Assembly: GCA_947489315.1 (NCBI GenBank)
Contig: CANLCX010000002.1
Location: 434,001 to 498,000 of the forward strand
Source of the DNA: an uncultured Sphingomonadaceae bacterium
Lineage (GTDB): Bacteria; Pseudomonadota; Alphaproteobacteria; Sphingomonadales; Sphingomonadaceae
Length of the DNA stretch: 64,000 nucleotides
Direction of reading: 5' to 3'
Shown here piece by piece: positions 1 to 64,000 of the stretch. A model generated the notes under the pieces. The model did not search any database. It worked only from the letters and a program-made list of their open reading frames with translations, and was not told the origin of the DNA. Numbering within the stretch: position 1 is the first letter of the stretch; each line of letters opens with the position of its first letter. The position numbers and the translations under genes were made by a program.

Positions 1-638
1 ACCCGCCAATCATTGTCACCGATGGTCAGGCTATCGCCCTCATCCATGCGGATATGTCCGATTGGCAGCTGCGAAACGGCGCGAGCAAAACGGCCCCAAC
101 CTCCTTCGCATTTTTCTTTGATCAACGCTTCATCCCATCCCGCGAAACGCCATTCATCAATCGCTTCTTGTGGAACATCTGCGCTGACGTCCGCCGTTAG
201 CATCCGTGCCAGTAGCCATTCGGTGCGATTCATATGCAGCGGCGCTTTGAAGCGGTTGGCGAGCCAACCAGCGCAACCGACATGGTCAGGATGGAAATGG
301 GTAACGACTATCTTGGTGGCCGTTTTTCCATTCAACCCAGTTTTAAATAGCGTTTTCCAAGATTCAATAACGGCGGGCATGAACAGACCAGTATCGACAA
401 TTGCGAAGCCGGGCGTTCCATCGGAGTGCACGTCATCCAATATCCAATTGTTGATATGCCCCAGCGGCCCCGGAACCGGCGTGCGGGTCCAGCCAATACC
501 GGGCATCAGTTCAAAATATTCGCCATATTTAGGCTCATAATCGCCGAGCGGATAGGTGAGTCCTTCGACTTCGATGGGATCGAAGCCATGATCGGCTAGC
601 GTTGCATCATAAGCAGGGGGTTTGGTTGGTGCATCCAT
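1..638 (-). CDS. MBL-fold metallo-hydrolase (partial, C-terminus off window)
   Basis: Translating the minus strand from the ATG at 638 gives 212 open residues that run off the left edge. A zinc-binding HFHPDH motif lies at about residues 114-119, after a beta strand reading KIVVT and a GFAIVDTG strand, which is the usual metallo-beta-lactamase-fold order. The family includes thioesterases, lactonases and glyoxalase-II-like hydrolases; the sequence does not say which. No in-frame ATG lies close upstream of 638. A perfect 16-bp palindrome sits 43 bp upstream of the start and may be an operator. Family call is firm; substrate unknown. Confidence 0.85.
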   Translation of the reverse strand, partial: MDAPTKPPAYDATLADHGFDPIEVEGLTYPLGDYEPKYGEYFELMPGIGWTRTPVPGPLGHINNWILDDVHSDGTPGFAIVDTGLFMPAVIESWKTLFKTGLNGKTATKIVVTHFHPDHVGCAGWLANRFKAPLHMNRTEWLLARMLTADVSADVPQEAIDEWRFAGWDEALIKEKCEGGWGRFARAVSQLPIGHIRMDEGDSLTIGDNDWR

Positions 639-680
639 AGGCCGACCATAGACATAGGCAGCGAACCGGCGCAACCAGAT

Positions 681-696
681 TTAACTGAACAGTTAA
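681..696. promoter_or_regulatory. Perfect palindrome, possible TetR-type operator
   Basis: TTAACTG-aa-CAGTTAA has 7-bp arms and a 2-bp centre. It lies 43 bp upstream of the metallo-hydrolase start in an AT-rich stretch, where a promoter and repressor site would be expected. No regulator gene is adjacent, so the binding protein is unknown. Confidence 0.4.
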
Positions 697-819
697 TTCT
701 GTTATCATAATATATGAGCGCGCTACTGTGCTCGCTCTTGATGCGGAGCCCATAGCCAATCGCGAGCGCAGCTATCCCAATCAAGTGAGGAGCGCTAAAC
801 CGTAGATTATGCTTAAAAC

Positions 820-1533
820 CTAGCTATCTTTAAATAGAGTCTCTGCAGTCAGATCTTCGGTAGCAATTTCACCTTCGCCGGACGCCTCGGCCAATGCGGC
901 CTCCGCATCTCGTTCGGCCTGCGCACGCTCTTCATGCAGCTCAGCAATAAGCGCTTCTTTGTCGCCACCCAATTTCTTGTCTTCAGGCACTTCAGGCTCA
1001 ATGCCGGCTTTTTTCGCTGCCTTTGCAACCACGGCGTCAAGTTCCCGCTGTGAGCAAAGCCCCAGAGTAACGGGGTCTTTGGGAACGATATTTGCAATAT
1101 TCCAATGCTCGCGATCACGGATCGCATTGATTGTCGTGCGAGTTGTACCGATCAACTTGCCAACCTGCGCGTCTGAAATTTCGGCATGATTGCGCAGCAA
1201 CCAAGCGATGCCATCGGGCTTATCCTGACGTTTGGATACCGGTGTATAGCGCGGACCTTTGGTGCGGCGGATCTGATCGGGTCCTTTTTGCAGCTTCATG
1301 CGATAGTTGGGATCCGCTTCGGCTTTGGCGATTTCCTCATTAGTCAATTCATGCGCTTGCACCGGATCGCGGCCAGTATATTTGGAACCGGCAAGATCAT
1401 CGGCCATCGCATTAACTTCTAGAATGTGAATACCGCAAAACTCAGCAATTTGTTCAAAGCTTAATCCGGTGTTATCCACCAGCCAGCTGGCGGTTGCGTG
1501 CTGCATGAGCGGAGTTGGGTTATCTTGGGCCAC
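820..1533 (-). CDS. trcR: Cell cycle transcriptional regulator TrcR (DUF1013)
   Basis: The 237-residue product matches the alphaproteobacterial DUF1013/TrcR family along its length. It has an N-terminal segment reading ATASWLVDNTGLSFEQIAEF, a middle region with a helix-turn-helix-like stretch (AQVGKLIGTTRTTINAIRDR, about residues 122-141) and an acidic, alanine-rich tail. Family members are conserved DNA-binding regulators. The start is a GTG at 1533 preceded by AAGGA; no better ATG exists at the family N-terminus. It lies alone behind the terminator of the upstream glycosyltransferase operon. Confidence 0.88.
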   Translation of the reverse strand: MAQDNPTPLMQHATASWLVDNTGLSFEQIAEFCGIHILEVNAMADDLAGSKYTGRDPVQAHELTNEEIAKAEADPNYRMKLQKGPDQIRRTKGPRYTPVSKRQDKPDGIAWLLRNHAEISDAQVGKLIGTTRTTINAIRDREHWNIANIVPKDPVTLGLCSQRELDAVVAKAAKKAGIEPEVPEDKKLGGDKEALIAELHEERAQAERDAEAALAEASGEGEIATEDLTAETLFKDS

Positions 1534-1547
1534 GGTGGCGTCCTTCT

Positions 1548-1586
1548 CAAAAAATAAGGGCCGCCCCTTTCGGGAGCGGCCTGTTG
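1548..1586 (-). terminator. Rho-independent terminator of the glycosyltransferase operon
   Basis: Read on the minus strand, GCCGCTCCC-GAAA-GGGGCGGC forms a GC-rich stem with a tetraloop, followed by CTTATTTTTT. It lies between the glycosyltransferase stop (1666) and the trcR start (1533), so it separates the two transcripts. Confidence 0.75.
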
Positions 1587-1665
1587 TTGAGGACTATGTA
1601 GGCGATATCGAAAGAGTCGGCAAGATATTTGGTCATCGCATGGCTTTTTGCCATGTTTTCTATGT

Positions 1666-2730
1666 TTAGACCCTCGCAAAAATGGCTTTGGCGATGAACC
1701 GGCGAGACAGATGCACCGTCGGATCCGGCTCCATCGGAACCAACCCATCTAGAAATTGGCGTGCACTTTCGCCCCAGTTGAAACGCGCGGCTCGTTTCAC
1801 ACAATCTTCCGGATGCAAATGTTGAGCCGCCGCAATGGCACGATTCAAATCATCGTCCATCGCTCCGCTTTTGGGCGTCAATATATCAATTGGACCAGTC
1901 ACAGGGAAAGCTGCGACCGGCGTGCCACAGGCCAGTGCTTCTATGAGAACAAGCCCAAATGTATCGGTCTTACTTGGAAATACGAAAACATCTGCGCCTG
2001 CATAACAACCCGCAAGCTCCCGCCCCGATTTACGGCCGAGAAAATGCGCCTCTGGATAGGTACTACTAAGATCATGAAGGGCCGGGCCATCGCCAACAAC
2101 CACCTTGCTACCGGGTTGATCCGTTTTCAGAAACGTTTCGATATTTTTCTCAACCGCAACCCGCCCGACATAGAGTTGGATCGGGCGCAGCAGATTTTCA
2201 AACATCTTTGGCGCGGTCGCCTTCGGGGAAAAATTATCGAGGTCAACGCCACGGCTCCAGTGATGCACTTGCGGCAGTTGTTCGCCGATCAATTGCTGTC
2301 GGACGCTGTTGGTGGATACCATGATCGCTTGAGCGGCGCTGTGGAACCAGCGGATATAGCGCCAGAAAATCCGTGGTGACAAATGCGTTCGCTTGGCAAG
2401 ATATTCTGGGAATTGCGTGTGATAGGCCGTTGTAAAAATGCGGTTGTTTCGGCAGCACCAGCGCCTTGCCGACAAACAGAGCGGTCCCTCTGTTGCCAGA
2501 TGAACGGCGTCCGCATCAAATTCGGCAATGCGACGCCCAACGCTGCGCGCCCGCGTTATGGCCAAGCGGATTTCCGGATAGCTTGGCGCAGCGAAGGAGC
2601 GATATTGATCAGGCGAGATAACCAGTATCTCATGTCCCCAATTGCGTAATATACCAATAACTGTCTCAAGCGTCCGGACAACACCGTTGACCTGAGGATG
2701 CCAAGCATCTGTGACCAGAGCGATTTTCAT
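1666..2730 (-). CDS. Glycosyltransferase family 4 (GT-B) protein
   Basis: The 354-residue product starts MKIALVTDAWHPQVNGV, typical of mannosyl/glucosyl GT4 enzymes of the MgtA/PimB type, with the glycine-rich loop after the first beta strand. The C-terminal half has LYVGRVAVEKNI and the E-x7-E-type nucleotide-sugar motif region (FPSKTDTFGLVLIEALACG, about residues 260-278). It probably transfers a sugar to a lipid or glycan at the cytoplasmic membrane. The ATG overlaps the stop of the upstream phosphoesterase by 4 bp, so the two are translationally coupled. Donor and acceptor are not known. Confidence 0.88.
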   Translation of the reverse strand: MKIALVTDAWHPQVNGVVRTLETVIGILRNWGHEILVISPDQYRSFAAPSYPEIRLAITRARSVGRRIAEFDADAVHLATEGPLCLSARRWCCRNNRIFTTAYHTQFPEYLAKRTHLSPRIFWRYIRWFHSAAQAIMVSTNSVRQQLIGEQLPQVHHWSRGVDLDNFSPKATAPKMFENLLRPIQLYVGRVAVEKNIETFLKTDQPGSKVVVGDGPALHDLSSTYPEAHFLGRKSGRELAGCYAGADVFVFPSKTDTFGLVLIEALACGTPVAAFPVTGPIDILTPKSGAMDDDLNRAIAAAQHLHPEDCVKRAARFNWGESARQFLDGLVPMEPDPTVHLSRRFIAKAIFARV

Positions 2731-3641
2731 GCCGCTTGCCCCAGATCACCTTTTATCGTTTCCAGTTTTACCGGTTGATCGCGTCGAGCGTCTCGGGCGG
2801 CAATTTCATCCGCCCAGTGCAATATTTCCATCGTACCGTCATCGCATTCCACCAATGCTGTACAGCCTTCGACCCAATCGCCATCATTATAATATTCAAT
2901 GCCCTTAATCTCGCGCATTTCGGCGGTGTGGATATGGCCACAAACAACCCCATCAACGCCGCGACTGCCCGCCGCCTTGGCGACCAATTCCTCAAAACGT
3001 CCGATGAATTCAACCGCATTTTTGACTTTATGTTTGGCGACTTTTGACAGCGACCAATAAGGCAATCCCATACGGCCTCTGACTTTATTGACCAACCAGT
3101 TGAGCCGCATCAGCACCGTATATGCTGTATCACCCGCAAAGGCGAGCCAACGATGTGCCAGCATAACCGTGTCAAATTCGTCGCCATGCATCACTAACAA
3201 CCGCCGCCCGTCAGCAGTTTCGTGAATGGCCGACCGGCGTATTTCAACGCCGCCAAAATTCAGCCCGGTAAACTGCCGGAACATTTCATCATGATTGCCG
3301 GGAATATAGACAATCCGTGTGTCACGTTTCGCACGTTTCAAAATCCGCCAGATGATATCATTATGCCCATCCGGCCAGTAGAATTTCTTCTTCAATCGCC
3401 AGCCATCGATAATATCACCAACCAGATAGAGCGTATCGCTATCCACATGATCAAGGAAATCGATCAGCATGTCAGCATTGCAGCCGCGCGTGCCAAGGTG
3501 AATGTCGGAAATCCAAATTGTTCGGTAACGCGTCCGATCCATCGGATTGACCTGAGGTCGCCGCGTTAGTCGCGTTTCATAGCGATCCACTTCCAGCAAA
3601 GGGATATCAGAGGCGGAAATTGGCGGAAACTGTTTGGCCAT
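2727..3641 (-). CDS. LpxH-like metallophosphoesterase (UDP-2,3-diacylglucosamine diphosphatase family)
   Basis: All calcineurin-like metal motifs are visible: SDIHLG, GDIIDGW, PGNHDE, MHGDEFD and CGHIHTA, in order over 304 residues. Members of this branch are annotated as UDP-2,3-diacylglucosamine diphosphatases, which make lipid X in lipid A synthesis, but many sphingomonad homologues have no tested substrate. The gene is 4-bp overlapped with the GT4 gene, which supports a role in envelope glycolipid synthesis. The start is placed at the ATG at 3641 (a GTG precedes it) behind a GGGAG ribosome site. Confidence 0.85.
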   Translation of the reverse strand: MAKQFPPISASDIPLLEVDRYETRLTRRPQVNPMDRTRYRTIWISDIHLGTRGCNADMLIDFLDHVDSDTLYLVGDIIDGWRLKKKFYWPDGHNDIIWRILKRAKRDTRIVYIPGNHDEMFRQFTGLNFGGVEIRRSAIHETADGRRLLVMHGDEFDTVMLAHRWLAFAGDTAYTVLMRLNWLVNKVRGRMGLPYWSLSKVAKHKVKNAVEFIGRFEELVAKAAGSRGVDGVVCGHIHTAEMREIKGIEYYNDGDWVEGCTALVECDDGTMEILHWADEIAARDARRDQPVKLETIKGDLGQAA

Positions 3642-3751
3642 CACTTTGCTCCCAAGGAAACATCCATGGGTGCAGTCTATAACCTGCGTTTGTGACAGGA
3701 TGATTCCCGTTTTATGACCCTTTATTTACAATAGCGGGCAGGTTTCTAGCG

Positions 3752-4174
3752 CTATCGCGCCAAATAGTCTCGCAGACGTTCTTGCAAATGCGGCACGGCT
3801 TCGTCGCTCTGCAGAAAGTCTGTCACAGCCATGGTTTGCCAATGCTGACCCTCATCACCAAAGACGATTCCAGCAACTTGTGTACGCGACAGGCGCCCAA
3901 CAAAGAACAACGCCCGCCGACTGCTTGATCCCCGCCAATTTTCATAATGTTGGACATAGTCAAGAGCAGTGACATCAACCCTTATGCCAAATTCTTCATA
4001 GGTTTCCCGGGCGACGCAAGCTGCTCCACTTTCCCCATTTTCGCGACCACCGCCGGGAAGATCCCACATATCAGGGAACGGGATGTCAGGCTTATTATCG
4101 CGGCGATAGACGAGCAATTGATCATCAACAAATAACGCCACTTTTGCGCCGTGAAAGTCGATGTTCTCGTCCAT
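3752..4174 (-). CDS. NUDIX hydrolase
   Basis: This 140-residue protein carries a complete Nudix box at about residues 41-63 (GGRENGE, then RETYEEFGI, fitting G-x5-E-x7-RE-x2-EE-x-G). It should hydrolyse a nucleoside diphosphate linked to another group. It begins 1 bp after the stop of the quinone oxidoreductase gene, so the two form an operon. The specific substrate cannot be inferred. Confidence 0.88.
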   Translation of the reverse strand: MDENIDFHGAKVALFVDDQLLVYRRDNKPDIPFPDMWDLPGGGRENGESGAACVARETYEEFGIRVDVTALDYVQHYENWRGSSSRRALFFVGRLSRTQVAGIVFGDEGQHWQTMAVTDFLQSDEAVPHLQERLRDYLAR

Positions 4175-4175
4175 C

Positions 4176-5186
4176 TTAACTCACCTTGAGTATAATCTTC
4201 CCGATATGATCGCCAGCTTCCATATGCGCATGCGCTTTGGCTGCGTCGGCAAGTGCGAAACTCTCGTCCATTACCGGCTTCAACTTGCCGGCTTCGATAT
4301 CGGGCCAGACATTACGATAAAGTTCGTCCGCCAGCAGTGATTTGCGATCAGCCGATTGCGGACGCAGCGTTGATCCGGTGAGCGTCAGCCGCTTCATCAT
4401 GATTTGCGCCATATTGAGCGTTGCGGTCATTCCGCCCTGGACCGCTATGGTGACGTGCCGCCCATCTACTTTCAAGCAATTGAGGTTCCGCGGTACATAA
4501 TCGCCCGCGACCATATCCAGGACGACTTCGACGCCCTGCCCGCCGGTGATTTTATTGACCTCTTCAACAAAATCTTGCGTTTTATAGTTGATCGCATGAT
4601 CTGCTCCGATGCTCTTGGCCGCCGTGCATTTCTGATCAGAGCCGCATGTCACGATAACCTTCAAGCCGAATAGCTTTCCAAGCATTATAGCCATGGTGCC
4701 AATGCCACTGGTGCCGCCATGGACGAGTACAGTTTCATCTTCTCGCGCAAAACCGCGATTGAACAGGTTGCTCCAAACGGTGAAGAGAGTCTCTGGCAAG
4801 GCCGCCGCTTCTTCCATTGTCAGGCTGTCGGGGACAGGAAGGCATTGCCCGGCCGGTGCGACGCAAAATTCCGCATAGCCGCCGCCATTTGTGAGCGCGC
4901 ATATCTTACGGCCTATCCACTCGGGTTCGACGCCTTTGCCCAAGGCGACGACGGTGCCGGACACTTCTAGGCCGGGTAAGGGTGATGCTCCGGGAGGAGC
5001 AGGATAGAGCCCCATACGTTGCACCACATCGGGCCGGTTCACGCCGGCGGCAGCCACTTTGATCAACACTTCTCCGGCAGCTGGTTCGGGCAAAGCCATA
5101 GTTTGCGGCTTTAACACCTCTGGGCCACCCGGTTCACTGATCGCGATGGCCGTCATTTCCGACTGCAAAACTTCTGATACTGTCAT
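4176..5186 (-). CDS. NAD(P)H-quinone oxidoreductase, PIG3/MDR family
   Basis: The 336-residue zinc-free medium-chain dehydrogenase starts TAIAISEPGGPEVL and has the GroES-like N-terminal half plus a Rossmann half with VHGGTSGIGTMAI (about residues 154-166). The order and length fit the PIG3-type NAD(P)H quinone oxidoreductases, which reduce quinones or aldehyde-type compounds using NADPH. The ATG at 5186 has AGGGG upstream; an internal ATG at 5156 is an alternative start. It is followed directly by the NUDIX gene. Confidence 0.9.
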   Translation of the reverse strand: MTVSEVLQSEMTAIAISEPGGPEVLKPQTMALPEPAAGEVLIKVAAAGVNRPDVVQRMGLYPAPPGASPLPGLEVSGTVVALGKGVEPEWIGRKICALTNGGGYAEFCVAPAGQCLPVPDSLTMEEAAALPETLFTVWSNLFNRGFAREDETVLVHGGTSGIGTMAIMLGKLFGLKVIVTCGSDQKCTAAKSIGADHAINYKTQDFVEEVNKITGGQGVEVVLDMVAGDYVPRNLNCLKVDGRHVTIAVQGGMTATLNMAQIMMKRLTLTGSTLRPQSADRKSLLADELYRNVWPDIEAGKLKPVMDESFALADAAKAHAHMEAGDHIGKIILKVS

Positions 5187-5318
5187 GGCTTGCCCCTAAT
5201 TATCCCAGAAACGCCTAGCTGTCCGGCGCTCATTCTTATCCGACATCCTTATTGACAGCAAAGCCGTGCCGGTCAACATTAGCGAAGCAAATGGCCGAAA
5301 AAGACAGGATAAATTTAC

Positions 5319-5519
5319 ATGAACGAAGATGATGATCTGCCGCGCAACGCCAATGATCCGCTCAGTTTGCTAGCAAAGCAAGACTTGGATCCTTTTTCTG
5401 TCGATGAGCTGGAACAGCGAATAACGATCCTAAAAAATGAAATAAGCCGCTGTGAAGCCAAGAAAAGCTTCGCAGTATCCCACCGTGCCGATGCCGATAG
5501 CCTATTCAAAAAGACTTAA
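5319..5519 (+). CDS. DUF1192 family small protein
   Basis: This 66-residue acidic protein has DDLPRNANDPLSLLAKQDLD followed by an S(V)DEL-E-RI heptad helix (ELEQRITILKNEISRCEAKK), the hallmark layout of alphaproteobacterial DUF1192. Members are short coiled-coil proteins of unknown function. It stands alone, divergent from the quinone oxidoreductase gene. Confidence 0.85.
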   Translation: MNEDDDLPRNANDPLSLLAKQDLDPFSVDELEQRITILKNEISRCEAKKSFAVSHRADADSLFKKT

Positions 5520-5783
5520 ATTCTGAGGCTCTGGTAAGGATTTGTTAACCCTATATCTTAATAGTTAGATTTAAGTTGATCCGACTTGGACCGTTTAGGA
5601 GAAGACGCGAGAAAATTCGCATAACCTTGGCTCAACACAGGCTGTTCTTCGGATAGGCCCTTGATGTTTTTTGGGTTACGCATAGATTAAGAAGGAAGCC
5701 GAATAGTTAAGGTCAGAAGGAAACCGGACCTCATGGTCATTCGGCTACCGGGACAACCAAATGTCCCATCAAGGAGTAAATAC

Positions 5784-8105
5784 ATGCCTTCATTCGCAGA
5801 ATCACTGGAAAAGACCCTTCATCAAGCGCTGAAAAATGCAGCTGATCGGTCTCATGAATATGCGACTCTCGAACATCTCCTTCTAGCATTAATTGATGAT
5901 GGTGACGCGTCTCAAGTCATGAACGCCTGTGGCGTTGATCTAGGCGAGCTTGAAGATGCAGTGGTGCTTTATCTCGACAGCGAACTTGACTCTCTAAAAG
6001 TTGAAAAATCCATTGATCCATCCCCAACATCGGGCTTCCAACGCGTTGTGCAGCGCGCGATTCTGCATGTACAGTCGTCCGGAAAAGACGAAGTTACAGG
6101 TGCCAACGTGCTGGTGGCCCTCTTCTCTGAACGCGAAAGCTATGCAGTCTATTTCCTTCAGCAACAGGATATGAGCCGTCTGGATGCTGTCAGCTTTATC
6201 AGTCACGGCGTCGGCAAAGGCGGACAATCCATTGATCCTGCCGAACTATCCGGCAGCGACGAGGGTGACGAGAAGAAAGAAGCGAAGAGCAAAAAAGAAA
6301 CTGCGCTCGACCAGTTTACCGTAAACTTGAACGAAAAAGCCAAAGATGGTCGGATCGATCCGCTGATCGGTCGCCAGGCCGAAGTTGATCGCACCGTACA
6401 AATCTTGTGCCGTCGGTCCAAAAATAACCCGCTTTATGTGGGTGAGCCAGGCGTCGGGAAAACCGCTATTGCAGAAGGCCTGGCCCTCCGCATTATCGAA
6501 GAAAATGTTCCCGATGTGTTGAAACCAGCAGTTATCTATTCGCTGGACATGGGTTCCTTGCTCGCTGGGACGCGTTATCGCGGCGATTTTGAGGAGCGGT
6601 TGAAACAGGTTGTTTCCGAGCTTGAAAAAATGCCGGACGCAATCTTGTTTATTGACGAAATTCACACGGTAATCGGTGCTGGAGCAACCAGTGGCGGGGC
6701 AATGGATGCATCGAACCTGCTGAAACCGGCCTTGTCCGGCGGCATTATTCGCTGCATCGGTTCGACCACCTATAAAGAGTTCCGCAATCATTTCGAAAAG
6801 GATCGGGCTCTGTTGCGCCGGTTCCAGAAAATTGACGTCAACGAACCAAGTGTCGAGGACACAATAAAAATTCTCGCTGGTCTGCGTTCCGCATTCGAAG
6901 AGCATCATAATGTACGCTACGCACCTGACGCCCTAAAATCAGCCGTGGAGCTCTCGACGCGTTACATAAATGACCGCAAATTGCCGGATAAAGCCATTGA
7001 CGTGATCGATGAAGTGGGCGCGATGCAGATGCTGTTACCACCTTCACGTCGCAAGAAGATGATCACGACCAAGGATATTGAAGCGGTTATTGCCACCATG
7101 GCACGCATCCCGCCCAAATCCGTATCGAAAGATGACAAGAAAACGCTCGAAAGTCTCGACAGAGATCTCAAGCGCGTTGTCTTCGGTCAAAATGCAGCCA
7201 TTGAAAAGCTATCGAGCGCTATAAAGCTGTCTCGTGCTGGTCTTCGCGAACCAGACAAGCCGATTGGTAACTATCTGTTCTCCGGCCCCACTGGCGTTGG
7301 TAAAACGGAGGTTGCGCGGCAATTGTCATCGATCATGGGCATCCCGCTGAAACGCTTTGACATGTCCGAATATATGGAGCGCCACAGCGTCTCCCGTCTA
7401 ATCGGCGCGCCTCCGGGCTATGTTGGCTATGATCAGGGTGGATTGCTCACCGATGCTATCGATCAAAACCCGCATTGTGTGCTGTTGCTAGATGAGATTG
7501 AGAAAGCCCATCCAGATCTGTTCAACATCCTGTTGCAGGTCATGGATAATGGCAAGTTGACCGATCACCATGGCAAGACTGTCGATTTCCGCAATGTGAT
7601 CTTGATCATGACCACCAATGCCGGCGCGTCAGATATGGCGAAAGAAGGCATAGGCTTTGGTGATGTATCCAAAGAGGATGCAAGCGATGAAGCGGTGAAG
7701 AAAATGTTCACCCCTGAATTCCGCAATCGTCTGGATGCGATTGTCCCCTTTGCCTATCTGCCACCTGAAGTTGTCTCACGGGTCGTCGAGAAGTTTATTC
7801 TGGAGCTGGAATTGCAGCTGGCGGATCAGAACGTCCACATCACGCTGGACGAAGATGCGCAGGCGTGGCTCACCGAACGCGGATATGACAAGCTCTATGG
7901 TGCGCGCCCAATGGGTCGGTTGATCCAAGAGAAGATCAAGCAACCATTGGCCGAGGAATTGCTGTTCGGCAAGCTGGTCAATGGCGGCGAGGTTAAGGTG
8001 CATCTGAAGGACAATGCGCTGACTTTTGAAGTCACACCGGCAGCGCCCGCCAGCAAAAAGAAGAAATCGGCACCGAAGAAAAAAGCGCCAAGCAAAAGCA
8101 AGTAA
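5784..8105 (+). CDS. clpA: ATP-dependent Clp protease ATP-binding subunit ClpA
   Basis: The 773-residue product has an N-terminal Clp repeat domain (MPSFAESLEKTLHQAL onward) and two AAA+ modules. Walker A GEPGVGKT (about residue 219) and Walker B ILFIDEIHT mark D1; GPTGVGKTE (about residue 501) and LLLDEIEKAHPD mark D2. It unfolds substrates for ClpP. The start at 5784 follows AAGGAG and matches the ClpA N-terminus; a 17-residue upstream extension is unlikely. The tail after about residue 755 is an unusual lysine-rich stretch (KKKKSAPKKKAPSKSK). clpS, often found just upstream of clpA, is not present here. Confidence 0.96.
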   Translation: MPSFAESLEKTLHQALKNAADRSHEYATLEHLLLALIDDGDASQVMNACGVDLGELEDAVVLYLDSELDSLKVEKSIDPSPTSGFQRVVQRAILHVQSSGKDEVTGANVLVALFSERESYAVYFLQQQDMSRLDAVSFISHGVGKGGQSIDPAELSGSDEGDEKKEAKSKKETALDQFTVNLNEKAKDGRIDPLIGRQAEVDRTVQILCRRSKNNPLYVGEPGVGKTAIAEGLALRIIEENVPDVLKPAVIYSLDMGSLLAGTRYRGDFEERLKQVVSELEKMPDAILFIDEIHTVIGAGATSGGAMDASNLLKPALSGGIIRCIGSTTYKEFRNHFEKDRALLRRFQKIDVNEPSVEDTIKILAGLRSAFEEHHNVRYAPDALKSAVELSTRYINDRKLPDKAIDVIDEVGAMQMLLPPSRRKKMITTKDIEAVIATMARIPPKSVSKDDKKTLESLDRDLKRVVFGQNAAIEKLSSAIKLSRAGLREPDKPIGNYLFSGPTGVGKTEVARQLSSIMGIPLKRFDMSEYMERHSVSRLIGAPPGYVGYDQGGLLTDAIDQNPHCVLLLDEIEKAHPDLFNILLQVMDNGKLTDHHGKTVDFRNVILIMTTNAGASDMAKEGIGFGDVSKEDASDEAVKKMFTPEFRNRLDAIVPFAYLPPEVVSRVVEKFILELELQLADQNVHITLDEDAQAWLTERGYDKLYGARPMGRLIQEKIKQPLAEELLFGKLVNGGEVKVHLKDNALTFEVTPAAPASKKKKSAPKKKAPSKSK

Positions 8106-8150
8106 CTTCCCTTCAAAAGCGCGGTCCAACCCGTGCACCCAAAATACGAA

Positions 8151-8180
8151 ACGGCGTGACTGGTCTCACGCCGTTTTTTT
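8151..8180 (+). terminator. Rho-independent terminator of clpA
   Basis: ACGGCGTGA-ctggtc-TCACGCCGT is a perfect 9-bp stem followed by a run of seven T. It lies 45 bp after the clpA stop. Confidence 0.9.
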
Positions 8181-8234
8181 GTGTGCGTGATTGAAACGCT
8201 CAAATTTGCTATATTCGGGGCGAGGAGAGAGAGA

Positions 8235-8957
8235 ATGGCTTATTTTCAGGGATTCATCGTTCCCGTTCCCGAAACCAATAGGGAATCCTATTTAAAGATA
8301 GCGCGCGAGTCTGTGCCGCTTTTTACTGATTATGGCGCTCAACGGATTGTCGAATGTTGGGGATGCGATGTACCGCGAGGCGAAATTACCGATATGTATG
8401 GAGCGGTGAATGCCGAGAAGAGTGAAAATATCGTGTTCTCCTGGATCGATTGGGGGACAAAGGAAGGATTTTATAAGGCTCATCGTGACATGGGGAGCGA
8501 CGAACGGATGGAGGAACCCTCAGAAATGCCGTTTGACGGCATGCGGATGATCTATTCAGGCTTTGAAATAGTCGGTGAGAGCGGGACAAGTGGCCCAACC
8601 GGTTATGTTCAAGGATATGTCGCTCCGGTCCCAAAAGAAAAGCGCGAAGCCTTTGCCGATATGTGCAAGGCGATGCGTGATATAGCAATTGACAATGGCG
8701 CACTGCACGCCGTCGATGGATGGGCAGCGGGGATAAAGAATGGCACGGTTACCGATTTCAAACAGGCTGTTAAGGCTGAAGCAGGCGAAGCTATCGCTTT
8801 CGGTTATGCGGAATGGCCTTCCAAAGACGCTTTTGACCAGGGCTCGGTAAAGATGCGTGAGGACGCGCGCATGCCGTCGCCGGGTGCAGATATGCCGATG
8901 GATGGAAAGCGCCTGATCTATGGTGGGTTTGAGGTCATGCTCGACACTGGTTCTTAA
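8235..8957 (+). CDS. Tandem DUF1428 protein
   Basis: The 240-residue protein consists of two DUF1428 units, about residues 1-115 and 121-237. Both begin with (Y)FQGFIVPVP or YVQGYVAPVP and end with MPFDGMRMIYSGFE or MPMDGKRLIYGGFE. Single-unit members are about 117 residues, so this is an internal duplication or fusion of a dimeric ferredoxin-like fold. Function is unknown. The ATG at 8235 follows GAGGAGAG; an 18-residue upstream extension is less likely. Confidence 0.88.
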   Translation: MAYFQGFIVPVPETNRESYLKIARESVPLFTDYGAQRIVECWGCDVPRGEITDMYGAVNAEKSENIVFSWIDWGTKEGFYKAHRDMGSDERMEEPSEMPFDGMRMIYSGFEIVGESGTSGPTGYVQGYVAPVPKEKREAFADMCKAMRDIAIDNGALHAVDGWAAGIKNGTVTDFKQAVKAEAGEAIAFGYAEWPSKDAFDQGSVKMREDARMPSPGADMPMDGKRLIYGGFEVMLDTGS

Positions 8958-8976
8958 TAAACGTGAACTTTTTAAA

Positions 8977-9004
8977 CCCTCCTGACAATATGCTGTCAGG
9001 AGGG
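8977..9004. terminator. Perfect 11-bp hairpin after the DUF1428 gene
   Basis: CCCTCCTGACA-atatgc-TGTCAGGAGGG is a perfect 11-bp stem 19 bp past the stop. It lacks a downstream T tract on the plus strand, so termination may be weak or depend on other factors. Confidence 0.55.
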
Positions 9005-9050
9005 CTATGGCATAGCGAACTTGTCCCCAACAACAAGCAGGAGCAAGTTA

Positions 9051-9422
9051 ATGACTGAAGCCAAACATAACCGCCTCGTATGGACCGAAATTCCCGCAAC
9101 CGACCTCGAAAGGGCTACACGCTTTTATGAGACCTTACTGGAAGCCCCACTCATCAAGAACGAAGCCGGACCACAACCCATGATGATGTTGCCCTATGAA
9201 GGCGATAATGCATCATCGGGACATCTTTACGAGGGAAAACCTGCAACGGCGGGCGATGGAGTTACCGCGCATCTCGCGGTCGACGGCTATCTTGATGATG
9301 CTATGGAGCGGGTGAAGCAAGGCGGCGGCGAAGTGGTTTCCGACGTCATTGCTATTCCCGCAGGATCATTTTTCTATGCAAAGGATACCGAGGGCAATTC
9401 GCTCGGTATCTTTAAAAACTGA
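9051..9422 (+). CDS. VOC family protein (glyoxalase/bleomycin-resistance fold)
   Basis: The 123-residue protein is a single VOC domain: RLVWTEIPATDLERATRFYE at the start, VTAHLAVDGYLDDAMERV in the middle and FYAKDTEGNSLGIFKN at the end. The last strand has G where metal-dependent members have E, so it may lack metal catalysis. The ATG at 9051 follows AGGAG. It ends 3 bp before a YafY-type regulator gene, and the pair should be co-transcribed. Confidence 0.85.
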   Translation: MTEAKHNRLVWTEIPATDLERATRFYETLLEAPLIKNEAGPQPMMMLPYEGDNASSGHLYEGKPATAGDGVTAHLAVDGYLDDAMERVKQGGGEVVSDVIAIPAGSFFYAKDTEGNSLGIFKN

Positions 9423-9425
9423 ATC

Positions 9426-10118
9426 ATGCGCAGAGCCGACCGCCTTTTCCAGATCGTTCAATATCTGCGAGGTGGTCGGCTTGTGACCGCAGCGATGCTT
9501 GCCGAGCGTTTGGAGGTTTCTGAACGGACCATCTATCGCGACATTGCCGATTTGCAATCCACCGGTGTCCCAATTGATGGTGAGGCCGGTATTGGCTACA
9601 TCATGCGAAGTGGCTTTGATCTCCCGCCACTGATGTTCACGCGCGAGGAAATTGTCGCGCTTGTCACCGGCGCCCGCATGGTCCGCGCTTGGGGCGGTAG
9701 TGCTATGATGGAGGCCGCTGAAGAAGCACTGGTCAAAATCGAGACTGTGTTACCCGAAAAAGAGCGCGACCGTGTTGGTGGAACCAAGATTTTTGTGCCG
9801 GAAATGGGCCTAGCGGACCAAACCCGGAATGTTATCGACCGCTGCGAAGCCGCTATTGAGGCACGGCATATATTGTCCTTTGACTATCACGACCAAGAAG
9901 GCTCAGCGACAACGCGCACGGTGCAGCCGCTCGGTTTATGGTTCTGGGGCAAGACATGGACGTTGGTCGCCTGGTGCGAGTTACGCGACGATTTTCGGAT
10001 GTTTCGCCTTGATCGTATCGAACAGCTAGCAGAAACCGGCCAAGCTTATACTCATACGCCTGAGCGGTCACTGGCCGAAATACTACGGCAAATCGAAGCA
10101 AAATATGGCATACAATGA
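9426..10118 (+). CDS. YafY-family transcriptional regulator (HTH + WYL)
   Basis: The N-terminus has a helix-turn-helix of the HTH_11 type (RRADRLFQIVQYLRGGR, then LEVSERTIYRDIADLQSTGV). The C-terminal half is a WYL domain (LSFDYHDQEG, RTVQPLGLWFWGKTWTLVAW). WYL domains bind nucleic acid or ligand effectors. It directly follows the VOC gene, a pairing often seen in proteobacteria, so it may regulate it. Length of 230 residues is typical. Confidence 0.92.
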   Translation: MRRADRLFQIVQYLRGGRLVTAAMLAERLEVSERTIYRDIADLQSTGVPIDGEAGIGYIMRSGFDLPPLMFTREEIVALVTGARMVRAWGGSAMMEAAEEALVKIETVLPEKERDRVGGTKIFVPEMGLADQTRNVIDRCEAAIEARHILSFDYHDQEGSATTRTVQPLGLWFWGKTWTLVAWCELRDDFRMFRLDRIEQLAETGQAYTHTPERSLAEILRQIEAKYGIQ

Positions 10119-10135
10119 TTTCCCAAAACTCTCGT

Positions 10136-10480
10136 TCATTCACAAGTTTCCATCCGCAAAGAGCGGGTTGCATCGCTGATCAGGAAATTTGCTTCATCGG
10201 TCCGAATTTTTGCAATCACCTCGGGATCGGAAACCCGTTCGATAAACGCGTCATAGTCTGCCGGACGGGAAAACCATATCTCGGTGATGGCATCAAAGCC
10301 GGGGTCAGGCTGGCCAGAGGCTAAGGCGCTATTCTCTCGATCCAAATAATGCCGCCGGTACCGCGCAAACATAGGTAACAGTCGTTTGATCAACGGCACA
10401 TGATGGGATTCATAATATTGGCGAAATTCAGAGGCCTTTAGCTCCGGTTTTTTGGAAATCAGAAAAAATTGCTTGATCAT
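10136..10480 (-). CDS. EthD domain-containing protein
   Basis: A 114-residue dimeric alpha/beta-barrel protein: IKQFFLISKKPELKASEFRQ, then YESHHVPLIKRL and a conserved ARYRRHYLD strand, the EthD pattern. EthD proteins accompany varied oxidative pathways, and their biochemical role is mostly unknown. The start at ATG 10480 follows AAGGAGA. A longer reading to 10558 has no ribosome site. It is convergent with the YafY regulator. Confidence 0.8.
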   Translation of the reverse strand: MIKQFFLISKKPELKASEFRQYYESHHVPLIKRLLPMFARYRRHYLDRENSALASGQPDPGFDAITEIWFSRPADYDAFIERVSDPEVIAKIRTDEANFLISDATRSLRMETCE

Positions 10481-10588
10481 AGCCGTTATGCTCTCCTTAT
10501 CTGCGCTTGCTTTCCATACCTTGCTGTAACCAAGCCGCAATCTGGTGCGAACTAGCAATTATTGGCACTCTCAAAAAAGGCTCTCCAA

Positions 10589-11380
10589 ATGCGGTTCCGT
10601 CTCTTGCTTTCTTTCATCGCCTTATCGCTATCCAGCGGCGCATGGGCGGCTCACGATCATTCCGGTTGGGACTCTTTGCTCAAACGCAATGTCGTGGTGA
10701 CTGGCGGAGGGACTTCTTCAAAGGTCAACTATAGCCGGTTCAAGCAGGACCGAGCAAAACTAAAAACCTATCTCGATTCGACTTCATCGGTCAGCCAGAC
10801 AACCTTCAACCGATGGTCCAAAAATGATCAACTCGCCTTTCTGATCAATGCCTATAATGCTTGGACGGTCGAGCTGATACTGACAGAATATCCCAATCTG
10901 AAATCGATCAAGGATCTTGGCTCAATCATCCGATCACCCTGGAAGCAGAATTTCATTCCGCTATTCGGTAAGACAGTATCGCTGGATCATATCGAACACA
11001 CGCTGATCCGTGGCAGTGGCCGTTACAACGAGCCGCGCATTCATTTTGCTGTCAACTGCGCGAGCATTGGTTGTCCAGCGCTGCGCAATACAGCCTATCG
11101 TGGCAATGCCCTGCCCGCGCAGTTGAACGCAGCCACGAAGGATTTCTTGCGTGATCGCAGCCGCAATCGCTTTAAGGGCGGCAAGCTGGAAGTTTCCAAC
11201 ATCTTCAAATGGTATCGCGGTGATTTTGAAAAAGGCTGGCGCGGGGCCAACAATCTCAACCAGTTTCTCGCCATCTACGCTAACGCGCTGGGTCTCACTA
11301 AAGGGCAGCAAGCCGCGCTAAAATCAGGCAAGACGAAGATCGGCTTTTTAAGCTATGACTGGCGTTTAAATCGGACCTGA
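10589..11380 (+). CDS. DUF547 domain-containing exported protein
   Basis: This 263-residue protein has a Sec signal peptide ending near SSGAWAA, then a DUF547 domain with the signature FLINAYNAWTVELIL, IHFAVNCASIGCPALR and a DYDWRLN-like C-terminus (LSYDWRLNRT). DUF547 has a conserved cysteine (here NCASIGCP) and is predicted to be hydrolase-like, without a tested activity. It is followed 7 bp later by the DUF3047 gene, so the two probably form an exported-protein operon. Confidence 0.88.
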   Translation: MRFRLLLSFIALSLSSGAWAAHDHSGWDSLLKRNVVVTGGGTSSKVNYSRFKQDRAKLKTYLDSTSSVSQTTFNRWSKNDQLAFLINAYNAWTVELILTEYPNLKSIKDLGSIIRSPWKQNFIPLFGKTVSLDHIEHTLIRGSGRYNEPRIHFAVNCASIGCPALRNTAYRGNALPAQLNAATKDFLRDRSRNRFKGGKLEVSNIFKWYRGDFEKGWRGANNLNQFLAIYANALGLTKGQQAALKSGKTKIGFLSYDWRLNRT

Positions 11381-11387
11381 TCGAAAT

Positions 11388-12128
11388 ATGCACAAATCCG
11401 CTCTTATTGGCATCGTTATCATAATGGCAGCCTCACCAACCATGGTGACGGCTCAATCAGGCAGCGTCCAACGGATCAGCAATTTTGCCAGTGGCACCGC
11501 TGGTTGGCGGAGTGTCAAGATCGACAAGAAGGTCCCGGCAACAAAATTCACAGCCAAGCGCATTCAAGGCGTTTCCGCCATTGAGGCCTATGCCCGCAAA
11601 AGCATGGCCCTGCTCACGCGGCCCGTTACCGTCAATCTCGCCGAGACGCCTATCCTGTGCTGGCGCTGGCGCGTGGATGATGTCGTCAGAACGGCTAACA
11701 TCGCGAAAAAGTCGGGCGATGATCAAGCCGCGCGCATCTATATAGGCCTAGACCTACCCAATAGTGCCATATCGCTCGGTACCAGGGCAAAACTGGCGCT
11801 AGCGCGGTCTAGAGGCGGCAATGCAATACCCGACGGCGCTATCAACTATGTCTGGGACAATCGGTTTCCCGTCGGAACTGCGCGGAACAATGTCTATACC
11901 AAGCAGGCAAAGGTCATCGTCGCACAAAGCGGCGCAGCGCAAGCCGGTCGCTGGGTAAACGAAAGGCGCAATCTTGCAACTGATATCGAAAAGCAGTTCA
12001 AGACCGGTAGAGCCAAGGTGACCTCCATCGCCATATCGAGCGATACGGACAATAGCGGGGAAACCGTAACGGCGGCCTTTGCCGACATTCATCTCGTCGC
12101 CGCCAACGGGAAATGTCAGTATAGATAA
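11388..12128 (+). CDS. DUF3047 domain-containing exported protein
   Basis: The 246-residue protein has a signal peptide (residues about 1-22, ending MVTAQ) and the DUF3047 core: CWRWRVDDVVRTANIAKKSG, RIYIGLDLP, INYVWDNRFPVGT, GRWVNERRNLATD and ISSDTDNSGE. The fold resembles a carbohydrate-binding beta sandwich, but no function is established. It is the second gene of the DUF547 operon. Confidence 0.85.
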   Translation: MHKSALIGIVIIMAASPTMVTAQSGSVQRISNFASGTAGWRSVKIDKKVPATKFTAKRIQGVSAIEAYARKSMALLTRPVTVNLAETPILCWRWRVDDVVRTANIAKKSGDDQAARIYIGLDLPNSAISLGTRAKLALARSRGGNAIPDGAINYVWDNRFPVGTARNNVYTKQAKVIVAQSGAAQAGRWVNERRNLATDIEKQFKTGRAKVTSIAISSDTDNSGETVTAAFADIHLVAANGKCQYR

Positions 12129-12193
12129 TCGCTGACTACAAAGCCGCCACAGACTTGTTATACTCATGACTCTCATCGTCACAGGAGTCGATC

Positions 12194-12820
12194 ATGTCCT
12201 CATCACCATCCGCCCTCACCTTTTATACCAACCCGATGTCGCGTGGTCAGATTGCGCGCTGGGCGCTGCATGAAGCAGGCGTGGATTATGATCAGAAGAT
12301 TGTCGAATATGCCGAAGACATGAAGTCGGCCGAATATCTGGCGATCAATCCGATGGGCAAGGTGCCCGCCATTGTGCATGATGGCAAGACGGTGACCGAA
12401 TGCGCGGCAATTTGTGCTTATCTAGCGGATGCGTTTCCCGATACTGGCCTGGCACCGACGCCGGACGAACGCGCCGACTATTATCGCTGGCTATTCTTTG
12501 CCGCCGGTCCGCTTGAGCAAGCTGTCTTTGATAGGAACCTTGGGCTGTCGGTCACCGAAGAGCAAGAACGCTCAGCAGGCTATGGCAGCTATGACCGCGC
12601 CATGGATGTGCTGGACCAAATGCTGCAATCGCGCGACTATGTCTGTGGTGATCGTTTCACGATGGCGGACGTCTATGTCGGATCGCAAGTGGACTGGGGT
12701 TTGCAGTTTAAAACTTTCCCCGAGCGCGATAGCTTCACCGCTTATGCAGAGCGTTTACGGGAGCGCGAGAAATATAAAGAGTCTAAAGCGGTTGATGCAG
12801 CGCTAATACAACAAGCCTAG
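12194..12820 (+). CDS. Glutathione S-transferase
   Basis: The 208-residue protein shows the thioredoxin-like GST N-terminal domain (LTFYTNPMSRGQIARWALHE, then NPMGKVPAIV with cis-proline, then TECAAICAYLAD) and an all-helical C-terminal domain with FTMADVYVGSQVDW. Catalytic residue would be the serine or neighbouring residue of NPMSRG. It conjugates or reduces electrophiles with glutathione. RBS AGGAG precedes the ATG. Confidence 0.92.
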   Translation: MSSSPSALTFYTNPMSRGQIARWALHEAGVDYDQKIVEYAEDMKSAEYLAINPMGKVPAIVHDGKTVTECAAICAYLADAFPDTGLAPTPDERADYYRWLFFAAGPLEQAVFDRNLGLSVTEEQERSAGYGSYDRAMDVLDQMLQSRDYVCGDRFTMADVYVGSQVDWGLQFKTFPERDSFTAYAERLREREKYKESKAVDAALIQQA

Positions 12821-12983
12821 TCAAACCTGACTTAGCCATTCAATAATGCAGCTAAATTCTCGCGATTGATCCATTTCTTCGATAACAAAATCACTGGCCT
12901 GTAACCTTCTCCGGCGCCGGTGCGAAACTTCTTATGAGAGCAGCAAGCCAAGGCATGTTGATAACGATAGGAAGGACGAAGTC

Positions 12984-13433
12984 ATGAAAAATGCTATTAT
13001 CGCTACCGCCGCTGCCCTTATCAGCATCACTGCAACGCCGGCATTTGCTGACTCCGCAATCGACACGGAATCCATGGTCGAGACTGCTGCCCCCCAACAG
13101 CATCAAGCCATCGACCTTCCTATCAGCAATTTCGATCTCGCCGGTGTGACCGCCAACCAGAAGCAAAGTTTCATGGCAACCATGGCAGACGCGTTCATGC
13201 CGGGTTACCGCTTACCAAAAAATGATATCCTTAGCCTTTCACAGCCCAATGCTGGCTTAGCTGGCCTATTTATCCCAGAGGAATTTTCTTATCGCTCTAC
13301 GGCCCAGGATAGCGGAGTTGATGCCGTTAATCCTGGTCGCTTCCTATCAAGCTCAGTACGGTCAGACTATCTGTCGGATGCCGGACCAGCCGCCGCCGAC
13401 AAAAGCACCGTGGGCGTGCGTTTCGGCTTTTAA
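12984..13433 (+). CDS. Exported hypothetical protein
   Basis: A 149-residue protein with a clear signal peptide cut after TPAFA (residue about 23). The mature part is not recognised; it ends in STVGVRFGF, an aromatic-terminated strand like that of outer-membrane proteins but without a barrel. RBS AGGAAGGA precedes the ATG and a strong terminator follows, so it is probably a real monocistronic gene. Confidence 0.65.
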   Translation: MKNAIIATAAALISITATPAFADSAIDTESMVETAAPQQHQAIDLPISNFDLAGVTANQKQSFMATMADAFMPGYRLPKNDILSLSQPNAGLAGLFIPEEFSYRSTAQDSGVDAVNPGRFLSSSVRSDYLSDAGPAAADKSTVGVRFGF

Positions 13434-13487
13434 CTTATCCCTCCTTCTTTCAGCGCTCTCTCCAGACCCTCGGAAAGCTGAAAGACA

Positions 13488-13523
13488 AAGGCCAGATGGT
13501 TCATACCATCTGGCCTTCTTTTT
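13488..13523. terminator. Convergent terminator hairpin
   Basis: A perfect 13-bp stem (13488-13500 paired with 13505-13517, TCAT loop) followed by CTTTTTT on the plus strand. It lies between two convergent genes and is T-rich on both sides enough to serve both. Confidence 0.88.
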
Positions 13524-13553
13524 GCCCAAATTTTGACGGGTAATGACCGAAAA

Positions 13554-14261
13554 CTAATTTCCTTCAGTCAGACCGGTCGTATTAATCGTTTCGTCAGCAG
13601 CATCGCGGGCCTGTTCCGGCGCATATTGCCGGCGCCAAGCATCAAGGTCTCTTTCATATTCCTCGTAAGCCAGATAGAAATCATTAAATGGTTTTTCCAG
13701 CTCAGCCAGTGCCGATGCACCGAAAGCCTCCATTTCATCTTCTTTTGTAACAATCGCACGCTGACTGACTTGAACGGCCTGATCACAAAAGGGGCGGCGT
13801 AGGGGAGAGAAGGACCAAAAGTTGTAGAGACTGGTCTGATGGCGATCATGCGCCTGTTTGTAACCACTACCCTGCTCGCGGCGATATTTGCTGATGATCG
13901 CGCTGTTAGCGTTGCGCAAGTATTTTGCGTTATTGCGAATAAATGCGTTGTAATCATCGACCAACCGCGCATATTGCGGCGCTGTGCAACTGAGCGCAGC
14001 AACGTTCAACGCAGCTCGAACATGCCATAATGTTTCCAATGGCCCCAGATCGCGGTTGATTGTCTGGCGCAGCCCATCAGCGCGCATCATAGGAACAATC
14101 GTGTTGATACTTGCTCCAAATGGCGTCGTCGGTGCGCGTGGTGTATATTGTGGCTGCGCAACAGGAGCGATGACCGGAGCGGGAGCCGTCTGACATGCAG
14201 CCAGAACGGAAATAGCCGCAGCCGCGACTAACAAGCGTAATTTTTTGGTACCCTGGATCAC
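13554..14261 (-). CDS. Hypothetical lipoprotein
   Basis: A 235-residue protein with a lipoprotein signal: lipobox LAAC places the lipidated cysteine at residue 23, followed by a proline-rich linker. The mature region is helical with three cysteines and no recognised domain. The start is a GTG behind GGGGAGAG. Probably a conserved sphingomonad envelope lipoprotein; function unknown. Confidence 0.7.
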   Translation of the reverse strand: MIQGTKKLRLLVAAAAISVLAACQTAPAPVIAPVAQPQYTPRAPTTPFGASINTIVPMMRADGLRQTINRDLGPLETLWHVRAALNVAALSCTAPQYARLVDDYNAFIRNNAKYLRNANSAIISKYRREQGSGYKQAHDRHQTSLYNFWSFSPLRRPFCDQAVQVSQRAIVTKEDEMEAFGASALAELEKPFNDFYLAYEEYERDLDAWRRQYAPEQARDAADETINTTGLTEGN

Positions 14262-14344
14262 TTTACTCTCCCCTATAATGCTAAATTTACTATGAGCCGG
14301 TTTACCGATTGTCCAGCAATAGCAACGGAAAAACGACTAACTGC

Positions 14345-14382
14345 CAAAAGAAAAAGCCCAGCAGTTTCCTGCCAGGCTTTTC
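14345..14382 (-). terminator. Terminator of the Bax-inhibitor-1 gene
   Basis: On the minus strand, AAGCCTGGCAG-gaaa-CTGCTGGGCTT forms a stem with one or two mismatches, followed by TTTCTTTT. It lies 29 bp past the stop at 14411. Confidence 0.75.
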
Positions 14383-14410
14383 TTATAATTCAAAGCTTAT
14401 GAATAAAAGC

Positions 14411-15145
14411 TTAGTCTTGGCTACCCATGAAGGTGAGCAGGAACTGGAACATGTTGATAAAGTCCAGATACAGGTTCAGCGCACTCATGATGATCACCTT
14501 ACCAACCATGTCGGTACCGGCGACATAAGCATACATGCTCTTGATCCGCTGCGTATCATAAGCGGTCAGACCTGCGAAGATCAGAACACCGATAGCACTG
14601 ATCACGAAATGCATCATCGTAGATTGCAAGAAGATATTGATCACCATTGCTACAATTAGGCCGATAACGCCCATGATCAGGAAGCTGCCCCAGCCGGACA
14701 GATCTTTCTTGGTGGTGTAACCGTAGAGGCTAAGCCCTAAGAAAGCCGCCGATGTGGCAAAGAAGGTCTGAGCGATTGAAGCGCCTGTATAGACAAGGAA
14801 AATAGTCGACATGGAGAGACCCATCAAGGTCGCAAAGCCCCAGAACATGGCCTGAAGCGTAAACGTCGAGAATTTATTCTGTCCAAAGCTCATCGCAATT
14901 ACGATCGCCAGAGGTGACAAGATGATCACCCATTTCAACGGTCCGCCACCGAACATAATCTCTGCCGCCATGCCAGAGCTCGCAAAAAGCATTGCCACGA
15001 TACCGGTAAGCAGCACGCCGCTCGCCATGTAATTATAGACTTTGAGCATATATGAACGCAGTCCGGCGTCATAAGCGACATCGGTTTGTGGCGTCGTGCC
15101 AACAGGTGTACGCGACATTGTCGCTCTAGGGTCAGGCCAAGCCAT
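14411..15145 (-). CDS. Bax inhibitor-1/YccA family membrane protein
   Basis: The 244-residue protein has about seven transmembrane helices beginning after AGLRSYMLKVYNYMASGV, the canonical BI-1/YccA entry segment, and the conserved GLTAYDTQRIKSMY loop near the C-terminus. Family members modulate FtsH-dependent proteolysis or act as pH-gated calcium leak channels. The ATG at 15145 follows GAGGAG; a longer reading to 15178 overlaps that ribosome site. Confidence 0.92.
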   Translation of the reverse strand: MAWPDPRATMSRTPVGTTPQTDVAYDAGLRSYMLKVYNYMASGVLLTGIVAMLFASSGMAAEIMFGGGPLKWVIILSPLAIVIAMSFGQNKFSTFTLQAMFWGFATLMGLSMSTIFLVYTGASIAQTFFATSAAFLGLSLYGYTTKKDLSGWGSFLIMGVIGLIVAMVINIFLQSTMMHFVISAIGVLIFAGLTAYDTQRIKSMYAYVAGTDMVGKVIIMSALNLYLDFINMFQFLLTFMGSQD

Positions 15146-15336
15146 GGTATTCAAACTCCTCGGTTTATTCAGCCGCAAATGTATGACTGCGGCACTATCC
15201 CCTTCAATATCGGTTGATTATGTGAATTTTTCAAGAAAAACCGGATGCGGAACCGATAAAATCAACAAGCACAGCCATAGATGGTATCAATCGAGATTCA
15301 AATTTGAGCTAGAAAACCGAAGGCCAGGAGCAATAT

Positions 15337-15578
15337 ATGCCGCAAATCACCCTTTATGAATATGCCCCGTCGCGCGGTGCGCGCGTGCTGGATCAGGTGT
15401 TGGGAAATCAAGGCTATCCGGCGGTGAACCAGTTCACGATCACCGATATCGTCGCTAGCTTTGCGGTCAAATGGTTAAGAGTCAGGGTTTGATAGATGAT
15501 TTCGTCAATTTACACGCCTATTTGGATCGGCTGTTCTTGCGCGAACATTCCACTTTGAATGCCATCGAACAATTTTGA
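15337..15578 (+). pseudogene. Glutathione S-transferase pseudogene (internal deletion plus frameshift)
   Basis: An ATG behind CCAGGAG opens a frame reading MPQITLYEYAPSRGARVL, a GST N-terminus. After about 30 residues it jumps to FTITDIVASFAVKW, which belongs near residue 165 of an intact GST. That frame stops at 15490, but the next frame continues the GST C-terminus (GLIDDFVNLHAYLDRLFLRE) to a TGA at 15576. About 130 central residues are missing and a frameshift splits the end, so no functional enzyme can be made. Confidence 0.75.
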
Positions 15579-15588
15579 ATAACCGGGT

Positions 15589-16047
15589 TCAGGACAGTCT
15601 TGCAATAAGGCCTTTTGCCCCGGCAACCGCATCGGCCCAGGTCAATTCAAACGCCTCATCATCTTTATAATAGGGATCAATAACGCCTTCCCCTGCCCTG
15701 CCCTCAACATAGTCTAGCAACAATGACAGCACAGCCGCTCCATCACTGGGCTGGATTGCCTTCAGCTTGGCTAGATTGTCATTATCGAGTGCGATGATAA
15801 AATCAAAATCGCGGAAATCTGCGGTCCGTACTGGTCGCGCCCGGAGATGCTCGATGGGAGCGCCGTTTTTCGCAGCCACAGTCTGCGCCCGTTCATCAGG
15901 CGGCTGGCCCGTATGCCAGTCATGTGTTCCTGCCGAATCAATAATCATGCTTTGCCCTGATAGAGCACATTGCTGGCGCAGCGCGGCCTCCGCCAACGGA
16001 GATCGACAAATATTACCCATGCAAACAAAAAGAACTGAAATAGCCAT
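15589..16047 (-). CDS. Low-molecular-weight protein-tyrosine phosphatase
   Basis: A 152-residue protein with the P-loop VLFVCMGNICRSP (C-x5-R-S) at the N-terminus and the general-acid loop VIDPYY at about residue 120. These are all the catalytic parts of LMW-PTPs, which dephosphorylate phosphotyrosine or phosphoarginine. Monocistronic and convergent with the GST remnant. RBS GGGGGG precedes the ATG. Confidence 0.93.
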   Translation of the reverse strand: MAISVLFVCMGNICRSPLAEAALRQQCALSGQSMIIDSAGTHDWHTGQPPDERAQTVAAKNGAPIEHLRARPVRTADFRDFDFIIALDNDNLAKLKAIQPSDGAAVLSLLLDYVEGRAGEGVIDPYYKDDEAFELTWADAVAGAKGLIARLS

Positions 16048-16131
16048 GCGACCCCCCGATAGCCAACCTAAATAACGTGATTTTATTTTTTATATATGAT
16101 GACCGTCACATGATCATGCATCGAACAGATA

Positions 16132-16713
16132 TTATCGAACCGGCTCGAATTTCTGGAGTATAAATACGCCGCAAGCAACCCGGCCGCCGCTTTCTCCGGA
16201 TGGATCAGTCTTCAAATCATCGGGACCTGCATGGACAACAAATGCGGCCCCATCAGCATCCATTAGGACATTTGCACCCTCTTTCAAACTAGCGCCCTCA
16301 ATCGTAGCCTCAACAGAACCAAATCCATCTTCCCCAATGACCAAATTGAAAAAATCGCCCATATGTGCGCCTTCAGGATTATCGAAACCATGTTGTTTTT
16401 CGGTCGGGTTCCAATGGCCCCCAGCCGATTTGAAGTCCGGACCATCGCATTTCCCGACTGCATGGATATGAACACCACGTGGCCCTGGCTCCAGGCCTCG
16501 GGCGTCTATCCGAACGATCAACCCGCCATCACCCTCACCAATAATAACTTCGCCATATTGCGCTTGATCAGCCCCAACCAATGTTGCTCTTGCAATGCTT
16601 TCGGCCGGCTCAACTTCGGAATCAGTGTTTCCAGCGCTACAAGCCACTAGTGAAAAGCTTAGTCCGGCAAGCAATATTATCGCACCACCCGTTTTCCCAA
16701 GTTGACTACCCAT
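16132..16713 (-). CDS. sodC: Cu/Zn superoxide dismutase, lipoprotein
   Basis: The 193-residue protein has a lipobox (LVAC, cysteine 25) and a complete SodC core: GVHIHAVGKC, GGHWNP, QHGFDNPEGAHMGD and FVVHAGPDD give the copper and zinc histidines and the aspartate. It should detoxify superoxide in the periplasm from a membrane anchor. Divergent from folK, with GAGGAA before the ATG. Confidence 0.93.
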   Translation of the reverse strand: MGSQLGKTGGAIILLAGLSFSLVACSAGNTDSEVEPAESIARATLVGADQAQYGEVIIGEGDGGLIVRIDARGLEPGPRGVHIHAVGKCDGPDFKSAGGHWNPTEKQHGFDNPEGAHMGDFFNLVIGEDGFGSVEATIEGASLKEGANVLMDADGAAFVVHAGPDDLKTDPSGESGGRVACGVFILQKFEPVR

Positions 16714-16811
16714 TATAACGTTCCTCAGTTTGTCTTATGTTGGTTCCATGGTAGCAGCGCTTCCATCACCTTGAAACCATTTATATAATAGCATTTTTCG
16801 ATTGGAGCCCG

Positions 16812-17297
16812 ATGCAAAAAAGCCGCTTCTTGATCGCCTTAGGGTCTAATCAACGGCATATCCATCATGGTTTGCCGCTAGCGGTCCTCAAAGCTGCGAT
16901 AGCTGCACTGGATGAGCACAAGGTCACCGTCCTCAAACAATCGTCGATAATCAGCTCCTTGCCAATCGGACCATCGAAGCGCCGATATGCTAATGCCGCT
17001 GCGGTCTTGGAAACCCGGCACGATCCCATTGAAGTGCTAAGCACCTTGAAATTGGTCGAATCAGCCTTTGGACCACGGCGCGGCCAAGCCTGGTCACGGC
17101 GCGTGCTCGATCTCGATATTATTTTATGGAGTGAAGGCGCCTTTTTGAGCAGCCAACCAGGGCTTATCATTCCCCATCCGCTGATGCAGCAACGGCCCTT
17201 CGTTCTGCGCCCTGCCGCCGAAATTGCGCCGGATTGGCGCGATCCCGTCACCGGTCTGACAGTAAGGCAATTGGCTTATCGGAATAGTCGCATCTAA
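16812..17297 (+). CDS. folK: 2-amino-4-hydroxy-6-hydroxymethyldihydropteridine diphosphokinase (HPPK)
   Basis: The 161-residue protein has the HPPK motifs LIALGSNQ, RRVLDLDIILW and IIPHPLMQQRPFVL. It transfers pyrophosphate from ATP to hydroxymethyldihydropterin in folate synthesis. It stands alone upstream of tRNA-Lys. GGAG precedes the ATG. Confidence 0.93.
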   Translation: MQKSRFLIALGSNQRHIHHGLPLAVLKAAIAALDEHKVTVLKQSSIISSLPIGPSKRRYANAAAVLETRHDPIEVLSTLKLVESAFGPRRGQAWSRRVLDLDIILWSEGAFLSSQPGLIIPHPLMQQRPFVLRPAAEIAPDWRDPVTGLTVRQLAYRNSRI

Positions 17298-17382
17298 AAA
17301 CCTGATAAATCCGCCCAAAGCCGCTTGACCCGAAAGCCAAGCACCACTAGGGAAGCGCTTCGCAACAGCAGTGTGCAGTTGT

Positions 17383-17458
17383 GGGCCCTTAGCTCAGTCG
17401 GTAGAGCAACTGACTTTTAATCAGTAGGTCGCTGGTTCGAACCCAGCAGGGCTCACCA
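17383..17458 (+). tRNA. tRNA-Lys (anticodon TTT)
   Basis: A full cloverleaf with encoded CCA: acceptor GGGCCCT pairs with AGGGCTC (one G-U), D-arm AGCTCAGTCGGTAGAGC, anticodon arm CTGACTTTTAATCAG, and T-arm GCTGGTTCGAACCCAGC. The anticodon TTT reads lysine codons. The region just downstream holds recombinase and transposase debris, as is common at tRNA integration sites. Confidence 0.97.
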
Positions 17459-17637
17459 TAGTTTTCGATAAATTATGGTGGATTTTGTTTTTCCGAAAAT
17501 ACCAAATTTTCTTTGGGGCAACAAAACACGCCGTGTAGATGTTCAGATCTAGAATGACACTTCTCGGGGCTTAGCTATGCTGCGCTGTCGCCCGTCAGCA
17601 TTCGATAGACAGATGTTAGTTATATAGGATGTGAGTG

Positions 17638-17683
17638 TTTTGGTCTCATCGTAGTGACGTAAGGAACGAAGATGAGACCAAAA
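17638..17683. repeat. 13-bp inverted repeat covering the transposase start codon
   Basis: TTTTGGTCTCATC (17638-17650) and GATGAGACCAAAA (17671-17683) are perfect inverted repeats separated by 20 bp. The right arm contains the ATG of the IS3 OrfA remnant, so read-through transcripts would fold over the start codon. Confidence 0.7.
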
Positions 17684-17830
17684 CAGAAAAATTCTAAAGC
17701 CCCTGCAGAGCGGCTGGTGAAGGACATTCGCCGAGCGACCCGCAAGCAATATAACGCGGAAGAGAAAATACGGATCGTGCTGGAGGGTCTTCGTGGAGAC
17801 GATATCGAGAGCGCAGAGCATAGAAACTAG
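17672..17830 (+). pseudogene. IS3-family transposase OrfA remnant
   Basis: The 52-codon frame reads like the N-terminus of an IS3-family OrfA (VKDIRRATRKQYNAEEKIRI, then VLEGLRG), which in intact elements continues into a helix-turn-helix. Homology stops after about 40 residues and the frame ends at a TAG. OrfB is absent, so this is a dead fragment. Confidence 0.75.
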
Positions 17831-17894
17831 TGGCGCCGCCTTCAATCGATCAAATACCTAATGTCCACTTTGGGGATGTTGTGGATACTAAACC

Positions 17895-18047
17895 CTAGCT
17901 TACATCCAGCAAATACACCGCATCAACCGCTGCGTAGGCTTGCGTACTACTCAAGCTCGCATGATCGAGCAATTCCTGCAGGCTCCGCAAATCCAGACCT
18001 CCTGCCAACAAATGTATGGTGATTGAGCGGCGTTTGGGGTGAAGGCA
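17895..18047 (-). pseudogene. Tyrosine recombinase (XerC/XerD-like) C-terminal remnant
   Basis: The minus-strand frame ending at a TAG (17895-17897) reads HPKRRSITIHLLAGGLDLRS followed by LQELLDHASLSSTQAY. This is the C-terminal catalytic part of a Xer/integrase protein, with HxxR, the second histidine and the nucleophilic tyrosine still recognisable. Upstream of about 18047 homology ends at a dispersed palindromic repeat, and the N-terminal two thirds are missing. Its location near tRNA-Lys suggests a decayed integrase. Confidence 0.75.
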
Positions 18048-18050
18048 GGC

Positions 18051-18074
18051 GTCCGCTATATACCGAAAGCGGAC
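18051..18074. repeat. Dispersed GTCCGC palindromic repeat, copy 1
   Basis: GTCCGCT-n10-AGCGGAC, with the same ATAT-CCGAA core as copy 2. It abuts the recombinase remnant. Confidence 0.7.
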
Positions 18075-18235
18075 ATTAGACGAACTGGTAAAGACAGCAC
18101 TTCAAATGATCCCCGTACGCAAGTAAAAGGGTCTAGAAATCCTCCAAAACAACCCTCAAAACCATCTCGTTGTCAACAATTCTGTATAGTATCGACTTGT
18201 GCGTGCTGTTTTCCTGTGCGGACCGCGTCAGAGGG

Positions 18236-18949
18236 TCAATCCTGAATCTGCTCCTTCAGCCAGTCGATATCTACCGAATAGCGCGATGGTTTGTTTGGAT
18301 CGATAAACACACGCAGTTTTCTATTGCCCATCAATTCGGTAGGATCAACCCAGATTGCGTCACTTAGAAATTGTTCAAGCTTGCCGTTAAAGGGATTCTT
18401 GCCTTGTGCCACTATGCGATAGGGATTGCGGCCGTTCACGGCCTGTGACCTGTCTCGCTCTACTTCCAAAAAATCCACAGTAACCGGAGTACCATTTTCC
18501 CGCACCCAATCTCTTATCCGGGCGTTATAAATTTGCGTAAAAAACAGCGCGCCGCCGAGCAGAGAAAAGATCGCGGCCATAGGGCCGAGGATCACAACCA
18601 CGCCCCAACGCCCGAAAAAATCATCTATGAAGGCATTGCCAGGATTGTCCGGTGCATAAAGCAAAGGAACCGTTTGTCCTTTGGAATAGCTTGGCGGGTT
18701 AGAACTATTGGGATTTACAAATTCATGTGTGGTCCCATTGTCATCGGTGAAGCGCACGACTGCCGCATAAGTATAGCTGGTGCCGTCATCGTCAGTGCTT
18801 ACCTGACGAGACATATCAATCACTCGGCCCTCGGTACTTTTGGCGATTGCGAGAAATTTCGATTGACTAGAATAGAGATAAATAGAACCGGCCAACATCG
18901 CCAAGCCAACCGCCAGAAAGATACCACCCACAACTTTCACCACGTTCAT
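18236..18949 (-). CDS. DUF3592 domain-containing membrane protein
   Basis: The 237-residue protein has an N-terminal transmembrane helix (residues about 7-27), an extracytoplasmic beta-rich segment typical of DUF3592 (TEGRVIDMSRQ through VPLLYAPDNPGNAFIDDF) and a second helix at about 113-138 followed by another beta-rich segment. Function of the family is unknown. No partner gene is apparent. Confidence 0.8.
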   Translation of the reverse strand: MNVVKVVGGIFLAVGLAMLAGSIYLYSSQSKFLAIAKSTEGRVIDMSRQVSTDDDGTSYTYAAVVRFTDDNGTTHEFVNPNSSNPPSYSKGQTVPLLYAPDNPGNAFIDDFFGRWGVVVILGPMAAIFSLLGGALFFTQIYNARIRDWVRENGTPVTVDFLEVERDRSQAVNGRNPYRIVAQGKNPFNGKLEQFLSDAIWVDPTELMGNRKLRVFIDPNKPSRYSVDIDWLKEQIQD

Positions 18950-19092
18950 ATCAGTGCGCTTTCGCTAGGGCCCGGGTCGATCATTCTCTGACAAATAGCA
19001 GAGGTTCACGATGATGGGAATACATCGTCAATCTCCGATGGCCTTGATCATAAGGCTACTCGCAATCATTTGCGAAGATTTCCATGAACGCC

Positions 19093-19120
19093 GTGTCCGC
19101 TATATCCCGAAAGCGGACAC
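19093..19120. repeat. Dispersed GTCCGC palindromic repeat, copy 2
   Basis: GTGTCCGCT and AGCGGACAC form a perfect 9-bp inverted repeat around ATATCCCGAA. It lies in the gap between DUF3592 and the CHASE2-EAL gene. Confidence 0.75.
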
Positions 19121-19164
19121 TAGCATTCCACTCATATAATCTGGCGCTGTGGAAATCCAATCGC

Positions 19165-21489
19165 TCAGCCGTGAGCAGCTCTTTCCGGCGTTGTAACTCC
19201 CAACCATGTTGTCAAGAAAATCTCAGATGAGACAGGTTTCGAGATATACCAGCCCTGCCCGACATCACATTGAAGGCTGCTCAGCATATCCATGCAAGCC
19301 TGCTCTTCAATGCCTTCAGCCACAACCTTCAGGTTCAGCGCTTTGGCCAGCTCGATGGTTGATTTTACCATCAGACGGTTGGAATCGTCGCTCATCATGG
19401 TTTTGACGAAGCTTTGATCAATTTTAATTTCATCAATGGGCAGCCGCTGCAAATAGCTCATCGTTGATTGGCCCGTGCCATAATCGTCAATCGATACGCT
19501 GATACCGGCCTGGCGGATACGCTCAAGCGCCAGAATAGACATATGCAAATCGGCCAAGGCAGCGGTTTCAGTCACTTCAAATATGACATGCCCATTTTGT
19601 ATATTTGCCGCACCGACCATTGCAATTGCTTCGTCAATAAAGCTTTCATCGCCGAGCAACTGCGCAGAAATATTTACAGAACAGCTCAAATCCGGCTGCT
19701 GCGCGCTCCATATCGACAAATCGTCCAGCGCATTTTGCAGAACATGGAGTGTCAGCTGATCAATCCGGCCCGCGCCCTCCAATATTGGAATGAAGAGTTC
19801 AGGACTGATCATCCCTCTTTCGGGATGCTGCCAGCGAACCAGCGCCTCGGCGCCGTCCAGTTTATTGGAGAGCAGGTTCCATTTTGACTGATAGACCGTC
19901 CAGATATTCCCGTCCGCGATCGCCTGTTCCAATTCAACAAGCAGATTTTGTTTCTGACCAATTGCGCGAGCAGCCTCTTCATCATGCAACGCCCAGCGCC
20001 GTCCGGCGACGACTGCCTGTTCGGTGGCGATTTTCGCCTGATCAATCGTCTCTCCGCTGATCCCGAAAGAAGCGTTTAACTTGATTTTGGTCTCACCCGC
20101 CATGACCGGAGAATGGAACAACGCGACTGCTGTGTCGAAATGGCCGGCAATGTCGCTCGAATAATCCTCTTTAATCACCCATCCGATCATATCCGTATCA
20201 AGATGAAATATCCGCTGTTCTTCGGCCAGAAATTTCAGCCGATCGGCTAGATTATTGTACAGATCACCGCGCATTTCCTTGTTGGTCACGGCCAGCAGTT
20301 CACGAAAATTGGTCAGGCGTGCGGCCGCTATATTGCGGTCTCCCAGGTTCGTAAGAAACTTTAACAGCGCAGCTTCGTTGGGAAGAGCGCTGTCGGCGTT
20401 GGAAAACTGACTGCGAGTCAAAGCAAAATCTGTTTTCAGGAATTTTTCTGACACCAGAAAAACGCCGAGGAAAAATAATGCGGGGACATTGGAAAAAGTG
20501 AAAAGGCCCAGATACTCAGCAACCAGAACCGATAAGAACAACCCTATGCCAATCGAAACGGCGGCCAGGAAAATATTGTTTTCGGGTGTTTGTCTTCGCC
20601 AAAACCATAGCAACAAAAATATCGCGGCCAAAGCCAGTGATGGCAGATATCCGATGCTGGCCACGTTCGTACCCTGCAAAAGGGTCTCGGCCGCCATGGC
20701 TTGAATAACAACGCCAGGCATCATCCCATGGCGGCTGATCGGATAGCGGTCGCCCAGCTCGATAGCCGTGGCCCCAATCAATATCTTTTTGCCTTTAAGG
20801 CCGGGATCTGGCTGCTCAGATTGCAAGATATCGACAAAACTATAGCGCGGGATAGTCGCCGGATCGATCGATTGGTCGATTGCAAATTTCTCATCAATAT
20901 GGCCAGAGGTTTCCGCGATCATACTGGCCAGCGATGGGCGCGCGATATTGTCGGTGATCGTACCGTAGCTATAGTCGTTTAACTGCCCGTTTTTGTCAGG
21001 ATGGACGTTGACCGAAGCGAGAAGGACATGCTCACGCAGCAATTCTATCGGTAAACTCTCAACATATCCACTTTCTGTCCCGCCTTGTTCCTGTTTGAAC
21101 GTTGGCAAAATAACCGCCGCATCGGAGCCTTGCAGCGCCGCTGCAAAAATACCATCCTGTTCAGCTGTGGAATGCGATGAAAAATCGACATCAAATGCGA
21201 TTTGCGCAACACCAGCCGCCGACAATTTTTCAACCAGTTCAGCATAATATGTACGCGGCCAAGGCCAGCGATCCAGCGACTGGATTGATTGTGCGTCAAT
21301 TTCGACAATAGCGATGTCACCGGATGCGGGCTTCTCCAGCACATTGGCGCGCAGATTTTGGGATTGCCGCTCCACTTCGCCGCCCACGCCGACTAGCGGT
21401 AAAGCAATCGCGCACAGGAGTGCAAATCCCCACGCGAGAAGAAAGCGCCATGACGCATTGGCGCTAAAAGAGGTAAAAACGGCTTTCAA
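19165..21489 (-). CDS. CHASE2 sensor with degenerate GGDEF and intact EAL domain
   Basis: The 774-residue protein has an N-terminal transmembrane helix, a periplasmic CHASE2 domain (about residues 40-270, with IVEIDAQSIQSLDRWPWPR), three further helices (about 275-345), a GGDEF-like domain and a C-terminal EAL domain. At the position of GGDEF (about residue 428) it reads HLDTDMIGWVI, so cyclase activity is unlikely. The EAL domain keeps EALVRW (about 548), EVTETA, DDYGTGQS (about 667) and KIDQSFV, so c-di-GMP hydrolysis is plausible. The start is a TTG behind GGAG. Same orientation as the FecR gene. Confidence 0.9.
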   Translation of the reverse strand: MKAVFTSFSANASWRFLLAWGFALLCAIALPLVGVGGEVERQSQNLRANVLEKPASGDIAIVEIDAQSIQSLDRWPWPRTYYAELVEKLSAAGVAQIAFDVDFSSHSTAEQDGIFAAALQGSDAAVILPTFKQEQGGTESGYVESLPIELLREHVLLASVNVHPDKNGQLNDYSYGTITDNIARPSLASMIAETSGHIDEKFAIDQSIDPATIPRYSFVDILQSEQPDPGLKGKKILIGATAIELGDRYPISRHGMMPGVVIQAMAAETLLQGTNVASIGYLPSLALAAIFLLLWFWRRQTPENNIFLAAVSIGIGLFLSVLVAEYLGLFTFSNVPALFFLGVFLVSEKFLKTDFALTRSQFSNADSALPNEAALLKFLTNLGDRNIAAARLTNFRELLAVTNKEMRGDLYNNLADRLKFLAEEQRIFHLDTDMIGWVIKEDYSSDIAGHFDTAVALFHSPVMAGETKIKLNASFGISGETIDQAKIATEQAVVAGRRWALHDEEAARAIGQKQNLLVELEQAIADGNIWTVYQSKWNLLSNKLDGAEALVRWQHPERGMISPELFIPILEGAGRIDQLTLHVLQNALDDLSIWSAQQPDLSCSVNISAQLLGDESFIDEAIAMVGAANIQNGHVIFEVTETAALADLHMSILALERIRQAGISVSIDDYGTGQSTMSYLQRLPIDEIKIDQSFVKTMMSDDSNRLMVKSTIELAKALNLKVVAEGIEEQACMDMLSSLQCDVGQGWYISKPVSSEIFLTTWLGVTTPERAAHG

Positions 21490-21626
21490 GACATCTCCGT
21501 AACACGATCTTGGGACCGATTTACCGCAGATGCCTGTATTTTACGTTAATCTGAATAAAATTGCTAAATAACAGCTATTTACCTGAGAACGACAAGAGAC
21601 TACGAGCCATATCAGACGGGCAAGGT

Positions 21627-22937
21627 TCAATCGTCGTTGCTTTTACCTTTACCTTTGCCGCCGCCTCTGCCGGGATTGCTATCGTCAAAACCGTCATCGT
21701 CGTTGCCATGGCCATTATTGCCGTCGCCATCGTCGTCATTACCCTTGCCGAAACCTTTGCCAGGATTGCTGTCATCATCGCCGTCATCGTCGTTGCCGTG
21801 ACCATTATTGCCATCGTCATCGTCGCCCGGCTGATTGATTAGATCGATATCCACTATTGTACCGGCGCTCTGGGAATCATCACCCTGGTCGTCTTCACCT
21901 TGGTCGTCATTGCTCTGGCCTTCTTCACTCTGGTCATCGTCGCCCTGATCGTCGTCGCTCTGGTCGTCTTCGCCCTGGTCGTCTTCGCCCTGGTCGTCTT
22001 CACCCTGGTCTTCTTCGCCTTGACCGTCTTCGCCCTGACCGTCTTCGCCCTGATCGTCGTCAATATCGCTATTGTCGTCTATCGATTCATCTTCGCCGCC
22101 AATATTGTCGTCTGCATTTTCGCCAACGCCGAGCGATTCTTCGGCATTTTCGATCAACGCAAATTTGTTATAGCTAATGTCACCGCGAATTAGACCGTTA
22201 GTCAGTTCCGCCAGTTCAACGCCTTCTTCACCAATTGGAATAGCAACCACACCCGACAAGTCGGATGATGCAAGATCCCCTCCCGCTGCAGTTGGTGACA
22301 GTACCGGTTGCTTCAATGTGGTGGTCACATTGCCCTTGTTGTCCGGCACCGGCTTGTTCGGCGATTCAATCACGCGTCGTTCGCCGTCAATAACCACCAG
22401 GCTAAAAGGATCATTGGCATTGATCATGCCGATCACGCCAGGGGTTACCAATTCGGAAGCGCCATCATCCAATGTTGACACTTCTACCGCGCCTTCTGTT
22501 ACCTGCACGGCAGATCCTTCAGGACTGACCGAAACGCTGAAGGTCGTTCCTTTGACAACAGCAGCCATATAAGGTGTTTTGACCCCGAAATGCGGCGTTG
22601 CCTTTTTATCGATGCGAAACAGGACATTGCCGAGATATTCAATAATCTGCGTGACTTTGCCGCTTTTCGCTGGCTCCGCAATTTCGATATGGGTTGCGGG
22701 TGATACAACAAGATATTCGCCGCCCCGCGCCAACACAGCGCGCCCCTTTGGACCGGTTTTGATAACATCGCCCGGCACCAATGTGGTTTTACGTTGCGCG
22801 ATTTTGACCACCCCTTGGCGCGCAACGGTCACATTTCCGCTAATCTCGGAGACTTGCCAGCCCGGCGTACCCGCATAGGCCGCAGTGCTCGACAATAGTG
22901 CCGCAATAACGATTGATTTGGTAATTGGATGGCTCAT
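21627..22937 (-). CDS. FecR-domain exported protein with acidic repeat tail
   Basis: The 436-residue protein has a signal peptide (cut near AAYAG, residue 22), a FecR domain (about 50-150; GRAVLARGGEYLVVSPATHIEI and VKTPYMAAVVKGTTFSV) and a long acidic tail. From about residue 290 the tail consists of repeated GEDDQ-type pentapeptides, then two copies of an NGHGNDDDG-n-DDSNPG unit and a basic end (GGGKGKGKSNDD). Without a FecI-type sigma factor nearby it is not a classical anti-sigma factor; FecR domains also occur in exported peptidoglycan or surface proteins. It lies upstream of CHASE2-EAL on the same strand and divergent from the TpsB gene. Confidence 0.85.
   Translation of the reverse strand: MSHPITKSIVIAALLSSTAAYAGTPGWQVSEISGNVTVARQGVVKIAQRKTTLVPGDVIKTGPKGRAVLARGGEYLVVSPATHIEIAEPAKSGKVTQIIEYLGNVLFRIDKKATPHFGVKTPYMAAVVKGTTFSVSVSPEGSAVQVTEGAVEVSTLDDGASELVTPGVIGMINANDPFSLVVIDGERRVIESPNKPVPDNKGNVTTTLKQPVLSPTAAGGDLASSDLSGVVAIPIGEEGVELAELTNGLIRGDISYNKFALIENAEESLGVGENADDNIGGEDESIDDNSDIDDDQGEDGQGEDGQGEEDQGEDDQGEDDQGEDDQSDDDQGDDDQSEEGQSNDDQGEDDQGDDSQSAGTIVDIDLINQPGDDDDGNNGHGNDDDGDDDSNPGKGFGKGNDDDGDGNNGHGNDDDGFDDSNPGRGGGKGKGKSNDD
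21888..22063. repeat. 15-bp coding tandem repeat in the fecR-like gene
   Basis: About eleven imperfect copies of a 15-bp unit (CTGGTCGTCTTCGCC on the plus strand) encode the GEDDQ pentapeptides. Copies differ by only one to three bases, so copy number is likely to vary between strains. Confidence 0.8.
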
Positions 22938-23088
22938 AACAGTTACTCTTCACAAGATTGAGCATGCCGGTTTAAGACCCGGGTTTGAAGATAAGAAAAA
23001 CATAGCTAGTTAAAAACGCCTTAATTTTTGCTGTTGATAACCAACATTTAATACCTGTTGTTTAGACCGATATCGGGACCAAATCTTC

Positions 23089-24804
23089 TTGAGTATCGAT
23101 ATCACTGTGTTGCGTTTTCTATCCACTTCCTGCCTGTTGGCATTGTCGCTTCCGGCGTCGGCGCAACCGGTTGTATTGGCGCAGGACAAACAGTTAGTGG
23201 CGTTAGATACCGGCGTCTGGACGGCCGGATTCCCGGAACCCGATATCTCGGAGCGGTCCGTATCCCGCCCCGTCAGCCAAGCTTCACAATCCAGCGATAT
23301 CGCCGTTCCCGCGCCCGAAACATCCAATGAAGCACCGTTGATCAACGAGGCGCCGGAAAATTTCCGGATCGGTGCGATCGGTATTGTCGGAGCGGATGCA
23401 CTCGACATCGAGCTATTTTCGCCTGTCGTCGAAACCTTTATCGGTCAGGAAGCAACCGAAGAGCAACTCGCCTCACTCACTCAGCAAATAGCTGATATTG
23501 CGCGCGAAAAAGGCTATATCTTTGCCTCCGCCTATATACCGGAACAGTCGGTCGAGATGGGCGTGCTCCAAATCAAGCTGATCGAAGGCATGATTGATGC
23601 CGTACGGATTGTCGGCTCGGATAATCGGCACCTGCGCTCAATTTTATCCTCTCTGGAGGGCAAGGTTGCCCGTCGGCCGGAAATTGAACGCAGCTTGCTA
23701 CTGGCCGGTGATATTCCCGACATCTGGGTAAGATCGACAAACTTCCTGCAGGAAGATGGCCGAAATATCCTGCAGGTCACCGTTCGCGAACGCGGCGACC
23801 GGGTGCGCATTCAGGCGGATAACTACGGAAGTGACAGCTTTGGGCCTGTAAGAGCCCGGCTTTCCGGTGATTTGCGCGGGGCAATTCATGATGCCGATGC
23901 GCTTGGCGTGGCGATAAGAACCAATCCGATTGAACCGAAAGAAATACTGTCCGTCAGCGGCTATTATGCGACCGCAATCGGTAAAGACGGGATGAGAGCG
24001 GGCATTGCCGGATCGGTAGGCGACACAGCGCCGGGCGGCAACGCGGCTGGCTCTGACATTTCGGGCGAAAGCCGCTATCTCGCGTTATTTGCGAGCTATC
24101 CTCTTGTCCGGGCAACGTCCGGTAGCCTGTGGGTCGAGACCGAAGCCGCCTATTTGTCGATCAACACTGAAGAAATGAACATGCTGATCCGCGAAGATAC
24201 ACAGGTCACCGTATCATTGGGTGTCCGCGGTGAATTGCCATTTGCCGGTGGCAGAGTCCGTGCCGGTGCCGCTCTTGTCCAAGGATTAGACATTTTCGGA
24301 GCAACCCGGTTCGGCAATTCACTTGCGTCGCGGCTAAACGGTGACGGGGTGTTTACCAAGGGCGAATATTGGGCGGATTTCCAAACCGGGTTAACCAAAG
24401 ACCTTAGCATCTATCTTGCCGCCCGCGGCCAGATCGCCAATCGTCCTCTGCTTGCAGCGCAGGAACTGAGTATTGGCGGCGCCTATCGTGTGCGCGGCTA
24501 TGATTTTAGCGAATTGTCCGGCGACGATGGCTTTTATGGACTGGCCGAGCTGCGATATGATGTAAAATCGCGACCGGCTTGGCTGAAAAGACTGCAAATA
24601 TATGGTTTTGCCGACATGGGTTATGTCAACGACATAGCCAGCAACGGCAGCGAAGGCACATTGGTTTCCGCTGGACCAGGCGTTCGTGGACGCGTTGGGC
24701 CACTGGATTTCGAATTGGAAACAGCGCTTCCGATCAATCGCGATCGCGACAATAGTGACAATAAGACGCCCCATGTAAACGTTCGGGTGGGTATGGGTTT
24801 TTGA
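23089..24804 (+). CDS. TpsB-type outer-membrane transporter (ShlB/FhaC/HecB family)
   Basis: The 571-residue protein has a signal peptide, a POTRA region (about residues 90-165, FRIGAIGIVGADALDIELFS) and a 16-strand barrel domain whose conserved loop reads GAYRVRGYDFSELSGDDGFY (about 463-482); it ends in VRVGMGF, a barrel terminus. TpsB proteins secrete large TpsA exoproteins. No TpsA gene is in the window. The first base is a TTG; a GTG at 23107 is an equally likely start, as neither has a strong ribosome site. Confidence 0.88.
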   Translation: MSIDITVLRFLSTSCLLALSLPASAQPVVLAQDKQLVALDTGVWTAGFPEPDISERSVSRPVSQASQSSDIAVPAPETSNEAPLINEAPENFRIGAIGIVGADALDIELFSPVVETFIGQEATEEQLASLTQQIADIAREKGYIFASAYIPEQSVEMGVLQIKLIEGMIDAVRIVGSDNRHLRSILSSLEGKVARRPEIERSLLLAGDIPDIWVRSTNFLQEDGRNILQVTVRERGDRVRIQADNYGSDSFGPVRARLSGDLRGAIHDADALGVAIRTNPIEPKEILSVSGYYATAIGKDGMRAGIAGSVGDTAPGGNAAGSDISGESRYLALFASYPLVRATSGSLWVETEAAYLSINTEEMNMLIREDTQVTVSLGVRGELPFAGGRVRAGAALVQGLDIFGATRFGNSLASRLNGDGVFTKGEYWADFQTGLTKDLSIYLAARGQIANRPLLAAQELSIGGAYRVRGYDFSELSGDDGFYGLAELRYDVKSRPAWLKRLQIYGFADMGYVNDIASNGSEGTLVSAGPGVRGRVGPLDFELETALPINRDRDNSDNKTPHVNVRVGMGF

Positions 24805-24842
24805 TAGAGCCATCGGTCGTGCTCGGTTCTTCTAGATAATCG

Positions 24843-24971
24843 ATGCAATCTGACACACTATTCAAGGCGCTGAAATTAGTCTGGGACACCGACGTTTCCA
24901 TCCACCAGCTGACGATTAATCGCAATGGTCATTTCTGGTTTGGTGTCCGCATCGGTTGGGATAATATATAG
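24843..24971 (+). CDS. Possible small protein (42 aa)
   Basis: An open frame starting MQSDTLFKALKLVWDTDVSI and ending in GVRIGWDNI lies in the gap between the TpsB gene and the PQQ dehydrogenase. Composition is protein-like, but no ribosome site precedes the ATG and an in-frame stop lies just upstream. It may be a degraded gene end. Confidence 0.2.
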   Translation: MQSDTLFKALKLVWDTDVSIHQLTINRNGHFWFGVRIGWDNI

Positions 24972-24980
24972 CAGTTCAAC

Positions 24981-25040
24981 GTCCGCTTTTGCGTCCAAAA
25001 CGGACACTGGCACTATGGCTGCTTCATCCCGAAAGCGGAC
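24981..25040. repeat. Dispersed GTCCGC palindromic repeat, copy 3 (double unit)
   Basis: GTCCGCTTTTG-n-CAAAACGGAC is followed 30 bp later by CCCGAAAGCGGAC, so two half-elements are joined as in copies 5 and 6. It lies just past the PQQ dehydrogenase stop. Confidence 0.65.
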
Positions 25041-25076
25041 TTTGTCTTATTACCGGGCGTCGGCTCCAGATCAGGT

Positions 25077-27545
25077 TCAGCCATCTTCCAAGGCGTAGGC
25101 AATCACATAACCCCCTTTGCCGTCTCGAACATCCTGTGAATCGAGATATTGGTTTGTCGTAGGATCTCTGGGGTATCGCCAGGTCGGATTAGGAACCGTT
25201 ACGATGAGATATTGCTTACCGTCTTTTTCGGAGCGGTAAGACATCGGTGTAGATTGTCCGTTGCCGGGCAGATCTGCTTTCCATTTTTCCTCTCCGGTTC
25301 GGATATCAAAAGCCCGGACCTTGCTGTCCATGGTTGAGCTCAGGAAAGTCAGGCCTCCGCGCGTTGTCAACGTACCCGCACGGATTGCTGTACCGACATC
25401 ATAGGGAATGCCGGAGCGCAGATTGAACGGACCTGAATCGCTCATATCACCGGCAGGTCTGCTCCAGAGCAATTCCTTGGTGTTCAGATCCATGACCGCG
25501 ATGCGTGACCATGGCGGTTCGAAACAGGGCACCTGCGTGCCAAGCCGCGACATGAATGGCATGGGCAGGCCAAAAAATTTGATCCGCCGATGGTCAAACG
25601 GATTGTCCGCATCGGGCTCTCCCATTTTGGGCATTGGACCTTCCGGGTCGAGGCGAACGGCCGGATGGCTTTTGCCCAGCAACAGGCCTCCGAGCGGACC
25701 GGCTTCGGCAACTTGTTCCGGTGTTACCAAAATCAAACGGTGGGCCAGCATCATCGGTGCGGCGATCAACAGGCCGTTATCCGCATCGACGGAGACACTG
25801 CCCCAGTTAAATCCGCCAAAATTGCCAGGATACAACATGGTTCCGGTATTGGTCAGTCCGGTGGGCTGTGTTGGCGGGGTGTACATACCCTCGTAACGCA
25901 TGGTCCGATATTCGATCCGGCACACCAACTGATCAATGGGTGTGAGGCCCCACATATCTTTTTCATAACGATAGGGATGAAAATTGGGGAGCGGAGAGGC
26001 AGGCTGGGTCGGCGAGAGATATTCGCCATCAACAGCGCCTTGTGGGGCCGGTTTTTCAGCTATGGGATGCACCGGCTCGCCATTGCGCCGGTCGAGCAGG
26101 AAGATGTCGCCCATTTTGGTTGGTACCGCGACCGATGGGACTTTATTGCCATCTTTGGTCACATCCACCAGTACCGGCTGTGCGGGGACATCATAGTCCC
26201 AGACATCGTGATGCACGGTTTGATATTTCCAGCGCGGTTCACCGCTCGCTGCATCAATCGCCACCACCGCCGAGGACCATTCATCATCAAATTCACGGCG
26301 CGCGCCGCCAAAATAGTCGGGCGCCGCATTGCCGGTGGGGGCATATATCAGGTTCAGTTCGGCATCGTAGCTCATGATCGACCAGACATTCGGCGTTCCC
26401 AGCGTGTAGGTATTGCCTTCCGCCGGTTCGCCGCGTTCGCCGGAATTGCCCATGTCCCATGCCCAGGCAAAATCACCTGTGATCGCGTCAAAGGCCCTGA
26501 CCACACCAGACGGCAGACCAAGATTCTGGGAATCGTTTACCAGGCCACCAACGATCAGATTGTCGCCAGCAACTAGCGGCGGCGACGTATGATAATAGTC
26601 ACCAACTGGATGGTCGCCCATGCCTTGCCGCAAGTCGACAATGCCATTTTCACCAAAATCACTGCAAGGCTTTCCGGTTGTCGCATCGACGGCAATCAGG
26701 CTGGCATTGACAGTCGCCGTGACGATCCGTTTCGGGCACTGGCCTTTATATTCTTCGCTCGCTTCATAATAGCCAAGTCCACGGCAGGTTTTGGCATATT
26801 GGTGCGTGGCAGGCGGCTCCAGGCCGGGTTCATAGCGCCAGACTTCTTCGCCGGTACTATCGTCTATCGCGATAACAACATTAAGCGCCGCGCAGATATA
26901 GAGCATGCCATTGACGTTGAGTGGCGTGGATTTGAAATCCTCCTCCACTCCGGTGCGATAACGCCATGCTTCTTTCAGCCCGCTGACGCTTTGCGTATTG
27001 ATATCGGTCAATTGCGCAAAGCGTGTGCCGCCCGCATCATTGCCATAATGGCGCCAATCAGAAACGGCATCGGTCGCATTGGCTTCGCGAACGGTCCCCG
27101 TGCCATTTTGGATATAGCCCTGCATCGAGGCCACAAACAGTGCGGCAAGCGCTGCCAGGCTGGGGCCGCCAATCCACCAGCGATTTGCCAAGGCTGGCTT
27201 GTCATCCTCCGCACCAACCGCAAGTGAGCGACGATACCAAGGCGTCAGAAACCACAGGCCGAGCACCAGCCAAGCTGCAAGTCGGGGCAAAAGAGCCAAG
27301 AAGTGCAACTCTGCTTCAAAGAGTGACCAGATGAGCGTGACGCCCAATATGGCAGCATAAATTTTTGGTGCCTTGTTGCTGCGTTTTTGCGCAAATATGG
27401 CAACCGCAATCGTCGCGATACCAGCCAGAATATAATAGAAACTGCCCCCCAGATAGACGAGAAAGCCGCCCAACAACGTAAGCGTCAAGCCAATTAACCA
27501 GAGCAGAACAATAAAAACCCAGTGCATGATTTTAGAGAATTTCAT
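25077..27545 (-). CDS. Membrane-bound PQQ-dependent dehydrogenase (glucose/quinate/shikimate family)
   Basis: The 822-residue protein has about five N-terminal transmembrane helices (residues 1-140) and then a periplasmic eight-bladed quinoprotein propeller with the typical DWRHYGNDAGGTRF entry, DDSTGEEVWRYEPG, HHDVWDYDVPAQPVLVDVT and a C-terminal FDIRTGEEKWKADLPGNGQS. Family members oxidise sugars, quinate or other alcohols in the periplasm and pass electrons to ubiquinone. PQQ synthesis genes are not in the window. It is the third gene of an operon after the VOC lipoprotein and SDR genes, so it may oxidise the substrate imported by the divergent TonB receptor; that link is inference. Confidence 0.93.
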   Translation of the reverse strand: MKFSKIMHWVFIVLLWLIGLTLTLLGGFLVYLGGSFYYILAGIATIAVAIFAQKRSNKAPKIYAAILGVTLIWSLFEAELHFLALLPRLAAWLVLGLWFLTPWYRRSLAVGAEDDKPALANRWWIGGPSLAALAALFVASMQGYIQNGTGTVREANATDAVSDWRHYGNDAGGTRFAQLTDINTQSVSGLKEAWRYRTGVEEDFKSTPLNVNGMLYICAALNVVIAIDDSTGEEVWRYEPGLEPPATHQYAKTCRGLGYYEASEEYKGQCPKRIVTATVNASLIAVDATTGKPCSDFGENGIVDLRQGMGDHPVGDYYHTSPPLVAGDNLIVGGLVNDSQNLGLPSGVVRAFDAITGDFAWAWDMGNSGERGEPAEGNTYTLGTPNVWSIMSYDAELNLIYAPTGNAAPDYFGGARREFDDEWSSAVVAIDAASGEPRWKYQTVHHDVWDYDVPAQPVLVDVTKDGNKVPSVAVPTKMGDIFLLDRRNGEPVHPIAEKPAPQGAVDGEYLSPTQPASPLPNFHPYRYEKDMWGLTPIDQLVCRIEYRTMRYEGMYTPPTQPTGLTNTGTMLYPGNFGGFNWGSVSVDADNGLLIAAPMMLAHRLILVTPEQVAEAGPLGGLLLGKSHPAVRLDPEGPMPKMGEPDADNPFDHRRIKFFGLPMPFMSRLGTQVPCFEPPWSRIAVMDLNTKELLWSRPAGDMSDSGPFNLRSGIPYDVGTAIRAGTLTTRGGLTFLSSTMDSKVRAFDIRTGEEKWKADLPGNGQSTPMSYRSEKDGKQYLIVTVPNPTWRYPRDPTTNQYLDSQDVRDGKGGYVIAYALEDG

Positions 27546-27589
27546 TTGAGATTTCCTGTTGGTTCTTTGGTCCGACTATTGATCAGTGC

Positions 27590-28348
27590 CTATAGCGGGA
27601 AGATGGAATGCCCCCCATCCATGACGACATTTTGACCGGTCATAAAATCACTTTCCTTCGAAGCGAGAAAAGCGGCGACACCTTCCATATCTTCGAGCTT
27701 GCCGATCCGGCCAATCGCGGCACGCCTACGCGCGCCGTCCTTGAAAGCTTGCGGTGTATCAAGCGACATTTCCGTTTCGATATAACCAGGCAGGATCGCA
27801 TTTACTCTTATGCCCGCTTGCCCCAGTTCAACAGCCAATGCACGCACCAGCCCTAGAACGGCGGCCTTGGTTGTCGAATAACCCGCTGCTCCGCCCGTGC
27901 CGACAAGACCGGCAACAGAAGATGTGACGATCAGCCGGCCTGGTGCCTTGCGCTCCATAAGATGGGCCGTAACCGGTTTCCAGGTCTGTACGACGCTCAT
28001 CAGGTTCAGATCGATCGTGTCGAGCCAGACTTGGCGGTCAGTCATATGGGAAGGGCCACGAAATCCGCCACCGCCCGCATTGGCAAAACAGCTGTCGACT
28101 TTTTCAAACCGCTCCAGCGTTTGACCAAAGGCTGCGTCGATCTGGCTTTCATTCGTCACATCACAAGCGAAGGCTTCGACATCGCCGCCCATGGCTCGTA
28201 ATTCGGCGACCGCAGCGGCATTTTTTTCTTCATTTCTGCCCCATATTGCGACCTTGGAGCCTTGTTTTACAAGACCGCGACAAAAGGCAAGGCCAAGACC
28301 ACCATTGCCGCCGGTTACGACAGCAACGTCGCCTGATAAATCGAACAT
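27590..28348 (-). CDS. Short-chain dehydrogenase/reductase (SDR)
   Basis: The 252-residue classical SDR has TGGNGGLG (cofactor loop), NAG, the catalytic serine in VTSSVAG and YSTTK (about residues 155-159), and a C-terminal MTGQNVVMDGG. D63 after ACD suggests NAD(H) use as in many family members. Second gene of the VOC-SDR-PQQ dehydrogenase operon, 8 bp after the VOC stop. Confidence 0.93.
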   Translation of the reverse strand: MFDLSGDVAVVTGGNGGLGLAFCRGLVKQGSKVAIWGRNEEKNAAAVAELRAMGGDVEAFACDVTNESQIDAAFGQTLERFEKVDSCFANAGGGGFRGPSHMTDRQVWLDTIDLNLMSVVQTWKPVTAHLMERKAPGRLIVTSSVAGLVGTGGAAGYSTTKAAVLGLVRALAVELGQAGIRVNAILPGYIETEMSLDTPQAFKDGARRRAAIGRIGKLEDMEGVAAFLASKESDFMTGQNVVMDGGHSIFPL

Positions 28349-28356
28349 AATTACTC

Positions 28357-29406
28357 CTAAGTTCCGTTATTTTTGAAATTCTGGGAAGAAAAGACACTGT
28401 CCTTGGCTACGGCCTGTAGTCCAAGAAGGTTACCGTCAGGATCCCGGCCAAACATTATCTGCCCACCGTCCATCGGAGCAGGTTCCGATACGATGGTACC
28501 GCCCGCATCAACCAAACGTTTGCGTGCCGCATCCATGTCGGAGACATCAAATACAATCATATTATAGCCAAGCGCATCAACTGGACGCGGTTCTTTCAAA
28601 TCTTTCGTTGGATGACTGTGATATTGGAACATTTCCAGTTCGAGATTGCGGATCTGGAACCAGGCCATTTCCAACTCGCTGCCGGGCAGACCGGATACTT
28701 GGTCTACTTTCTCCCCGGACACCGTCATCCACCGTCCCACCCGGCGTGGGCCCGGTTGATTCAGAAACGCCGTATAAAAATCAACCAACCGGTCGATATC
28801 GGGCGTAGCGAGCGATACATGCCGCACGCGATATTGATGTTTGGGCGGCGTCGGCAGTTCCAGCTTTGCAATATCAACATGCTCAATCTCGGAAATCAGA
28901 CCATCGAAATCGCGCGCATAGGCATAATAGACCGGGTTTTGCGGATTGAGATGGACCATGTCTTTGGCACCGATATGTTTGGCACCGCCTGCCAGAAACT
29001 TCTGATAGGCCTTCGTTTTCTGATCAACCTGATAGCAGACATGGGCAATACCAGGACCCTGTACGTCCATCTGCTGTGTCGCCTGTGCTTCAGCAGATGG
29101 ATTGGCGAATTGCATGAAGCGAACTTGTGCATTTACGCTGCGCATCATCTGTGTCTGTGCCGAAATACCGGTTCGGCCCGCCAATATATCAAAGACAGGA
29201 TTGTCAGCGATTTCGGATTGATCGGCAGGCTGCAGATCGACCGCGCTGCTATATAGTTCAGCTGTCTGTCCAAGATCGCTCACGGATGCACCAACATAGT
29301 TTACGCCGGTGATGATCGAATCGGGAGGCACTGGCTCTCCCGCTGACCGGCCGCCACATGCTGCGAGCAAAAATACCGCGCCCAGACCTATTAGATTTTT
29401 ATTCAT
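28357..29406 (-). CDS. Two-domain VOC lipoprotein, paralogue of the one at 46280
   Basis: A 349-residue protein with a lipobox (LAAC, cysteine 17) and two VOC domains (about residues 35-175 and 190-335). The first opens ITGVNYVGASVSDLGQTAEL and carries GPGIAHVCYQVD and SEIEHVD; the second opens YRVRHVSLATPD and ends GNLLGLQ. Compared with extradiol dioxygenases, each domain keeps only part of the metal site: H and E in domain 1, one H in domain 2. An export signal is unusual for this family. It leads the operon with SDR and PQQ dehydrogenase and is divergent from a TonB receptor. Confidence 0.85.
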   Translation of the reverse strand: MNKNLIGLGAVFLLAACGGRSAGEPVPPDSIITGVNYVGASVSDLGQTAELYSSAVDLQPADQSEIADNPVFDILAGRTGISAQTQMMRSVNAQVRFMQFANPSAEAQATQQMDVQGPGIAHVCYQVDQKTKAYQKFLAGGAKHIGAKDMVHLNPQNPVYYAYARDFDGLISEIEHVDIAKLELPTPPKHQYRVRHVSLATPDIDRLVDFYTAFLNQPGPRRVGRWMTVSGEKVDQVSGLPGSELEMAWFQIRNLELEMFQYHSHPTKDLKEPRPVDALGYNMIVFDVSDMDAARKRLVDAGGTIVSEPAPMDGGQIMFGRDPDGNLLGLQAVAKDSVFSSQNFKNNGT

Positions 29407-29524
29407 GTCGACCCTCTCGCTTTGGCTGCATCTCGACAGCCAGTTCAGCCATATAACCTCGGTATTTCAGCATTCTAATGCACTGCGGACCGTAAGATGT
29501 CATGCCTGATTCTTGCATTCTTTT

Positions 29525-29560
29525 AAACCTTAATTATATGAAAAGTCAAATTAATGGTTT
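29525..29560. promoter_or_regulatory. Inverted repeat in the VOC/TonB divergent promoter region
   Basis: AAACCTTAATT (29525-29535) and AATTAATGGTTT (29549-29560) pair over 11 bases with one bulge around a 13-bp spacer. Located between the divergent VOC lipoprotein and TonB receptor genes, it could be the operator of a shared regulator. Confidence 0.4.
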
Positions 29561-29641
29561 TCAATATACCCAATTAGGGCTATATGAGAAGAATAAATGG
29601 ACAACAAGTCCAGCTAAAAATAGATATTGAGGGAGGATAAA

Positions 29642-32059
29642 ATGCCGAAAGCCCGTTTCAACACGCCCATCCAATCCAAGTTTACAGCATCTGTTGCTGC
29701 AATCGCGCTTGCCAGTACAGGCAGCGCCGCCTTTGCACAGGAACAGGATTCACAGGGTGGGGACGACAATGTCATCATCGTGACCGCACAGAAAAAATCT
29801 CAAAATATTCAAAATGTTCCGATCGCCATTTCTGCTTTCGATAGCGGGACACTGGAAAATAAGGTCGTGGACGATGCGGTCGATCTCAGTTTTTCCGTCC
29901 CTAATCTAACGATCGACATATTCGGCGCCTCTTTGCGCGGCGTTGGTGATCTTGCAATTTCGGCGACTTCAGAATCCGGTCTCGGCTATCATGTGAATGG
30001 AGTATATCTGGGATCTGCTGCTACCGAGGCAGAGTATTATGATCTCGAGCGGATTGAAGTGCTGCGTGGTCCGCAAGGCACGCTCTATGGTCGTAACACG
30101 ACCGCTGGGGTGCTCAACGTCATTACGCAAAAGGCCACTGACGAGTTTGAAGGCTATGTCACCGCTGGCTACGGCAATTTCAATTCGATCAAATTGCGCG
30201 GCGCCATCAACCTGCCGATCACGGACGGGCTATCGACCCGCGTCGCAGGCTTTTTTCTCGACCGGGATGGCTATGCCACCAACCTCTTTACCGGCAACGA
30301 CGTCGATGATCGCGAGATGTTTGGACTGCGCAGCAGCACCAAGCTTGAATTTGGCGACACACGCGCAGACTTGGTTGTTTCCTATTTCAAGGAAGATGAC
30401 CGGCGCTTGGCCCGGACCAAGGTTTTGTGCGAAAAAGATGCAGTGCTCGGCTGTTCTCCTCTCCAAGTCGGCTTTGGAACACCGGACTCACGCGGCACGC
30501 TTTTCAATACATTGGGCGCTGTCACTGGGGTGATTGCCACTGGCTTTGGACCGGCGGCGGTCGATTATTACGCGAACAGCGTCAATCCTGCGGACACCCG
30601 GCTGGTCAACGAGGATGTCGATCCTACCTATTTTGTTGAAGAATGGAGCGCTTCGCTCGAAATTACGCATGATTTCGGTGACCTTAGCCTGACGTCGCTT
30701 AGCGGCTATCAGGAAATCGAACGCGGTTTGTTCAAGGATTTTGATCGCTTTGTGCCATCGCAGGGCCTAACGCGCCCGATAACCTTCGATTTCTTTGGCA
30801 ATGGCAATCCGATAACCACGGAGATGATCCTGGCCGGTCGCCGCGATCAGAGCGAAGCACGCGAATATTATCAAGAGTTGCGTCTCGCATCCGATTTTGC
30901 AGGGCCGATTAACTTCATTGTCGGCGGCAATTATTACAATCGCCGCAGTTCCGGTTCAGCCAATTTCACTCATGTTACGATCGCTGCCCGTCAACAACAG
31001 CTTGGTTTTCCGGATGCGTTCGCTTCGTTGATAACCGAATCTAATCCCGTGAAAACGAAAAGTTTCGGTATTTTTGGTGAGGTCTATTTCGACCTGTCTG
31101 ATGACACCCGCCTGACCGGTGGCCTGCGCTATTCGCATGATGACAAAACCATCCAGACCCGCCAGATATTCCTGAACCCGCAAGCCGATGGCAGCTTGCC
31201 AGACTTTACCTTTGGCGAGTTTGAAAAGGGTGTCGTGACCGGACGTATTGTTCTGGATCATCAAATCACACCGGATCTGCTCGGCTATGTCAGTGCCTCC
31301 CGCGGCTATAAAGCGGGCGGCATCAACCCCGGTGAAGTGGGTGTCGAGACGCAGGGCTTTGATCCGGAATTCCTGAATGCCTTTGAAGTCGGCCTGAAGG
31401 GTTCGTCAACAGATGGCAGTTTCACAGCGAATGTCTCCGCCTTCTATTATGATTACAAAGATCTGCAAATTGGTCAGACGACCGCCACCGCGTCTTTGAC
31501 AATCAATACGGATGCTACGATCTGGGGTGTCGAAGCAGAATTCGGTCTTCGGCCCAGCAGCCGTTTCCAGATTGATGGCAGCTTCTCCTATCTCAACACC
31601 AAGGTAAATGACTTCGCCTCCATTGATGAGACCGATCCTTTTGGTATTGCGCCAGGCACTGTGGTTTCAGAAATAACGGCTGCGGGCGTAGTGAAGGATG
31701 TTGATGGCAATCCTCTGCCTTTCTCACCCGACGTCAAGATCGCAATTGGCGCTCAATATGAAATTCCGATGGGCGATTGGACGTTAACGCCACGGATTGA
31801 CCATTATCTGCAAAGCGAGTTTGCGAGTTCCATCTTCAGCAAGCCGATTGATATTTTTGATGGCTATAGCCAGACCGATCTCAAGCTGCTGCTTGCACCG
31901 GATGGCGGTGATTGGGAAATCCGCGGCTATGTGAAAAATCTTTTCAATAATGATGATATTACGCGCGTCTTGCCTGCAGGCCGGCTTGTCGGGCGTTTCA
32001 GAGAAGTAGTGATATTGGAACCACGCACTTACGGGGTGGAGGCTACTATCCGCTTTTGA
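29642..32059 (+). CDS. TonB-dependent receptor
   Basis: The 805-residue outer-membrane receptor has a signal peptide (cut near SAAFAQ), a TonB-box-like segment (NVIIVTAQKKSQNIQNVP), a plug with RIEVLRGPQGTLYGRNTTAG and a 22-strand barrel ending in the aromatic terminus TYGVEATIRF. It should import a bulky or scarce substrate across the outer membrane. It is divergent from the VOC-SDR-PQQ dehydrogenase operon, which suggests a common substrate. The ATG at 29642 follows GGGAGGA. Confidence 0.93.
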   Translation: MPKARFNTPIQSKFTASVAAIALASTGSAAFAQEQDSQGGDDNVIIVTAQKKSQNIQNVPIAISAFDSGTLENKVVDDAVDLSFSVPNLTIDIFGASLRGVGDLAISATSESGLGYHVNGVYLGSAATEAEYYDLERIEVLRGPQGTLYGRNTTAGVLNVITQKATDEFEGYVTAGYGNFNSIKLRGAINLPITDGLSTRVAGFFLDRDGYATNLFTGNDVDDREMFGLRSSTKLEFGDTRADLVVSYFKEDDRRLARTKVLCEKDAVLGCSPLQVGFGTPDSRGTLFNTLGAVTGVIATGFGPAAVDYYANSVNPADTRLVNEDVDPTYFVEEWSASLEITHDFGDLSLTSLSGYQEIERGLFKDFDRFVPSQGLTRPITFDFFGNGNPITTEMILAGRRDQSEAREYYQELRLASDFAGPINFIVGGNYYNRRSSGSANFTHVTIAARQQQLGFPDAFASLITESNPVKTKSFGIFGEVYFDLSDDTRLTGGLRYSHDDKTIQTRQIFLNPQADGSLPDFTFGEFEKGVVTGRIVLDHQITPDLLGYVSASRGYKAGGINPGEVGVETQGFDPEFLNAFEVGLKGSSTDGSFTANVSAFYYDYKDLQIGQTTATASLTINTDATIWGVEAEFGLRPSSRFQIDGSFSYLNTKVNDFASIDETDPFGIAPGTVVSEITAAGVVKDVDGNPLPFSPDVKIAIGAQYEIPMGDWTLTPRIDHYLQSEFASSIFSKPIDIFDGYSQTDLKLLLAPDGGDWEIRGYVKNLFNNDDITRVLPAGRLVGRFREVVILEPRTYGVEATIRF

Positions 32060-32087
32060 TGACTAGAAAATAGCTTCTCTCCTACGA

Positions 32088-32121
32088 TAGCCCGGCACTT
32101 TAAGCGCCGGGCTATTTTTTT
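32088..32121 (+). terminator. Terminator of the first TonB receptor gene
   Basis: TAGCCCGGC and GCCGGGCTA form a perfect 9-bp stem around a 9-base loop, followed by seven T. It lies 29 bp after the stop. Confidence 0.9.
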
Positions 32122-32274
32122 GTATTGCAGGATTACTAGCGATAATCGCGTTGTTGCCATTGATGGATTGGTGCGGATATCGGACATTGGCCGCATGTGG
32201 AAAAGCCTGAAACAGTTACGCAGGCAATAGGAAAACTGTTATCTGAAAAAGCAACGGTTGAACGGCCATAGAAG

Positions 32275-32904
32275 CTACCTTTTGAGCTTTTTCTTCCGTG
32301 TGAAATAGTCCAGGCGGGCCATGGTGTAGGTCCCGATCATCATGGAAACCGTTATATCTTCCAATTCCTGCAGGTCCATTTCACCACGCAGCAGAAATTC
32401 TCCAGCTGATGCAGGTATGCCCAAAGATATGTCAGTCACGGCCCTGGCAATTTCCGGCGGCATGTCGAAATTTTTGACCACAATGTCAGTAAAATATTTA
32501 ACGGCCACTTCACGATTATAGCGAGCCGGGTGATATAGTTTCGCAATCGAAGGGTCAGCGAGCAGAGGTTCAATGATGAGGCCGCGCTCGGCGATAAAGC
32601 TGAGATAAACATGCGTGGTACCGCGCACCAGTTCTTCAAAAGTGGTTGCTTTTTCAGCAATGGAAACCTGTCGTTTCCATCTTATGGTCAGCTCCCGTTC
32701 CAATAACTCTTTCAACAATTCTGAAAGGCTATCAAAATATTTATACATCAAGGATTTACTGACATCTGCCTTCTGGCCAATGGCTTCCATCGATAACTTG
32801 GACATGCCATCTGTTGCGATCAGCTGCGCTGCGCTGTCTAGGATCATAGATCGACGAATTTCCGGGCTGAATCTCTTTTTTGTCTTTGGTGCCAGTTGTT
32901 GCAT
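32275..32904 (-). CDS. TetR family regulator, paralogue of the one at 34683
   Basis: A 209-residue TetR protein with the N-terminal HTH (RRSMILDSAAQLIATDGMSK, then ADVSKSLMYKYFDSLSELL). It resembles the regulator at 34683 throughout, including (F)EELVRG-TTHVYL and GIPASAGEF near the C-terminus, so the two arose by duplication. The ATG at 32904 is the first in the family position, behind a weak GGGAA. It lies between the first TonB receptor and the flavin-reductase fusion and may control either. Confidence 0.88.
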   Translation of the reverse strand: MQQLAPKTKKRFSPEIRRSMILDSAAQLIATDGMSKLSMEAIGQKADVSKSLMYKYFDSLSELLKELLERELTIRWKRQVSIAEKATTFEELVRGTTHVYLSFIAERGLIIEPLLADPSIAKLYHPARYNREVAVKYFTDIVVKNFDMPPEIARAVTDISLGIPASAGEFLLRGEMDLQELEDITVSMMIGTYTMARLDYFTRKKKLKR

Positions 32905-33085
32905 CTCGATGATAATTCCCAAAAAAGTTACGGTGATGACGATATCACAACAGTATATTTTGCACAGCTTTGTTTCAAAAAAATCCAAATTTGCAGCCAA
33001 AAGCTAATCCGCCAGAGCATCGGGTTCACAGAAGAAGAAAGTCCGCCTTTTGAGCCCCAACGATTTCCGAGACATGGATCGCTCA

Positions 33086-33193
33086 TTAGCCCGCTTGGTT
33101 CACAACCGATCCGATATATTCGCGCAAGCTTGTGTCACCATATAGCGGTTCATCGGCTGTGTCTGTCTTTCCGTCAATCACTGCGGCTGTCAT
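33086..33193 (-). CDS. Possible small protein or gene remnant (35 aa)
   Basis: The frame reads MTAAVIDGKTDTADEPLYGD and ends IGSVVNQAG. Composition is protein-like and there is a weak AAAAGG upstream, but no family was recognised. It could be the 5' end of a decayed gene. Confidence 0.2.
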   Translation of the reverse strand: MTAAVIDGKTDTADEPLYGDTSLREYIGSVVNQAG

Positions 33194-33230
33194 ACAGGCA
33201 TATAGCCTTTTGACTTTATAACCCACTGAT

Positions 33231-33244
33231 CTCGAAAGCGGACA
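33231..33244. repeat. Dispersed GTCCGC palindromic repeat, copy 4 (half element)
   Basis: CTCGAAAGCGGACA matches the right half of copies 2, 3 and 5; the left half is degraded beyond clear recognition. Confidence 0.5.
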
Positions 33245-33444
33245 ATGGGTTGAACCCACCGCGCCACGAAGCCTGATTAACCAAGTTCAGTTGCGCTCAA
33301 AATATCTGAAAATTGCACGCTAAATCGACAATTAACATACAGAACGGTTTGTGGAATAAGTCCTTGACGCTGTCGTCATACTGAGGGAAAAGTGGTATCG
33401 AATGGATACCGGAAACGGCTTGAATATAGCGTTAGGATGTTGAT

Positions 33445-34620
33445 TTGGCGGTAAAAACTGGGGGCGAGAATCAGTCGCTCCAGCAAAAATATTTCGATGC
33501 GATGAGTTTCGCGCCCGCAACTGTGAATATCGTCACTACCGATGGGCCAGACGGTCGCGCAGGCGTAACCGTCTCTGCGATGTCATCGGTATCAGCAGAT
33601 ACCGATCCGCCGACTTTGCTTGTTTGCATAAACGAGAAGAGCGCCGCTACCGAGCAAATCCTTGGCAATGGAGTCTTTTGTGTCAATATCCTACGCGAAC
33701 ACCAATCCTACATTTCCGACGTTTTCGCTGGACGATATAAGGAAATGGTTACGGACAAGTTCAACGCTGCTAGTTGGACGACGCACGCAACCGCTGCTCC
33801 TGCCCTCATTGATGCATTGGCGGCGTTAGATTGCCGGATAGTTTCAACCAAGAAGGTCGGCTCACATCATGTAATTTTCGGCGAGGTTCAGCATATCGAA
33901 CTGTTTGGATCTGGTAATGCCCTGACCTATGCCAACAGGGCCTATGGTTCGGTTCAGCCGGTCAATTTCGATTCAATGCCCAACGAGCACGGATCGGAAG
34001 ATGCACTGCCTCTGTCAATCGGATGCTTCCACACGTTCGCCCCCTATCTTCTACCGCCCCTCGTCAAGAAACTGAAAGAGGCAGGTCACCCAGTTCGGCT
34101 AAACCTTATTGAAGGTGACCGCAGACGATTGACCCTAGGATTGATGTCCGGCGAAATCGACTGTGCAGTAATGTATGGGAACGATTTCGGTAGCGAGCTT
34201 ATGATGGCCCCGGTGGCGTCACAATCTCCTCACGTCCTGATTGCGGCGAACCATCAATTAGCAGAAAAAAACATTATCTCACCAGCGGATTTGTCGGGCG
34301 AACCCATGATATCGGCTGTCGATAAAGCTGCCAGCCAAAGAATCGAAAGTCTTATGCGGGAACATGGTGCAACTTCGAACATCCTCTATCGATCCTCCTC
34401 GCTGGAAATGGCGCGATCAATGGTAAGAGAGGAATTGGGCTTCGCTGTAGTATTGACCAATATCGCGGCGCGCGGTGCCGGTTCGGCAATCGTGTCACGA
34501 AAATTTGATGTCGATGCCGAGCCCATCGATATTTCGCTCGTTCGACACGGTAATGGCTCGGCACATCCATTGCATGACCTTATTCTCGATCTCGCGCGCG
34601 AGATCTGGACCGAGGGCTAA
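33445..34620 (+). CDS. Flavin reductase fused to a LysR-type substrate-binding domain
   Basis: The 391-residue protein combines two folds. Residues about 1-165 are a flavin reductase-like split-barrel (APATVNIVTTDGPDGRAGVT, SVSADTDPPTLLVCI, FCVNILREHQ, HHVIFGEV). Residues about 180-391 resemble the LysR effector-binding domain (PLSIGCFHTFAPYLLPPLVK, RRRLTLGLMSGEIDCAVMYG, MVREELGFAVVL). The LysR helix-turn-helix is absent. The reductase half would supply reduced FMN to a monooxygenase, and the sensor half may bind the pathway compound. The start is a TTG with AGGA upstream. No partner monooxygenase is adjacent. Confidence 0.85.
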   Translation: MAVKTGGENQSLQQKYFDAMSFAPATVNIVTTDGPDGRAGVTVSAMSSVSADTDPPTLLVCINEKSAATEQILGNGVFCVNILREHQSYISDVFAGRYKEMVTDKFNAASWTTHATAAPALIDALAALDCRIVSTKKVGSHHVIFGEVQHIELFGSGNALTYANRAYGSVQPVNFDSMPNEHGSEDALPLSIGCFHTFAPYLLPPLVKKLKEAGHPVRLNLIEGDRRRLTLGLMSGEIDCAVMYGNDFGSELMMAPVASQSPHVLIAANHQLAEKNIISPADLSGEPMISAVDKAASQRIESLMREHGATSNILYRSSSLEMARSMVREELGFAVVLTNIAARGAGSAIVSRKFDVDAEPIDISLVRHGNGSAHPLHDLILDLAREIWTEG

Positions 34621-34682
34621 TTTGACCATAGTGTGTTACGTGTAATATTTGATAAGGTCTAAACAACTGATTGGTTCACTTC

Positions 34683-35321
34683 ATGAATACTGGCACACAT
34701 GCAAAACCGACGGCAAGGCGGACGCGCCTGAGCCCCGAAACACGGCGAGAGTTGATCCTCGACCATGCATCAAGAATAATTTCGGAAGATGGTGTGGCGA
34801 CAATTTCGATTGAAAGGATCGGCCGCGAAGCAGGAATCAGCAAATCGCTGGTATATAAATATTTCGCCAATTTGAATGAAGTGTTAGTTCAGCTGCTGAC
34901 ACGGGAACTTCGGGCAATGCGACTTGCCCAAGAAAAAGTCGTCAAGAATGCGGAAAATTTTGAAGAACTCGTGCGTTCCATGACGACGGTCTATCTACGC
35001 TTTGCACAAGAACGGGGCCAGATCATCGAACGGCTGGAAGCAGAACCATCTGTTAAGAACAATGCCACGCCTAATTCAACAAGTCGCGATAAACTGATCC
35101 ATTTTTTCGCGCGTACTGCTACCAAGATTTTCGATATGCCGCCCGATACCGCGAGCGCCAAGGCGGCAATTGCCTATGGTATGCCCGCATCGGCCGGCCA
35201 ATTCATGCTGGAAACCGGGGCAAATCTTGAGGATATGGCAAGCCTGACCACTGAAATGATCATGAGCGTTTATCGCTCTTCAGATATCGGTAACGGGACC
35301 GGAAAGCAAAAGTCCGAGTAG
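34683..35321 (+). CDS. TetR family regulator, paralogue of the one at 32275
   Basis: A 212-residue TetR protein with HTH segment RRELILDHASRIISEDGVAT and ISKSLVYKYFANLNEVL. It is clearly related to the regulator at 32275-32904 in both halves. A TTG at 34671 is an alternative start. It is convergent with the second TonB receptor and lies 62 bp downstream of the flavin-reductase fusion, in the same direction, so they may be co-transcribed. Confidence 0.88.
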   Translation: MNTGTHAKPTARRTRLSPETRRELILDHASRIISEDGVATISIERIGREAGISKSLVYKYFANLNEVLVQLLTRELRAMRLAQEKVVKNAENFEELVRSMTTVYLRFAQERGQIIERLEAEPSVKNNATPNSTSRDKLIHFFARTATKIFDMPPDTASAKAAIAYGMPASAGQFMLETGANLEDMASLTTEMIMSVYRSSDIGNGTGKQKSE

Positions 35322-35330
35322 AAAGAAAAG

Positions 35331-35358
35331 AGGGCGGGAGGAATATTCCTCCCGCCCT
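35331..35358. terminator. Perfect 28-bp palindrome, convergent terminator
   Basis: The palindrome has AGGGCGGGAGG as left arm, centre AATATT, and is fully self-complementary. On the minus strand it is followed by CTTTTCTTTC, so it should terminate the TonB receptor transcript and probably also the convergent TetR transcript. Confidence 0.8.
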
Positions 35359-35380
35359 TAGTGCTACTCACGGGGAGAAC

Positions 35381-37876
35381 TCAGAACCGAAATTTGACGG
35401 ATGCTCCGTAAGTACGCGGGAAGTTTCTGAACCCAGATAATGAGCCGGACTGTGCGGTAGTTGGGAAGATTCCCTGATTATAGATATCTTTCGTCAGATT
35501 GCGGCCCCAGATAGTAAAGGCCAGTCCGTTGGCTAATTCGAACGTAGCAGACGCATTCAACTCATTCACCGAGCGGGTAAATTCTGGCAACCCTTCGGCG
35601 AGTTGCGTTTCGCTTTCGAAAAAATAGTCTGCATGGAGCGTCAACTTGTTTCCGCTGTCAAATAAATGCGAATATGTCCCGCCGATGGAACCGCTCCACT
35701 CAGGAATGCCGGCTGGTCGTTGACCCGAGAGATCGGTCGGAACGATGAGCAGCGTTCCAGGGTCAAAAGCTGAGCCACCTGTAAAGCTGTCATATTTCGA
35801 ATCTAGATAGGTCAAAGCCGCGGTAAAAGTCAGCCCATCTACCGGTGAGAAAGAGCCATCGACTTCAAAACCGCGCACGGATTGCTTTTCCGCGTTCCCG
35901 AGGACAAAACCTGTTCCGGTAAAGACATTGTCCTGGAATCCGTTCAACGTTTGATCAAAAATGGCCAAGTTTACAGCTACTCCTTGCCACTGTCCCTTGA
36001 TGCCAATCTCATAAAGTACGGCTTCCTCCGGGCCTGCAAAACGGGTACCGGTTGTCAGATTATTCACCGCCAAGCCCGCATCGCGGATCGGTGACGCGCC
36101 TGGTGCGGGGGCCTGAAAATCGGAACCGGGAATGAAATCCGCAGCGAAGGGACGACTATCGGCCGAAAGGTTAAAAGAAGAAGCTTTAAAGCCCGTTGCG
36201 TAGGTTACATATGAACTGACATTGTCCGTCACATCATACGCAAGGCGAAATGTGTATGACAGATCATTGTCTTTGGTCTTACCATCCTCAACGGCATTCG
36301 GGAAATTTAGAAATGGTGGCGTGAATTGCAGCGGCCGAAGGGCGAGGAACGGATTAATTGCTGGGTTGGCAGCTAAGGCCGCCGGAACCCCAGCAGCAAC
36401 CCCGGCTTGTACGAGGTCAATGCCCGAGAAAACGTCGGTACTGACATTGTCCTGCACTACATCTTTCTCATCATGAGTGAAGTTTGCGCCAACCGTGAAA
36501 GTCAATCCCTCAACGATTTCCAAGTCGAGTTGGCCGAAGAGGGAAATAGCTGAGTTATTATAATCGAAGTTGGTCATCCGCCCTTGTCCAACATCACCAA
36601 AGGTGCCTGCAGGGATGGTCGGGATCAGGGCACGAAGCGTGGGTTCCAGCGCACTATATTGCCCACCAGAGACTGCATTTGCAAATTGCGCGAAGCCGGG
36701 ACCATATTCAAAATTGCCTTCAAGGACGATATCTTCCTTGAACAGGAAACCACCCACAAGAAAATTGATCGGGCCGTCAAAGTCAGACGCAGCTCGCAGT
36801 TCAACGGTGTAGGTATTCAGATTATCCTGATCGGCACTTGTTCGTATCGAATCCAAATTGGTAAAGTCAGTATCCCCATCGCTGAACGATCTGACGCCGC
36901 GATAGGCAGCGATCGCGGAGAGTGTTACGCCATCCAAATCCAGGTCACCGTGCAACGAAACTCCAAAATTGTCGATTTCGTTAATGGGTGCGAAATTGAG
37001 TGCATTTGTTGTTCCGAAGCGATCGTTCGAGATAATAGTCGCGCCCAATGCACGAGCCACATTGCCGGTTGGCCCGTCCACGATGTTTACAACGGAACAG
37101 CATATTTCATCTATCCGGTCATAGTCGGCAATCATGCGGAAGCTCAGATCTTCCGTCGGTTCGAACAACAACTGTCCCCGGATCGCCCAGCGGTTCCGTT
37201 CGTTGTTCTTGAAGCCCAGATTGATGTCTTCAACATAACCGTCGCGACGGTTAAAACTGCCCGAAAGGCTTGCGGCGACTGTCTCGCTCAATGGCCCTGT
37301 TATGTCGGCTTTTAGAATCAGTGCATCCAAGTTTCCGTAAGAAATCTCAGTGGAACCGCCCAATTCAAACTGCGGCGGTTTAGTTACAACGCTGATGATG
37401 CCGGATGACGCATTCTTACCGAACAGAGTCGATTGGGGGCCGCGCAACACTTCGATACGCTCAACATTCGGTAGATCGCTGATCGCTGCAGCCGAGCGCG
37501 AACGATAGACACCGTCGATAAACACCCCGACCGAGGGTTCGATGCCATTGTTGATTCCGCCATTCCCAAATCCACGGATGATAAAATTCGCGCTGCCAGA
37601 ATCCTGTCGCTGACCAACACGCAACGATGGCACCAGGGTTTGGATATCGAATAGATCTCGGACTACTGATTGTTCAATCTGTTCCGCAGACGTCACCGAA
37701 ACAGCAATAGGTGTTTCTTGCAAAGTCGTTTCACGTTTGGATGCGGTAACAATGATTAACTTATCTGACGATTGCTGATCACTCGCATCATTTTGGGCCA
37801 AAGCCATAGTCGGCAATGTTAGTGCGGCTGTGCTGAGGCCCAACAATAGTGTATTTTTAATCGACCTAATCGACAT
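35381..37876 (-). CDS. TonB-dependent receptor
   Basis: The 831-residue receptor has a signal peptide (cut near MALAQ), a TonB-box-like KLIIVTASKRETTLQETP, plug motif RIEVLRGPQSTLFGKNASSG and a barrel ending in TYGASVKFRF. An unusual CC pair occurs in the barrel (DRIDEICCSVVNI, about residue 260). GGGAGGA precedes the ATG. It lies upstream-divergent of nothing obvious; the TetR gene at 37978 is on the same strand, 101 bp away. Confidence 0.93.
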   Translation of the reverse strand: MSIRSIKNTLLLGLSTAALTLPTMALAQNDASDQQSSDKLIIVTASKRETTLQETPIAVSVTSAEQIEQSVVRDLFDIQTLVPSLRVGQRQDSGSANFIIRGFGNGGINNGIEPSVGVFIDGVYRSRSAAAISDLPNVERIEVLRGPQSTLFGKNASSGIISVVTKPPQFELGGSTEISYGNLDALILKADITGPLSETVAASLSGSFNRRDGYVEDINLGFKNNERNRWAIRGQLLFEPTEDLSFRMIADYDRIDEICCSVVNIVDGPTGNVARALGATIISNDRFGTTNALNFAPINEIDNFGVSLHGDLDLDGVTLSAIAAYRGVRSFSDGDTDFTNLDSIRTSADQDNLNTYTVELRAASDFDGPINFLVGGFLFKEDIVLEGNFEYGPGFAQFANAVSGGQYSALEPTLRALIPTIPAGTFGDVGQGRMTNFDYNNSAISLFGQLDLEIVEGLTFTVGANFTHDEKDVVQDNVSTDVFSGIDLVQAGVAAGVPAALAANPAINPFLALRPLQFTPPFLNFPNAVEDGKTKDNDLSYTFRLAYDVTDNVSSYVTYATGFKASSFNLSADSRPFAADFIPGSDFQAPAPGASPIRDAGLAVNNLTTGTRFAGPEEAVLYEIGIKGQWQGVAVNLAIFDQTLNGFQDNVFTGTGFVLGNAEKQSVRGFEVDGSFSPVDGLTFTAALTYLDSKYDSFTGGSAFDPGTLLIVPTDLSGQRPAGIPEWSGSIGGTYSHLFDSGNKLTLHADYFFESETQLAEGLPEFTRSVNELNASATFELANGLAFTIWGRNLTKDIYNQGIFPTTAQSGSLSGFRNFPRTYGASVKFRF

Positions 37877-37977
37877 TCAGATTCCTCCCATTTTTTATTT
37901 TGTTCGCGAGAGGCTAACCTTAGGTGAATAAATCGTCAATAGTTATTCCACTATTCGTCACTAATGCTTTCTAGTTG

Positions 37978-38631
37978 TTAACCTTTCTGCTCGTAGTGAT
38001 CGTCAGAAACCAGTATCATGAGTTGAGCGATCATCGCATCGGCCATTACGGATGAGTGATCAAAGCTGAATCGCTCCAAGTTTATTGGCAGGGCCAACGC
38101 GCCATGAATGGCTGCCCACAGCAGCTGTGCCATTTCACGGCAATCGAATTTGCGGAATGCGCCGGTTTTTTGGCCCTTAACAAGCGCCGCCTGCAGATAT
38201 TGGAAATATTCGTCTTTTTCGAACGATATCTGTTCAGCCCGTTCGACATGGTCGGGACGTACATACAGCATTGCGCCCTTAAACATTCGTTCGTTATTCA
38301 TAGCCAGATCAACATAGTGCTGCAGCAGGATGCGCACCTGTTCGTGCGGATCATCGGTCTTGGCGATGTCGCGCTCAATGTCCCTCTTCAGTTGATCGAC
38401 AGGTTCACGCCAAGTCGATTGCACCAGAGCGGCCAAACTGTCGAAATAGGTATAAAATGTCCCAACAGATATGCCGGCCTCTTCGGCAATTTCGCGTACA
38501 GTTATCGCTGTTGACCAGTGCACTGTCGTCTGACTACTGGCGGACTTGGACTTGGCAATCCGCGACGCACACTCTCTAATCCGTTGCCGGACCTGGGCTC
38601 GCTTTTCTGAGGTTATTGCCGGTCTAGGCAT
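37978..38631 (-). CDS. TetR/AcrR family regulator, paralogue of the one at 45440
   Basis: A 217-residue TetR protein starting MPRPAITSEKR with HTH segment TVREIAEEAGISVGTFYTYF. Its C-terminal ligand domain shares MFKGAMLYVRPDH and LLWAAIHGALALPINLERF with the regulator at 45440-46069. It lies between a TonB receptor and the GPH transporter on the same strand, so it may repress these uptake genes. Confidence 0.9.
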   Translation of the reverse strand: MPRPAITSEKRAQVRQRIRECASRIAKSKSASSQTTVHWSTAITVREIAEEAGISVGTFYTYFDSLAALVQSTWREPVDQLKRDIERDIAKTDDPHEQVRILLQHYVDLAMNNERMFKGAMLYVRPDHVERAEQISFEKDEYFQYLQAALVKGQKTGAFRKFDCREMAQLLWAAIHGALALPINLERFSFDHSSVMADAMIAQLMILVSDDHYEQKG

Positions 38632-38664
38632 GTTTTCCTCTAAGCTTTGGGCAGGCTAGCACGT

Positions 38665-40089
38665 TCATAGGGGCGGCTGTTTTTTTAGATATAGCGAGTT
38701 GACAACATCCGAATGCTGCTTCTTGTCAATCGGATAGCGCATCAGAATCAACAGCGATATGCCCAGCGTAACACCGATGATTAATGCGTTCATTCCCCCC
38801 AGGGCGAAAATGGTTGCTTCGGACACCGTCCCTGGCTCTGCTTTTGTCGGAAACTGGATCAAGTCGAGCGCGATACCCGCAACAAAGCCGCCAATGCCGG
38901 TAGTCGCCTTGGCGGAAAAGGTGAAGGAGGAAAAATGCATACCCTCTAGCCTGGAACCGGAATGCAAGTGGTGGATGTCGACTACATCAGCCAACATAGA
39001 CGCGCCTAATGCGGCTGCGCCAAACCCGCCGATCGCGCTGGCAGCTGTCGCGAGGATGATAAGCACCAAAAGGGCGTTGGTACCGTTCTCCGGCATCCAG
39101 CCGATCAATCGCAATAGGATAGGCAATGTGTATGAGATCACTGTAATTGTCATGAAGATGATCGCTAATGGTTTTTTCTCAATCCTCTCGCTAAAGAATT
39201 TGATTCCGGCAAATGCGACCACTACGCCCCCAACTGTACCGATTAGCAAGATGGAAAGCTGGTTAGTTGTGAAGCCCCAAAAATAGGTGTTTATGAACAG
39301 GCGCAGCGTATCCAGAACACCATTGGTCACAGATCCGATTAGCATCGCAAAAAACAATATGCGAAACGCGCTGGTTTTGAAAATCGAGTGGAATTCAGTG
39401 AAGAAGCCGAGATTCTTTTGATCTTTTGGTATGCGCTTGTCCAGAAAAGGTATGAGATGATGTGTGCCGATTGAGCTGATTGTAATCGAGATAACCAAGG
39501 CCAGCGCCCCGATGAAGCCATATGTTTCATATGCTGTGGGATTAAGTCTTCCGTCTGGATAGGCATCTGTTGCAGTGAATAGAAAACTATAGGCCATGAA
39601 TGACATGCCGATGCCGCCACCCCAGGCGAATAAACCGCGCAGGCTGACCAGTTTGGTCCGTTCGTGATAGTTGGATGTCATCTCAGCGATCATCGCTGTT
39701 GAGGGAATTAAATAGAATGAAATCCAAAGCCTCACAGACACCGCGAATACTAGCAACCAGGCGAATCCAAATTGGGAATCAATGCCTTCGGGAGGGTTGA
39801 ACAAGAAATAGAACGACAGGGCGAGCGGCAAGACAGACGCATACATGAATGGATGCCTGCGGCCCCAGCGCGATCGCAGCTTGTCGGACCAGTGGCCAAT
39901 TAAAGGGTCGCTGATCGCATCCACCACCAGTGAACAAAGGACTGCAAAACCAGCCAATGAGGCTGATATCCCAATTACCTGCGTGTAGTAGAAAATGAGA
40001 AATACACTAAACGCGCTTTCTTTTATCCCGCTCGAAGCATTCCCCAGTCCATAGGCGATTCGGGTTTTGCCGTCGATCTGGCTCTGCAT
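38665..40089 (-). CDS. MFS transporter, glycoside-pentoside-hexuronide (GPH) type
   Basis: The 474-residue protein has about 12 transmembrane helices and the GPH entry pattern RIAYGLGNASSGIKESAF, with DAISDPLIGHWSDKLRSRWG and RRHPFMYAS between helices 2 and 3. GPH carriers are cation symporters of sugars or glycosides; sphingomonads use several of unknown substrate. It starts behind GGGAGGA and is followed 33 bp later by the TetR gene on the same strand. Confidence 0.88.
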   Translation of the reverse strand: MQSQIDGKTRIAYGLGNASSGIKESAFSVFLIFYYTQVIGISASLAGFAVLCSLVVDAISDPLIGHWSDKLRSRWGRRHPFMYASVLPLALSFYFLFNPPEGIDSQFGFAWLLVFAVSVRLWISFYLIPSTAMIAEMTSNYHERTKLVSLRGLFAWGGGIGMSFMAYSFLFTATDAYPDGRLNPTAYETYGFIGALALVISITISSIGTHHLIPFLDKRIPKDQKNLGFFTEFHSIFKTSAFRILFFAMLIGSVTNGVLDTLRLFINTYFWGFTTNQLSILLIGTVGGVVVAFAGIKFFSERIEKKPLAIIFMTITVISYTLPILLRLIGWMPENGTNALLVLIILATAASAIGGFGAAALGASMLADVVDIHHLHSGSRLEGMHFSSFTFSAKATTGIGGFVAGIALDLIQFPTKAEPGTVSEATIFALGGMNALIIGVTLGISLLILMRYPIDKKQHSDVVNSLYLKKQPPL

Positions 40090-40287
40090 TTCAGTTCATC
40101 CTCCCAAGTCTTGCGGGGTTTTTGATCACCGCTCGACTGACTCCAGCGCCCTATTCTGACACTATTGTCTTTTCTCTCCAATCGCGACGCATATTGCGCA
40201 CGGGCTGCTCGGAGCCGGAATATTCCCGGTTCTTCCAAGCCTTTCGAAACACCTTATTGACTTTCCATGGAATAGCAAATAATAAAC

Positions 40288-40299
40288 TGAACGAGTTCA
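40288..40299. promoter_or_regulatory. Candidate TetR operator TGAACnnGTTCA, site A
   Basis: TGAAC-ga-GTTCA lies 51 bp upstream of the amidohydrolase start. The same half-sites recur before the desaturase (45250) and VOC lipoprotein (46189) genes. Confidence 0.5.
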
Positions 40300-40350
40300 A
40301 TTTTAAATATATCTTTGCCGGAAAGGCGAGGCAAAAAGGAGGATACCAAA

Positions 40351-41517
40351 ATGAAAGCAATTTCTGCCGATTCGCATGTTGTTGAAATGCCAGATGTTTT
40401 TTCAGGTCTTGCGGAAAAATATGGCGATGACGCCCCGCGCATTATTTCCAATGAAGGAAAAGGTGACATAATTTTTGTCCCAAATAAGGGTGACGCCGGT
40501 GTTCCGATTGCCAATATGGCGCTTGCGGCAACGCGCGTCGATCGGGATGAACCAGTGGAACGTCGGTCAGGGCACAAACCCAAGGCCGGCAAAGTTACCG
40601 ATCCGGAGATTCAGAATTACATCAAAAACGGTTACAGCGCCTTGCACCCAGGCCTCAGGGAAGGCGCTCGGCGAGGAGAATGTCAGGACATGGATGGTGT
40701 TTCGGCAGAAGTTCTCTACCCGGGTTATTTCCCGATGTTTCGTTCGCCCAACCTCAAGTTGTTGATCGAACTACAGCGGAATTATAACGACTGGCTGGCG
40801 GATGAATGCGGCAAATCTAACGGGCGTCTATATGGCCTCGCAGCCCTGCCTGTTCAGGATCCCATCACTGCGGTGGAGGAGTTCAAGCGTGTTCTGAAGC
40901 TAGGCTATAAGGGTGTGGTTATCCCCTCGAACGCACCCGAAGGCACCAGTTATGCTGATGAAATTTATGATCCGATTTGGGCTTTGGCCGAGGAAAGCGG
41001 CGCTCCGATTTCGATGCATGTCGGCTGCTTTTCATATGCACCACCTTGGGTGATGGAAGCCGTAAAACGCGACAAGTTGGCGCTTTATGGTAACTCCCAA
41101 GCGCTGATCCACCAAACCATGGTTGATCTTATGGTGCGCGGCGTCTGCAAGCGTTTCCCCAACGTAAAATTCGTTCTGGCCGAATTTAATGCTGGCTGGG
41201 TGGCGCACTTCCTCGACCGCCTTGACCAGGCATGGCAGCGTGATGCTGGTGCCGATTCCAAGCACATTCCTTACGAAGATGTCGTATTTGATACATGGCA
41301 CCGTCAGTTCTACGCTACGATCGAAGATGATCAGCCGGCACTGCTAACTCGTGGTATTATCGGCGAGGATAATCTGATGTGGGGTTCGGACTTCCCGCAT
41401 ACTGATTCGACATTCCCTTGCTCTGCCGACGTTCTCGACGAAATGTTCGCTGATCATGGCGAAGAAGTGCGGAAAAAGATTACCTATGACAACGTGAAAA
41501 ACCTTTACGGTATTTGA
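40351..41517 (+). CDS. Amidohydrolase family protein (ACMSD-like)
   Basis: A 388-residue metal-dependent amidohydrolase-2 fold protein. The first strand is ISADSHVVEMP (D-x-H-x2-E variant), and the last barrel strand reads MWGSDFPHTDSTFP, both typical of the ACMSD-like branch, which contains nonoxidative decarboxylases and hydrolases. Other likely ligands lie in MHVGCFS and LAEFNAGW. Substrate unknown. The ATG at 40351 follows AAGGAGGA. Downstream is a D-2-hydroxyacid dehydrogenase gene in the same direction. Confidence 0.88.
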   Translation: MKAISADSHVVEMPDVFSGLAEKYGDDAPRIISNEGKGDIIFVPNKGDAGVPIANMALAATRVDRDEPVERRSGHKPKAGKVTDPEIQNYIKNGYSALHPGLREGARRGECQDMDGVSAEVLYPGYFPMFRSPNLKLLIELQRNYNDWLADECGKSNGRLYGLAALPVQDPITAVEEFKRVLKLGYKGVVIPSNAPEGTSYADEIYDPIWALAEESGAPISMHVGCFSYAPPWVMEAVKRDKLALYGNSQALIHQTMVDLMVRGVCKRFPNVKFVLAEFNAGWVAHFLDRLDQAWQRDAGADSKHIPYEDVVFDTWHRQFYATIEDDQPALLTRGIIGEDNLMWGSDFPHTDSTFPCSADVLDEMFADHGEEVRKKITYDNVKNLYGI

Positions 41518-41540
41518 TCCCCGATTGCCGTAAACATTCG

Positions 41541-41574
41541 ATCCAGGTCCGGAGCTTCGGTTCCGGGCCTGGAT
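41541..41574 (+). terminator. Hairpin between amidohydrolase and hydroxyacid dehydrogenase genes
   Basis: ATCCAGG and CCTGGAT close a long GC-rich stem with internal CCGGA/TTCCGG pairing. There is no T run behind it, so it may be a weak terminator or mRNA-stability element. Confidence 0.45.
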
Positions 41575-41627
41575 TGGGTTATGCGTCGTTCACCCACGTT
41601 AACTCCTGACCAATTCAAGGACAGCCT

Positions 41628-42566
41628 ATGACCATCGCCGCTCTTTCTGCCTTGGCCCGGCCTTTGCTGGAACCGCATTTGCCTGATGATTTGGATGTAC
41701 GTTGGTTCATGACCCCGGAAGAGGCAATTAAGATCGCCCCGGAGGCAGAGATTGGCTGGTTTGATATGCATGACCGGGCAGCCATGATCGAAACAATCCG
41801 GTCCGCGAAAAACCTCAAATGGCTCAACTCGATTTTTGCTGGCCTCGATTTTCTGCCGCTTGATGTACTGCTAGAGCGTGATGTCACCGTCACCAATGGA
41901 GCCGGCATCAACGCACTAACTATCGCCGAGTATGTGGTGATGGGCATGCTGAATATCGCGAAGGGTTACCGCGATGTCGTGCGAGCGCAAGAGCGCCGCG
42001 AATGGTTGCTGGATTCGCCAGGCAAACGCGAACTGGCGGGTAGCAAAGCACTACTTCTGGGATATGGAGCAATAGGAAAGTTGGTAAAGCCCCGGCTGGA
42101 GGCGTTCGATGTCGATGTTACGGTCGTTAGGCGCAGCGCTGGACATGATACGCTAAATCCTGACCAGTGGCGTTCGAAGCTATCTGATTTTGATTGGATC
42201 ATAATTGCCGTTCCGGCAACGCCTGAAACGGACGGTATGATCGGACAAGCTGAACTGGCTTCGATGAAGTCCAATTGCGTGATTGTAAACGTTGCTCGGG
42301 GAACTGTGATCGACCAGCCAGCTTTGTTGGAAGCCCTTACAAGCAAACAGATCGGCGGCGCATTTTTGGATGTAACAACGCCCGAACCCCTGCCCGCTGA
42401 GCATCCGCTATGGGCGCTAGAAAACGCCCATATCTCAATGCATCTCTCCGGCAAGGCGCAAGACAAGATGCTCATACGGTCGACCGAGCGGTTCATCAAA
42501 AACGTCGGCAGATATCTAGCCAGCCAACCAGTAGAACCCAGAATGGATCTGACACGAGGCTATTAA
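41628..42566 (+). CDS. D-isomer-specific 2-hydroxyacid dehydrogenase
   Basis: A 312-residue protein with NAD-binding GYGAIG, and all three catalytic residues: R in NVARGTVID, E in DVTTPEPLP and H in ISMHLSG. It interconverts a 2-keto and a D-2-hydroxy acid. It may handle a product of the amidohydrolase in the same transcription direction. A second member of the family lies at 48567. Confidence 0.9.
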   Translation: MTIAALSALARPLLEPHLPDDLDVRWFMTPEEAIKIAPEAEIGWFDMHDRAAMIETIRSAKNLKWLNSIFAGLDFLPLDVLLERDVTVTNGAGINALTIAEYVVMGMLNIAKGYRDVVRAQERREWLLDSPGKRELAGSKALLLGYGAIGKLVKPRLEAFDVDVTVVRRSAGHDTLNPDQWRSKLSDFDWIIIAVPATPETDGMIGQAELASMKSNCVIVNVARGTVIDQPALLEALTSKQIGGAFLDVTTPEPLPAEHPLWALENAHISMHLSGKAQDKMLIRSTERFIKNVGRYLASQPVEPRMDLTRGY

Positions 42567-42670
42567 GCTATCTGACGGATTCCCTAGATTGAGCTAAGAT
42601 AGCACTTTGGGCCGATGGTGCAGCACTCGAGCCCCGAAAAACTCTCGGTTAGGAACAGTCGATCAACCTT

Positions 42671-42730
42671 TTGGAATTGCAAGGCTGGCGCGCCAACGAC
42701 GGCAGGGCGGGCAGCCTTGCGGAATTCCAA
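42671..42730. repeat. Long stem-loop of unknown role
   Basis: TTGGAATTGCAAGGCTG (42671-42687) pairs with CAGCCTTGC-gg-AATTCCAA (42712-42730): 17 base pairs with a 2-base bulge and a 24-base loop. It sits in the gap between convergent genes, so it could terminate transcription or be a small non-autonomous element. Confidence 0.6.
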
Positions 42731-42781
42731 CCCCGGGAAGACCGTTATTTGGCAGCCGCACCAATAGCCGCATATTCCTCA

Positions 42782-43930
42782 TCAATTGGGTTTTAGAGTT
42801 GGGCTAGTTTCAGATTGGCTTTCTGTAAGCTTATCTTCGAACGCCTCATCGTTACTATCTCCAAAAACCTTCTGGTTCGGCAAAAATGGCGCGATCATCA
42901 ATCCAGCCATCGTCATTGGATAGTTGGGGGCCGTTCCAATCCCTATCTTATCATGCGGGCGTTTCCCCGGTACTTTGTGGAATGTACCAAACAAAATGTC
43001 CCAAACGATAAACTCACCACCATAGTTGGAGTCACCCACCTCTTTGTTCGGATAGTGATGATATCGGTGATTATCGCCAATCGAGAATATATATTCCCAA
43101 AAGCCCAGTTTGAGATCGATATTGGCATGCTGAAAAGTGCCGATGGCGAACTGCATCAAAATCGCAACCAGCACAATTTCTGCAGAAGGCTGTAAAAGGG
43201 CAAAGGGGATTACATAGAAAAATGCTTGTCCAACAACCTCCATTGGATGGCTACGAATTCCATTAAACCAGTAAAGGCGTTTTACCGAATGATGTGTCGC
43301 GTGAAAGCGCCATAGAAATGGAATTTCATGCAATGCGCGATGAAACCAGTAGCGGAAGAAATCCTTGATCAACAAAAACAGGAAAACCTGCACAACACCA
43401 GGTAGTTCAGAAGGCCATAGAGAATGGCCATATGGTTCCAAATACTTAACCAAACTGGCCAAGAACAAAACTTGCAACAGATATTTGGAAAATCCGTTCC
43501 AGAACGCTCCAGAGGCAAGCATCATGACATCCACAGATGTGTCATTACCACCTTCCAGCCAGTTTCTACTGAAGGGCATCAAGCGTTCAAGCGATCCGAA
43601 TATCAGACCTTTGGTCCCGAATATTATCGCTACCAATGCCAATGACTGCAAGGTCATACCGGTTTTGGCAATCTCAAATCCGAAAATAACCGCAAGAACA
43701 ATTGTTATCGGGAAGATGACATGCTGCAACACACGCTTGAGGAGAGTGCCCTCCAATTTGTAAGATAACCCGTCGAGAAGACCAAAAGCCCAGTTCATGG
43801 GTCTTACGATTACATATGACCCAATTTCTTCCAAAATGTTCAACGGCAGCCCGACCCACTTTTCAAGTTGGCGCGCGAAGCCAGCGCGGGTCGGCAATGT
43901 CTTGTTTTTTATTTGATTTTCTATCACCAA
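42782..43930 (-). CDS. Sterol desaturase/fatty-acid hydroxylase family protein, tandem copy 1
   Basis: A 382-residue membrane protein with hydrophobic helices and the di-iron histidine clusters HRALHEIPFLWRFHATHH and DNHRYHHYP. It inserts or removes hydroxyl groups or double bonds on lipid-like substrates using O2. It is a close paralogue of the gene at 44012 (near-identical stretches around the second histidine cluster). The start is a TTG or the adjacent GTG behind TGAGGA. Confidence 0.9.
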   Translation of the reverse strand: MVIENQIKNKTLPTRAGFARQLEKWVGLPLNILEEIGSYVIVRPMNWAFGLLDGLSYKLEGTLLKRVLQHVIFPITIVLAVIFGFEIAKTGMTLQSLALVAIIFGTKGLIFGSLERLMPFSRNWLEGGNDTSVDVMMLASGAFWNGFSKYLLQVLFLASLVKYLEPYGHSLWPSELPGVVQVFLFLLIKDFFRYWFHRALHEIPFLWRFHATHHSVKRLYWFNGIRSHPMEVVGQAFFYVIPFALLQPSAEIVLVAILMQFAIGTFQHANIDLKLGFWEYIFSIGDNHRYHHYPNKEVGDSNYGGEFIVWDILFGTFHKVPGKRPHDKIGIGTAPNYPMTMAGLMIAPFLPNQKVFGDSNDEAFEDKLTESQSETSPTLKPN

Positions 43931-44011
43931 AAATCCTCACAGCGGTTACGACAGATACAAAGAAAACGGCCCGCTAATCTTCACGTTTCTCAATCGGGAA
44001 ATGACCAGAAA

Positions 44012-45205
44012 TCAGATTTTTGTTTGCTCTGGTTCAGATAGAGAGATTTGGCCATGCGACCCATTTGACGATGGTTCATCAGCTTCCTCACCAAACACCT
44101 TTTGGTCCGGCAGGAACGGCGCTAGTAACAACCCCGCCATCGTCATCGGATAATTGGGCGCGGTGCCGATGCCGATGCGATCGTGCGGGCGCTCATCCTT
44201 TGGATTATGGAATGTGCCAAACAAAATGTCCCAAACGATAAACTCACCGCCATAGTTGGAATCGCCCACTTCCTTGTTGGGATAGTGATGATACCGGTGG
44301 TTATCACCGATCGAGAAAATATACTCCCAGAAACGCAGTTTCAAATCGATATTGCTGTGCTGGAATATGCCGATGCTGAGCTGCATCAGGATCGCGACCA
44401 TGATAATCTCGGTCGGCGGTTGTAGCAGAGCATATGGGACAGCGAAGAGAATCGCCTGTCCGACCACCTCAATCGGGTGACTGCGAATACCATTGAGCCA
44501 GTATAACCGCTTGACCGAATGGTGCGCCGCATGAAACCGCCACAAAAATGGCACCTCATGCAATGCGCGATGCAGCCAGTATCGGAAGAAATCTTTGACC
44601 AAGATGAAAAGGAATACTTGTGCCACCGCTGGAATTTCGGACGGCCAGAGACCGTGGCCATAAGGCTCCAATACTTCAACCAGACTCACGATGAACAGCA
44701 CTTGCATCAGATATTTGGCGAAGCCATTCCAAAAGGCTCCCGAAACAAACATCATGAGGTCTACCGAGGTGTCATTGCCACCTTCCAGCCAGTTCCGGCT
44801 ATATGGCATTAATCGCTCTAGTGGCGCGACATAAAGACCAATGATTACGGGCACGAGTGCCAGCGTCAATATCGAGTCAAAGGTAACTTCATTCTCGGCT
44901 AGGTAAAATCCGAAAATGAGTGAAAATAACAGCGTGGCCGGGAAGATCACATGCTGCAAAATGCTACGTAATCGCGTTCCCTCGAGTTTGTAAGACAGTC
45001 CATCCAACCGCCGCAACGCCCAGTTCATCGGCCTGACAATTGCATATGAACCCAGCCATTCCACAATGTTTAACGGCATTCCGAGCCATTTTTCGAGATT
45101 CCGGGCCCAATGGGTGCGAGTAGGCAGGGGTCTATTCCTGTACTGCTCTTCTCCCTCAAATCTCATATTTTTTTGATCTGCAGAAATAGATTTCGTGGCC
45201 GTCAT
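44012..45205 (-). CDS. Sterol desaturase/fatty-acid hydroxylase family protein, tandem copy 2
   Basis: A 397-residue paralogue of the preceding gene with the same histidine clusters (HRALHEVPFLWRFHAAHH, DNHRYHHYP) and the same overall layout, but a longer N-terminus. The ATG at 45205 follows GGGGGGAC; the frame is open to 45241 without a better start. A TGAACnnGTTCA palindrome lies 44 bp upstream, and a TetR gene is the next gene beyond it. Confidence 0.9.
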   Translation of the reverse strand: MTATKSISADQKNMRFEGEEQYRNRPLPTRTHWARNLEKWLGMPLNIVEWLGSYAIVRPMNWALRRLDGLSYKLEGTRLRSILQHVIFPATLLFSLIFGFYLAENEVTFDSILTLALVPVIIGLYVAPLERLMPYSRNWLEGGNDTSVDLMMFVSGAFWNGFAKYLMQVLFIVSLVEVLEPYGHGLWPSEIPAVAQVFLFILVKDFFRYWLHRALHEVPFLWRFHAAHHSVKRLYWLNGIRSHPIEVVGQAILFAVPYALLQPPTEIIMVAILMQLSIGIFQHSNIDLKLRFWEYIFSIGDNHRYHHYPNKEVGDSNYGGEFIVWDILFGTFHNPKDERPHDRIGIGTAPNYPMTMAGLLLAPFLPDQKVFGEEADEPSSNGSHGQISLSEPEQTKI

Positions 45206-45249
45206 TCTGTCCCCCCGTAAGCTCGGATTAACCGGAATCACTTATTTAA

Positions 45250-45261
45250 TGAACATGTTCA
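45250..45261. promoter_or_regulatory. Candidate TetR operator TGAACnnGTTCA, site B
   Basis: TGAACATGTTCA is a perfect 12-bp palindrome 44 bp upstream of the tandem desaturase operon. Confidence 0.55.
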
Positions 45262-45439
45262 ATATAAAGAGTGATGCTTTATGTCAAGTTGTCGGATGGC
45301 ACAGAGGATTCCCCGCCACTGAACTCACCCCAACCAACCGCATGAGCAAATTTGGGAACGTCTTTGCAGAAAATTATCTTAGTCGTGAGCCTGGCGTTAA
45401 CAGCCGACTGGAAAAACAATCCAGCGGGCTGGCTTCATT

Positions 45440-46069
45440 TCAACCCTCTGATCGACCCTCTGAGTTTTTTTCGATCATCATCATAATAGAGTTGATCATT
45501 GCAGCGGCAATCTCTTGGGATGGATCAAAAGCAACACGTTCAATATTGTTGGGCAAAGCCAGCGCGCCATGAAGAGCCGCCCATAGCAACTGCGCCAGCA
45601 TCTTTTTGTTGCCATCAATAAAAACACCAGCTTCTTGGCCATCGGCAATCGCGGTTTCCAGATACTTAAAAAATGGCTCATCCTCTAATGCGGTTTGTTT
45701 CGGTTTCTGCCTTGAAGCCGGACGCACGTATAGGAAGGCACCCCGAAAGACCCTGTTTTTCTTTTCGGCAAAGTCCGCATAGGCTCCCAGCAACGCCCGA
45801 ATTCTAATGACTGGGTCGTGATTATTTTTTGCAATGTCAGACATCTGCCGACGCAATTCATCAACGGGTTCTTGCCAGAGCGAGCGCCCAAGATCTGAAA
45901 TATCATCAAAATATTTATAGATTGTACCAACCGACACGTCGGCCTGCTTTGCGACGGCTCGAATCGTGAATTTTTCCGGGTCGCCCTGCCGGACCAACGT
46001 GGCAGCCGCCGCGCGGATATGCTCACGTGTTTCAAGCCGCTGTTCTGGGGTAATGGCAGGTCTTGGCAT
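45440..46069 (-). CDS. TetR/AcrR family regulator, paralogue of the one at 37978
   Basis: A 209-residue TetR protein starting MPRPAITPEQR, with HTH TIRAVAKQADVSVGTIYKYF and the C-terminal features RGAFLYVRPAS and LLWAALHGALALPNNIERV shared with the regulator at 37978. It sits between the desaturase pair and the VOC lipoprotein operon, and both flanking promoters carry a TGAACnnGTTCA-like site, making it the best candidate for their repressor. Confidence 0.9.
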   Translation of the reverse strand: MPRPAITPEQRLETREHIRAAAATLVRQGDPEKFTIRAVAKQADVSVGTIYKYFDDISDLGRSLWQEPVDELRRQMSDIAKNNHDPVIRIRALLGAYADFAEKKNRVFRGAFLYVRPASRQKPKQTALEDEPFFKYLETAIADGQEAGVFIDGNKKMLAQLLWAALHGALALPNNIERVAFDPSQEIAAAMINSIMMMIEKNSEGRSEG

Positions 46070-46188
46070 CAATATTCCTCTAAACTTCTGATATTAGGGG
46101 CTAGTTTCTGCTGTGTAACCATGCAGCATAGCGAGCAATCGTTCGATGGCAAATTTGAGTTGACATCAACAGCAGCAGCTTAGTAAAT

Positions 46189-46200
46189 TGATCATGTTCA
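46189..46200. promoter_or_regulatory. Candidate TetR operator TGAACnnGTTCA, site C
   Basis: TGATCATGTTCA matches site B with one change in the left half. It lies 80 bp upstream of the VOC lipoprotein start. Confidence 0.45.
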
Positions 46201-46279
46201 TTATATTATGTTTGATCCATCGGCTATACGATATTTTGATCTACCCAAACGGCCGCGATATTTCCGGAGAGATCTCAAT

Positions 46280-47335
46280 ATGCGTTTTCTGCTTTTCCCT
46301 TTATTTGCCCTACTGGGCGGTTGTTCTTTTCTGGTCTTTGGCGAAGCATCAGAGCGTCCTGATGACGCCGTAGTCCGGGGAATCAACTATGTGGCAGTGA
46401 CCGTCAACGATCTTGATCAGACTACCAAATTATATGGCGAAACGGTGAAGCTGGAAATGGTGGATGAGCGCGATATTGATCAAATACCAGGATCCAATAT
46501 GCTGCTGGGCCGGGAAGAATTCTTTGCAAAAACACGTTTGATGCGGAGCAACAACGCTCAGCTTCGTTTTATTCAATTTGAAGATGCGGATGCTTCACGA
46601 AAAGAATATCCCAAAGTTGAGGTATATGGGCCGGGAATCGCCCATGTGGCTTTTCAGGTGAACAAGACAACCGGGGCCTATGAGAAGTTTCTGGAGGCGG
46701 GCGCCAAGCCGGTTAATGGCACCCAGAATATGACTAGCTTGAGTGAAAATAATCCTGTTGAATATGCTTATGCTCGTGATGTCAATCGGACGATGTATGA
46801 ATTTGAGCATGTTGATATTAGCAAGCTGGATCGCGCGACGCCGCCCAAATATAACTACCGGATCAGGCATGTTGCGCTTGCCACTCCTGATTTTGACCGC
46901 ATCGTAAAGTTTTATTCGATATTGCTCGAACAGGAAGAACCGCGCCGGTTGGGCCGATTGATCAACCTCCAAGGTGAAAATTTCGATAGCGTATCGGGGC
47001 TTCCGGATACCAAACTCAAAATGGCGTTCTTCCAGGTGCGGAATATGGAGCTCGAAATTGCGCAATATACAAGCCATCCCACAAAACTACCGGAGAAACC
47101 CCGGCCGTTTGATGCTCCAGGATTTTCCATGATCGTCTTTGACGTTGAAGATCTTAAGGCTGTCAGAGAAAAGCTGATCACTGCCGGTGGTACAATCGTT
47201 AGTGAAGCCAAGCCAATGGATGGCGGGCAAATAATGATTGCAAGAGATCTGGATGGAAACCTGCTGGGCTTCCAGAAAGTAGATTCAAAATCGGTATTTT
47301 CATCCCAGAATTTTGCTGGAGATGGTACCTCCTGA
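46280..47335 (+). CDS. Two-domain VOC lipoprotein, paralogue of the one at 28357
   Basis: The 351-residue protein has a lipobox (LGGC, cysteine 15) and two VOC domains with the same landmarks as the 28357 protein: VRGINYVAVTVND, GPGIAHVAFQV, EFEHVDIS, YRIRHVALATPD and a shared SVFSSQNF end. The partial metal-site pattern (H and E in domain 1, H alone in domain 2) is identical in both, so it has been conserved since duplication. It leads an operon with the epoxide-hydrolase-like gene. Confidence 0.87.
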   Translation: MRFLLFPLFALLGGCSFLVFGEASERPDDAVVRGINYVAVTVNDLDQTTKLYGETVKLEMVDERDIDQIPGSNMLLGREEFFAKTRLMRSNNAQLRFIQFEDADASRKEYPKVEVYGPGIAHVAFQVNKTTGAYEKFLEAGAKPVNGTQNMTSLSENNPVEYAYARDVNRTMYEFEHVDISKLDRATPPKYNYRIRHVALATPDFDRIVKFYSILLEQEEPRRLGRLINLQGENFDSVSGLPDTKLKMAFFQVRNMELEIAQYTSHPTKLPEKPRPFDAPGFSMIVFDVEDLKAVREKLITAGGTIVSEAKPMDGGQIMIARDLDGNLLGFQKVDSKSVFSSQNFAGDGTS

Positions 47336-47407
47336 GAGCTTAACCCGTTTTACTTGGAATTGGCATTTCACTCATAAACCGAACTACTGAATAACGGAGA
47401 CCAACAT

Positions 47408-48451
47408 ATGGCTTTTGGCCGAGTAAAGCGCTGGATCATTGGAATTGTGGCTGCACTGGTTCTATTCCTGTCCGGCCTATATGCGTGGTCTTATTGGCCC
47501 ATAGCGGCCGATACAAACGCGATTGATCCGGCCGTCACTCTGGCAAACGAGTTGGACGAAAAGGGCATTAAATATAGTGAAGGCTATGTTCAGTCGCAGG
47601 GAAAGCAGATTCATTATATCTCCGCTGGCCAGGGCGACGCGATCATATTCCTGCACGGATTTCCATCATACTGGTTTACAATGTTCGGGTTGATGGAAGA
47701 ATTTAAATCAGACTATCAGGTCATAGCTATTGATGGACTAGGGGTGGGCAAGTCTGATGCACCAGGTGATGTTGATGATTACAAGATAGACAAGCTGGTC
47801 AATCACCTTGATGATGTGATCAATGAACTTGATTTGAAAAAAGTCCATGTCGTTGGGCATGATTGGGGAGCCGCCATCGCGACGGCCTATGCCCAAGCTA
47901 ACCCCTCCAAGACTAAAACACTTACGGCGATAGGCGCACTGCCGCACAATATTCTCTTGCACCGCCTCGACACCGATCCAAAATACCGGAAAACCTTCTC
48001 CTACATGTCTCTGTTCAAATCAGCCAATCCGGTTCTGATCCGGCTGATGGGTGTGAAAGAGCAGATTTGGGAGGATACATATTCCCCCTTTGTTGAAAAG
48101 GGCCTGATTACAAAACAGCAGGGCGAGAGGCTGCATGAAGATATCGGTCAGCCACGGCGAACAGATCGTTTCATCAACTGGTATCGGGCTAATTTTCCTG
48201 AGTTTGATAATATTGTTGATAGTGACTTTTGGCCCTCTCGTTCCGCGCGCGTCACCGTACCTGCTCTTTTCATATATGGCGAGGATGACCAGGTTGTGAC
48301 GGAAGAGCTAGCAAGTGATTTTAAAAATTCAGCTGACTCAATGGAAATCCTACCCCTCAAAGACACCGCTCACAGGCCGCACTTTGAGAGAAAAGAAGAA
48401 GTCACAGCGGCCATTCGTGAGCTGATTGAAGAACGTCAAAAATCTGATTGA
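47408..48451 (+). CDS. Membrane-anchored alpha/beta hydrolase (epoxide hydrolase/dehalogenase-like)
   Basis: A 347-residue protein with an N-terminal transmembrane anchor (residues about 8-28), oxyanion motif FLHGFPSYW, nucleophile aspartate in VVGHDWGAA, acid in YGEDDQ and base in DTAHRPH. An aspartate nucleophile and HGFP are typical of epoxide hydrolases and haloalkane dehalogenases. The anchor would place the domain in the periplasm or at the membrane face. RBS GGAG precedes the ATG. Confidence 0.88.
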   Translation: MAFGRVKRWIIGIVAALVLFLSGLYAWSYWPIAADTNAIDPAVTLANELDEKGIKYSEGYVQSQGKQIHYISAGQGDAIIFLHGFPSYWFTMFGLMEEFKSDYQVIAIDGLGVGKSDAPGDVDDYKIDKLVNHLDDVINELDLKKVHVVGHDWGAAIATAYAQANPSKTKTLTAIGALPHNILLHRLDTDPKYRKTFSYMSLFKSANPVLIRLMGVKEQIWEDTYSPFVEKGLITKQQGERLHEDIGQPRRTDRFINWYRANFPEFDNIVDSDFWPSRSARVTVPALFIYGEDDQVVTEELASDFKNSADSMEILPLKDTAHRPHFERKEEVTAAIRELIEERQKSD

Positions 48452-48566
48452 ATCTTCAACTTATGAATTTTTGCAATCGATGTGAAAAGCAGGTGCCAAC
48501 TTTAACGAATTCAAGAAACTCGAGGTAACCCATAATTTTTGAGAATATTGTGAAGGAAACATTTTT

Positions 48567-49505
48567 GTGAATAATCCAACCAAAATTCTAGCCATGCATC
48601 CTGATATGCTCACGTTGTTCCCGAATGCGCCTGAGCGCTGGGAATTTGTCGGCACCGGCGAAGATCTAGAGCAGACGATCACAGACATGGGAGATACCGT
48701 CGAAATCATGCTCTCAGCGAGCATTGAGAAACTCGACAAGGAGATGCTTGACCGTTTTCCCAATCTAAAAATGATCGCATCGATCTCAGCCGGATTTAGC
48801 AATGTCGACCTTGATGAATGCGGGTCTCGGGATATTGCCGTTACCAACGCTCCAGGTCTGAATTCCGGCGATGTAGCGGACCTTGCGGTAACGATGATGA
48901 CATCTTTACTTTTGAACATTCCGCAAAAGCACCAATATATTCTGGCGGATAAATGGATCACAAAAAGCGGTCCCATTCGACATTCCATACGTTCCGTGCC
49001 TATCGGCATTGTTGGAATGGGATCGATTGGCAAGGAGGTCGTAAAACGCCTTGAACCGTTCGGTGTCGATATCAAATGGTGGGGACCCAGGCAGAAAAGC
49101 GAAATTACAGTTCCTTATGTCGATTCGCTCAACGAACTAGCGAAACAAAGCCGAGGCCTGATTGTATGTTGCCGCCCCGATCAGTCGACACACCATCTGA
49201 TAAATGATGACCTGATTGATCAGCTTGGAAACGATGGTGTGATTGTCAACGTTTCGAGAGGTAGCGTTGTAGATGAGGAAGCACTAATCGCCTGCTTGAA
49301 AGAGGGGCGATTGGCGGGGGCCGGGCTTGACGTGTTCGACCTCGAGCCAACGCATAGCTCAAGATGGGCTGATGTACCCAACGTCATCCTGTCTCCCCAT
49401 CAGGGCGGAACCACTTTTGAGACACTTTTTGCACAAGCGCAATTGACGCAAAAAAACATAGAGAATTTTTTGGATGGAAAACCCCTGCTGACCAGTGTTT
49501 TCTGA
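48567..49505 (+). CDS. D-isomer-specific 2-hydroxyacid dehydrogenase
   Basis: A 312-residue family member with GMGSIG (cofactor), NVSRGSVVDEEAL (catalytic R), DVFDLEPTHS (catalytic E) and LSPHQGG (catalytic H). It begins at a GTG with GAAGGA upstream. Third gene in the VOC-hydrolase-dehydrogenase series. It is only distantly similar to the dehydrogenase at 41628, so the two probably act on different acids. Confidence 0.9.
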   Translation: MNNPTKILAMHPDMLTLFPNAPERWEFVGTGEDLEQTITDMGDTVEIMLSASIEKLDKEMLDRFPNLKMIASISAGFSNVDLDECGSRDIAVTNAPGLNSGDVADLAVTMMTSLLLNIPQKHQYILADKWITKSGPIRHSIRSVPIGIVGMGSIGKEVVKRLEPFGVDIKWWGPRQKSEITVPYVDSLNELAKQSRGLIVCCRPDQSTHHLINDDLIDQLGNDGVIVNVSRGSVVDEEALIACLKEGRLAGAGLDVFDLEPTHSSRWADVPNVILSPHQGGTTFETLFAQAQLTQKNIENFLDGKPLLTSVF

Positions 49506-49830
49506 CTGCAGATTCTGTGAACAATTTGCGACATTTCATTTGATGGCATGACCTGACATTGGATGTTCCAGATAGCGGAATGTTGTCGGCTACGAGCCAA
49601 TATTGTCGCAATCAAGCGTTTGTCGCAAACCGGCGGCATATTGGATTGCAGTTCCATCCAGAGTTGGACGAAGAAGATAGTGAGCAGAGTGGCAAAAGCC
49701 AACCCGCCGAACCGAATGGTCAGAACGTTCAAAATCTGGAGCATATAGTTTGTCAGGGTTTTGATCTCACACGGCCTTTTTTGTGGAGTCTATTGGATCA
49801 TCTATGTTCACTTGGATTAGGAGATAACGA
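49506..49830. other. Intergenic region, 325 bp
   Basis: No convincing gene was found. Frames on both strands are open but overlap the upstream gene antisense or lack ribosome sites. AGGAGATAACG just before 49831 is the ribosome site of the next gene. Confidence 0.5.
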
Positions 49831-50553
49831 ATGAAAAAATCGCGGAATCTTATTGTGTCGATATTGGTTGTTTTTTCGTTCAGCCTGATCGTTACGGGAT
49901 GCATATCAAACCAATCCACCAGTTCAGAACATGCCAACCACAGCCGGATGGGTAGCCACGGCATGGCTGTCATTGGCACAACCAATTTGTTATTTCATCA
50001 CATGCCGCTGTATCGGCCGCCGCATGACCGTCAAATTTTAATTCCCGCAAAATTTGTGGATGATAAGACCAAGATCGCCTTTGAAAAATGGCGGCAATCT
50101 TATAGCGGCCTGGTAAGTATTGTACCTGAAAATTTCGACCTTAACCGGCTGGAACCGGGAAGCACCAATGCCATTACCAGCTTTGTTGCCGATATATATC
50201 AGGGACATTTTGAGCGTGGCGGACAGGTTGTATTTGAATCCATCGAGTTCAAGTTATATAAACCCATCTTCCATCGACCCGTGACTGGGGATCCCACCTC
50301 CGAGCAAGTCTACACCTATCTTGAACATGGCAGTGAAGCCTATTTGATCCGCGATATCGGTCCGCGTCCTGGTGTCGATCAAATCCTAGGAGTGGATTTG
50401 GATACCAACTTGCAATCGGGAGAACGGCTGACGCTTTTGAGCGATAGCCCCGACGGTAGACTCAAAGTGATGAGAAATGACCAATCCATTTTGGGTATCA
50501 ACGTTCGAGCAAGATTATATCTTGAGAAATCGGATTTCCAGGCACTGAAGTAG
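49831..50553 (+). CDS. Hypothetical lipoprotein
   Basis: The 240-residue protein has a lipoprotein signal (TGC lipobox, cysteine 24) followed by a histidine-rich segment (EHANHSRMGSHGMAV, then FHHMPLYRPPHD, about residues 33-67). The rest is not recognised. Histidine content suggests possible metal contact, but this is inference. RBS GGAG precedes the ATG. Confidence 0.7.
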   Translation: MKKSRNLIVSILVVFSFSLIVTGCISNQSTSSEHANHSRMGSHGMAVIGTTNLLFHHMPLYRPPHDRQILIPAKFVDDKTKIAFEKWRQSYSGLVSIVPENFDLNRLEPGSTNAITSFVADIYQGHFERGGQVVFESIEFKLYKPIFHRPVTGDPTSEQVYTYLEHGSEAYLIRDIGPRPGVDQILGVDLDTNLQSGERLTLLSDSPDGRLKVMRNDQSILGINVRARLYLEKSDFQALK

Positions 50554-50670
50554 ATCGTCCACAATATTCTGAAAATGGACATTTATATTCTGCCCTCCAT
50601 CAGCATGCGATAGAAAGGTTATATTTGTGTAAAATATCAGTGTTTTGGCATCATAGATGTTACAGTATAG

Positions 50671-50904
50671 TGGCGACACTGCGAGCCATATTCGGTTTCA
50701 ACGCATGCCATCGCTCCGGGTGCAAGATCCATCATCTATAATACAGCTTTATATACGGAACGAGCCGGTGACTTTGATGAAGCGATTAAATTGTTCAAGA
50801 GCCTTGAGGGCCGATACAGGCTTTCAAACTCTCCGACTGAATCCGGGAACAGGGCCAAGGTCACACGGGCGGCAAGGGAAGAAATTGTTGCTCATGGCCT
50901 GTAA
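50671..50904 (+). pseudogene. Possible TPR-protein C-terminal remnant
   Basis: The frame reads IIYNTALYTERAGDFDEAIK, then LFKSLEGRYRLSNSPTESGN, ending in EEIVAHGL. The A-G-D-F-x-E-A-I pattern is typical of tetratricopeptide helices. There is no start codon in a suitable place and a stop lies immediately upstream, so it would be a fragment. Confidence 0.3.
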
Positions 50905-50949
50905 ATAATTGGGAATTGATAAGAGCAAAGTATAATGAGTTGGCAGCTA

Positions 50950-51012
50950 GTGTCCGCATTTACACCCATAGCGCGCACTAGCGTTTTGCCCCCAATATCT
51001 CGAAAGCGAACG
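50950..51012. repeat. Dispersed GTCCGC palindromic repeat, copy 5 (double unit, degraded)
   Basis: GTGTCCGCATTTACACCCA at the left and TATCTCGAAAGCGAACG at the right match copy 6 in order and spacing, with several substitutions. Confidence 0.6.
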
Positions 51013-51082
51013 TTATGCCGTTGCCTTTTTGAAGCCCTGATATCGTTTGAGAACCATTCATGAATGCGGTAGATGTAAAAAA

Positions 51083-51132
51083 TGGAACCCCGGCTTCCGG
51101 GCACCGGGAAATGCGGGAAGGACGGGGTTCCA
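51083..51132 (-). terminator. Terminator of the secreted repeat protein gene
   Basis: TGGAACCCCG and CGGGGTTCCA form a perfect 10-bp outer stem with an inner CTTCC/GGAAG helix. On the minus strand it is followed by TTTTTTA. Confidence 0.7.
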
Positions 51133-51189
51133 GTGGGCGCCTCGATTGGTGAGTTAGGCCAATTGAGGAGTAGAGATTGAAGCGCCCAC
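51133..51189. other. Second nested hairpin before the terminator
   Basis: GTGGGCGC (51133-51140) pairs with GCGCCCAC (51182-51189), and inside it CCTCgATTGG pairs with CCAATtGAGG. It lies between the stop of the repeat protein (51217) and the terminator, so it would be a structured 3' UTR of that mRNA. Confidence 0.5.
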
Positions 51190-51216
51190 AATTTCAAAAT
51201 TTCTGAGTTTTGTAAC

Positions 51217-51894
51217 CTAGTCGTTTCCTCCCGACGTAACGGACCTGGTCTCTCCGTCGCGGCCTGCGTAAACGGTTGTTCTTGTTCCATCGTCATAGGT
51301 CACCGATTTGGTAGCGACAGTCTCGCCTTGCCCGTTGGTCCACGCTCGATTGACAGTACCGCCGTCGTCTGTGCGCGTGCCAGTGGCATCATAGCTGCCG
51401 CCACGGCCGTTGCTGGTGGCAAAGTTTTTACTGCGGCTAAATCCGTCATCGGTTCGCGCAATATTTGATGCCGCATTTGCGGATTCTCCGTTTCGGAAAG
51501 TTGCTCCGTAGCTGCGATTGATGCTGTCTTCATTCACGTCCGCTGAGGCAGAGCGGGTAGCGGTTCGTCCCTGAAAATCGGTATAGGCATATGATGCATT
51601 ATACCCGTTGTTGGTGCGTTGGGCGCCACGATCATAAGTTGCTGTTCGACCATCGGCCGCGGTCCAGCGGACCGAACTATTCGCTGTTCCAGCATCGCGA
51701 TTGACATTACCATTGGCGTTTTTGCTTGCCTGTCCGCGTCTTGTATTGACGGTTACAGTGTCGCTCAAACTACCGCCACCTCTTTCAAAATTGCGATCTG
51801 CAATGCGGGACCTGGCATCGGCGACTTGCACGGTTCCCAAAAAAACTGCTGTTGAAACGAATAAAGCTACGACAAATTTTATGGATTGAAACAT
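51217..51894 (-). CDS. Secreted Gly/Asn/Thr-rich repeat protein
   Basis: The 225-residue protein has a signal peptide (cut near VADARS, residue about 28) and a low-complexity mature part rich in N, G, T, S and R with a repeated pattern around ATYDRG, ASYAYTDFQGRTATR, GGSYDATGTRTDDGG and VTYDDGTRTT. It may be a beta-solenoid-like or extracellular adhesive protein. Its promoter carries the same ECF-type motif as the Spy-like gene at 54427, so it is probably controlled by the adjacent sigma factor. Confidence 0.75.
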   Translation of the reverse strand: MFQSIKFVVALFVSTAVFLGTVQVADARSRIADRNFERGGGSLSDTVTVNTRRGQASKNANGNVNRDAGTANSSVRWTAADGRTATYDRGAQRTNNGYNASYAYTDFQGRTATRSASADVNEDSINRSYGATFRNGESANAASNIARTDDGFSRSKNFATSNGRGGSYDATGTRTDDGGTVNRAWTNGQGETVATKSVTYDDGTRTTVYAGRDGETRSVTSGGND

Positions 51895-51926
51895 CGGGGG
51901 AATTGTCCTTTCTTTGTGTTGGTCCC

Positions 51927-51958
51927 CCTTTGACGAACCGAAAGCCCAAAATATTCCT
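51927..51958 (-). promoter_or_regulatory. Predicted ECF sigma promoter P2
   Basis: On the minus strand GGAATATTT, 13 bp, CGTCAAAGG, with 16 bp between GGAATA and CGTC. It lies 38 bp upstream of the secreted repeat protein. It matches P1 (54919-54950) in both boxes and in total length. Confidence 0.65.
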
Positions 51959-51985
51959 TCAATCGGGAATTATTTTTGAATTTTA

Positions 51986-52384
51986 TTATTGCCTCAATTG
52001 GTAGCGTTGGCGAGCGAGCATTTCCCGTTCTTCCAGAGTTTTTATTTGCTGTTCGCTGAGGTGAGGGGCGAGATCGGATTTCATTCGTCCAAATCGTTCT
52101 GAGATAGCTGTTCGGCTGGTATCGACCACTTCCTCGATATCGCGCCCCGCAGACGTAATGATCGGCGATATTCGCTTTTCCTGTTCTTCGGATACCGGAG
52201 AAATGACGTCGGTCATCACTGTCACAAAGCCGTCTGTTTGGCCCATTGAACGGATCAAATTCAGGCGGTTACTCACAATCGCGCCTGTAACAGCGGCGCC
52301 GATCAACATGCCAATTGCCAAGGTGCTCAACAGCACAAATAGCGGGCGCCTGTAAAAACGTACTTTAGTGTCGGACATTTCCAT
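51986..52384 (-). CDS. Membrane-anchored Spy/CpxP-like helical protein
   Basis: A 132-residue protein with one transmembrane helix (about residues 15-37) and a helical extracytoplasmic domain with several Q/E/R-rich heptads ending EREMLARQRYQLRQ. It resembles the heavy-metal-sensor/Spy-type helical proteins, but the family match is not certain. The ATG at 52384 lies just after the anti-sigma stop. Third gene of the sigma-factor operon. Confidence 0.65.
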   Translation of the reverse strand: MEMSDTKVRFYRRPLFVLLSTLAIGMLIGAAVTGAIVSNRLNLIRSMGQTDGFVTVMTDVISPVSEEQEKRISPIITSAGRDIEEVVDTSRTAISERFGRMKSDLAPHLSEQQIKTLEEREMLARQRYQLRQ

Positions 52385-52401
52385 TTTCCCAAAATTTGGC
52401 A

Positions 52402-52836
52402 CTATAAAAATAGTGCGGTGGCGATATCGATAGCGGGCAGTCCAAACAGCGCTTCAAATACGCTGCTCCCCGGTGTTGCGGCGCTGGCGTTGCTTGCCAT
52501 CGCAAAGGCCGAAAGTGCGAAAGCGGGTGTTGCCACACGCGGGAATAGTCGGCCTAAGGCTCGGGCAAAATCCACATCAAAAAATCCCTGTGAAGCGGGG
52601 CTTGGTGCAGGTGCGTTTTCTTCTTCGATCCGGTTCATCACCCGCTGATCGAATTGGGATCGGAAACTTGGAGCGGGCCCGGAAACCAGTATCGACCGCA
52701 ATTCCCGTTCGGCCGCGATCAGTTTTTCCAGTTCGGGCTGGCGTTGTTTCATCTCATCTAGGGCCGCTTGCTCTTCAGGCGAAATGCGTCCTTCTACCAA
52801 GCGTTCAATAAGATATTGGATGTGTTCCTCAGTCAT
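52402..52836 (-). CDS. Putative anti-sigma factor
   Basis: The 144-residue protein has an N-terminal helical part (EEHIQYLIERLVEGRISPEE), a middle linker and a weakly hydrophobic C-terminal third (RVATPAFALSAFAMASNA). Its ATG overlaps the sigma-factor stop by 4 bp, the usual arrangement for sigma/anti-sigma pairs. No zinc-binding HxxxCxxC is present. Confidence 0.7.
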   Translation of the reverse strand: MTEEHIQYLIERLVEGRISPEEQAALDEMKQRQPELEKLIAAERELRSILVSGPAPSFRSQFDQRVMNRIEEENAPAPSPASQGFFDVDFARALGRLFPRVATPAFALSAFAMASNASAATPGSSVFEALFGLPAIDIATALFL

Positions 52837-53414
52837 GCTGTTGCCCCTGTTATAGTTTTAGCCATCTGTGCCTTCCCCCGTGATAATCGCGATAATATTG
52901 TGCCGCTTGGTACATCTAATATGTCTGCGGCTTCTTCGATACTAAAGCCCTCCATCAATCTTAGAACAACGACCGCCCTGATTTCGGGGGCCAGCTTTCC
53001 AAGGGCAAATTGCACGAGTTGCCGGTTTTCCGCGTCACGCCCCTGATCTTCGGTTCCCGGTATTTCGTCTTGCCAATCTCGCTCATTGTCTTTGGGGGCG
53101 AAGAAGCGCTTCAAACTCCGTTTACGCCTGCGCAGCGCATCACGTGCGCTGTTCATGGCGATCCGGGTGATATAGGTCTTAAGGGTAGCCTGGCCTTCAA
53201 ACTGCCCCATGTTCCGGTAAAATTTGATCATCACTTCCTGGCCCACTTCATCGGCTTCATCGCCGTTACCGAGCATTGGAATGATCGTCGCAGCGACGAC
53301 TCCCTGATAACGGCGGACAAGTTCTGCAAAGCTATCATGGTTGCCGTCCTTGGCGCTGCTTATCAACGACAAATCGGTCATATCCTGAACGGATATCATA
53401 GAAGGTTGGTACAT
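52833..53414 (-). CDS. ECF-family RNA polymerase sigma factor
   Basis: A 193-residue sigma factor with region 2 (FAELVRRYQGVVAATIIPML, DEADEVGQEVMIKFYRNM) and region 4 (LAPEIRAVVVLRLMEGFSIE, then EAADILDVPSGTILSRLSRG). It directs transcription of an envelope-related regulon. The likely promoter motif is GGAATATTT-N13-CGTC. Start uncertain between ATG codons at 53414, 53399 and 53381; the last has the best ribosome site. Confidence 0.93.
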   Translation of the reverse strand: MYQPSMISVQDMTDLSLISSAKDGNHDSFAELVRRYQGVVAATIIPMLGNGDEADEVGQEVMIKFYRNMGQFEGQATLKTYITRIAMNSARDALRRRKRSLKRFFAPKDNERDWQDEIPGTEDQGRDAENRQLVQFALGKLAPEIRAVVVLRLMEGFSIEEAADILDVPSGTILSRLSRGKAQMAKTITGATA

Positions 53415-53437
53415 TTTTCGAATGCCATAACATCATT

Positions 53438-54328
53438 TCAAGCCAAATTCTGGTTCTCGTCAAGGCGATCCGCTACGTTTTCGCTTTGCCGCCTATTGGG
53501 AGACCATCCCGGGTGCCGGAACATATAGCCCAGCACATCCTTCATATTATCCGCTTTGGCGATGTCTTTTGCCATATTGATCCACTCAAAAAACGCGATC
53601 TTGAACGGATTGTTCGTCGTTACGGGTGTCACCGTGCCATAGACGATGGTGATATCATCCCGTTCAGCCTTATAGGTACCAAATATCCGGTCATATATCA
53701 TCAAAACGGCGCCGTAATTCTTATCCAGATATTCAGGGTTGGAAGCGTGATGGACGCGGTGATTGGAGGGTGTGTTTATGTAGCTCTCCAGAAAACCTAG
53801 CTTCCCTATCCAGCCGTTATGAATCCATATCTGGTAGATCAGGCCTGCTGCCAATGTCACCAATATGCTTACCGGGTGAAAGCCAAGCCAAGCCAATGGC
53901 AAGAAGAAAAGAACTTTCCCAGATATCAGACTGGTCACTCCCAATCGGCTAGCAACCGACAAGTTCATATGGTTAGGCGTATGATGCACGCCGTGGGTGG
54001 CCCACATCCATCGGATTTCATGTCCAAAGCGATGGTTCCAATAATAACAAAATTCGACAGAAAAGAAGAGAAGTGCGAGCATTACAACGCTGTTAACTTC
54101 TAGGGTCATGATCCGATACTCGTACGCCCAGAAAAGAATCCCGGCAACGATACTAGCAGTAAAAAGATCGATGATGCGTTTGAGAAATGTGACACCGAAA
54201 GATGCCGCTGCTTCTGCCCAAGGATAGTTTTCCTTGCGCCGAAAAATGATCCAGGCGGCTTCCATCAAAGCCAAAACGGCCAGAAAAGCAATGATACCCG
54301 TTTTGCCTTCATAGGTTCCAAATTCCAT
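53438..54328 (-). CDS. Sterol desaturase/fatty-acid hydroxylase family protein, third copy
   Basis: The 296-residue membrane protein has the di-iron histidine motifs YYWNHRFGHEIRWMWATHGV, then HHTPNH, NHRVHHASNPEYLDKNYGAV. It is a divergent relative of the pair at 42782 and 44012, not a recent copy. It lies 24 bp upstream of the sigma factor on the same strand, so it may be co-transcribed with it. RBS AGGAG precedes the ATG. Confidence 0.9.
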   Translation of the reverse strand: MEFGTYEGKTGIIAFLAVLALMEAAWIIFRRKENYPWAEAAASFGVTFLKRIIDLFTASIVAGILFWAYEYRIMTLEVNSVVMLALLFFSVEFCYYWNHRFGHEIRWMWATHGVHHTPNHMNLSVASRLGVTSLISGKVLFFLPLAWLGFHPVSILVTLAAGLIYQIWIHNGWIGKLGFLESYINTPSNHRVHHASNPEYLDKNYGAVLMIYDRIFGTYKAERDDITIVYGTVTPVTTNNPFKIAFFEWINMAKDIAKADNMKDVLGYMFRHPGWSPNRRQSENVADRLDENQNLA

Positions 54329-54365
54329 TATATTCTCCTGTGCTCACACCCAGTAAAAGGAAAGA

Positions 54366-54413
54366 AGCGGTGCCGACCGGTTCGGGGGAGGGACTGGTCT
54401 GGCCGGCACCGCT
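54366..54413 (-). terminator. Terminator after the Spy-like gene
   Basis: AGCGGTGCCG and CGGCACCGCT form a 10-bp stem with a longer loop. On the minus strand it is followed by TCTTTCCTTTT. It separates the Spy-like gene from the desaturase gene. Confidence 0.7.
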
Positions 54414-54426
54414 ATTCAGGCGGATA

Positions 54427-54873
54427 TTAACCGCGAATGCGCTTCATCATCTGCGCGCGCTGTTCAGCCTGAATGCTGGCAAGAATATGCATTTGGGAAT
54501 TGTCCAAAATTTGCGACAATTTTGAATTGGTATCATCCCGCTGACTGGAAATTTCGTCCCGAAGAGACAGTTTCTGACGAAAGCTCAGGCTCGGCTTTTC
54601 AGACCGGGAGATGCCATAGCGCTTCAATATGTCCATCTGCTTTTGCATGCTCGCCCGCAAAATCGGTTTGACTTGGTTTTTTTGAGAATCCGTTAGGTTA
54701 AGTCTTGCGCTGACATCGACAAGACGCTGTTCCAGCTGCTGTTGAGAAGCTTCACTCATTGTGCGACTCTGCGCCTGAGCGGTTCCGGGAAATACCAACA
54801 TCATCGAAAGTACGATCGCTGCTGCCACACTTCCATTTATCGTCCAGATAAATTTTGAAATTACATTTTGCAT
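54427..54873 (-). CDS. Periplasmic Spy/CpxP-like (LTxxQ) protein
   Basis: A 148-residue protein with a signal peptide (cut near GTAQA, residue about 34) and a helical domain with LNLTDSQKNQVKPIL (LTxxQ motif). Spy/CpxP proteins act as periplasmic chaperones in envelope stress. The promoter P1 upstream fits the nearby ECF sigma factor. RBS AAGGAG precedes the ATG. Confidence 0.82.
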   Translation of the reverse strand: MQNVISKFIWTINGSVAAAIVLSMMLVFPGTAQAQSRTMSEASQQQLEQRLVDVSARLNLTDSQKNQVKPILRASMQKQMDILKRYGISRSEKPSLSFRQKLSLRDEISSQRDDTNSKLSQILDNSQMHILASIQAEQRAQMMKRIRG

Positions 54874-54918
54874 TTTTAAACTCCTTCATTTCGCTTGACC
54901 TTTTCAAGCGGTTCGGAG

Positions 54919-54950
54919 CCTTAGACGTCAGGGCGATTGGAAATATTCCC
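54919..54950 (-). promoter_or_regulatory. Predicted ECF sigma promoter P1
   Basis: On the minus strand GGAATATTT, 13 bp, CGTCTAAGG. The gap between GGAATA and CGTC is 16 bp, in the range for ECF promoters. It lies about 46 bp upstream of the Spy-like gene. Matches P2 (51927-51958). Confidence 0.65.
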
Positions 54951-54984
54951 GACAGAAACAAAAATTTTTATTGCCCTGCAAAAA

Positions 54985-55045
54985 TGTCGACTTTTGCACC
55001 CACAACGGACACTAGAGTTGTGTCCGCAATATCCGGAAAGCGGAC
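54985..55045. repeat. Dispersed GTCCGC palindromic repeat, copy 6 (double unit)
   Basis: The left unit ends in CACAACGGACACTAG and the right unit is GTGTCCGCAATATCCGGAA followed by AGCGGACG. This is the most complete double copy and was used as a reference for copies 3 and 5. Confidence 0.7.
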
Positions 55046-55108
55046 GCTTGAATTGGTGTAGAGGTCGCTCCACAAGCTTCACAAAAAATGATCTGAAGCC
55101 TTGCAGTA

Positions 55109-56128
55109 CTATTTTGGCTGCATAACTGGCGGTCGAACTTTTCGTGGAACATAGTCAGGCTGATCGATATCAAGCGTGCCTTTGGCGCGCTTCTCCATCA
55201 GATCATTGACCAGATCCAGCGAGTCTATGCGTGTTTCGGTCCAGCCCTCTATGTCAAAGATTTCCGGAGTGTGTTTTTCCAAGTTTTTCCGGATATTGGC
55301 TGGCAAAGCGTCATAGCCCGAAATATGCTGCCCATAGGCACGGACCATGGTTCTTCCCGGAGCCTCGCCTACCTTGAGATACGGCGCCCAACTGACAAGA
55401 TTTTGCATATGCATCTCGGCATTGGTATGTGTGAGCTTGTCGTTAAACACATCTTCCACGTCGGCGGAGAACACGAGCATTGAATCCCAATATGTCATAG
55501 GTCCTGTGTCATAAGGCCCCCAATCTCCGGGCGGCATACGATTGGGGAAAGCAAGGGTCGTCAAGGTTGGAATATAAATACGGTTTCCAATCATCGTAAT
55601 ATTCAGAGGATCAGGTGCAAAGGTCGCGCGATTGTCCGAACGCTCGGCCGTATATTGACGGCTAAGCGGGCCCAAAACAAAATGCGGTATCTCCACAATT
55701 TCGCCCGTTAGCGGGTTTTCAAATGTATCAATGGGTTCTTCTTCATCAAACTTGGAATAATAGGCGACCTCGTAATGCTGCACTATAAAATCCCCGTCCT
55801 CGCCATCGGGAGACCATTTTTGTACGACATAATTGTTCATCGTGAAAAACGGAATGATATTCCCGTCACCGGCAAAGCCAAAGACATGGAATTTCAAGAA
55901 CGCATGGCGCTCGTCTTCAACGGTTGACCCCATCACTTTGGCAATTAATTTTGACCGCTCCACAGGATCTTTCAGACGCTCCGCCAGTTTGCGTTGATAG
56001 CTATCCAATTCTTTTGCGCTCAATTGGGAGTCCTCAGTGGCGCTCGGCGTACAAGCACCCAATGCCAGAGCAGCACAGCCAAGAAGCGCTTTTTGAACGA
56101 AGTTGAATCCGCGTTTGGTTTTCCCCAC
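55109..56128 (-). CDS. DUF1838 family lipoprotein
   Basis: A 339-residue protein with a lipobox (LGAC, cysteine 26) and a DUF1838-type body: ENPLTGEIVEIPHFVLGPLS, then NRIYIPTLTTLAFPN, TYWDSMLVFSADVEDVF and a substrate-facing WAPYLKVGEAPGRTMVRAYG. It shares the order of landmarks with the Tat-type members at 56450 and 60343 but is more distant. Function of DUF1838 is unknown. The start is a GTG behind AGAGGGA. Confidence 0.8.
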   Translation of the reverse strand: MGKTKRGFNFVQKALLGCAALALGACTPSATEDSQLSAKELDSYQRKLAERLKDPVERSKLIAKVMGSTVEDERHAFLKFHVFGFAGDGNIIPFFTMNNYVVQKWSPDGEDGDFIVQHYEVAYYSKFDEEEPIDTFENPLTGEIVEIPHFVLGPLSRQYTAERSDNRATFAPDPLNITMIGNRIYIPTLTTLAFPNRMPPGDWGPYDTGPMTYWDSMLVFSADVEDVFNDKLTHTNAEMHMQNLVSWAPYLKVGEAPGRTMVRAYGQHISGYDALPANIRKNLEKHTPEIFDIEGWTETRIDSLDLVNDLMEKRAKGTLDIDQPDYVPRKVRPPVMQPK

Positions 56129-56449
56129 AACAGTTATCCCTCTTTAACAATATACATCCCAGAACCTTCACTATCATGGGACGGCCATCGTAAGGATATA
56201 AGGTTTGTCGAAATGCCCGACTGCCGGATAGCTGTTATGTGAGCATGGTCGGGGTACTTCACGATAATTTCTGCCACTGGCTCGGTTCCGACAAAGCCCG
56301 CGCCTCAAAACCAATAGGTCATGTGGACCTATGCGTAGCCTAGTACGTTGCCGGCAGTCGCCTAACGGATAAACGGGATAATGGATGGTGAGACTGGCTG
56401 GACTCATCATAGATATTCATCACGCCCTTTAGCGACAAAGAGGATAGAT
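56129..56449. promoter_or_regulatory. Divergent control region between two DUF1838 genes, 321 bp
   Basis: Contains a palindrome ATAGGTC-n5-GACCTAT (56314-56332) and a perfect 10-bp inverted repeat CGACTGCCGG (56218-56227) / CCGGCAGTCG (56351-56360). No gene seen. These may be operators of a regulator shared by the divergent genes. Confidence 0.4.
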
Positions 56450-57436
56450 ATGACCTTCGTGACAAAGAATTTTAGCCGCCGCAGCGCGTTAGGCGCCGTT
56501 GCCGCTCTGACCGCGACAACCGTTGCGGCCCGCAGCAAGGCAGCCATTACCGACGGTCCGCCTTCCCAAAAACCCCTCGTTCTGGATTATGACAATCCGA
56601 AGTGGAATCGCGATGCCTATGCGCGGATTGTTGGCAATCTTGACTTTTCCAAAGAAAAAATCGGCTGGTATAAAGGCAAAGCCATTGGCGTTGTTCCCGG
56701 CAAAAAGAACCTCGATATTTGTGGCTTTGAAGGCTTTTCCGTTGCGCGCTTGCTTCCGCTCGAAGACGGAAGCTATCGCAAAGTCTTGCGCGAGGTCGGG
56801 TTTTACCGCGATCTTAAAACCGGAAAAATTATGGACGCGATGGAGAACCCTTATACAGGAGAAACCGTCAAGGTCGTCCCCATCGCCAATGATCCCTTCA
56901 ACTTTACCGTATCGGAATATGCGCGTAGCGCGCCCAAATATGGGGGATTGAATAAAGAAGATGCACAAAAAATTCCCTTCGTGCTCAAATGGCAGGAAAT
57001 GGGCGATACCGTCCTTATGTCTCGCGACATACATCTATACTATCCATCGGCCCTGCAGCCTGACAAATGGCCGCGAGAAACACCGGGCCCCATGACGCAG
57101 GTTACTGAAGCCTTCAATTATTTCATCGACCGCAAACAACTTGGCGACCCGGACAACACATCCATCTCATTCATGGGGACATGGAACCGCGTTACGCCCT
57201 GGTTCCCCTGGATGTTAATGGATCAAGCCCCCGGTCATTGCGTCTATATTTGCGATCAGGGCGCTTGGGATCATTGGGACTATATACCGCAGGATATTAT
57301 CGACGCCGCCAAGGCTATTGATCCGAAATATTTAAGCGCCCCAACAGAAGATTATGGATCATCACTCTCCAGCCTCGAGCATTATGCGCGCGAACAAACA
57401 CCCGCCCCGCCGCGCAAGCTAAAAACAACAAAATAA
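56450..57436 (+). CDS. DUF1838 family protein, Tat-exported
   Basis: The 328-residue protein starts with a twin-arginine signal (NFSRRSALGAVAALTATTVA) and has the DUF1838 core: KFGW-like KIGWYKGKAIGVVPG, FYRDLKTGKIMDAMENPYTG, LYYPSALQPDKWPRE, APGHCVYIC. Export folded through Tat suggests a bound cofactor or metal, but none is known. Close relative of the protein at 60343. The ATG at 56450 follows AGAGGA. Confidence 0.88.
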   Translation: MTFVTKNFSRRSALGAVAALTATTVAARSKAAITDGPPSQKPLVLDYDNPKWNRDAYARIVGNLDFSKEKIGWYKGKAIGVVPGKKNLDICGFEGFSVARLLPLEDGSYRKVLREVGFYRDLKTGKIMDAMENPYTGETVKVVPIANDPFNFTVSEYARSAPKYGGLNKEDAQKIPFVLKWQEMGDTVLMSRDIHLYYPSALQPDKWPRETPGPMTQVTEAFNYFIDRKQLGDPDNTSISFMGTWNRVTPWFPWMLMDQAPGHCVYICDQGAWDHWDYIPQDIIDAAKAIDPKYLSAPTEDYGSSLSSLEHYAREQTPAPPRKLKTTK

Positions 57437-57448
57437 TATCTGAGACAT

Positions 57449-57466
57449 ACCGCTCAGCGGGTTTTT
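57449..57466 (+). terminator. Short hairpin terminator
   Basis: CCGC-tca-GCGG followed by GTTTTT, 13 bp after the DUF1838 stop. The stem is short, so efficiency is uncertain. Confidence 0.45.
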
Positions 57467-57713
57467 GTATGACAATCAATGTATGCAATGGGTCGCTAGC
57501 TGAACGATTGATCTGACTTTTTTCTTAAGCCTATGGTCGATTGTCGTTTTTGCAAAAAAAGCGGCGAGGATGATACAGAAAAGATGATGAACATTCTTCG
57601 ATTCCCAAGAGTGCTAGTTCTCGCTAGTCGACCAAGGCAATATCCTGTTTCGCAATAACCGCCTTGTGCGAGTATATCTCTAGCGAGGGGCAAAATTATA
57701 CGGGCGAAAGCGA

Positions 57714-59024
57714 ATGGACAGACGAACCTTCATGGCAGCGAGTGCTCTTTCCGCCACCTTAGGGTCAACCGCATCACATGCGCGTGGGAGGCCAAGTGTG
57801 CCGGTCAATCCAGATGTGACGGGAATCGATCGTTCTCGCGCCAGCTTCCTTATGAGAAAAGCGGGTTTTGATGCGCTAGTGCTGGAACAGGCTAATAACG
57901 TCTATTACGCAACGGGTATTTTGCCGGCGATGACCAGATTGGGTTTTGATGGCGACAGCTTTGCCATAATTCCGCGCGATCAGGCCGCGCCGATCCAATT
58001 CATAACACCGCAATTTGCCTATTATTTCTCCTCCGCCGATGTTGATATGGCACCCGGCGTGCAGGCAATGCTGGTTACCGGTCCTCAAGGCGACAATGCA
58101 GCAGATCCGTTTTTCTTTGCCCATCCCGCTGGAGAACCGTTAACGGCCAAAGAGCAGAATCGCCAAAACGAAACCAAGGCCGCCGCGCCCTATTTTCAAT
58201 CAACACATAATGCGGTGAAATCGGCGCTCGAGGCTTTAAAAATCACTTCGGATAACATCGGATACGATACGATGTACGCCCGCAATGTCATCGAACGAGC
58301 GCTGCCCGCAGCAAAGGCGCGCGATGCCGTGGACCTTGTCAAACATATCCGCCTGATCAAGACCGCGCGCGAAATCACGCTGATGAAAGAGGCATCGCAG
58401 GCCAATATTGCGGCGGCCCTGAAAACCGCCAGCTCCATGCGTTCCTTGGGAAGCTTGCGCAATATCCGCAATCATTTCAATGCAGAAGTGTCACGGCTTG
58501 GCAACCGGCCCGGCTTTCTCGTTATCAACGGATCGATCGACGAAGCCTATGATGAAGATATCGTTGAAGGCACAACCGTTTTGATCGATGGGGTGAGTTC
58601 GCGGGCGGGCTATCATGGCGACTATGGCCGGACCGTCTTTGTCGGTGAGCCGTCGCAGAGGATGGTCCACAAGGTGAAGACAATAGGTCTTGCCTGGGAT
58701 GAATTGCGACCCCGACTGAAGCCCGGCATGCGCTTTTCGGAAATCCGTGCAAACGGACAGGCAATCCTGCGCAAAATGGGCAGTGACATTCATGTTCCGT
58801 TTAATCCGCACACCGTCGGCCTCGCGCACACCGAGCAACCAATCCATGGTCTCGACGGTGCACTTCTGGACCTGCAATTGCAGCCGGGGATGATTATCAG
58901 TGTCGACTGCCCGCTAATGGAGAACGGCTCAGGCGGCACCGCTCATCTCGAAGATCTTGTACTGATTACTGAGGACGGCAGCGAGCCTATCCACGACGTT
59001 GGAAACCAGATTATCATTGCTTAG
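57714..59024 (+). CDS. M24 (Xaa-Pro peptidase-like) protein, Tat-exported
   Basis: A 436-residue protein with a twin-arginine signal (DRRTFMAASALSATLG) and an M24 pita-bread fold: metal aspartates in LIDGVSSRAGYHGDYGRT, histidine in NPHTVGLAHTEQP, glutamate in HLEDLVLIT. The fourth ligand position reads MIISVDCPL, so aspartate replaces the usual glutamate. It may be an active dipeptidase-like or an altered non-peptidase enzyme. Preceded by a DUF1838 gene in the same direction. Confidence 0.88.
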   Translation: MDRRTFMAASALSATLGSTASHARGRPSVPVNPDVTGIDRSRASFLMRKAGFDALVLEQANNVYYATGILPAMTRLGFDGDSFAIIPRDQAAPIQFITPQFAYYFSSADVDMAPGVQAMLVTGPQGDNAADPFFFAHPAGEPLTAKEQNRQNETKAAAPYFQSTHNAVKSALEALKITSDNIGYDTMYARNVIERALPAAKARDAVDLVKHIRLIKTAREITLMKEASQANIAAALKTASSMRSLGSLRNIRNHFNAEVSRLGNRPGFLVINGSIDEAYDEDIVEGTTVLIDGVSSRAGYHGDYGRTVFVGEPSQRMVHKVKTIGLAWDELRPRLKPGMRFSEIRANGQAILRKMGSDIHVPFNPHTVGLAHTEQPIHGLDGALLDLQLQPGMIISVDCPLMENGSGGTAHLEDLVLITEDGSEPIHDVGNQIIIA

Positions 59025-59059
59025 GCTATCGGGCGATAAAACGACCATCGGAAAAGCGG

Positions 59060-60307
59060 CTATGGTTGGTTGGGTTCAAAATCCGGATAGCGCCCCAATG
59101 TCAGCAACCCTAATGCTGCGATAGGGAACAGGACACAGAAAAGCTGTAGAAGAAATTCATAGGACCCATCACGATCAAAGACCGACCCGAATATCGGAGG
59201 CGCGAACGCTGCGCCTATAAACAGGGTAATATACAGGGCTCCATAGATTTTTCCATAAGCGGACAAACCAAAATATTTGCTGGCCATGAACGCCACAATA
59301 TCGAACTCCGCTCCAGCAGCAAAGCCCACGAGCAGGATTGCGACCGCCGCCTCGTCCTGAGAAACACCGCCGATCAACAGGAAGCAGGCCAAGGCAGGCA
59401 AGATCAGAGCGACGGTCGCGACCATGGGCGCCCAAAAGCGATCCAGCAGTGCGCCCATGATGATGCGTCCGCCAATGACTGCTATTCCGATCAGTCCAAG
59501 CAGTTTGGTGCCATCTTGCGCCGATATTCCGCTGTTATTCAGCATGGGTAGCATGTTTGAAATTAGCCCCGCCACACCGAAGGCAATGGTGAAGAAGGAT
59601 GCGGCGATAACGTAGAAACGATAGTCTCTTAATGCCTGACCAAGCGTCTTTCCTGAAAACCCAGAAAGCGCGGCAGTGTCCGCTGGAGATTGCGGTGCCT
59701 GCGCAGCCACGCGCATGGGTTTCAGAAAAACCAAAGCCAATGGCAATGGAACCAGTAACACGATGAGCCCGAAGAAAATATAGCCGCCTTGCCAACCCCA
59801 GCTGTCAATCGCGAAAGACGCGAGGGCTGGACCGAAGGTAGCAAAAACTCCGCTTCCTGCCAGAACGACACCAAATGCCAGCCCGCGATGCTGCCGGAAT
59901 TGATGACCGATGATATGGGTCCAGATAACCGGGCTGGTGCCCTGCCCCACAATAGCCATGACGGCCCACGCGGCATAAAATCCATAGAGGTTCGTTTTTC
60001 CAACGAGCCCTATCAGCGCGAGTGACGCAGCGAAGGCTATGATGCTGGGAATGGCGACCCAGCGTGCGCCAAATCGATCACAATAGTGACCGATGACCGG
60101 ACCACATAAAGTGCCAAGGATAATGAACGTAAACGCCGATTGGAATTGTTGCATTGTCCAACCGGTGTCTTGTGTCACCGGCCCGGCGAAAATACCCAGC
60201 GTATAAAAAGGAATCGCGGCGACACCGAACATCATGCCGACAAAGCAGGCGATCAATACACCAGAGCCCTGACGAAATTCGGACGTATTTTGGCTATTAC
60301 CAGTCAT
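59060..60307 (-). CDS. MFS transporter
   Basis: A 415-residue carrier with 12 predicted helices and an MFS signature GHYCDRFGARWVAIPS between helices 2 and 3. The layout resembles monocarboxylate-type MFS carriers. The ATG at 60307 was chosen over a TTG at 60319. It follows the DUF1838 gene at 60343 by 35 bp in the same direction, so they are probably co-transcribed. Confidence 0.88.
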   Translation of the reverse strand: MTGNSQNTSEFRQGSGVLIACFVGMMFGVAAIPFYTLGIFAGPVTQDTGWTMQQFQSAFTFIILGTLCGPVIGHYCDRFGARWVAIPSIIAFAASLALIGLVGKTNLYGFYAAWAVMAIVGQGTSPVIWTHIIGHQFRQHRGLAFGVVLAGSGVFATFGPALASFAIDSWGWQGGYIFFGLIVLLVPLPLALVFLKPMRVAAQAPQSPADTAALSGFSGKTLGQALRDYRFYVIAASFFTIAFGVAGLISNMLPMLNNSGISAQDGTKLLGLIGIAVIGGRIIMGALLDRFWAPMVATVALILPALACFLLIGGVSQDEAAVAILLVGFAAGAEFDIVAFMASKYFGLSAYGKIYGALYITLFIGAAFAPPIFGSVFDRDGSYEFLLQLFCVLFPIAALGLLTLGRYPDFEPNQP

Positions 60308-60342
60308 ATCGCGGCGCAATGGCTACCACAATTGGACGTCAG

Positions 60343-61374
60343 TTACTTTCCGCCTGGAAACATAGATTTGGGCGGCGGAGCAACTGGTATCTTCCCATCA
60401 GCCGGCAACGGTGCAGGCTTTTGCTCCCGCGCATACATTTCAAGCGAGGATAACATAGGCATGCCCCAAGTCGAACTGACATCAAGATATTCAGGATAAT
60501 GCTTGGCCGCATATTCAACCGCATGCTTATCTGCAAATTCAAGCGAATCTTCAGATCCGAAAAAGCATGAATAGGAACAATGCCCCGGGGTCTCGCCCAT
60601 CAGCATCCATGGCAACCAAGGGGTTGTACGCATCCAGGTGCCACGTGCCGTAATGCTCGTAACATCAGGATTCTGAACCTCATCCCACTCGAGAGCATAG
60701 AGGAAATTCTCGGTCACTTGGTTGAACTGTGATCCGCTTTCGCGTGGCCACTTGTCTGGCTGCAAGGCCGCAGGGTAAAAGAGATTGATCCGGGACGCCA
60801 ATGACAGGTCATTATTGCGCCGTTCCCAATCGAGCAAGAACGGCCTCTTGGGCGGTGCTACGGCGTTCAGGCCACCATAGGTCGGCGGTTGAAAATAATA
60901 ATCTGTTATGGTGTGATTGAACGCAGGATTTGCGATCGGAACAACCCGAACCTTTTCGTCAAAATAAGGATTATGCCATTCCTCGAGAATCTCACCGGTC
61001 GCTAGATCAGTATAGAATCCGATTTCGTTCAACACCTTGCGATAGCCCGGATCCTCTCCCGGCAGTGACGGCAGCAACTTGGCGGCTGAAAAACCGGTAA
61101 ACCCTACCAAATCACGAATGGCTTCCCCTGGCCTGACGCCTTGAACGATACCCTTGAACCAACCGAACTTGGTTGATTTCATATCGGTATTACCGTTGAT
61201 TTTGGCGAAAACTTCTCGATTTCCAGCCGTCGTTGTCAGATCATAAGCTCCGCTTGAGAGGTCTCTTATGACACCGCCACCCTTTCGCACCGTTTTGGCT
61301 TTTGCCGAACCCGCTCCGAGCGCCATAGCTGCGGCGCCGGCTGCACCAGCTGCGATAAAATTTCTGCGATCCAT
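60343..61374 (-). CDS. DUF1838 family protein, Tat-exported
   Basis: The 343-residue protein starts MDRRNFIAAGAAGAAAMALG, a twin-arginine signal, with the DUF1838 core SAKLLPSLPGEDPGYRKVLN, FYTDLATGEILEEWHNPYF, LFYPAALQPDKWPRE and MLMGETPGHCSYSC. It is the second gene after a TonB receptor (24 bp apart) and before an MFS carrier. RBS AGGAG precedes the ATG. Confidence 0.88.
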   Translation of the reverse strand: MDRRNFIAAGAAGAAAMALGAGSAKAKTVRKGGGVIRDLSSGAYDLTTTAGNREVFAKINGNTDMKSTKFGWFKGIVQGVRPGEAIRDLVGFTGFSAAKLLPSLPGEDPGYRKVLNEIGFYTDLATGEILEEWHNPYFDEKVRVVPIANPAFNHTITDYYFQPPTYGGLNAVAPPKRPFLLDWERRNNDLSLASRINLFYPAALQPDKWPRESGSQFNQVTENFLYALEWDEVQNPDVTSITARGTWMRTTPWLPWMLMGETPGHCSYSCFFGSEDSLEFADKHAVEYAAKHYPEYLDVSSTWGMPMLSSLEMYAREQKPAPLPADGKIPVAPPPKSMFPGGK

Positions 61375-61398
61375 AATCAGCTCCTGAAATGTGTAGGC

Positions 61399-63804
61399 TT
61401 AATAATCGAAGGTCAATGTTGCACCCAAGCGACGGCGATTGCCAGCGGTCGGAACATAGACGGAAAAGAAGGGTGAACCGCCGATGTAGAACGAGTTTGA
61501 CACATATTTTTTGTCAAACAGGTTTTTGCCCCAGACAGAAACCGACCAGCGGTCGCCGCGGATCCCAATCCGGCCATTTGTAAGGACCCTTGGTTCAATT
61601 GTTGCTACGTTGAGTTCTGATACATACTGCTTGGACTGACCAGCTACATCGACCCGGCTAAACAATTCAAGCGAGTCCGAGATCGCGATATCGTATGATG
61701 CCCCGACGTTCCATTGGAGCTTGGAGGTCCGCTGCAAATCGTTGCCACCGATATCGCCATTTGCGTTACAGACTGTTCCGTCACCACAAAGATTGGCTCT
61801 CAATATCCGACTGGAAATCGTTCCATCATCATAGGTCGCATCGATGTAAGCGAGACCAGCGTTGATGAATAGTCCCTCGATAGGTTCAATTGCACCTTCT
61901 ACTTCAAGTCCCTTAATCGATGCGCCACCGATATTCTGGGTGATAAGCGTCGTGGTCTGCGAGGCGCCAGTTGGCGCGACAGATAGCTGGAGATCGCCCC
62001 AGTCAATGTAGAAAGCGGCAAGGTTCAGCGTCGCCAACCCATTCATGAAGCTATTCTTCAGGCCAATTTCATAGGTCCAGTTTGTATCTGGTCCGTAAAA
62101 CTGTTCCTCCGCCAACAGTGGAGCGCCGCCGGGCAGGTTTGAGTTGTTAATGCCACCGGATTTGATACCTTTAGCCACGGACGCATAAATTAAATTATCC
62201 TCCGTGATTTTGAACGAGACATTGGCCCGTGGCGTAAAATAGCTATCAGAAAATTCATACGGATCCGGCGATGTCAGATCGATCTGGGTCTTTTCCTCAT
62301 CTGTGTAACGCCCCTCCAATTCAAATACCAAACGCTCATCCATCAGAGGAACAGAAATACGTCCAAAAATCGCATTGGTATTCGTATTTGTAAATGTGTC
62401 GGAAGGGGTTGCAAATGATGGAACCGTCGTAATCGCCTCGGTGACAGGCGCGTCAAACACGGCGCCAGTACTGAAGTCCTGATCATCGCCATCCTGAATG
62501 AAGGCGCCGACCATTATATATATGCCGTTGTCGCCTTCATATTGCAGGCGAAATTCATGCGAATCATATTCGTAACTACCAACCGGGTTAATGCTAAACG
62601 GGAAAACGACGTTGCCTTGAAACAGGTCGCCGTCAATTGGGTTACGTGCACTCTGACCAGCGGAGAAAACACTGCCTGACGAACGGCCAAACAGATAGTT
62701 TGCCGTAATTTGATCGGTCAGCTCCACTGCGACATTGGCGCGATAGATATCTGACTCTGATTCAAGTCCATAGGATACCGGGTCAATAACATAGCCTTCG
62801 GGAAAGTCGACCGACCCAGGAGGTGCTGGCGGATCAACTGAGAGCTCACCGCAGAATAGTTGATTTTCAACCGCAGCAGGTTCGAATGAAAATGTCGCAA
62901 AGCTAAATGCAAGCCCACCGACACTACAGTTAAAGTCACCTGCACCGCGGTCCAATCGATATTGTGCCCTGGATTCTGATGAGACATCAAAATTGTAATA
63001 ATCAAAGTCGATTGTCACCGCCTCGATCGGACGGAAACTGGCACCAACGGTGAGTGACTGGTTGTCATAACCACCAATCCGGCCATTTGTGCCGGGATTG
63101 ATCGTGGCTGCGTTTGGAAAATTATTCTTCCAGTCGCCGTCATATTCCGAAAAACCAAGTCCGAGCCGCATCGCAAGCATGTTGTCGATCAATGGAACGC
63201 TGAGATTACCTGAAATATCGAAGCCCTTATTCTCGGAAACCTCGATTTCGCCGCTCGCTGAAATTTCGGTCAGGCTGCGGTTCGTTGTCACATAGTTGAT
63301 TGCACCAGCGAAAGCATTGGCACCGTAAAGTGCGCTCTGAGGGCCTTTTACGACTTCGACACGCTCGAGGTTGGTCGAGCCAATATCTACTGCATATTGA
63401 CGCGGAATATATATTCCATCAATGAACGTCGAAACATTCTGCTCTAGGTTGTTAATTGAAAACTGCGTAGTGCCCCGAATGGTCGGTGTCCCGAAACCGC
63501 CATTCGAGAAATCTTCGAACACCAGACCGGGCGTCAGCAGCGCAACATCTTCTAGTTCGGAAATCGACCGGCGCTGGATTTCTTCTGCAGAGAAAGCGGT
63601 AATGGCACCCGGAATTTCCTGAAGATTCTCTTCGATTTTTCGGGCTGTTACAACAATCATATTGTTGCTTTCTTCCGCAGCGGCGGAATCACTGGTTTGA
63701 GCAATCGCCGCATTTGTTGGCAAAAATGCCATTGCTGTTATTGCTGTGGTTCCCAGAGCCGTAAGGACGGCTGCACTCATTTTGCTATTTTTACTCTTGG
63801 ACAT
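61399..63804 (-). CDS. TonB-dependent receptor
   Basis: The 801-residue receptor has a signal peptide (cut near AAIAQ), TonB-box-like segment NMIVVTARKIEENLQEIPGA, plug motif RVEVVKGPQSALYGANAFAG and a barrel ending RRLGATLTFDY. It leads the operon receptor-DUF1838-MFS, which implies import and processing of one substrate. GGGGGA precedes the ATG. Confidence 0.93.
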   Translation of the reverse strand: MSKSKNSKMSAAVLTALGTTAITAMAFLPTNAAIAQTSDSAAAEESNNMIVVTARKIEENLQEIPGAITAFSAEEIQRRSISELEDVALLTPGLVFEDFSNGGFGTPTIRGTTQFSINNLEQNVSTFIDGIYIPRQYAVDIGSTNLERVEVVKGPQSALYGANAFAGAINYVTTNRSLTEISASGEIEVSENKGFDISGNLSVPLIDNMLAMRLGLGFSEYDGDWKNNFPNAATINPGTNGRIGGYDNQSLTVGASFRPIEAVTIDFDYYNFDVSSESRAQYRLDRGAGDFNCSVGGLAFSFATFSFEPAAVENQLFCGELSVDPPAPPGSVDFPEGYVIDPVSYGLESESDIYRANVAVELTDQITANYLFGRSSGSVFSAGQSARNPIDGDLFQGNVVFPFSINPVGSYEYDSHEFRLQYEGDNGIYIMVGAFIQDGDDQDFSTGAVFDAPVTEAITTVPSFATPSDTFTNTNTNAIFGRISVPLMDERLVFELEGRYTDEEKTQIDLTSPDPYEFSDSYFTPRANVSFKITEDNLIYASVAKGIKSGGINNSNLPGGAPLLAEEQFYGPDTNWTYEIGLKNSFMNGLATLNLAAFYIDWGDLQLSVAPTGASQTTTLITQNIGGASIKGLEVEGAIEPIEGLFINAGLAYIDATYDDGTISSRILRANLCGDGTVCNANGDIGGNDLQRTSKLQWNVGASYDIAISDSLELFSRVDVAGQSKQYVSELNVATIEPRVLTNGRIGIRGDRWSVSVWGKNLFDKKYVSNSFYIGGSPFFSVYVPTAGNRRRLGATLTFDY

Positions 63805-63910
63805 GAAAATCCCCCTCGATGAAAAATTGGCCTCCCAGACCGGCGTTATCCGACTGCAAGTGTATCAAGGGAATGAAGCACAAATAGTTCTTACCAAAGA
63901 GTCTCCGCCA

Positions 63911-63943
63911 GTTGGTTAAAAATCTGCACAGTTGGTTAAAAGC
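63911..63943. promoter_or_regulatory. Two direct repeats CAGTTGGTTAAA, 20 bp apart
   Basis: CAGTTGGTTAAA occurs at 63911-63922 and 63931-63942, exactly 20 bp apart (about two helical turns), 107 bp upstream of the TonB receptor start. Such spacing fits a dimeric activator binding two sites on the same face of DNA. Confidence 0.45.
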
Positions 63944-64000
63944 CAGTAGCGTCGAAAAACGGACTCATTCAACAGGCTACGAACAGCGCCAATTCCTGCC

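Follow-up and report, generated by a model that had tools for sequence, protein, structure and literature searches.

Which sigma factor reads the two matching promoter-like sites around an ECF sigma gene in this Sphingomonadaceae genome, and how many genes would it control? The initial annotation of the window (the whole stretch of 64,000 nucleotides that was analyzed) had placed two 32-bp minus-strand ECF-type promoters on either side of a sigma/anti-sigma locus, and reading the sequence bore out the shared, equally spaced blocks GGAATATTT, CGTC, and AAGG at both places. By eye, the two sites agree at just 1 of the 13 spacer positions, and thus they are no simple duplication. The surrounding genes were broadly as described there, but all six lie on one strand, so that P1 precedes the whole operon and P2 follows it; it had been missed that P1 heads the sigma factor's own operon, a layout that predicts positive autoregulation. 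The features, all on the minus strand, are as follows.

54919..54950, minus: P1, reading GGGAATATTTCCAATCGCCCTGACGTCTAAGG, predicted ECF promoter of the operon (motif and conservation), with boxes GGGAAT (54950-54945), N17, CGTC (54927-54924), and TAA
54427..54873, minus: spyA, small helical Spy/CpxP-like protein (weak NCBIfam match; signal peptide by eye)
54366..54413, minus: hairpin in the gap between spyA and the desaturase gene, with a 13-bp stem and 22-nt loop, predicted in the window and three congeners
53438..54328, minus: fatty-acid hydroxylase/sterol-desaturase family membrane enzyme (PF04116)
52833..53414, minus: ECF sigma factor (Pfam and PDB matches); the start may be 53399
52402..52836, minus: predicted anti-sigma factor (weak NCBIfam match; hydrophobic stretch by eye)
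51986..52402, minus: spyB, helical protein whose N-terminal helix is hydrophobic by eye (model and profile)
51927..51958, minus: P2, reading AGGAATATTTTGGGCTTTCGGTTCGTCAAAGG, predicted ECF promoter of the repeat-protein gene (motif and conservation), with boxes GGAAT (51957-51953), N17, CGTC (51935-51932), and AAA
51217..51894, minus: repeat protein, probably secreted (signal peptide by eye)
51083..51132, minus: inverted repeat with a T-run, probable terminator of the P2 transcript

The sigma protein (193 amino acids) matched PF04542 and PF08281 above the cut-offs, with no sigma3 match among those listed, and its best PDB matches were ECF sigmas; it is thus a member of the ECF group (sigma-70 group IV, with sigma2 and sigma4 domains only). 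The desaturase gene, annotated as lying 24 bp before it, ends 23 nt before the first ATG, or ∼38 nt before a later methionine where the homologue P0001 begins. The anti-sigma gene overlaps the sigma gene by 4 nt, and its product hit the NCBIfam anti-sigma model at an E value of 9.6e-5 and 22.5 bits, below the cut-off of 100; four of the five members of its family matched that model at E ≤ 0.1. Signal peptides, membrane helices, the lipobox, and the G458 terminator mentioned below were all judged by eye.

To see how the sites have been kept, we compared the locus within the genus and between families. P1 was retained in all three congeners carrying the locus, with identical boxes and varying spacer and upstream bases, and P2 was likewise retained in 3/3; the congener footprint is less sharp than that between families because the P1 leader and most of the region surrounding P2 are conserved there too. 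GGGAAT-N17-CGTC-WAA lay upstream of spyA in all five of the distant loci, which represent four families, keep the gene order, and have sigmas 44 to 67% identical. Across the six aligned P1 regions the invariant columns were GGGAAT, CGTC, AA one base later, and one isolated A. Thus, the block GGAATATTT, present at both sites of the window, is wider than the cross-family core, which is narrowed to GGGAAT, the ATTT not being kept in L086 and L088. The sole gapped 5+4 pattern common to the six upstream regions was this motif, and none of 2,000 shuffled sets shared any, in a test that was not blind (the pattern form and the 200-bp windows were chosen after the motif was known) and for which start codons were partly hand-chosen, the mechanical open reading frame of L089 beginning upstream of the motif. 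In two of the five distant loci (the G430 locus is cut by a contig end), a further copy of the site turned up close to the operon: in G369 it lies behind spyB, before a probable lipoprotein gene (by eye, including the lipobox), and in G458 directly before the hydroxylase gene, behind a terminator-like sequence (by eye).

These data bear on whether P1 and P2 are promoters at all. They were called so from sequence, and they might instead bind a different regulator; we consider this very improbable, since two blocks at a fixed N17, a start codon 36 to 74 nt past CGTC in each of six loci, an A/T-rich stretch upstream of P1-type sites (by eye, in the aligned regions), and the link to an ECF operon fit a promoter. 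That the likeness of P1 and P2 is mere chance between two intergenic sequences is extremely unlikely because the motif is conserved across families. Loose ECF-like matches do occur in any genome, and with up to three mismatches the window held 28 matches versus 21.5 expected, a count reached by 5 of 100 shuffles; only P1 and P2 were exact among them, the other 26 having two or three mismatches. The genome-wide search proposed with the initial annotation, run as GGAATATTT-N12-14-CGTC, returned just P1 and P2 in the 3.88-Mb genome, both at the sigma locus (reversed-motif control, 0 matches in the whole genome).

The next question is which sigma factor would read the sites. ECF sigmas usually combine AAC/CGT-type boxes with autoregulation, as described in PMC8103513, and a predicted promoter of this type stands before the operon here, seen as the sequence and conservation of P1, with positive feedback predicted; the −35 box is GGAAT rather than the usual GGAAC, with an extra G before GGAAT at P1. 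A different ECF sigma, e.g., the alphaproteobacterial general-stress factor EcfG, might read P1 and P2, leaving the local sigma with targets elsewhere. The canonical promoters of EcfG (AAC and CGTT; PMC8103513) are similar, and the genome has at least one further ECF-like gene, but all six independent P1 regions have GGAAT/CGTC boxes instead of the AAC/CGTT of EcfG, the motif goes with this sigma's operon in 5/5 distant loci, and in the 28 congeners lacking the sigma it occurs as scattered, infrequent matches. Thus, EcfG or another such sigma would be a surprising reader of these sites. We infer promoter activity and sigma specificity from this pattern; it is very likely that the local ECF sigma uses P1 and P2 as its promoters, consistent with the original proposal that they are tied to it.

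The extent of the regulon was estimated from motif counts in sigma-bearing genomes, whose numbers are at least those given because the carrier searches scored the best eight first-look candidates per genome (the best nine in one search), the family of G430 being searched in part; nine further weaker matches (E values of 1e-31 to 1e-33) stood outside the locus comparison. GGAAT-N17-CGTC-WAA gave 20 matches in nine sigma-bearing genomes, 15 within the sigma locus and 5 outside, compared with 16 scattered matches in the 28 congeners without the sigma (7 of these "sigma-free" genomes being <90% complete). Within the genus only, 4 matches fell outside the locus in four sigma-bearing genomes versus 16 in the 28 without it. 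With GGAAT-N17-CGTC-NAAGG and up to one mismatch, the four sigma-bearing congeners yielded 35 matches, of which 8 were known sites and 27 remained (6.8 per genome), versus 144 in the 28 others (5.1 per genome). GGGAAT-N-TTT-N13-CGTC-WAA, likewise with up to one mismatch, found a single match outside the loci of the nine genomes, in G465; this pattern, however, fails to detect the P1 sites already known in G458 and G478. The strict consensus thus showed no clear enrichment outside the locus in the nine sigma-bearing genomes over the 28 congeners, and the wider regulon was dropped, although weaker targets could be missed; the slightly higher per-genome counts in sigma-bearing members of the genus leave room for weak extra targets. 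The predicted set is the operon plus one neighbour, and the regulon looks local, with six genes.

Whether P1 serves the whole operon depends on the hairpin behind spyA. It could stop P1 transcripts before the sigma gene, in which case P1 would drive spyA alone, the genes from the desaturase to the sigma would be transcribed from an unseen promoter, and there would be no autoregulation. The strength of the 13-bp hairpin, predicted in four congeners including that of the window, and the G458 arrangement, in which spyA is followed by a terminator-like sequence and then by the second motif copy, favor this reading, but the hairpin tail lacks an unbroken T run, and the gap between spyA and the desaturase gene is only ∼24 to 43 nt in L086, L087, and L089 (the L087 start being taken from the hydroxylase alignment and the others from open reading frame coordinates), so that one transcript is likely there. 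Moreover, the site after the G458 terminator is the same motif, which would restore autoregulation. We therefore regard transcription of spyA alone as unlikely and favor an autoregulated operon, in which the hairpin is possibly a partial terminator or processing site. A separate leader hairpin stood out in the genus of the window, L078, and L089 and did not in L086, L087, and L088, and it was rejected as a component of the system at large. Around the P2 start, pairing did not exceed that of shuffles in the windows tested, most of which lacked the leading G run.

The gene products suggest what such an operon might do. The hydroxylase scored 100.9 bits against PF04116 (cut-off, 31), and its His99/103, 112/115/116, and 190/193/194 were invariant in 5/5 aligned proteins, placing it in that family by profile and histidine motifs. 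OlsE and other PF04116 enzymes share this superfamily and these motifs, but the protein is far below the NCBIfam OlsE model (58.9 bits versus a cut-off of 475) and is no OlsE by that test; its substrate and any stress role are putative. The enzyme was present in 4/5 distant loci and absent from G369, which agrees with the annotated link between it and the sigma unit. Its relatives at <60% identity occur on 56 plasmid records, and a search of the plasmid collection with the sigma gave nothing at E ≤ 1e-20.

Spy and CpxP, both small and helical, reside in the periplasm and are induced under envelope stress. SpyA is weakly related to them by sequence: it hit the NCBIfam Spy model at E = 1.8e-4, below the cut-off, and failed the gathering score of the Spy/CpxP (LTXXQ) Pfam family PF07813 (11.4 bits versus 24.3; best of eight family members, E = 9.1e-4). 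The matches of its structural model include Spy, CpxP, and CnrX, the best in Foldseek being Spy at a nonsignificant E value of 0.29; these Spy/CpxP matches are below significance cut-offs, with unrelated proteins ranking equal or higher, and neither the spyA nor the spyB model had a PDB match at E ≤ 0.001. Unlike Spy and CpxP, spyA is predicted to be under an ECF sigma within its own operon. The spyB model (pLDDT, 83.8) shows one long N-terminal helix and a helical hairpin, and its profile matches spyA with a probability of 96.7%; by sequence profile, the two are related to each other, a relation that the initial annotation had missed. A search with the repeat protein gave seven proteins at E ≤ 0.001, and nothing in Pfam or NCBIfam matched it at E ≤ 1.

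By analogy, the nearest working system is CnrYXH of Cupriavidus metallidurans, which comprises the ECF sigma CnrH, the anti-sigma CnrY, and the membrane-anchored periplasmic sensor CnrX (mechanism described in part of PMC7689651), with sigma-dependent promoters cnrYp for the regulatory genes and cnrCp for the downstream output (section of PMC9045368). The locus shares with it a predicted layout: genes for the sigma, for a small membrane anti-sigma, and for a helical periplasmic protein anchored in the membrane lie together, and one promoter would serve the regulatory genes and a second the downstream output. In contrast to the RND pump of CnrYXH, the output here would be a lipid enzyme, a Spy-like protein, and a repeat protein; the gene order also differs, and spyB, with no invariant His or internal Met in seven aligned proteins, lacks a conserved His/Met metal site and had no significant sequence or fold match to CnrX.

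With good confidence, we propose that P1 and P2 are read by the local ECF sigma, that the operon is autoregulated and the repeat gene coregulated, and that spyB most likely senses and signals through the anti-sigma as in CnrYXH. P1 would start the operon spyA, fatty-acid hydroxylase, sigma, anti-sigma, spyB, so that the sigma would turn on its own operon in positive feedback, together with its brake and the two helical periplasmic proteins; P2 would drive the repeat-protein gene as a unit of its own. In the resting state, the anti-sigma would keep the sigma at the membrane, while spyB, the predicted membrane-anchored sensor partner next to it, would most likely sense the envelope state and relay the signal, much as CnrX acts through CnrY on CnrH. 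Once released, the sigma would raise the levels of the lipid enzyme, of the repeat protein, and of spyA, which is predicted to act as a chaperone in the periplasm or as a feedback partner. In this scheme, we infer what the anti-sigma and the sensor do, which signal is sensed, and which lipid is the substrate. Tentatively, and at less than even confidence, the locus may be a patchily distributed ECF module in which the sigma answers to a membrane-anchored Spy-superfamily protein via the anti-sigma, soluble spyA closes the loop as a chaperone or titrator, and membrane-lipid hydroxylation and a secreted repeat protein form the output, i.e., a lipid-remodelling envelope response in one locus. No description of a hydroxylase and two related Spy-like proteins with an ECF sigma was found in a largely surface-level literature search. 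The locus is a compact and testable example, as its sequence reveals an ECF sigma together with a promoter code, GGGAAT-N17-CGTC-WAA, and a regulon predicted at six genes, all of which can be followed from family to family; should spyB prove to be the sensor, the CnrX-type sensing layout would extend from metals to another envelope state and be tied to a membrane-lipid enzyme.

A pattern search of the whole genome (3,876,847 bases) gave exactly two occurrences of GGAATATTT-N12-14-CGTC, both at this locus; the reversed control pattern gave none. The two matched sites of the initial annotation, which had proposed such a search, are confirmed, and the exact motif is confined to them. By eye, their spacers are identical at 1 of 13 positions, so P1 and P2 do not represent a copied block. 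The features of the locus are as follows.

Features of the sigma locus (window coordinates)
54919-54950, minus strand: P1, predicted ECF promoter before spyA, GGGAATATTTCCAATCGCCCTGACGTCTAAGG
54873-54427, minus strand: spyA, small helical Spy/CpxP-like protein
54328-53438, minus strand: fatty-acid hydroxylase, PF04116
53414-52833, minus strand: ECF sigma factor
52836-52402, minus strand: predicted anti-sigma factor
52402-51986, minus strand: spyB, related to spyA, predicted membrane-anchored
51927-51958, minus strand: P2, predicted ECF promoter before the repeat-protein gene, AGGAATATTTTGGGCTTTCGGTTCGTCAAAGG
51894-51217, minus strand: repeat protein, probably secreted, behind P2
3' of the repeat-protein gene: terminator-like inverted repeat

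All six genes lie on one strand (minus), with intergenic gaps from spyA to the repeat protein of 98, 23, -4, -1, and 91 nt, which places P1 at the head of a sigma-encoding operon. The sites had been described as preceding targets that flank the sigma locus; the positions hold, but the arrangement is better read as an autoregulated operon plus one neighbor. Beyond the operon, a DUF1838 match was obtained for the gene on the upstream side of P1, and its divergent neighbor appeared similar by eye (window 55109-56128 and 56381-57436). A palindromic element, GTCCGCAATATCCGGAAAGCGGACG (window 55022-55046), recurs once in the window at 19095-19119 with 3 mismatches, with 0 matches in shuffles.

Within the genus, a close sigma orthologue was detected in 4 of 32 genomes, the window genome and three others at 94 to 95% identity, while the best match among the other 28 congeners, counted as lacking the sigma with 7 being <90% complete, had 31% identity (E = 4.3e-17). 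Genomes sampled at the family (397), order (396), and class (385) levels were searched by profile (overlapping samples, at most the best 8 candidates per genome being scored), which revealed at least five further, distant sigma loci: G369 from the same family, G478 and G458 from a second, G465 from a third, and G430 from a fourth. Their sigmas share 44 to 67% identity with the window sigma over the aligned part (56% over 86 residues for the G430 copy, truncated by the contig end). Nine weaker matches from the family-level searches (E = 1e-31 to 1e-33) fall outside this five-locus comparison. With all candidates scored, the 29 genomes in the family of G458 and the 32 in that of G465 yielded no further carrier at E ≤ 1e-30. 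The module seems to be thinly and patchily distributed; protein matches to spyB include the names Kordiimonas gwangyangensis and Pseudemcibacter aquimaris. Sigma and spyA were present in all five distant loci, spyB in all four that extend that far, and the anti-sigma was recovered by tblastn in two of four (G369 and G465), the remaining two having an ORF at its position with 28 to 29% identity in alignment.

Upstream of spyA, GGGAAT-N17-CGTC-[AT]AA occurred in all five distant loci. Across the six aligned regions, the invariant columns were GGGAAT, CGTC, AA one base later, and one isolated A; the ATTT part of the annotated motif was not retained in loci L086 and L088. Among 5+4-base patterns with gaps of 12 to 22, only GGGAA-N18-CGTC and GGAAT-N17-CGTC, one motif in two frames, were common to all six 200-bp upstream regions. 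No pattern was common to all six in 2,000 dinucleotide-shuffled sets, in a test whose form was fixed after the motif was known and with some start codons chosen by the analyst; the best pattern per shuffled set (100 sets) reached 2 or 3 regions. In the three congeners, P1 keeps an identical -35 block, CGTC, and TAAGG against a variable spacer and variable upstream bases, and the leader downstream is likewise conserved; P2 is also kept, yet so is most of its region. Judged from this conservation, the prediction that the sites are ECF promoters linked to the local sigma is strongly supported.

The hydroxylase, annotated as a sterol desaturase, lies between spyA and the sigma gene in four of five distant loci and was not found in G369. 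In G458, an extra motif copy directly precedes it, behind a terminator-like stretch (by eye) after spyA; this copy links the hydroxylase to the sigma regardless of its place in the operon. In G369, a further copy lies 3' of spyB and is followed by a large ORF in which a lipobox-like segment was recognized (by eye). Between spyB and this second site, 44 residues match the repeat protein where no long ORF corresponds to it, and this match represents a remnant. Only the spyA site was found in G478, G465, and G430, the last on a contig ending in the sigma gene.

The wider regulon suggested initially was not borne out. In the nine sigma-bearing genomes, GGAAT-N17-CGTC-WAA had 20 matches, of which 15 belong to the sigma locus. 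Of the 5 outside it, four fall within ORFs of 559 to 564 aa in G027 and G028 and the fifth within a 135-aa ORF in G369. The 28 congeners without the sigma had 16 matches in 8 genomes, some of them (G003, G018, and G019) near copies of those in G027/G028, giving 0.56 off-locus matches per genome with the sigma versus 0.57 without. Within the genus, off-locus strict matches numbered 4 in 4 sigma-bearing versus 16 in 28 other genomes, and a one-mismatch scan gave 27 versus 144; this small difference is not read as enrichment, and weak extra targets are conceivable. At the level of a strict motif, the regulon appears local.

Additional control may act on spyA. A 13-bp hairpin 3' of spyA, predicted in four congeners (window genome included), may set its level above the rest of the operon. 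The spyA leader (window 54874-54919, minus strand) folds so that the ribosome-binding site lies in the outer stem of a hairpin (by eye), with folding z scores of -3.3 in the window and -2.1 to -2.6 in three congeners. The leaders of L078 and L089, different in sequence, also fold strongly (-3.3 and -2.5), and no strong leader fold was found in L086, L087, and L088. The leader hairpin could be an mRNA stabilizer or a translational control.

A scan for the repeat protein across 298 genomes of the family (E ≤ 1e-8, the best 9 candidates per genome at most) yielded at least three matches, the window protein and two others, both close to ECF-like genes of another kind. One (L125 6389-6958, genome G005) follows an ECF-like gene and an additional ORF; the other (L126 6506-7144, genome G038) lies within ∼2 kb of two ORFs, one ECF-like and divergent and the other subtilisin-like (by eye). 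Repeat proteins of this type may recur as ECF-linked outputs. An internal 54-residue stretch is missing from the repeat-protein homologues P0141 and P0142, which suggests a variable repeat number. A sigma homologue (P0003, 71%) and a repeat-protein homologue (P0143, 57%) both lie on contigs of 508,901 bases, probably representing one more species in which the two genes are paired.

Most simply, the locus can be read as an ECF switch with positive feedback, in which the activity of the promoters, the role of the sensor, its signal, and the substrate of the lipid enzyme are inferred. The predicted anti-sigma would hold the sigma, spyB would report envelope state to the anti-sigma, and sigma release would turn on P1 and P2, closing the feedback. 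The layout of sigma, anti-sigma, putative membrane-anchored sensor, and two promoters resembles CnrYXH, by analogy rather than membership. Metal bound by membrane-anchored CnrX weakens the hold of CnrY on CnrH (PMC7689651), and CnrH reads two promoters, one before regulatory and one before output genes (PMC9045368). Unlike CnrX, spyB revealed no invariant His or internal Met, and it had no significant CnrX match. A Caulobacter sterol desaturase gene is upregulated in the cold, with no ECF link found in the available part of that account (PMC8552747). Searches of an open-access collection for ECF or anti-sigma factors together with fatty-acid hydroxylases or sterol desaturases yielded no description of this operon, which does not imply its absence from print.
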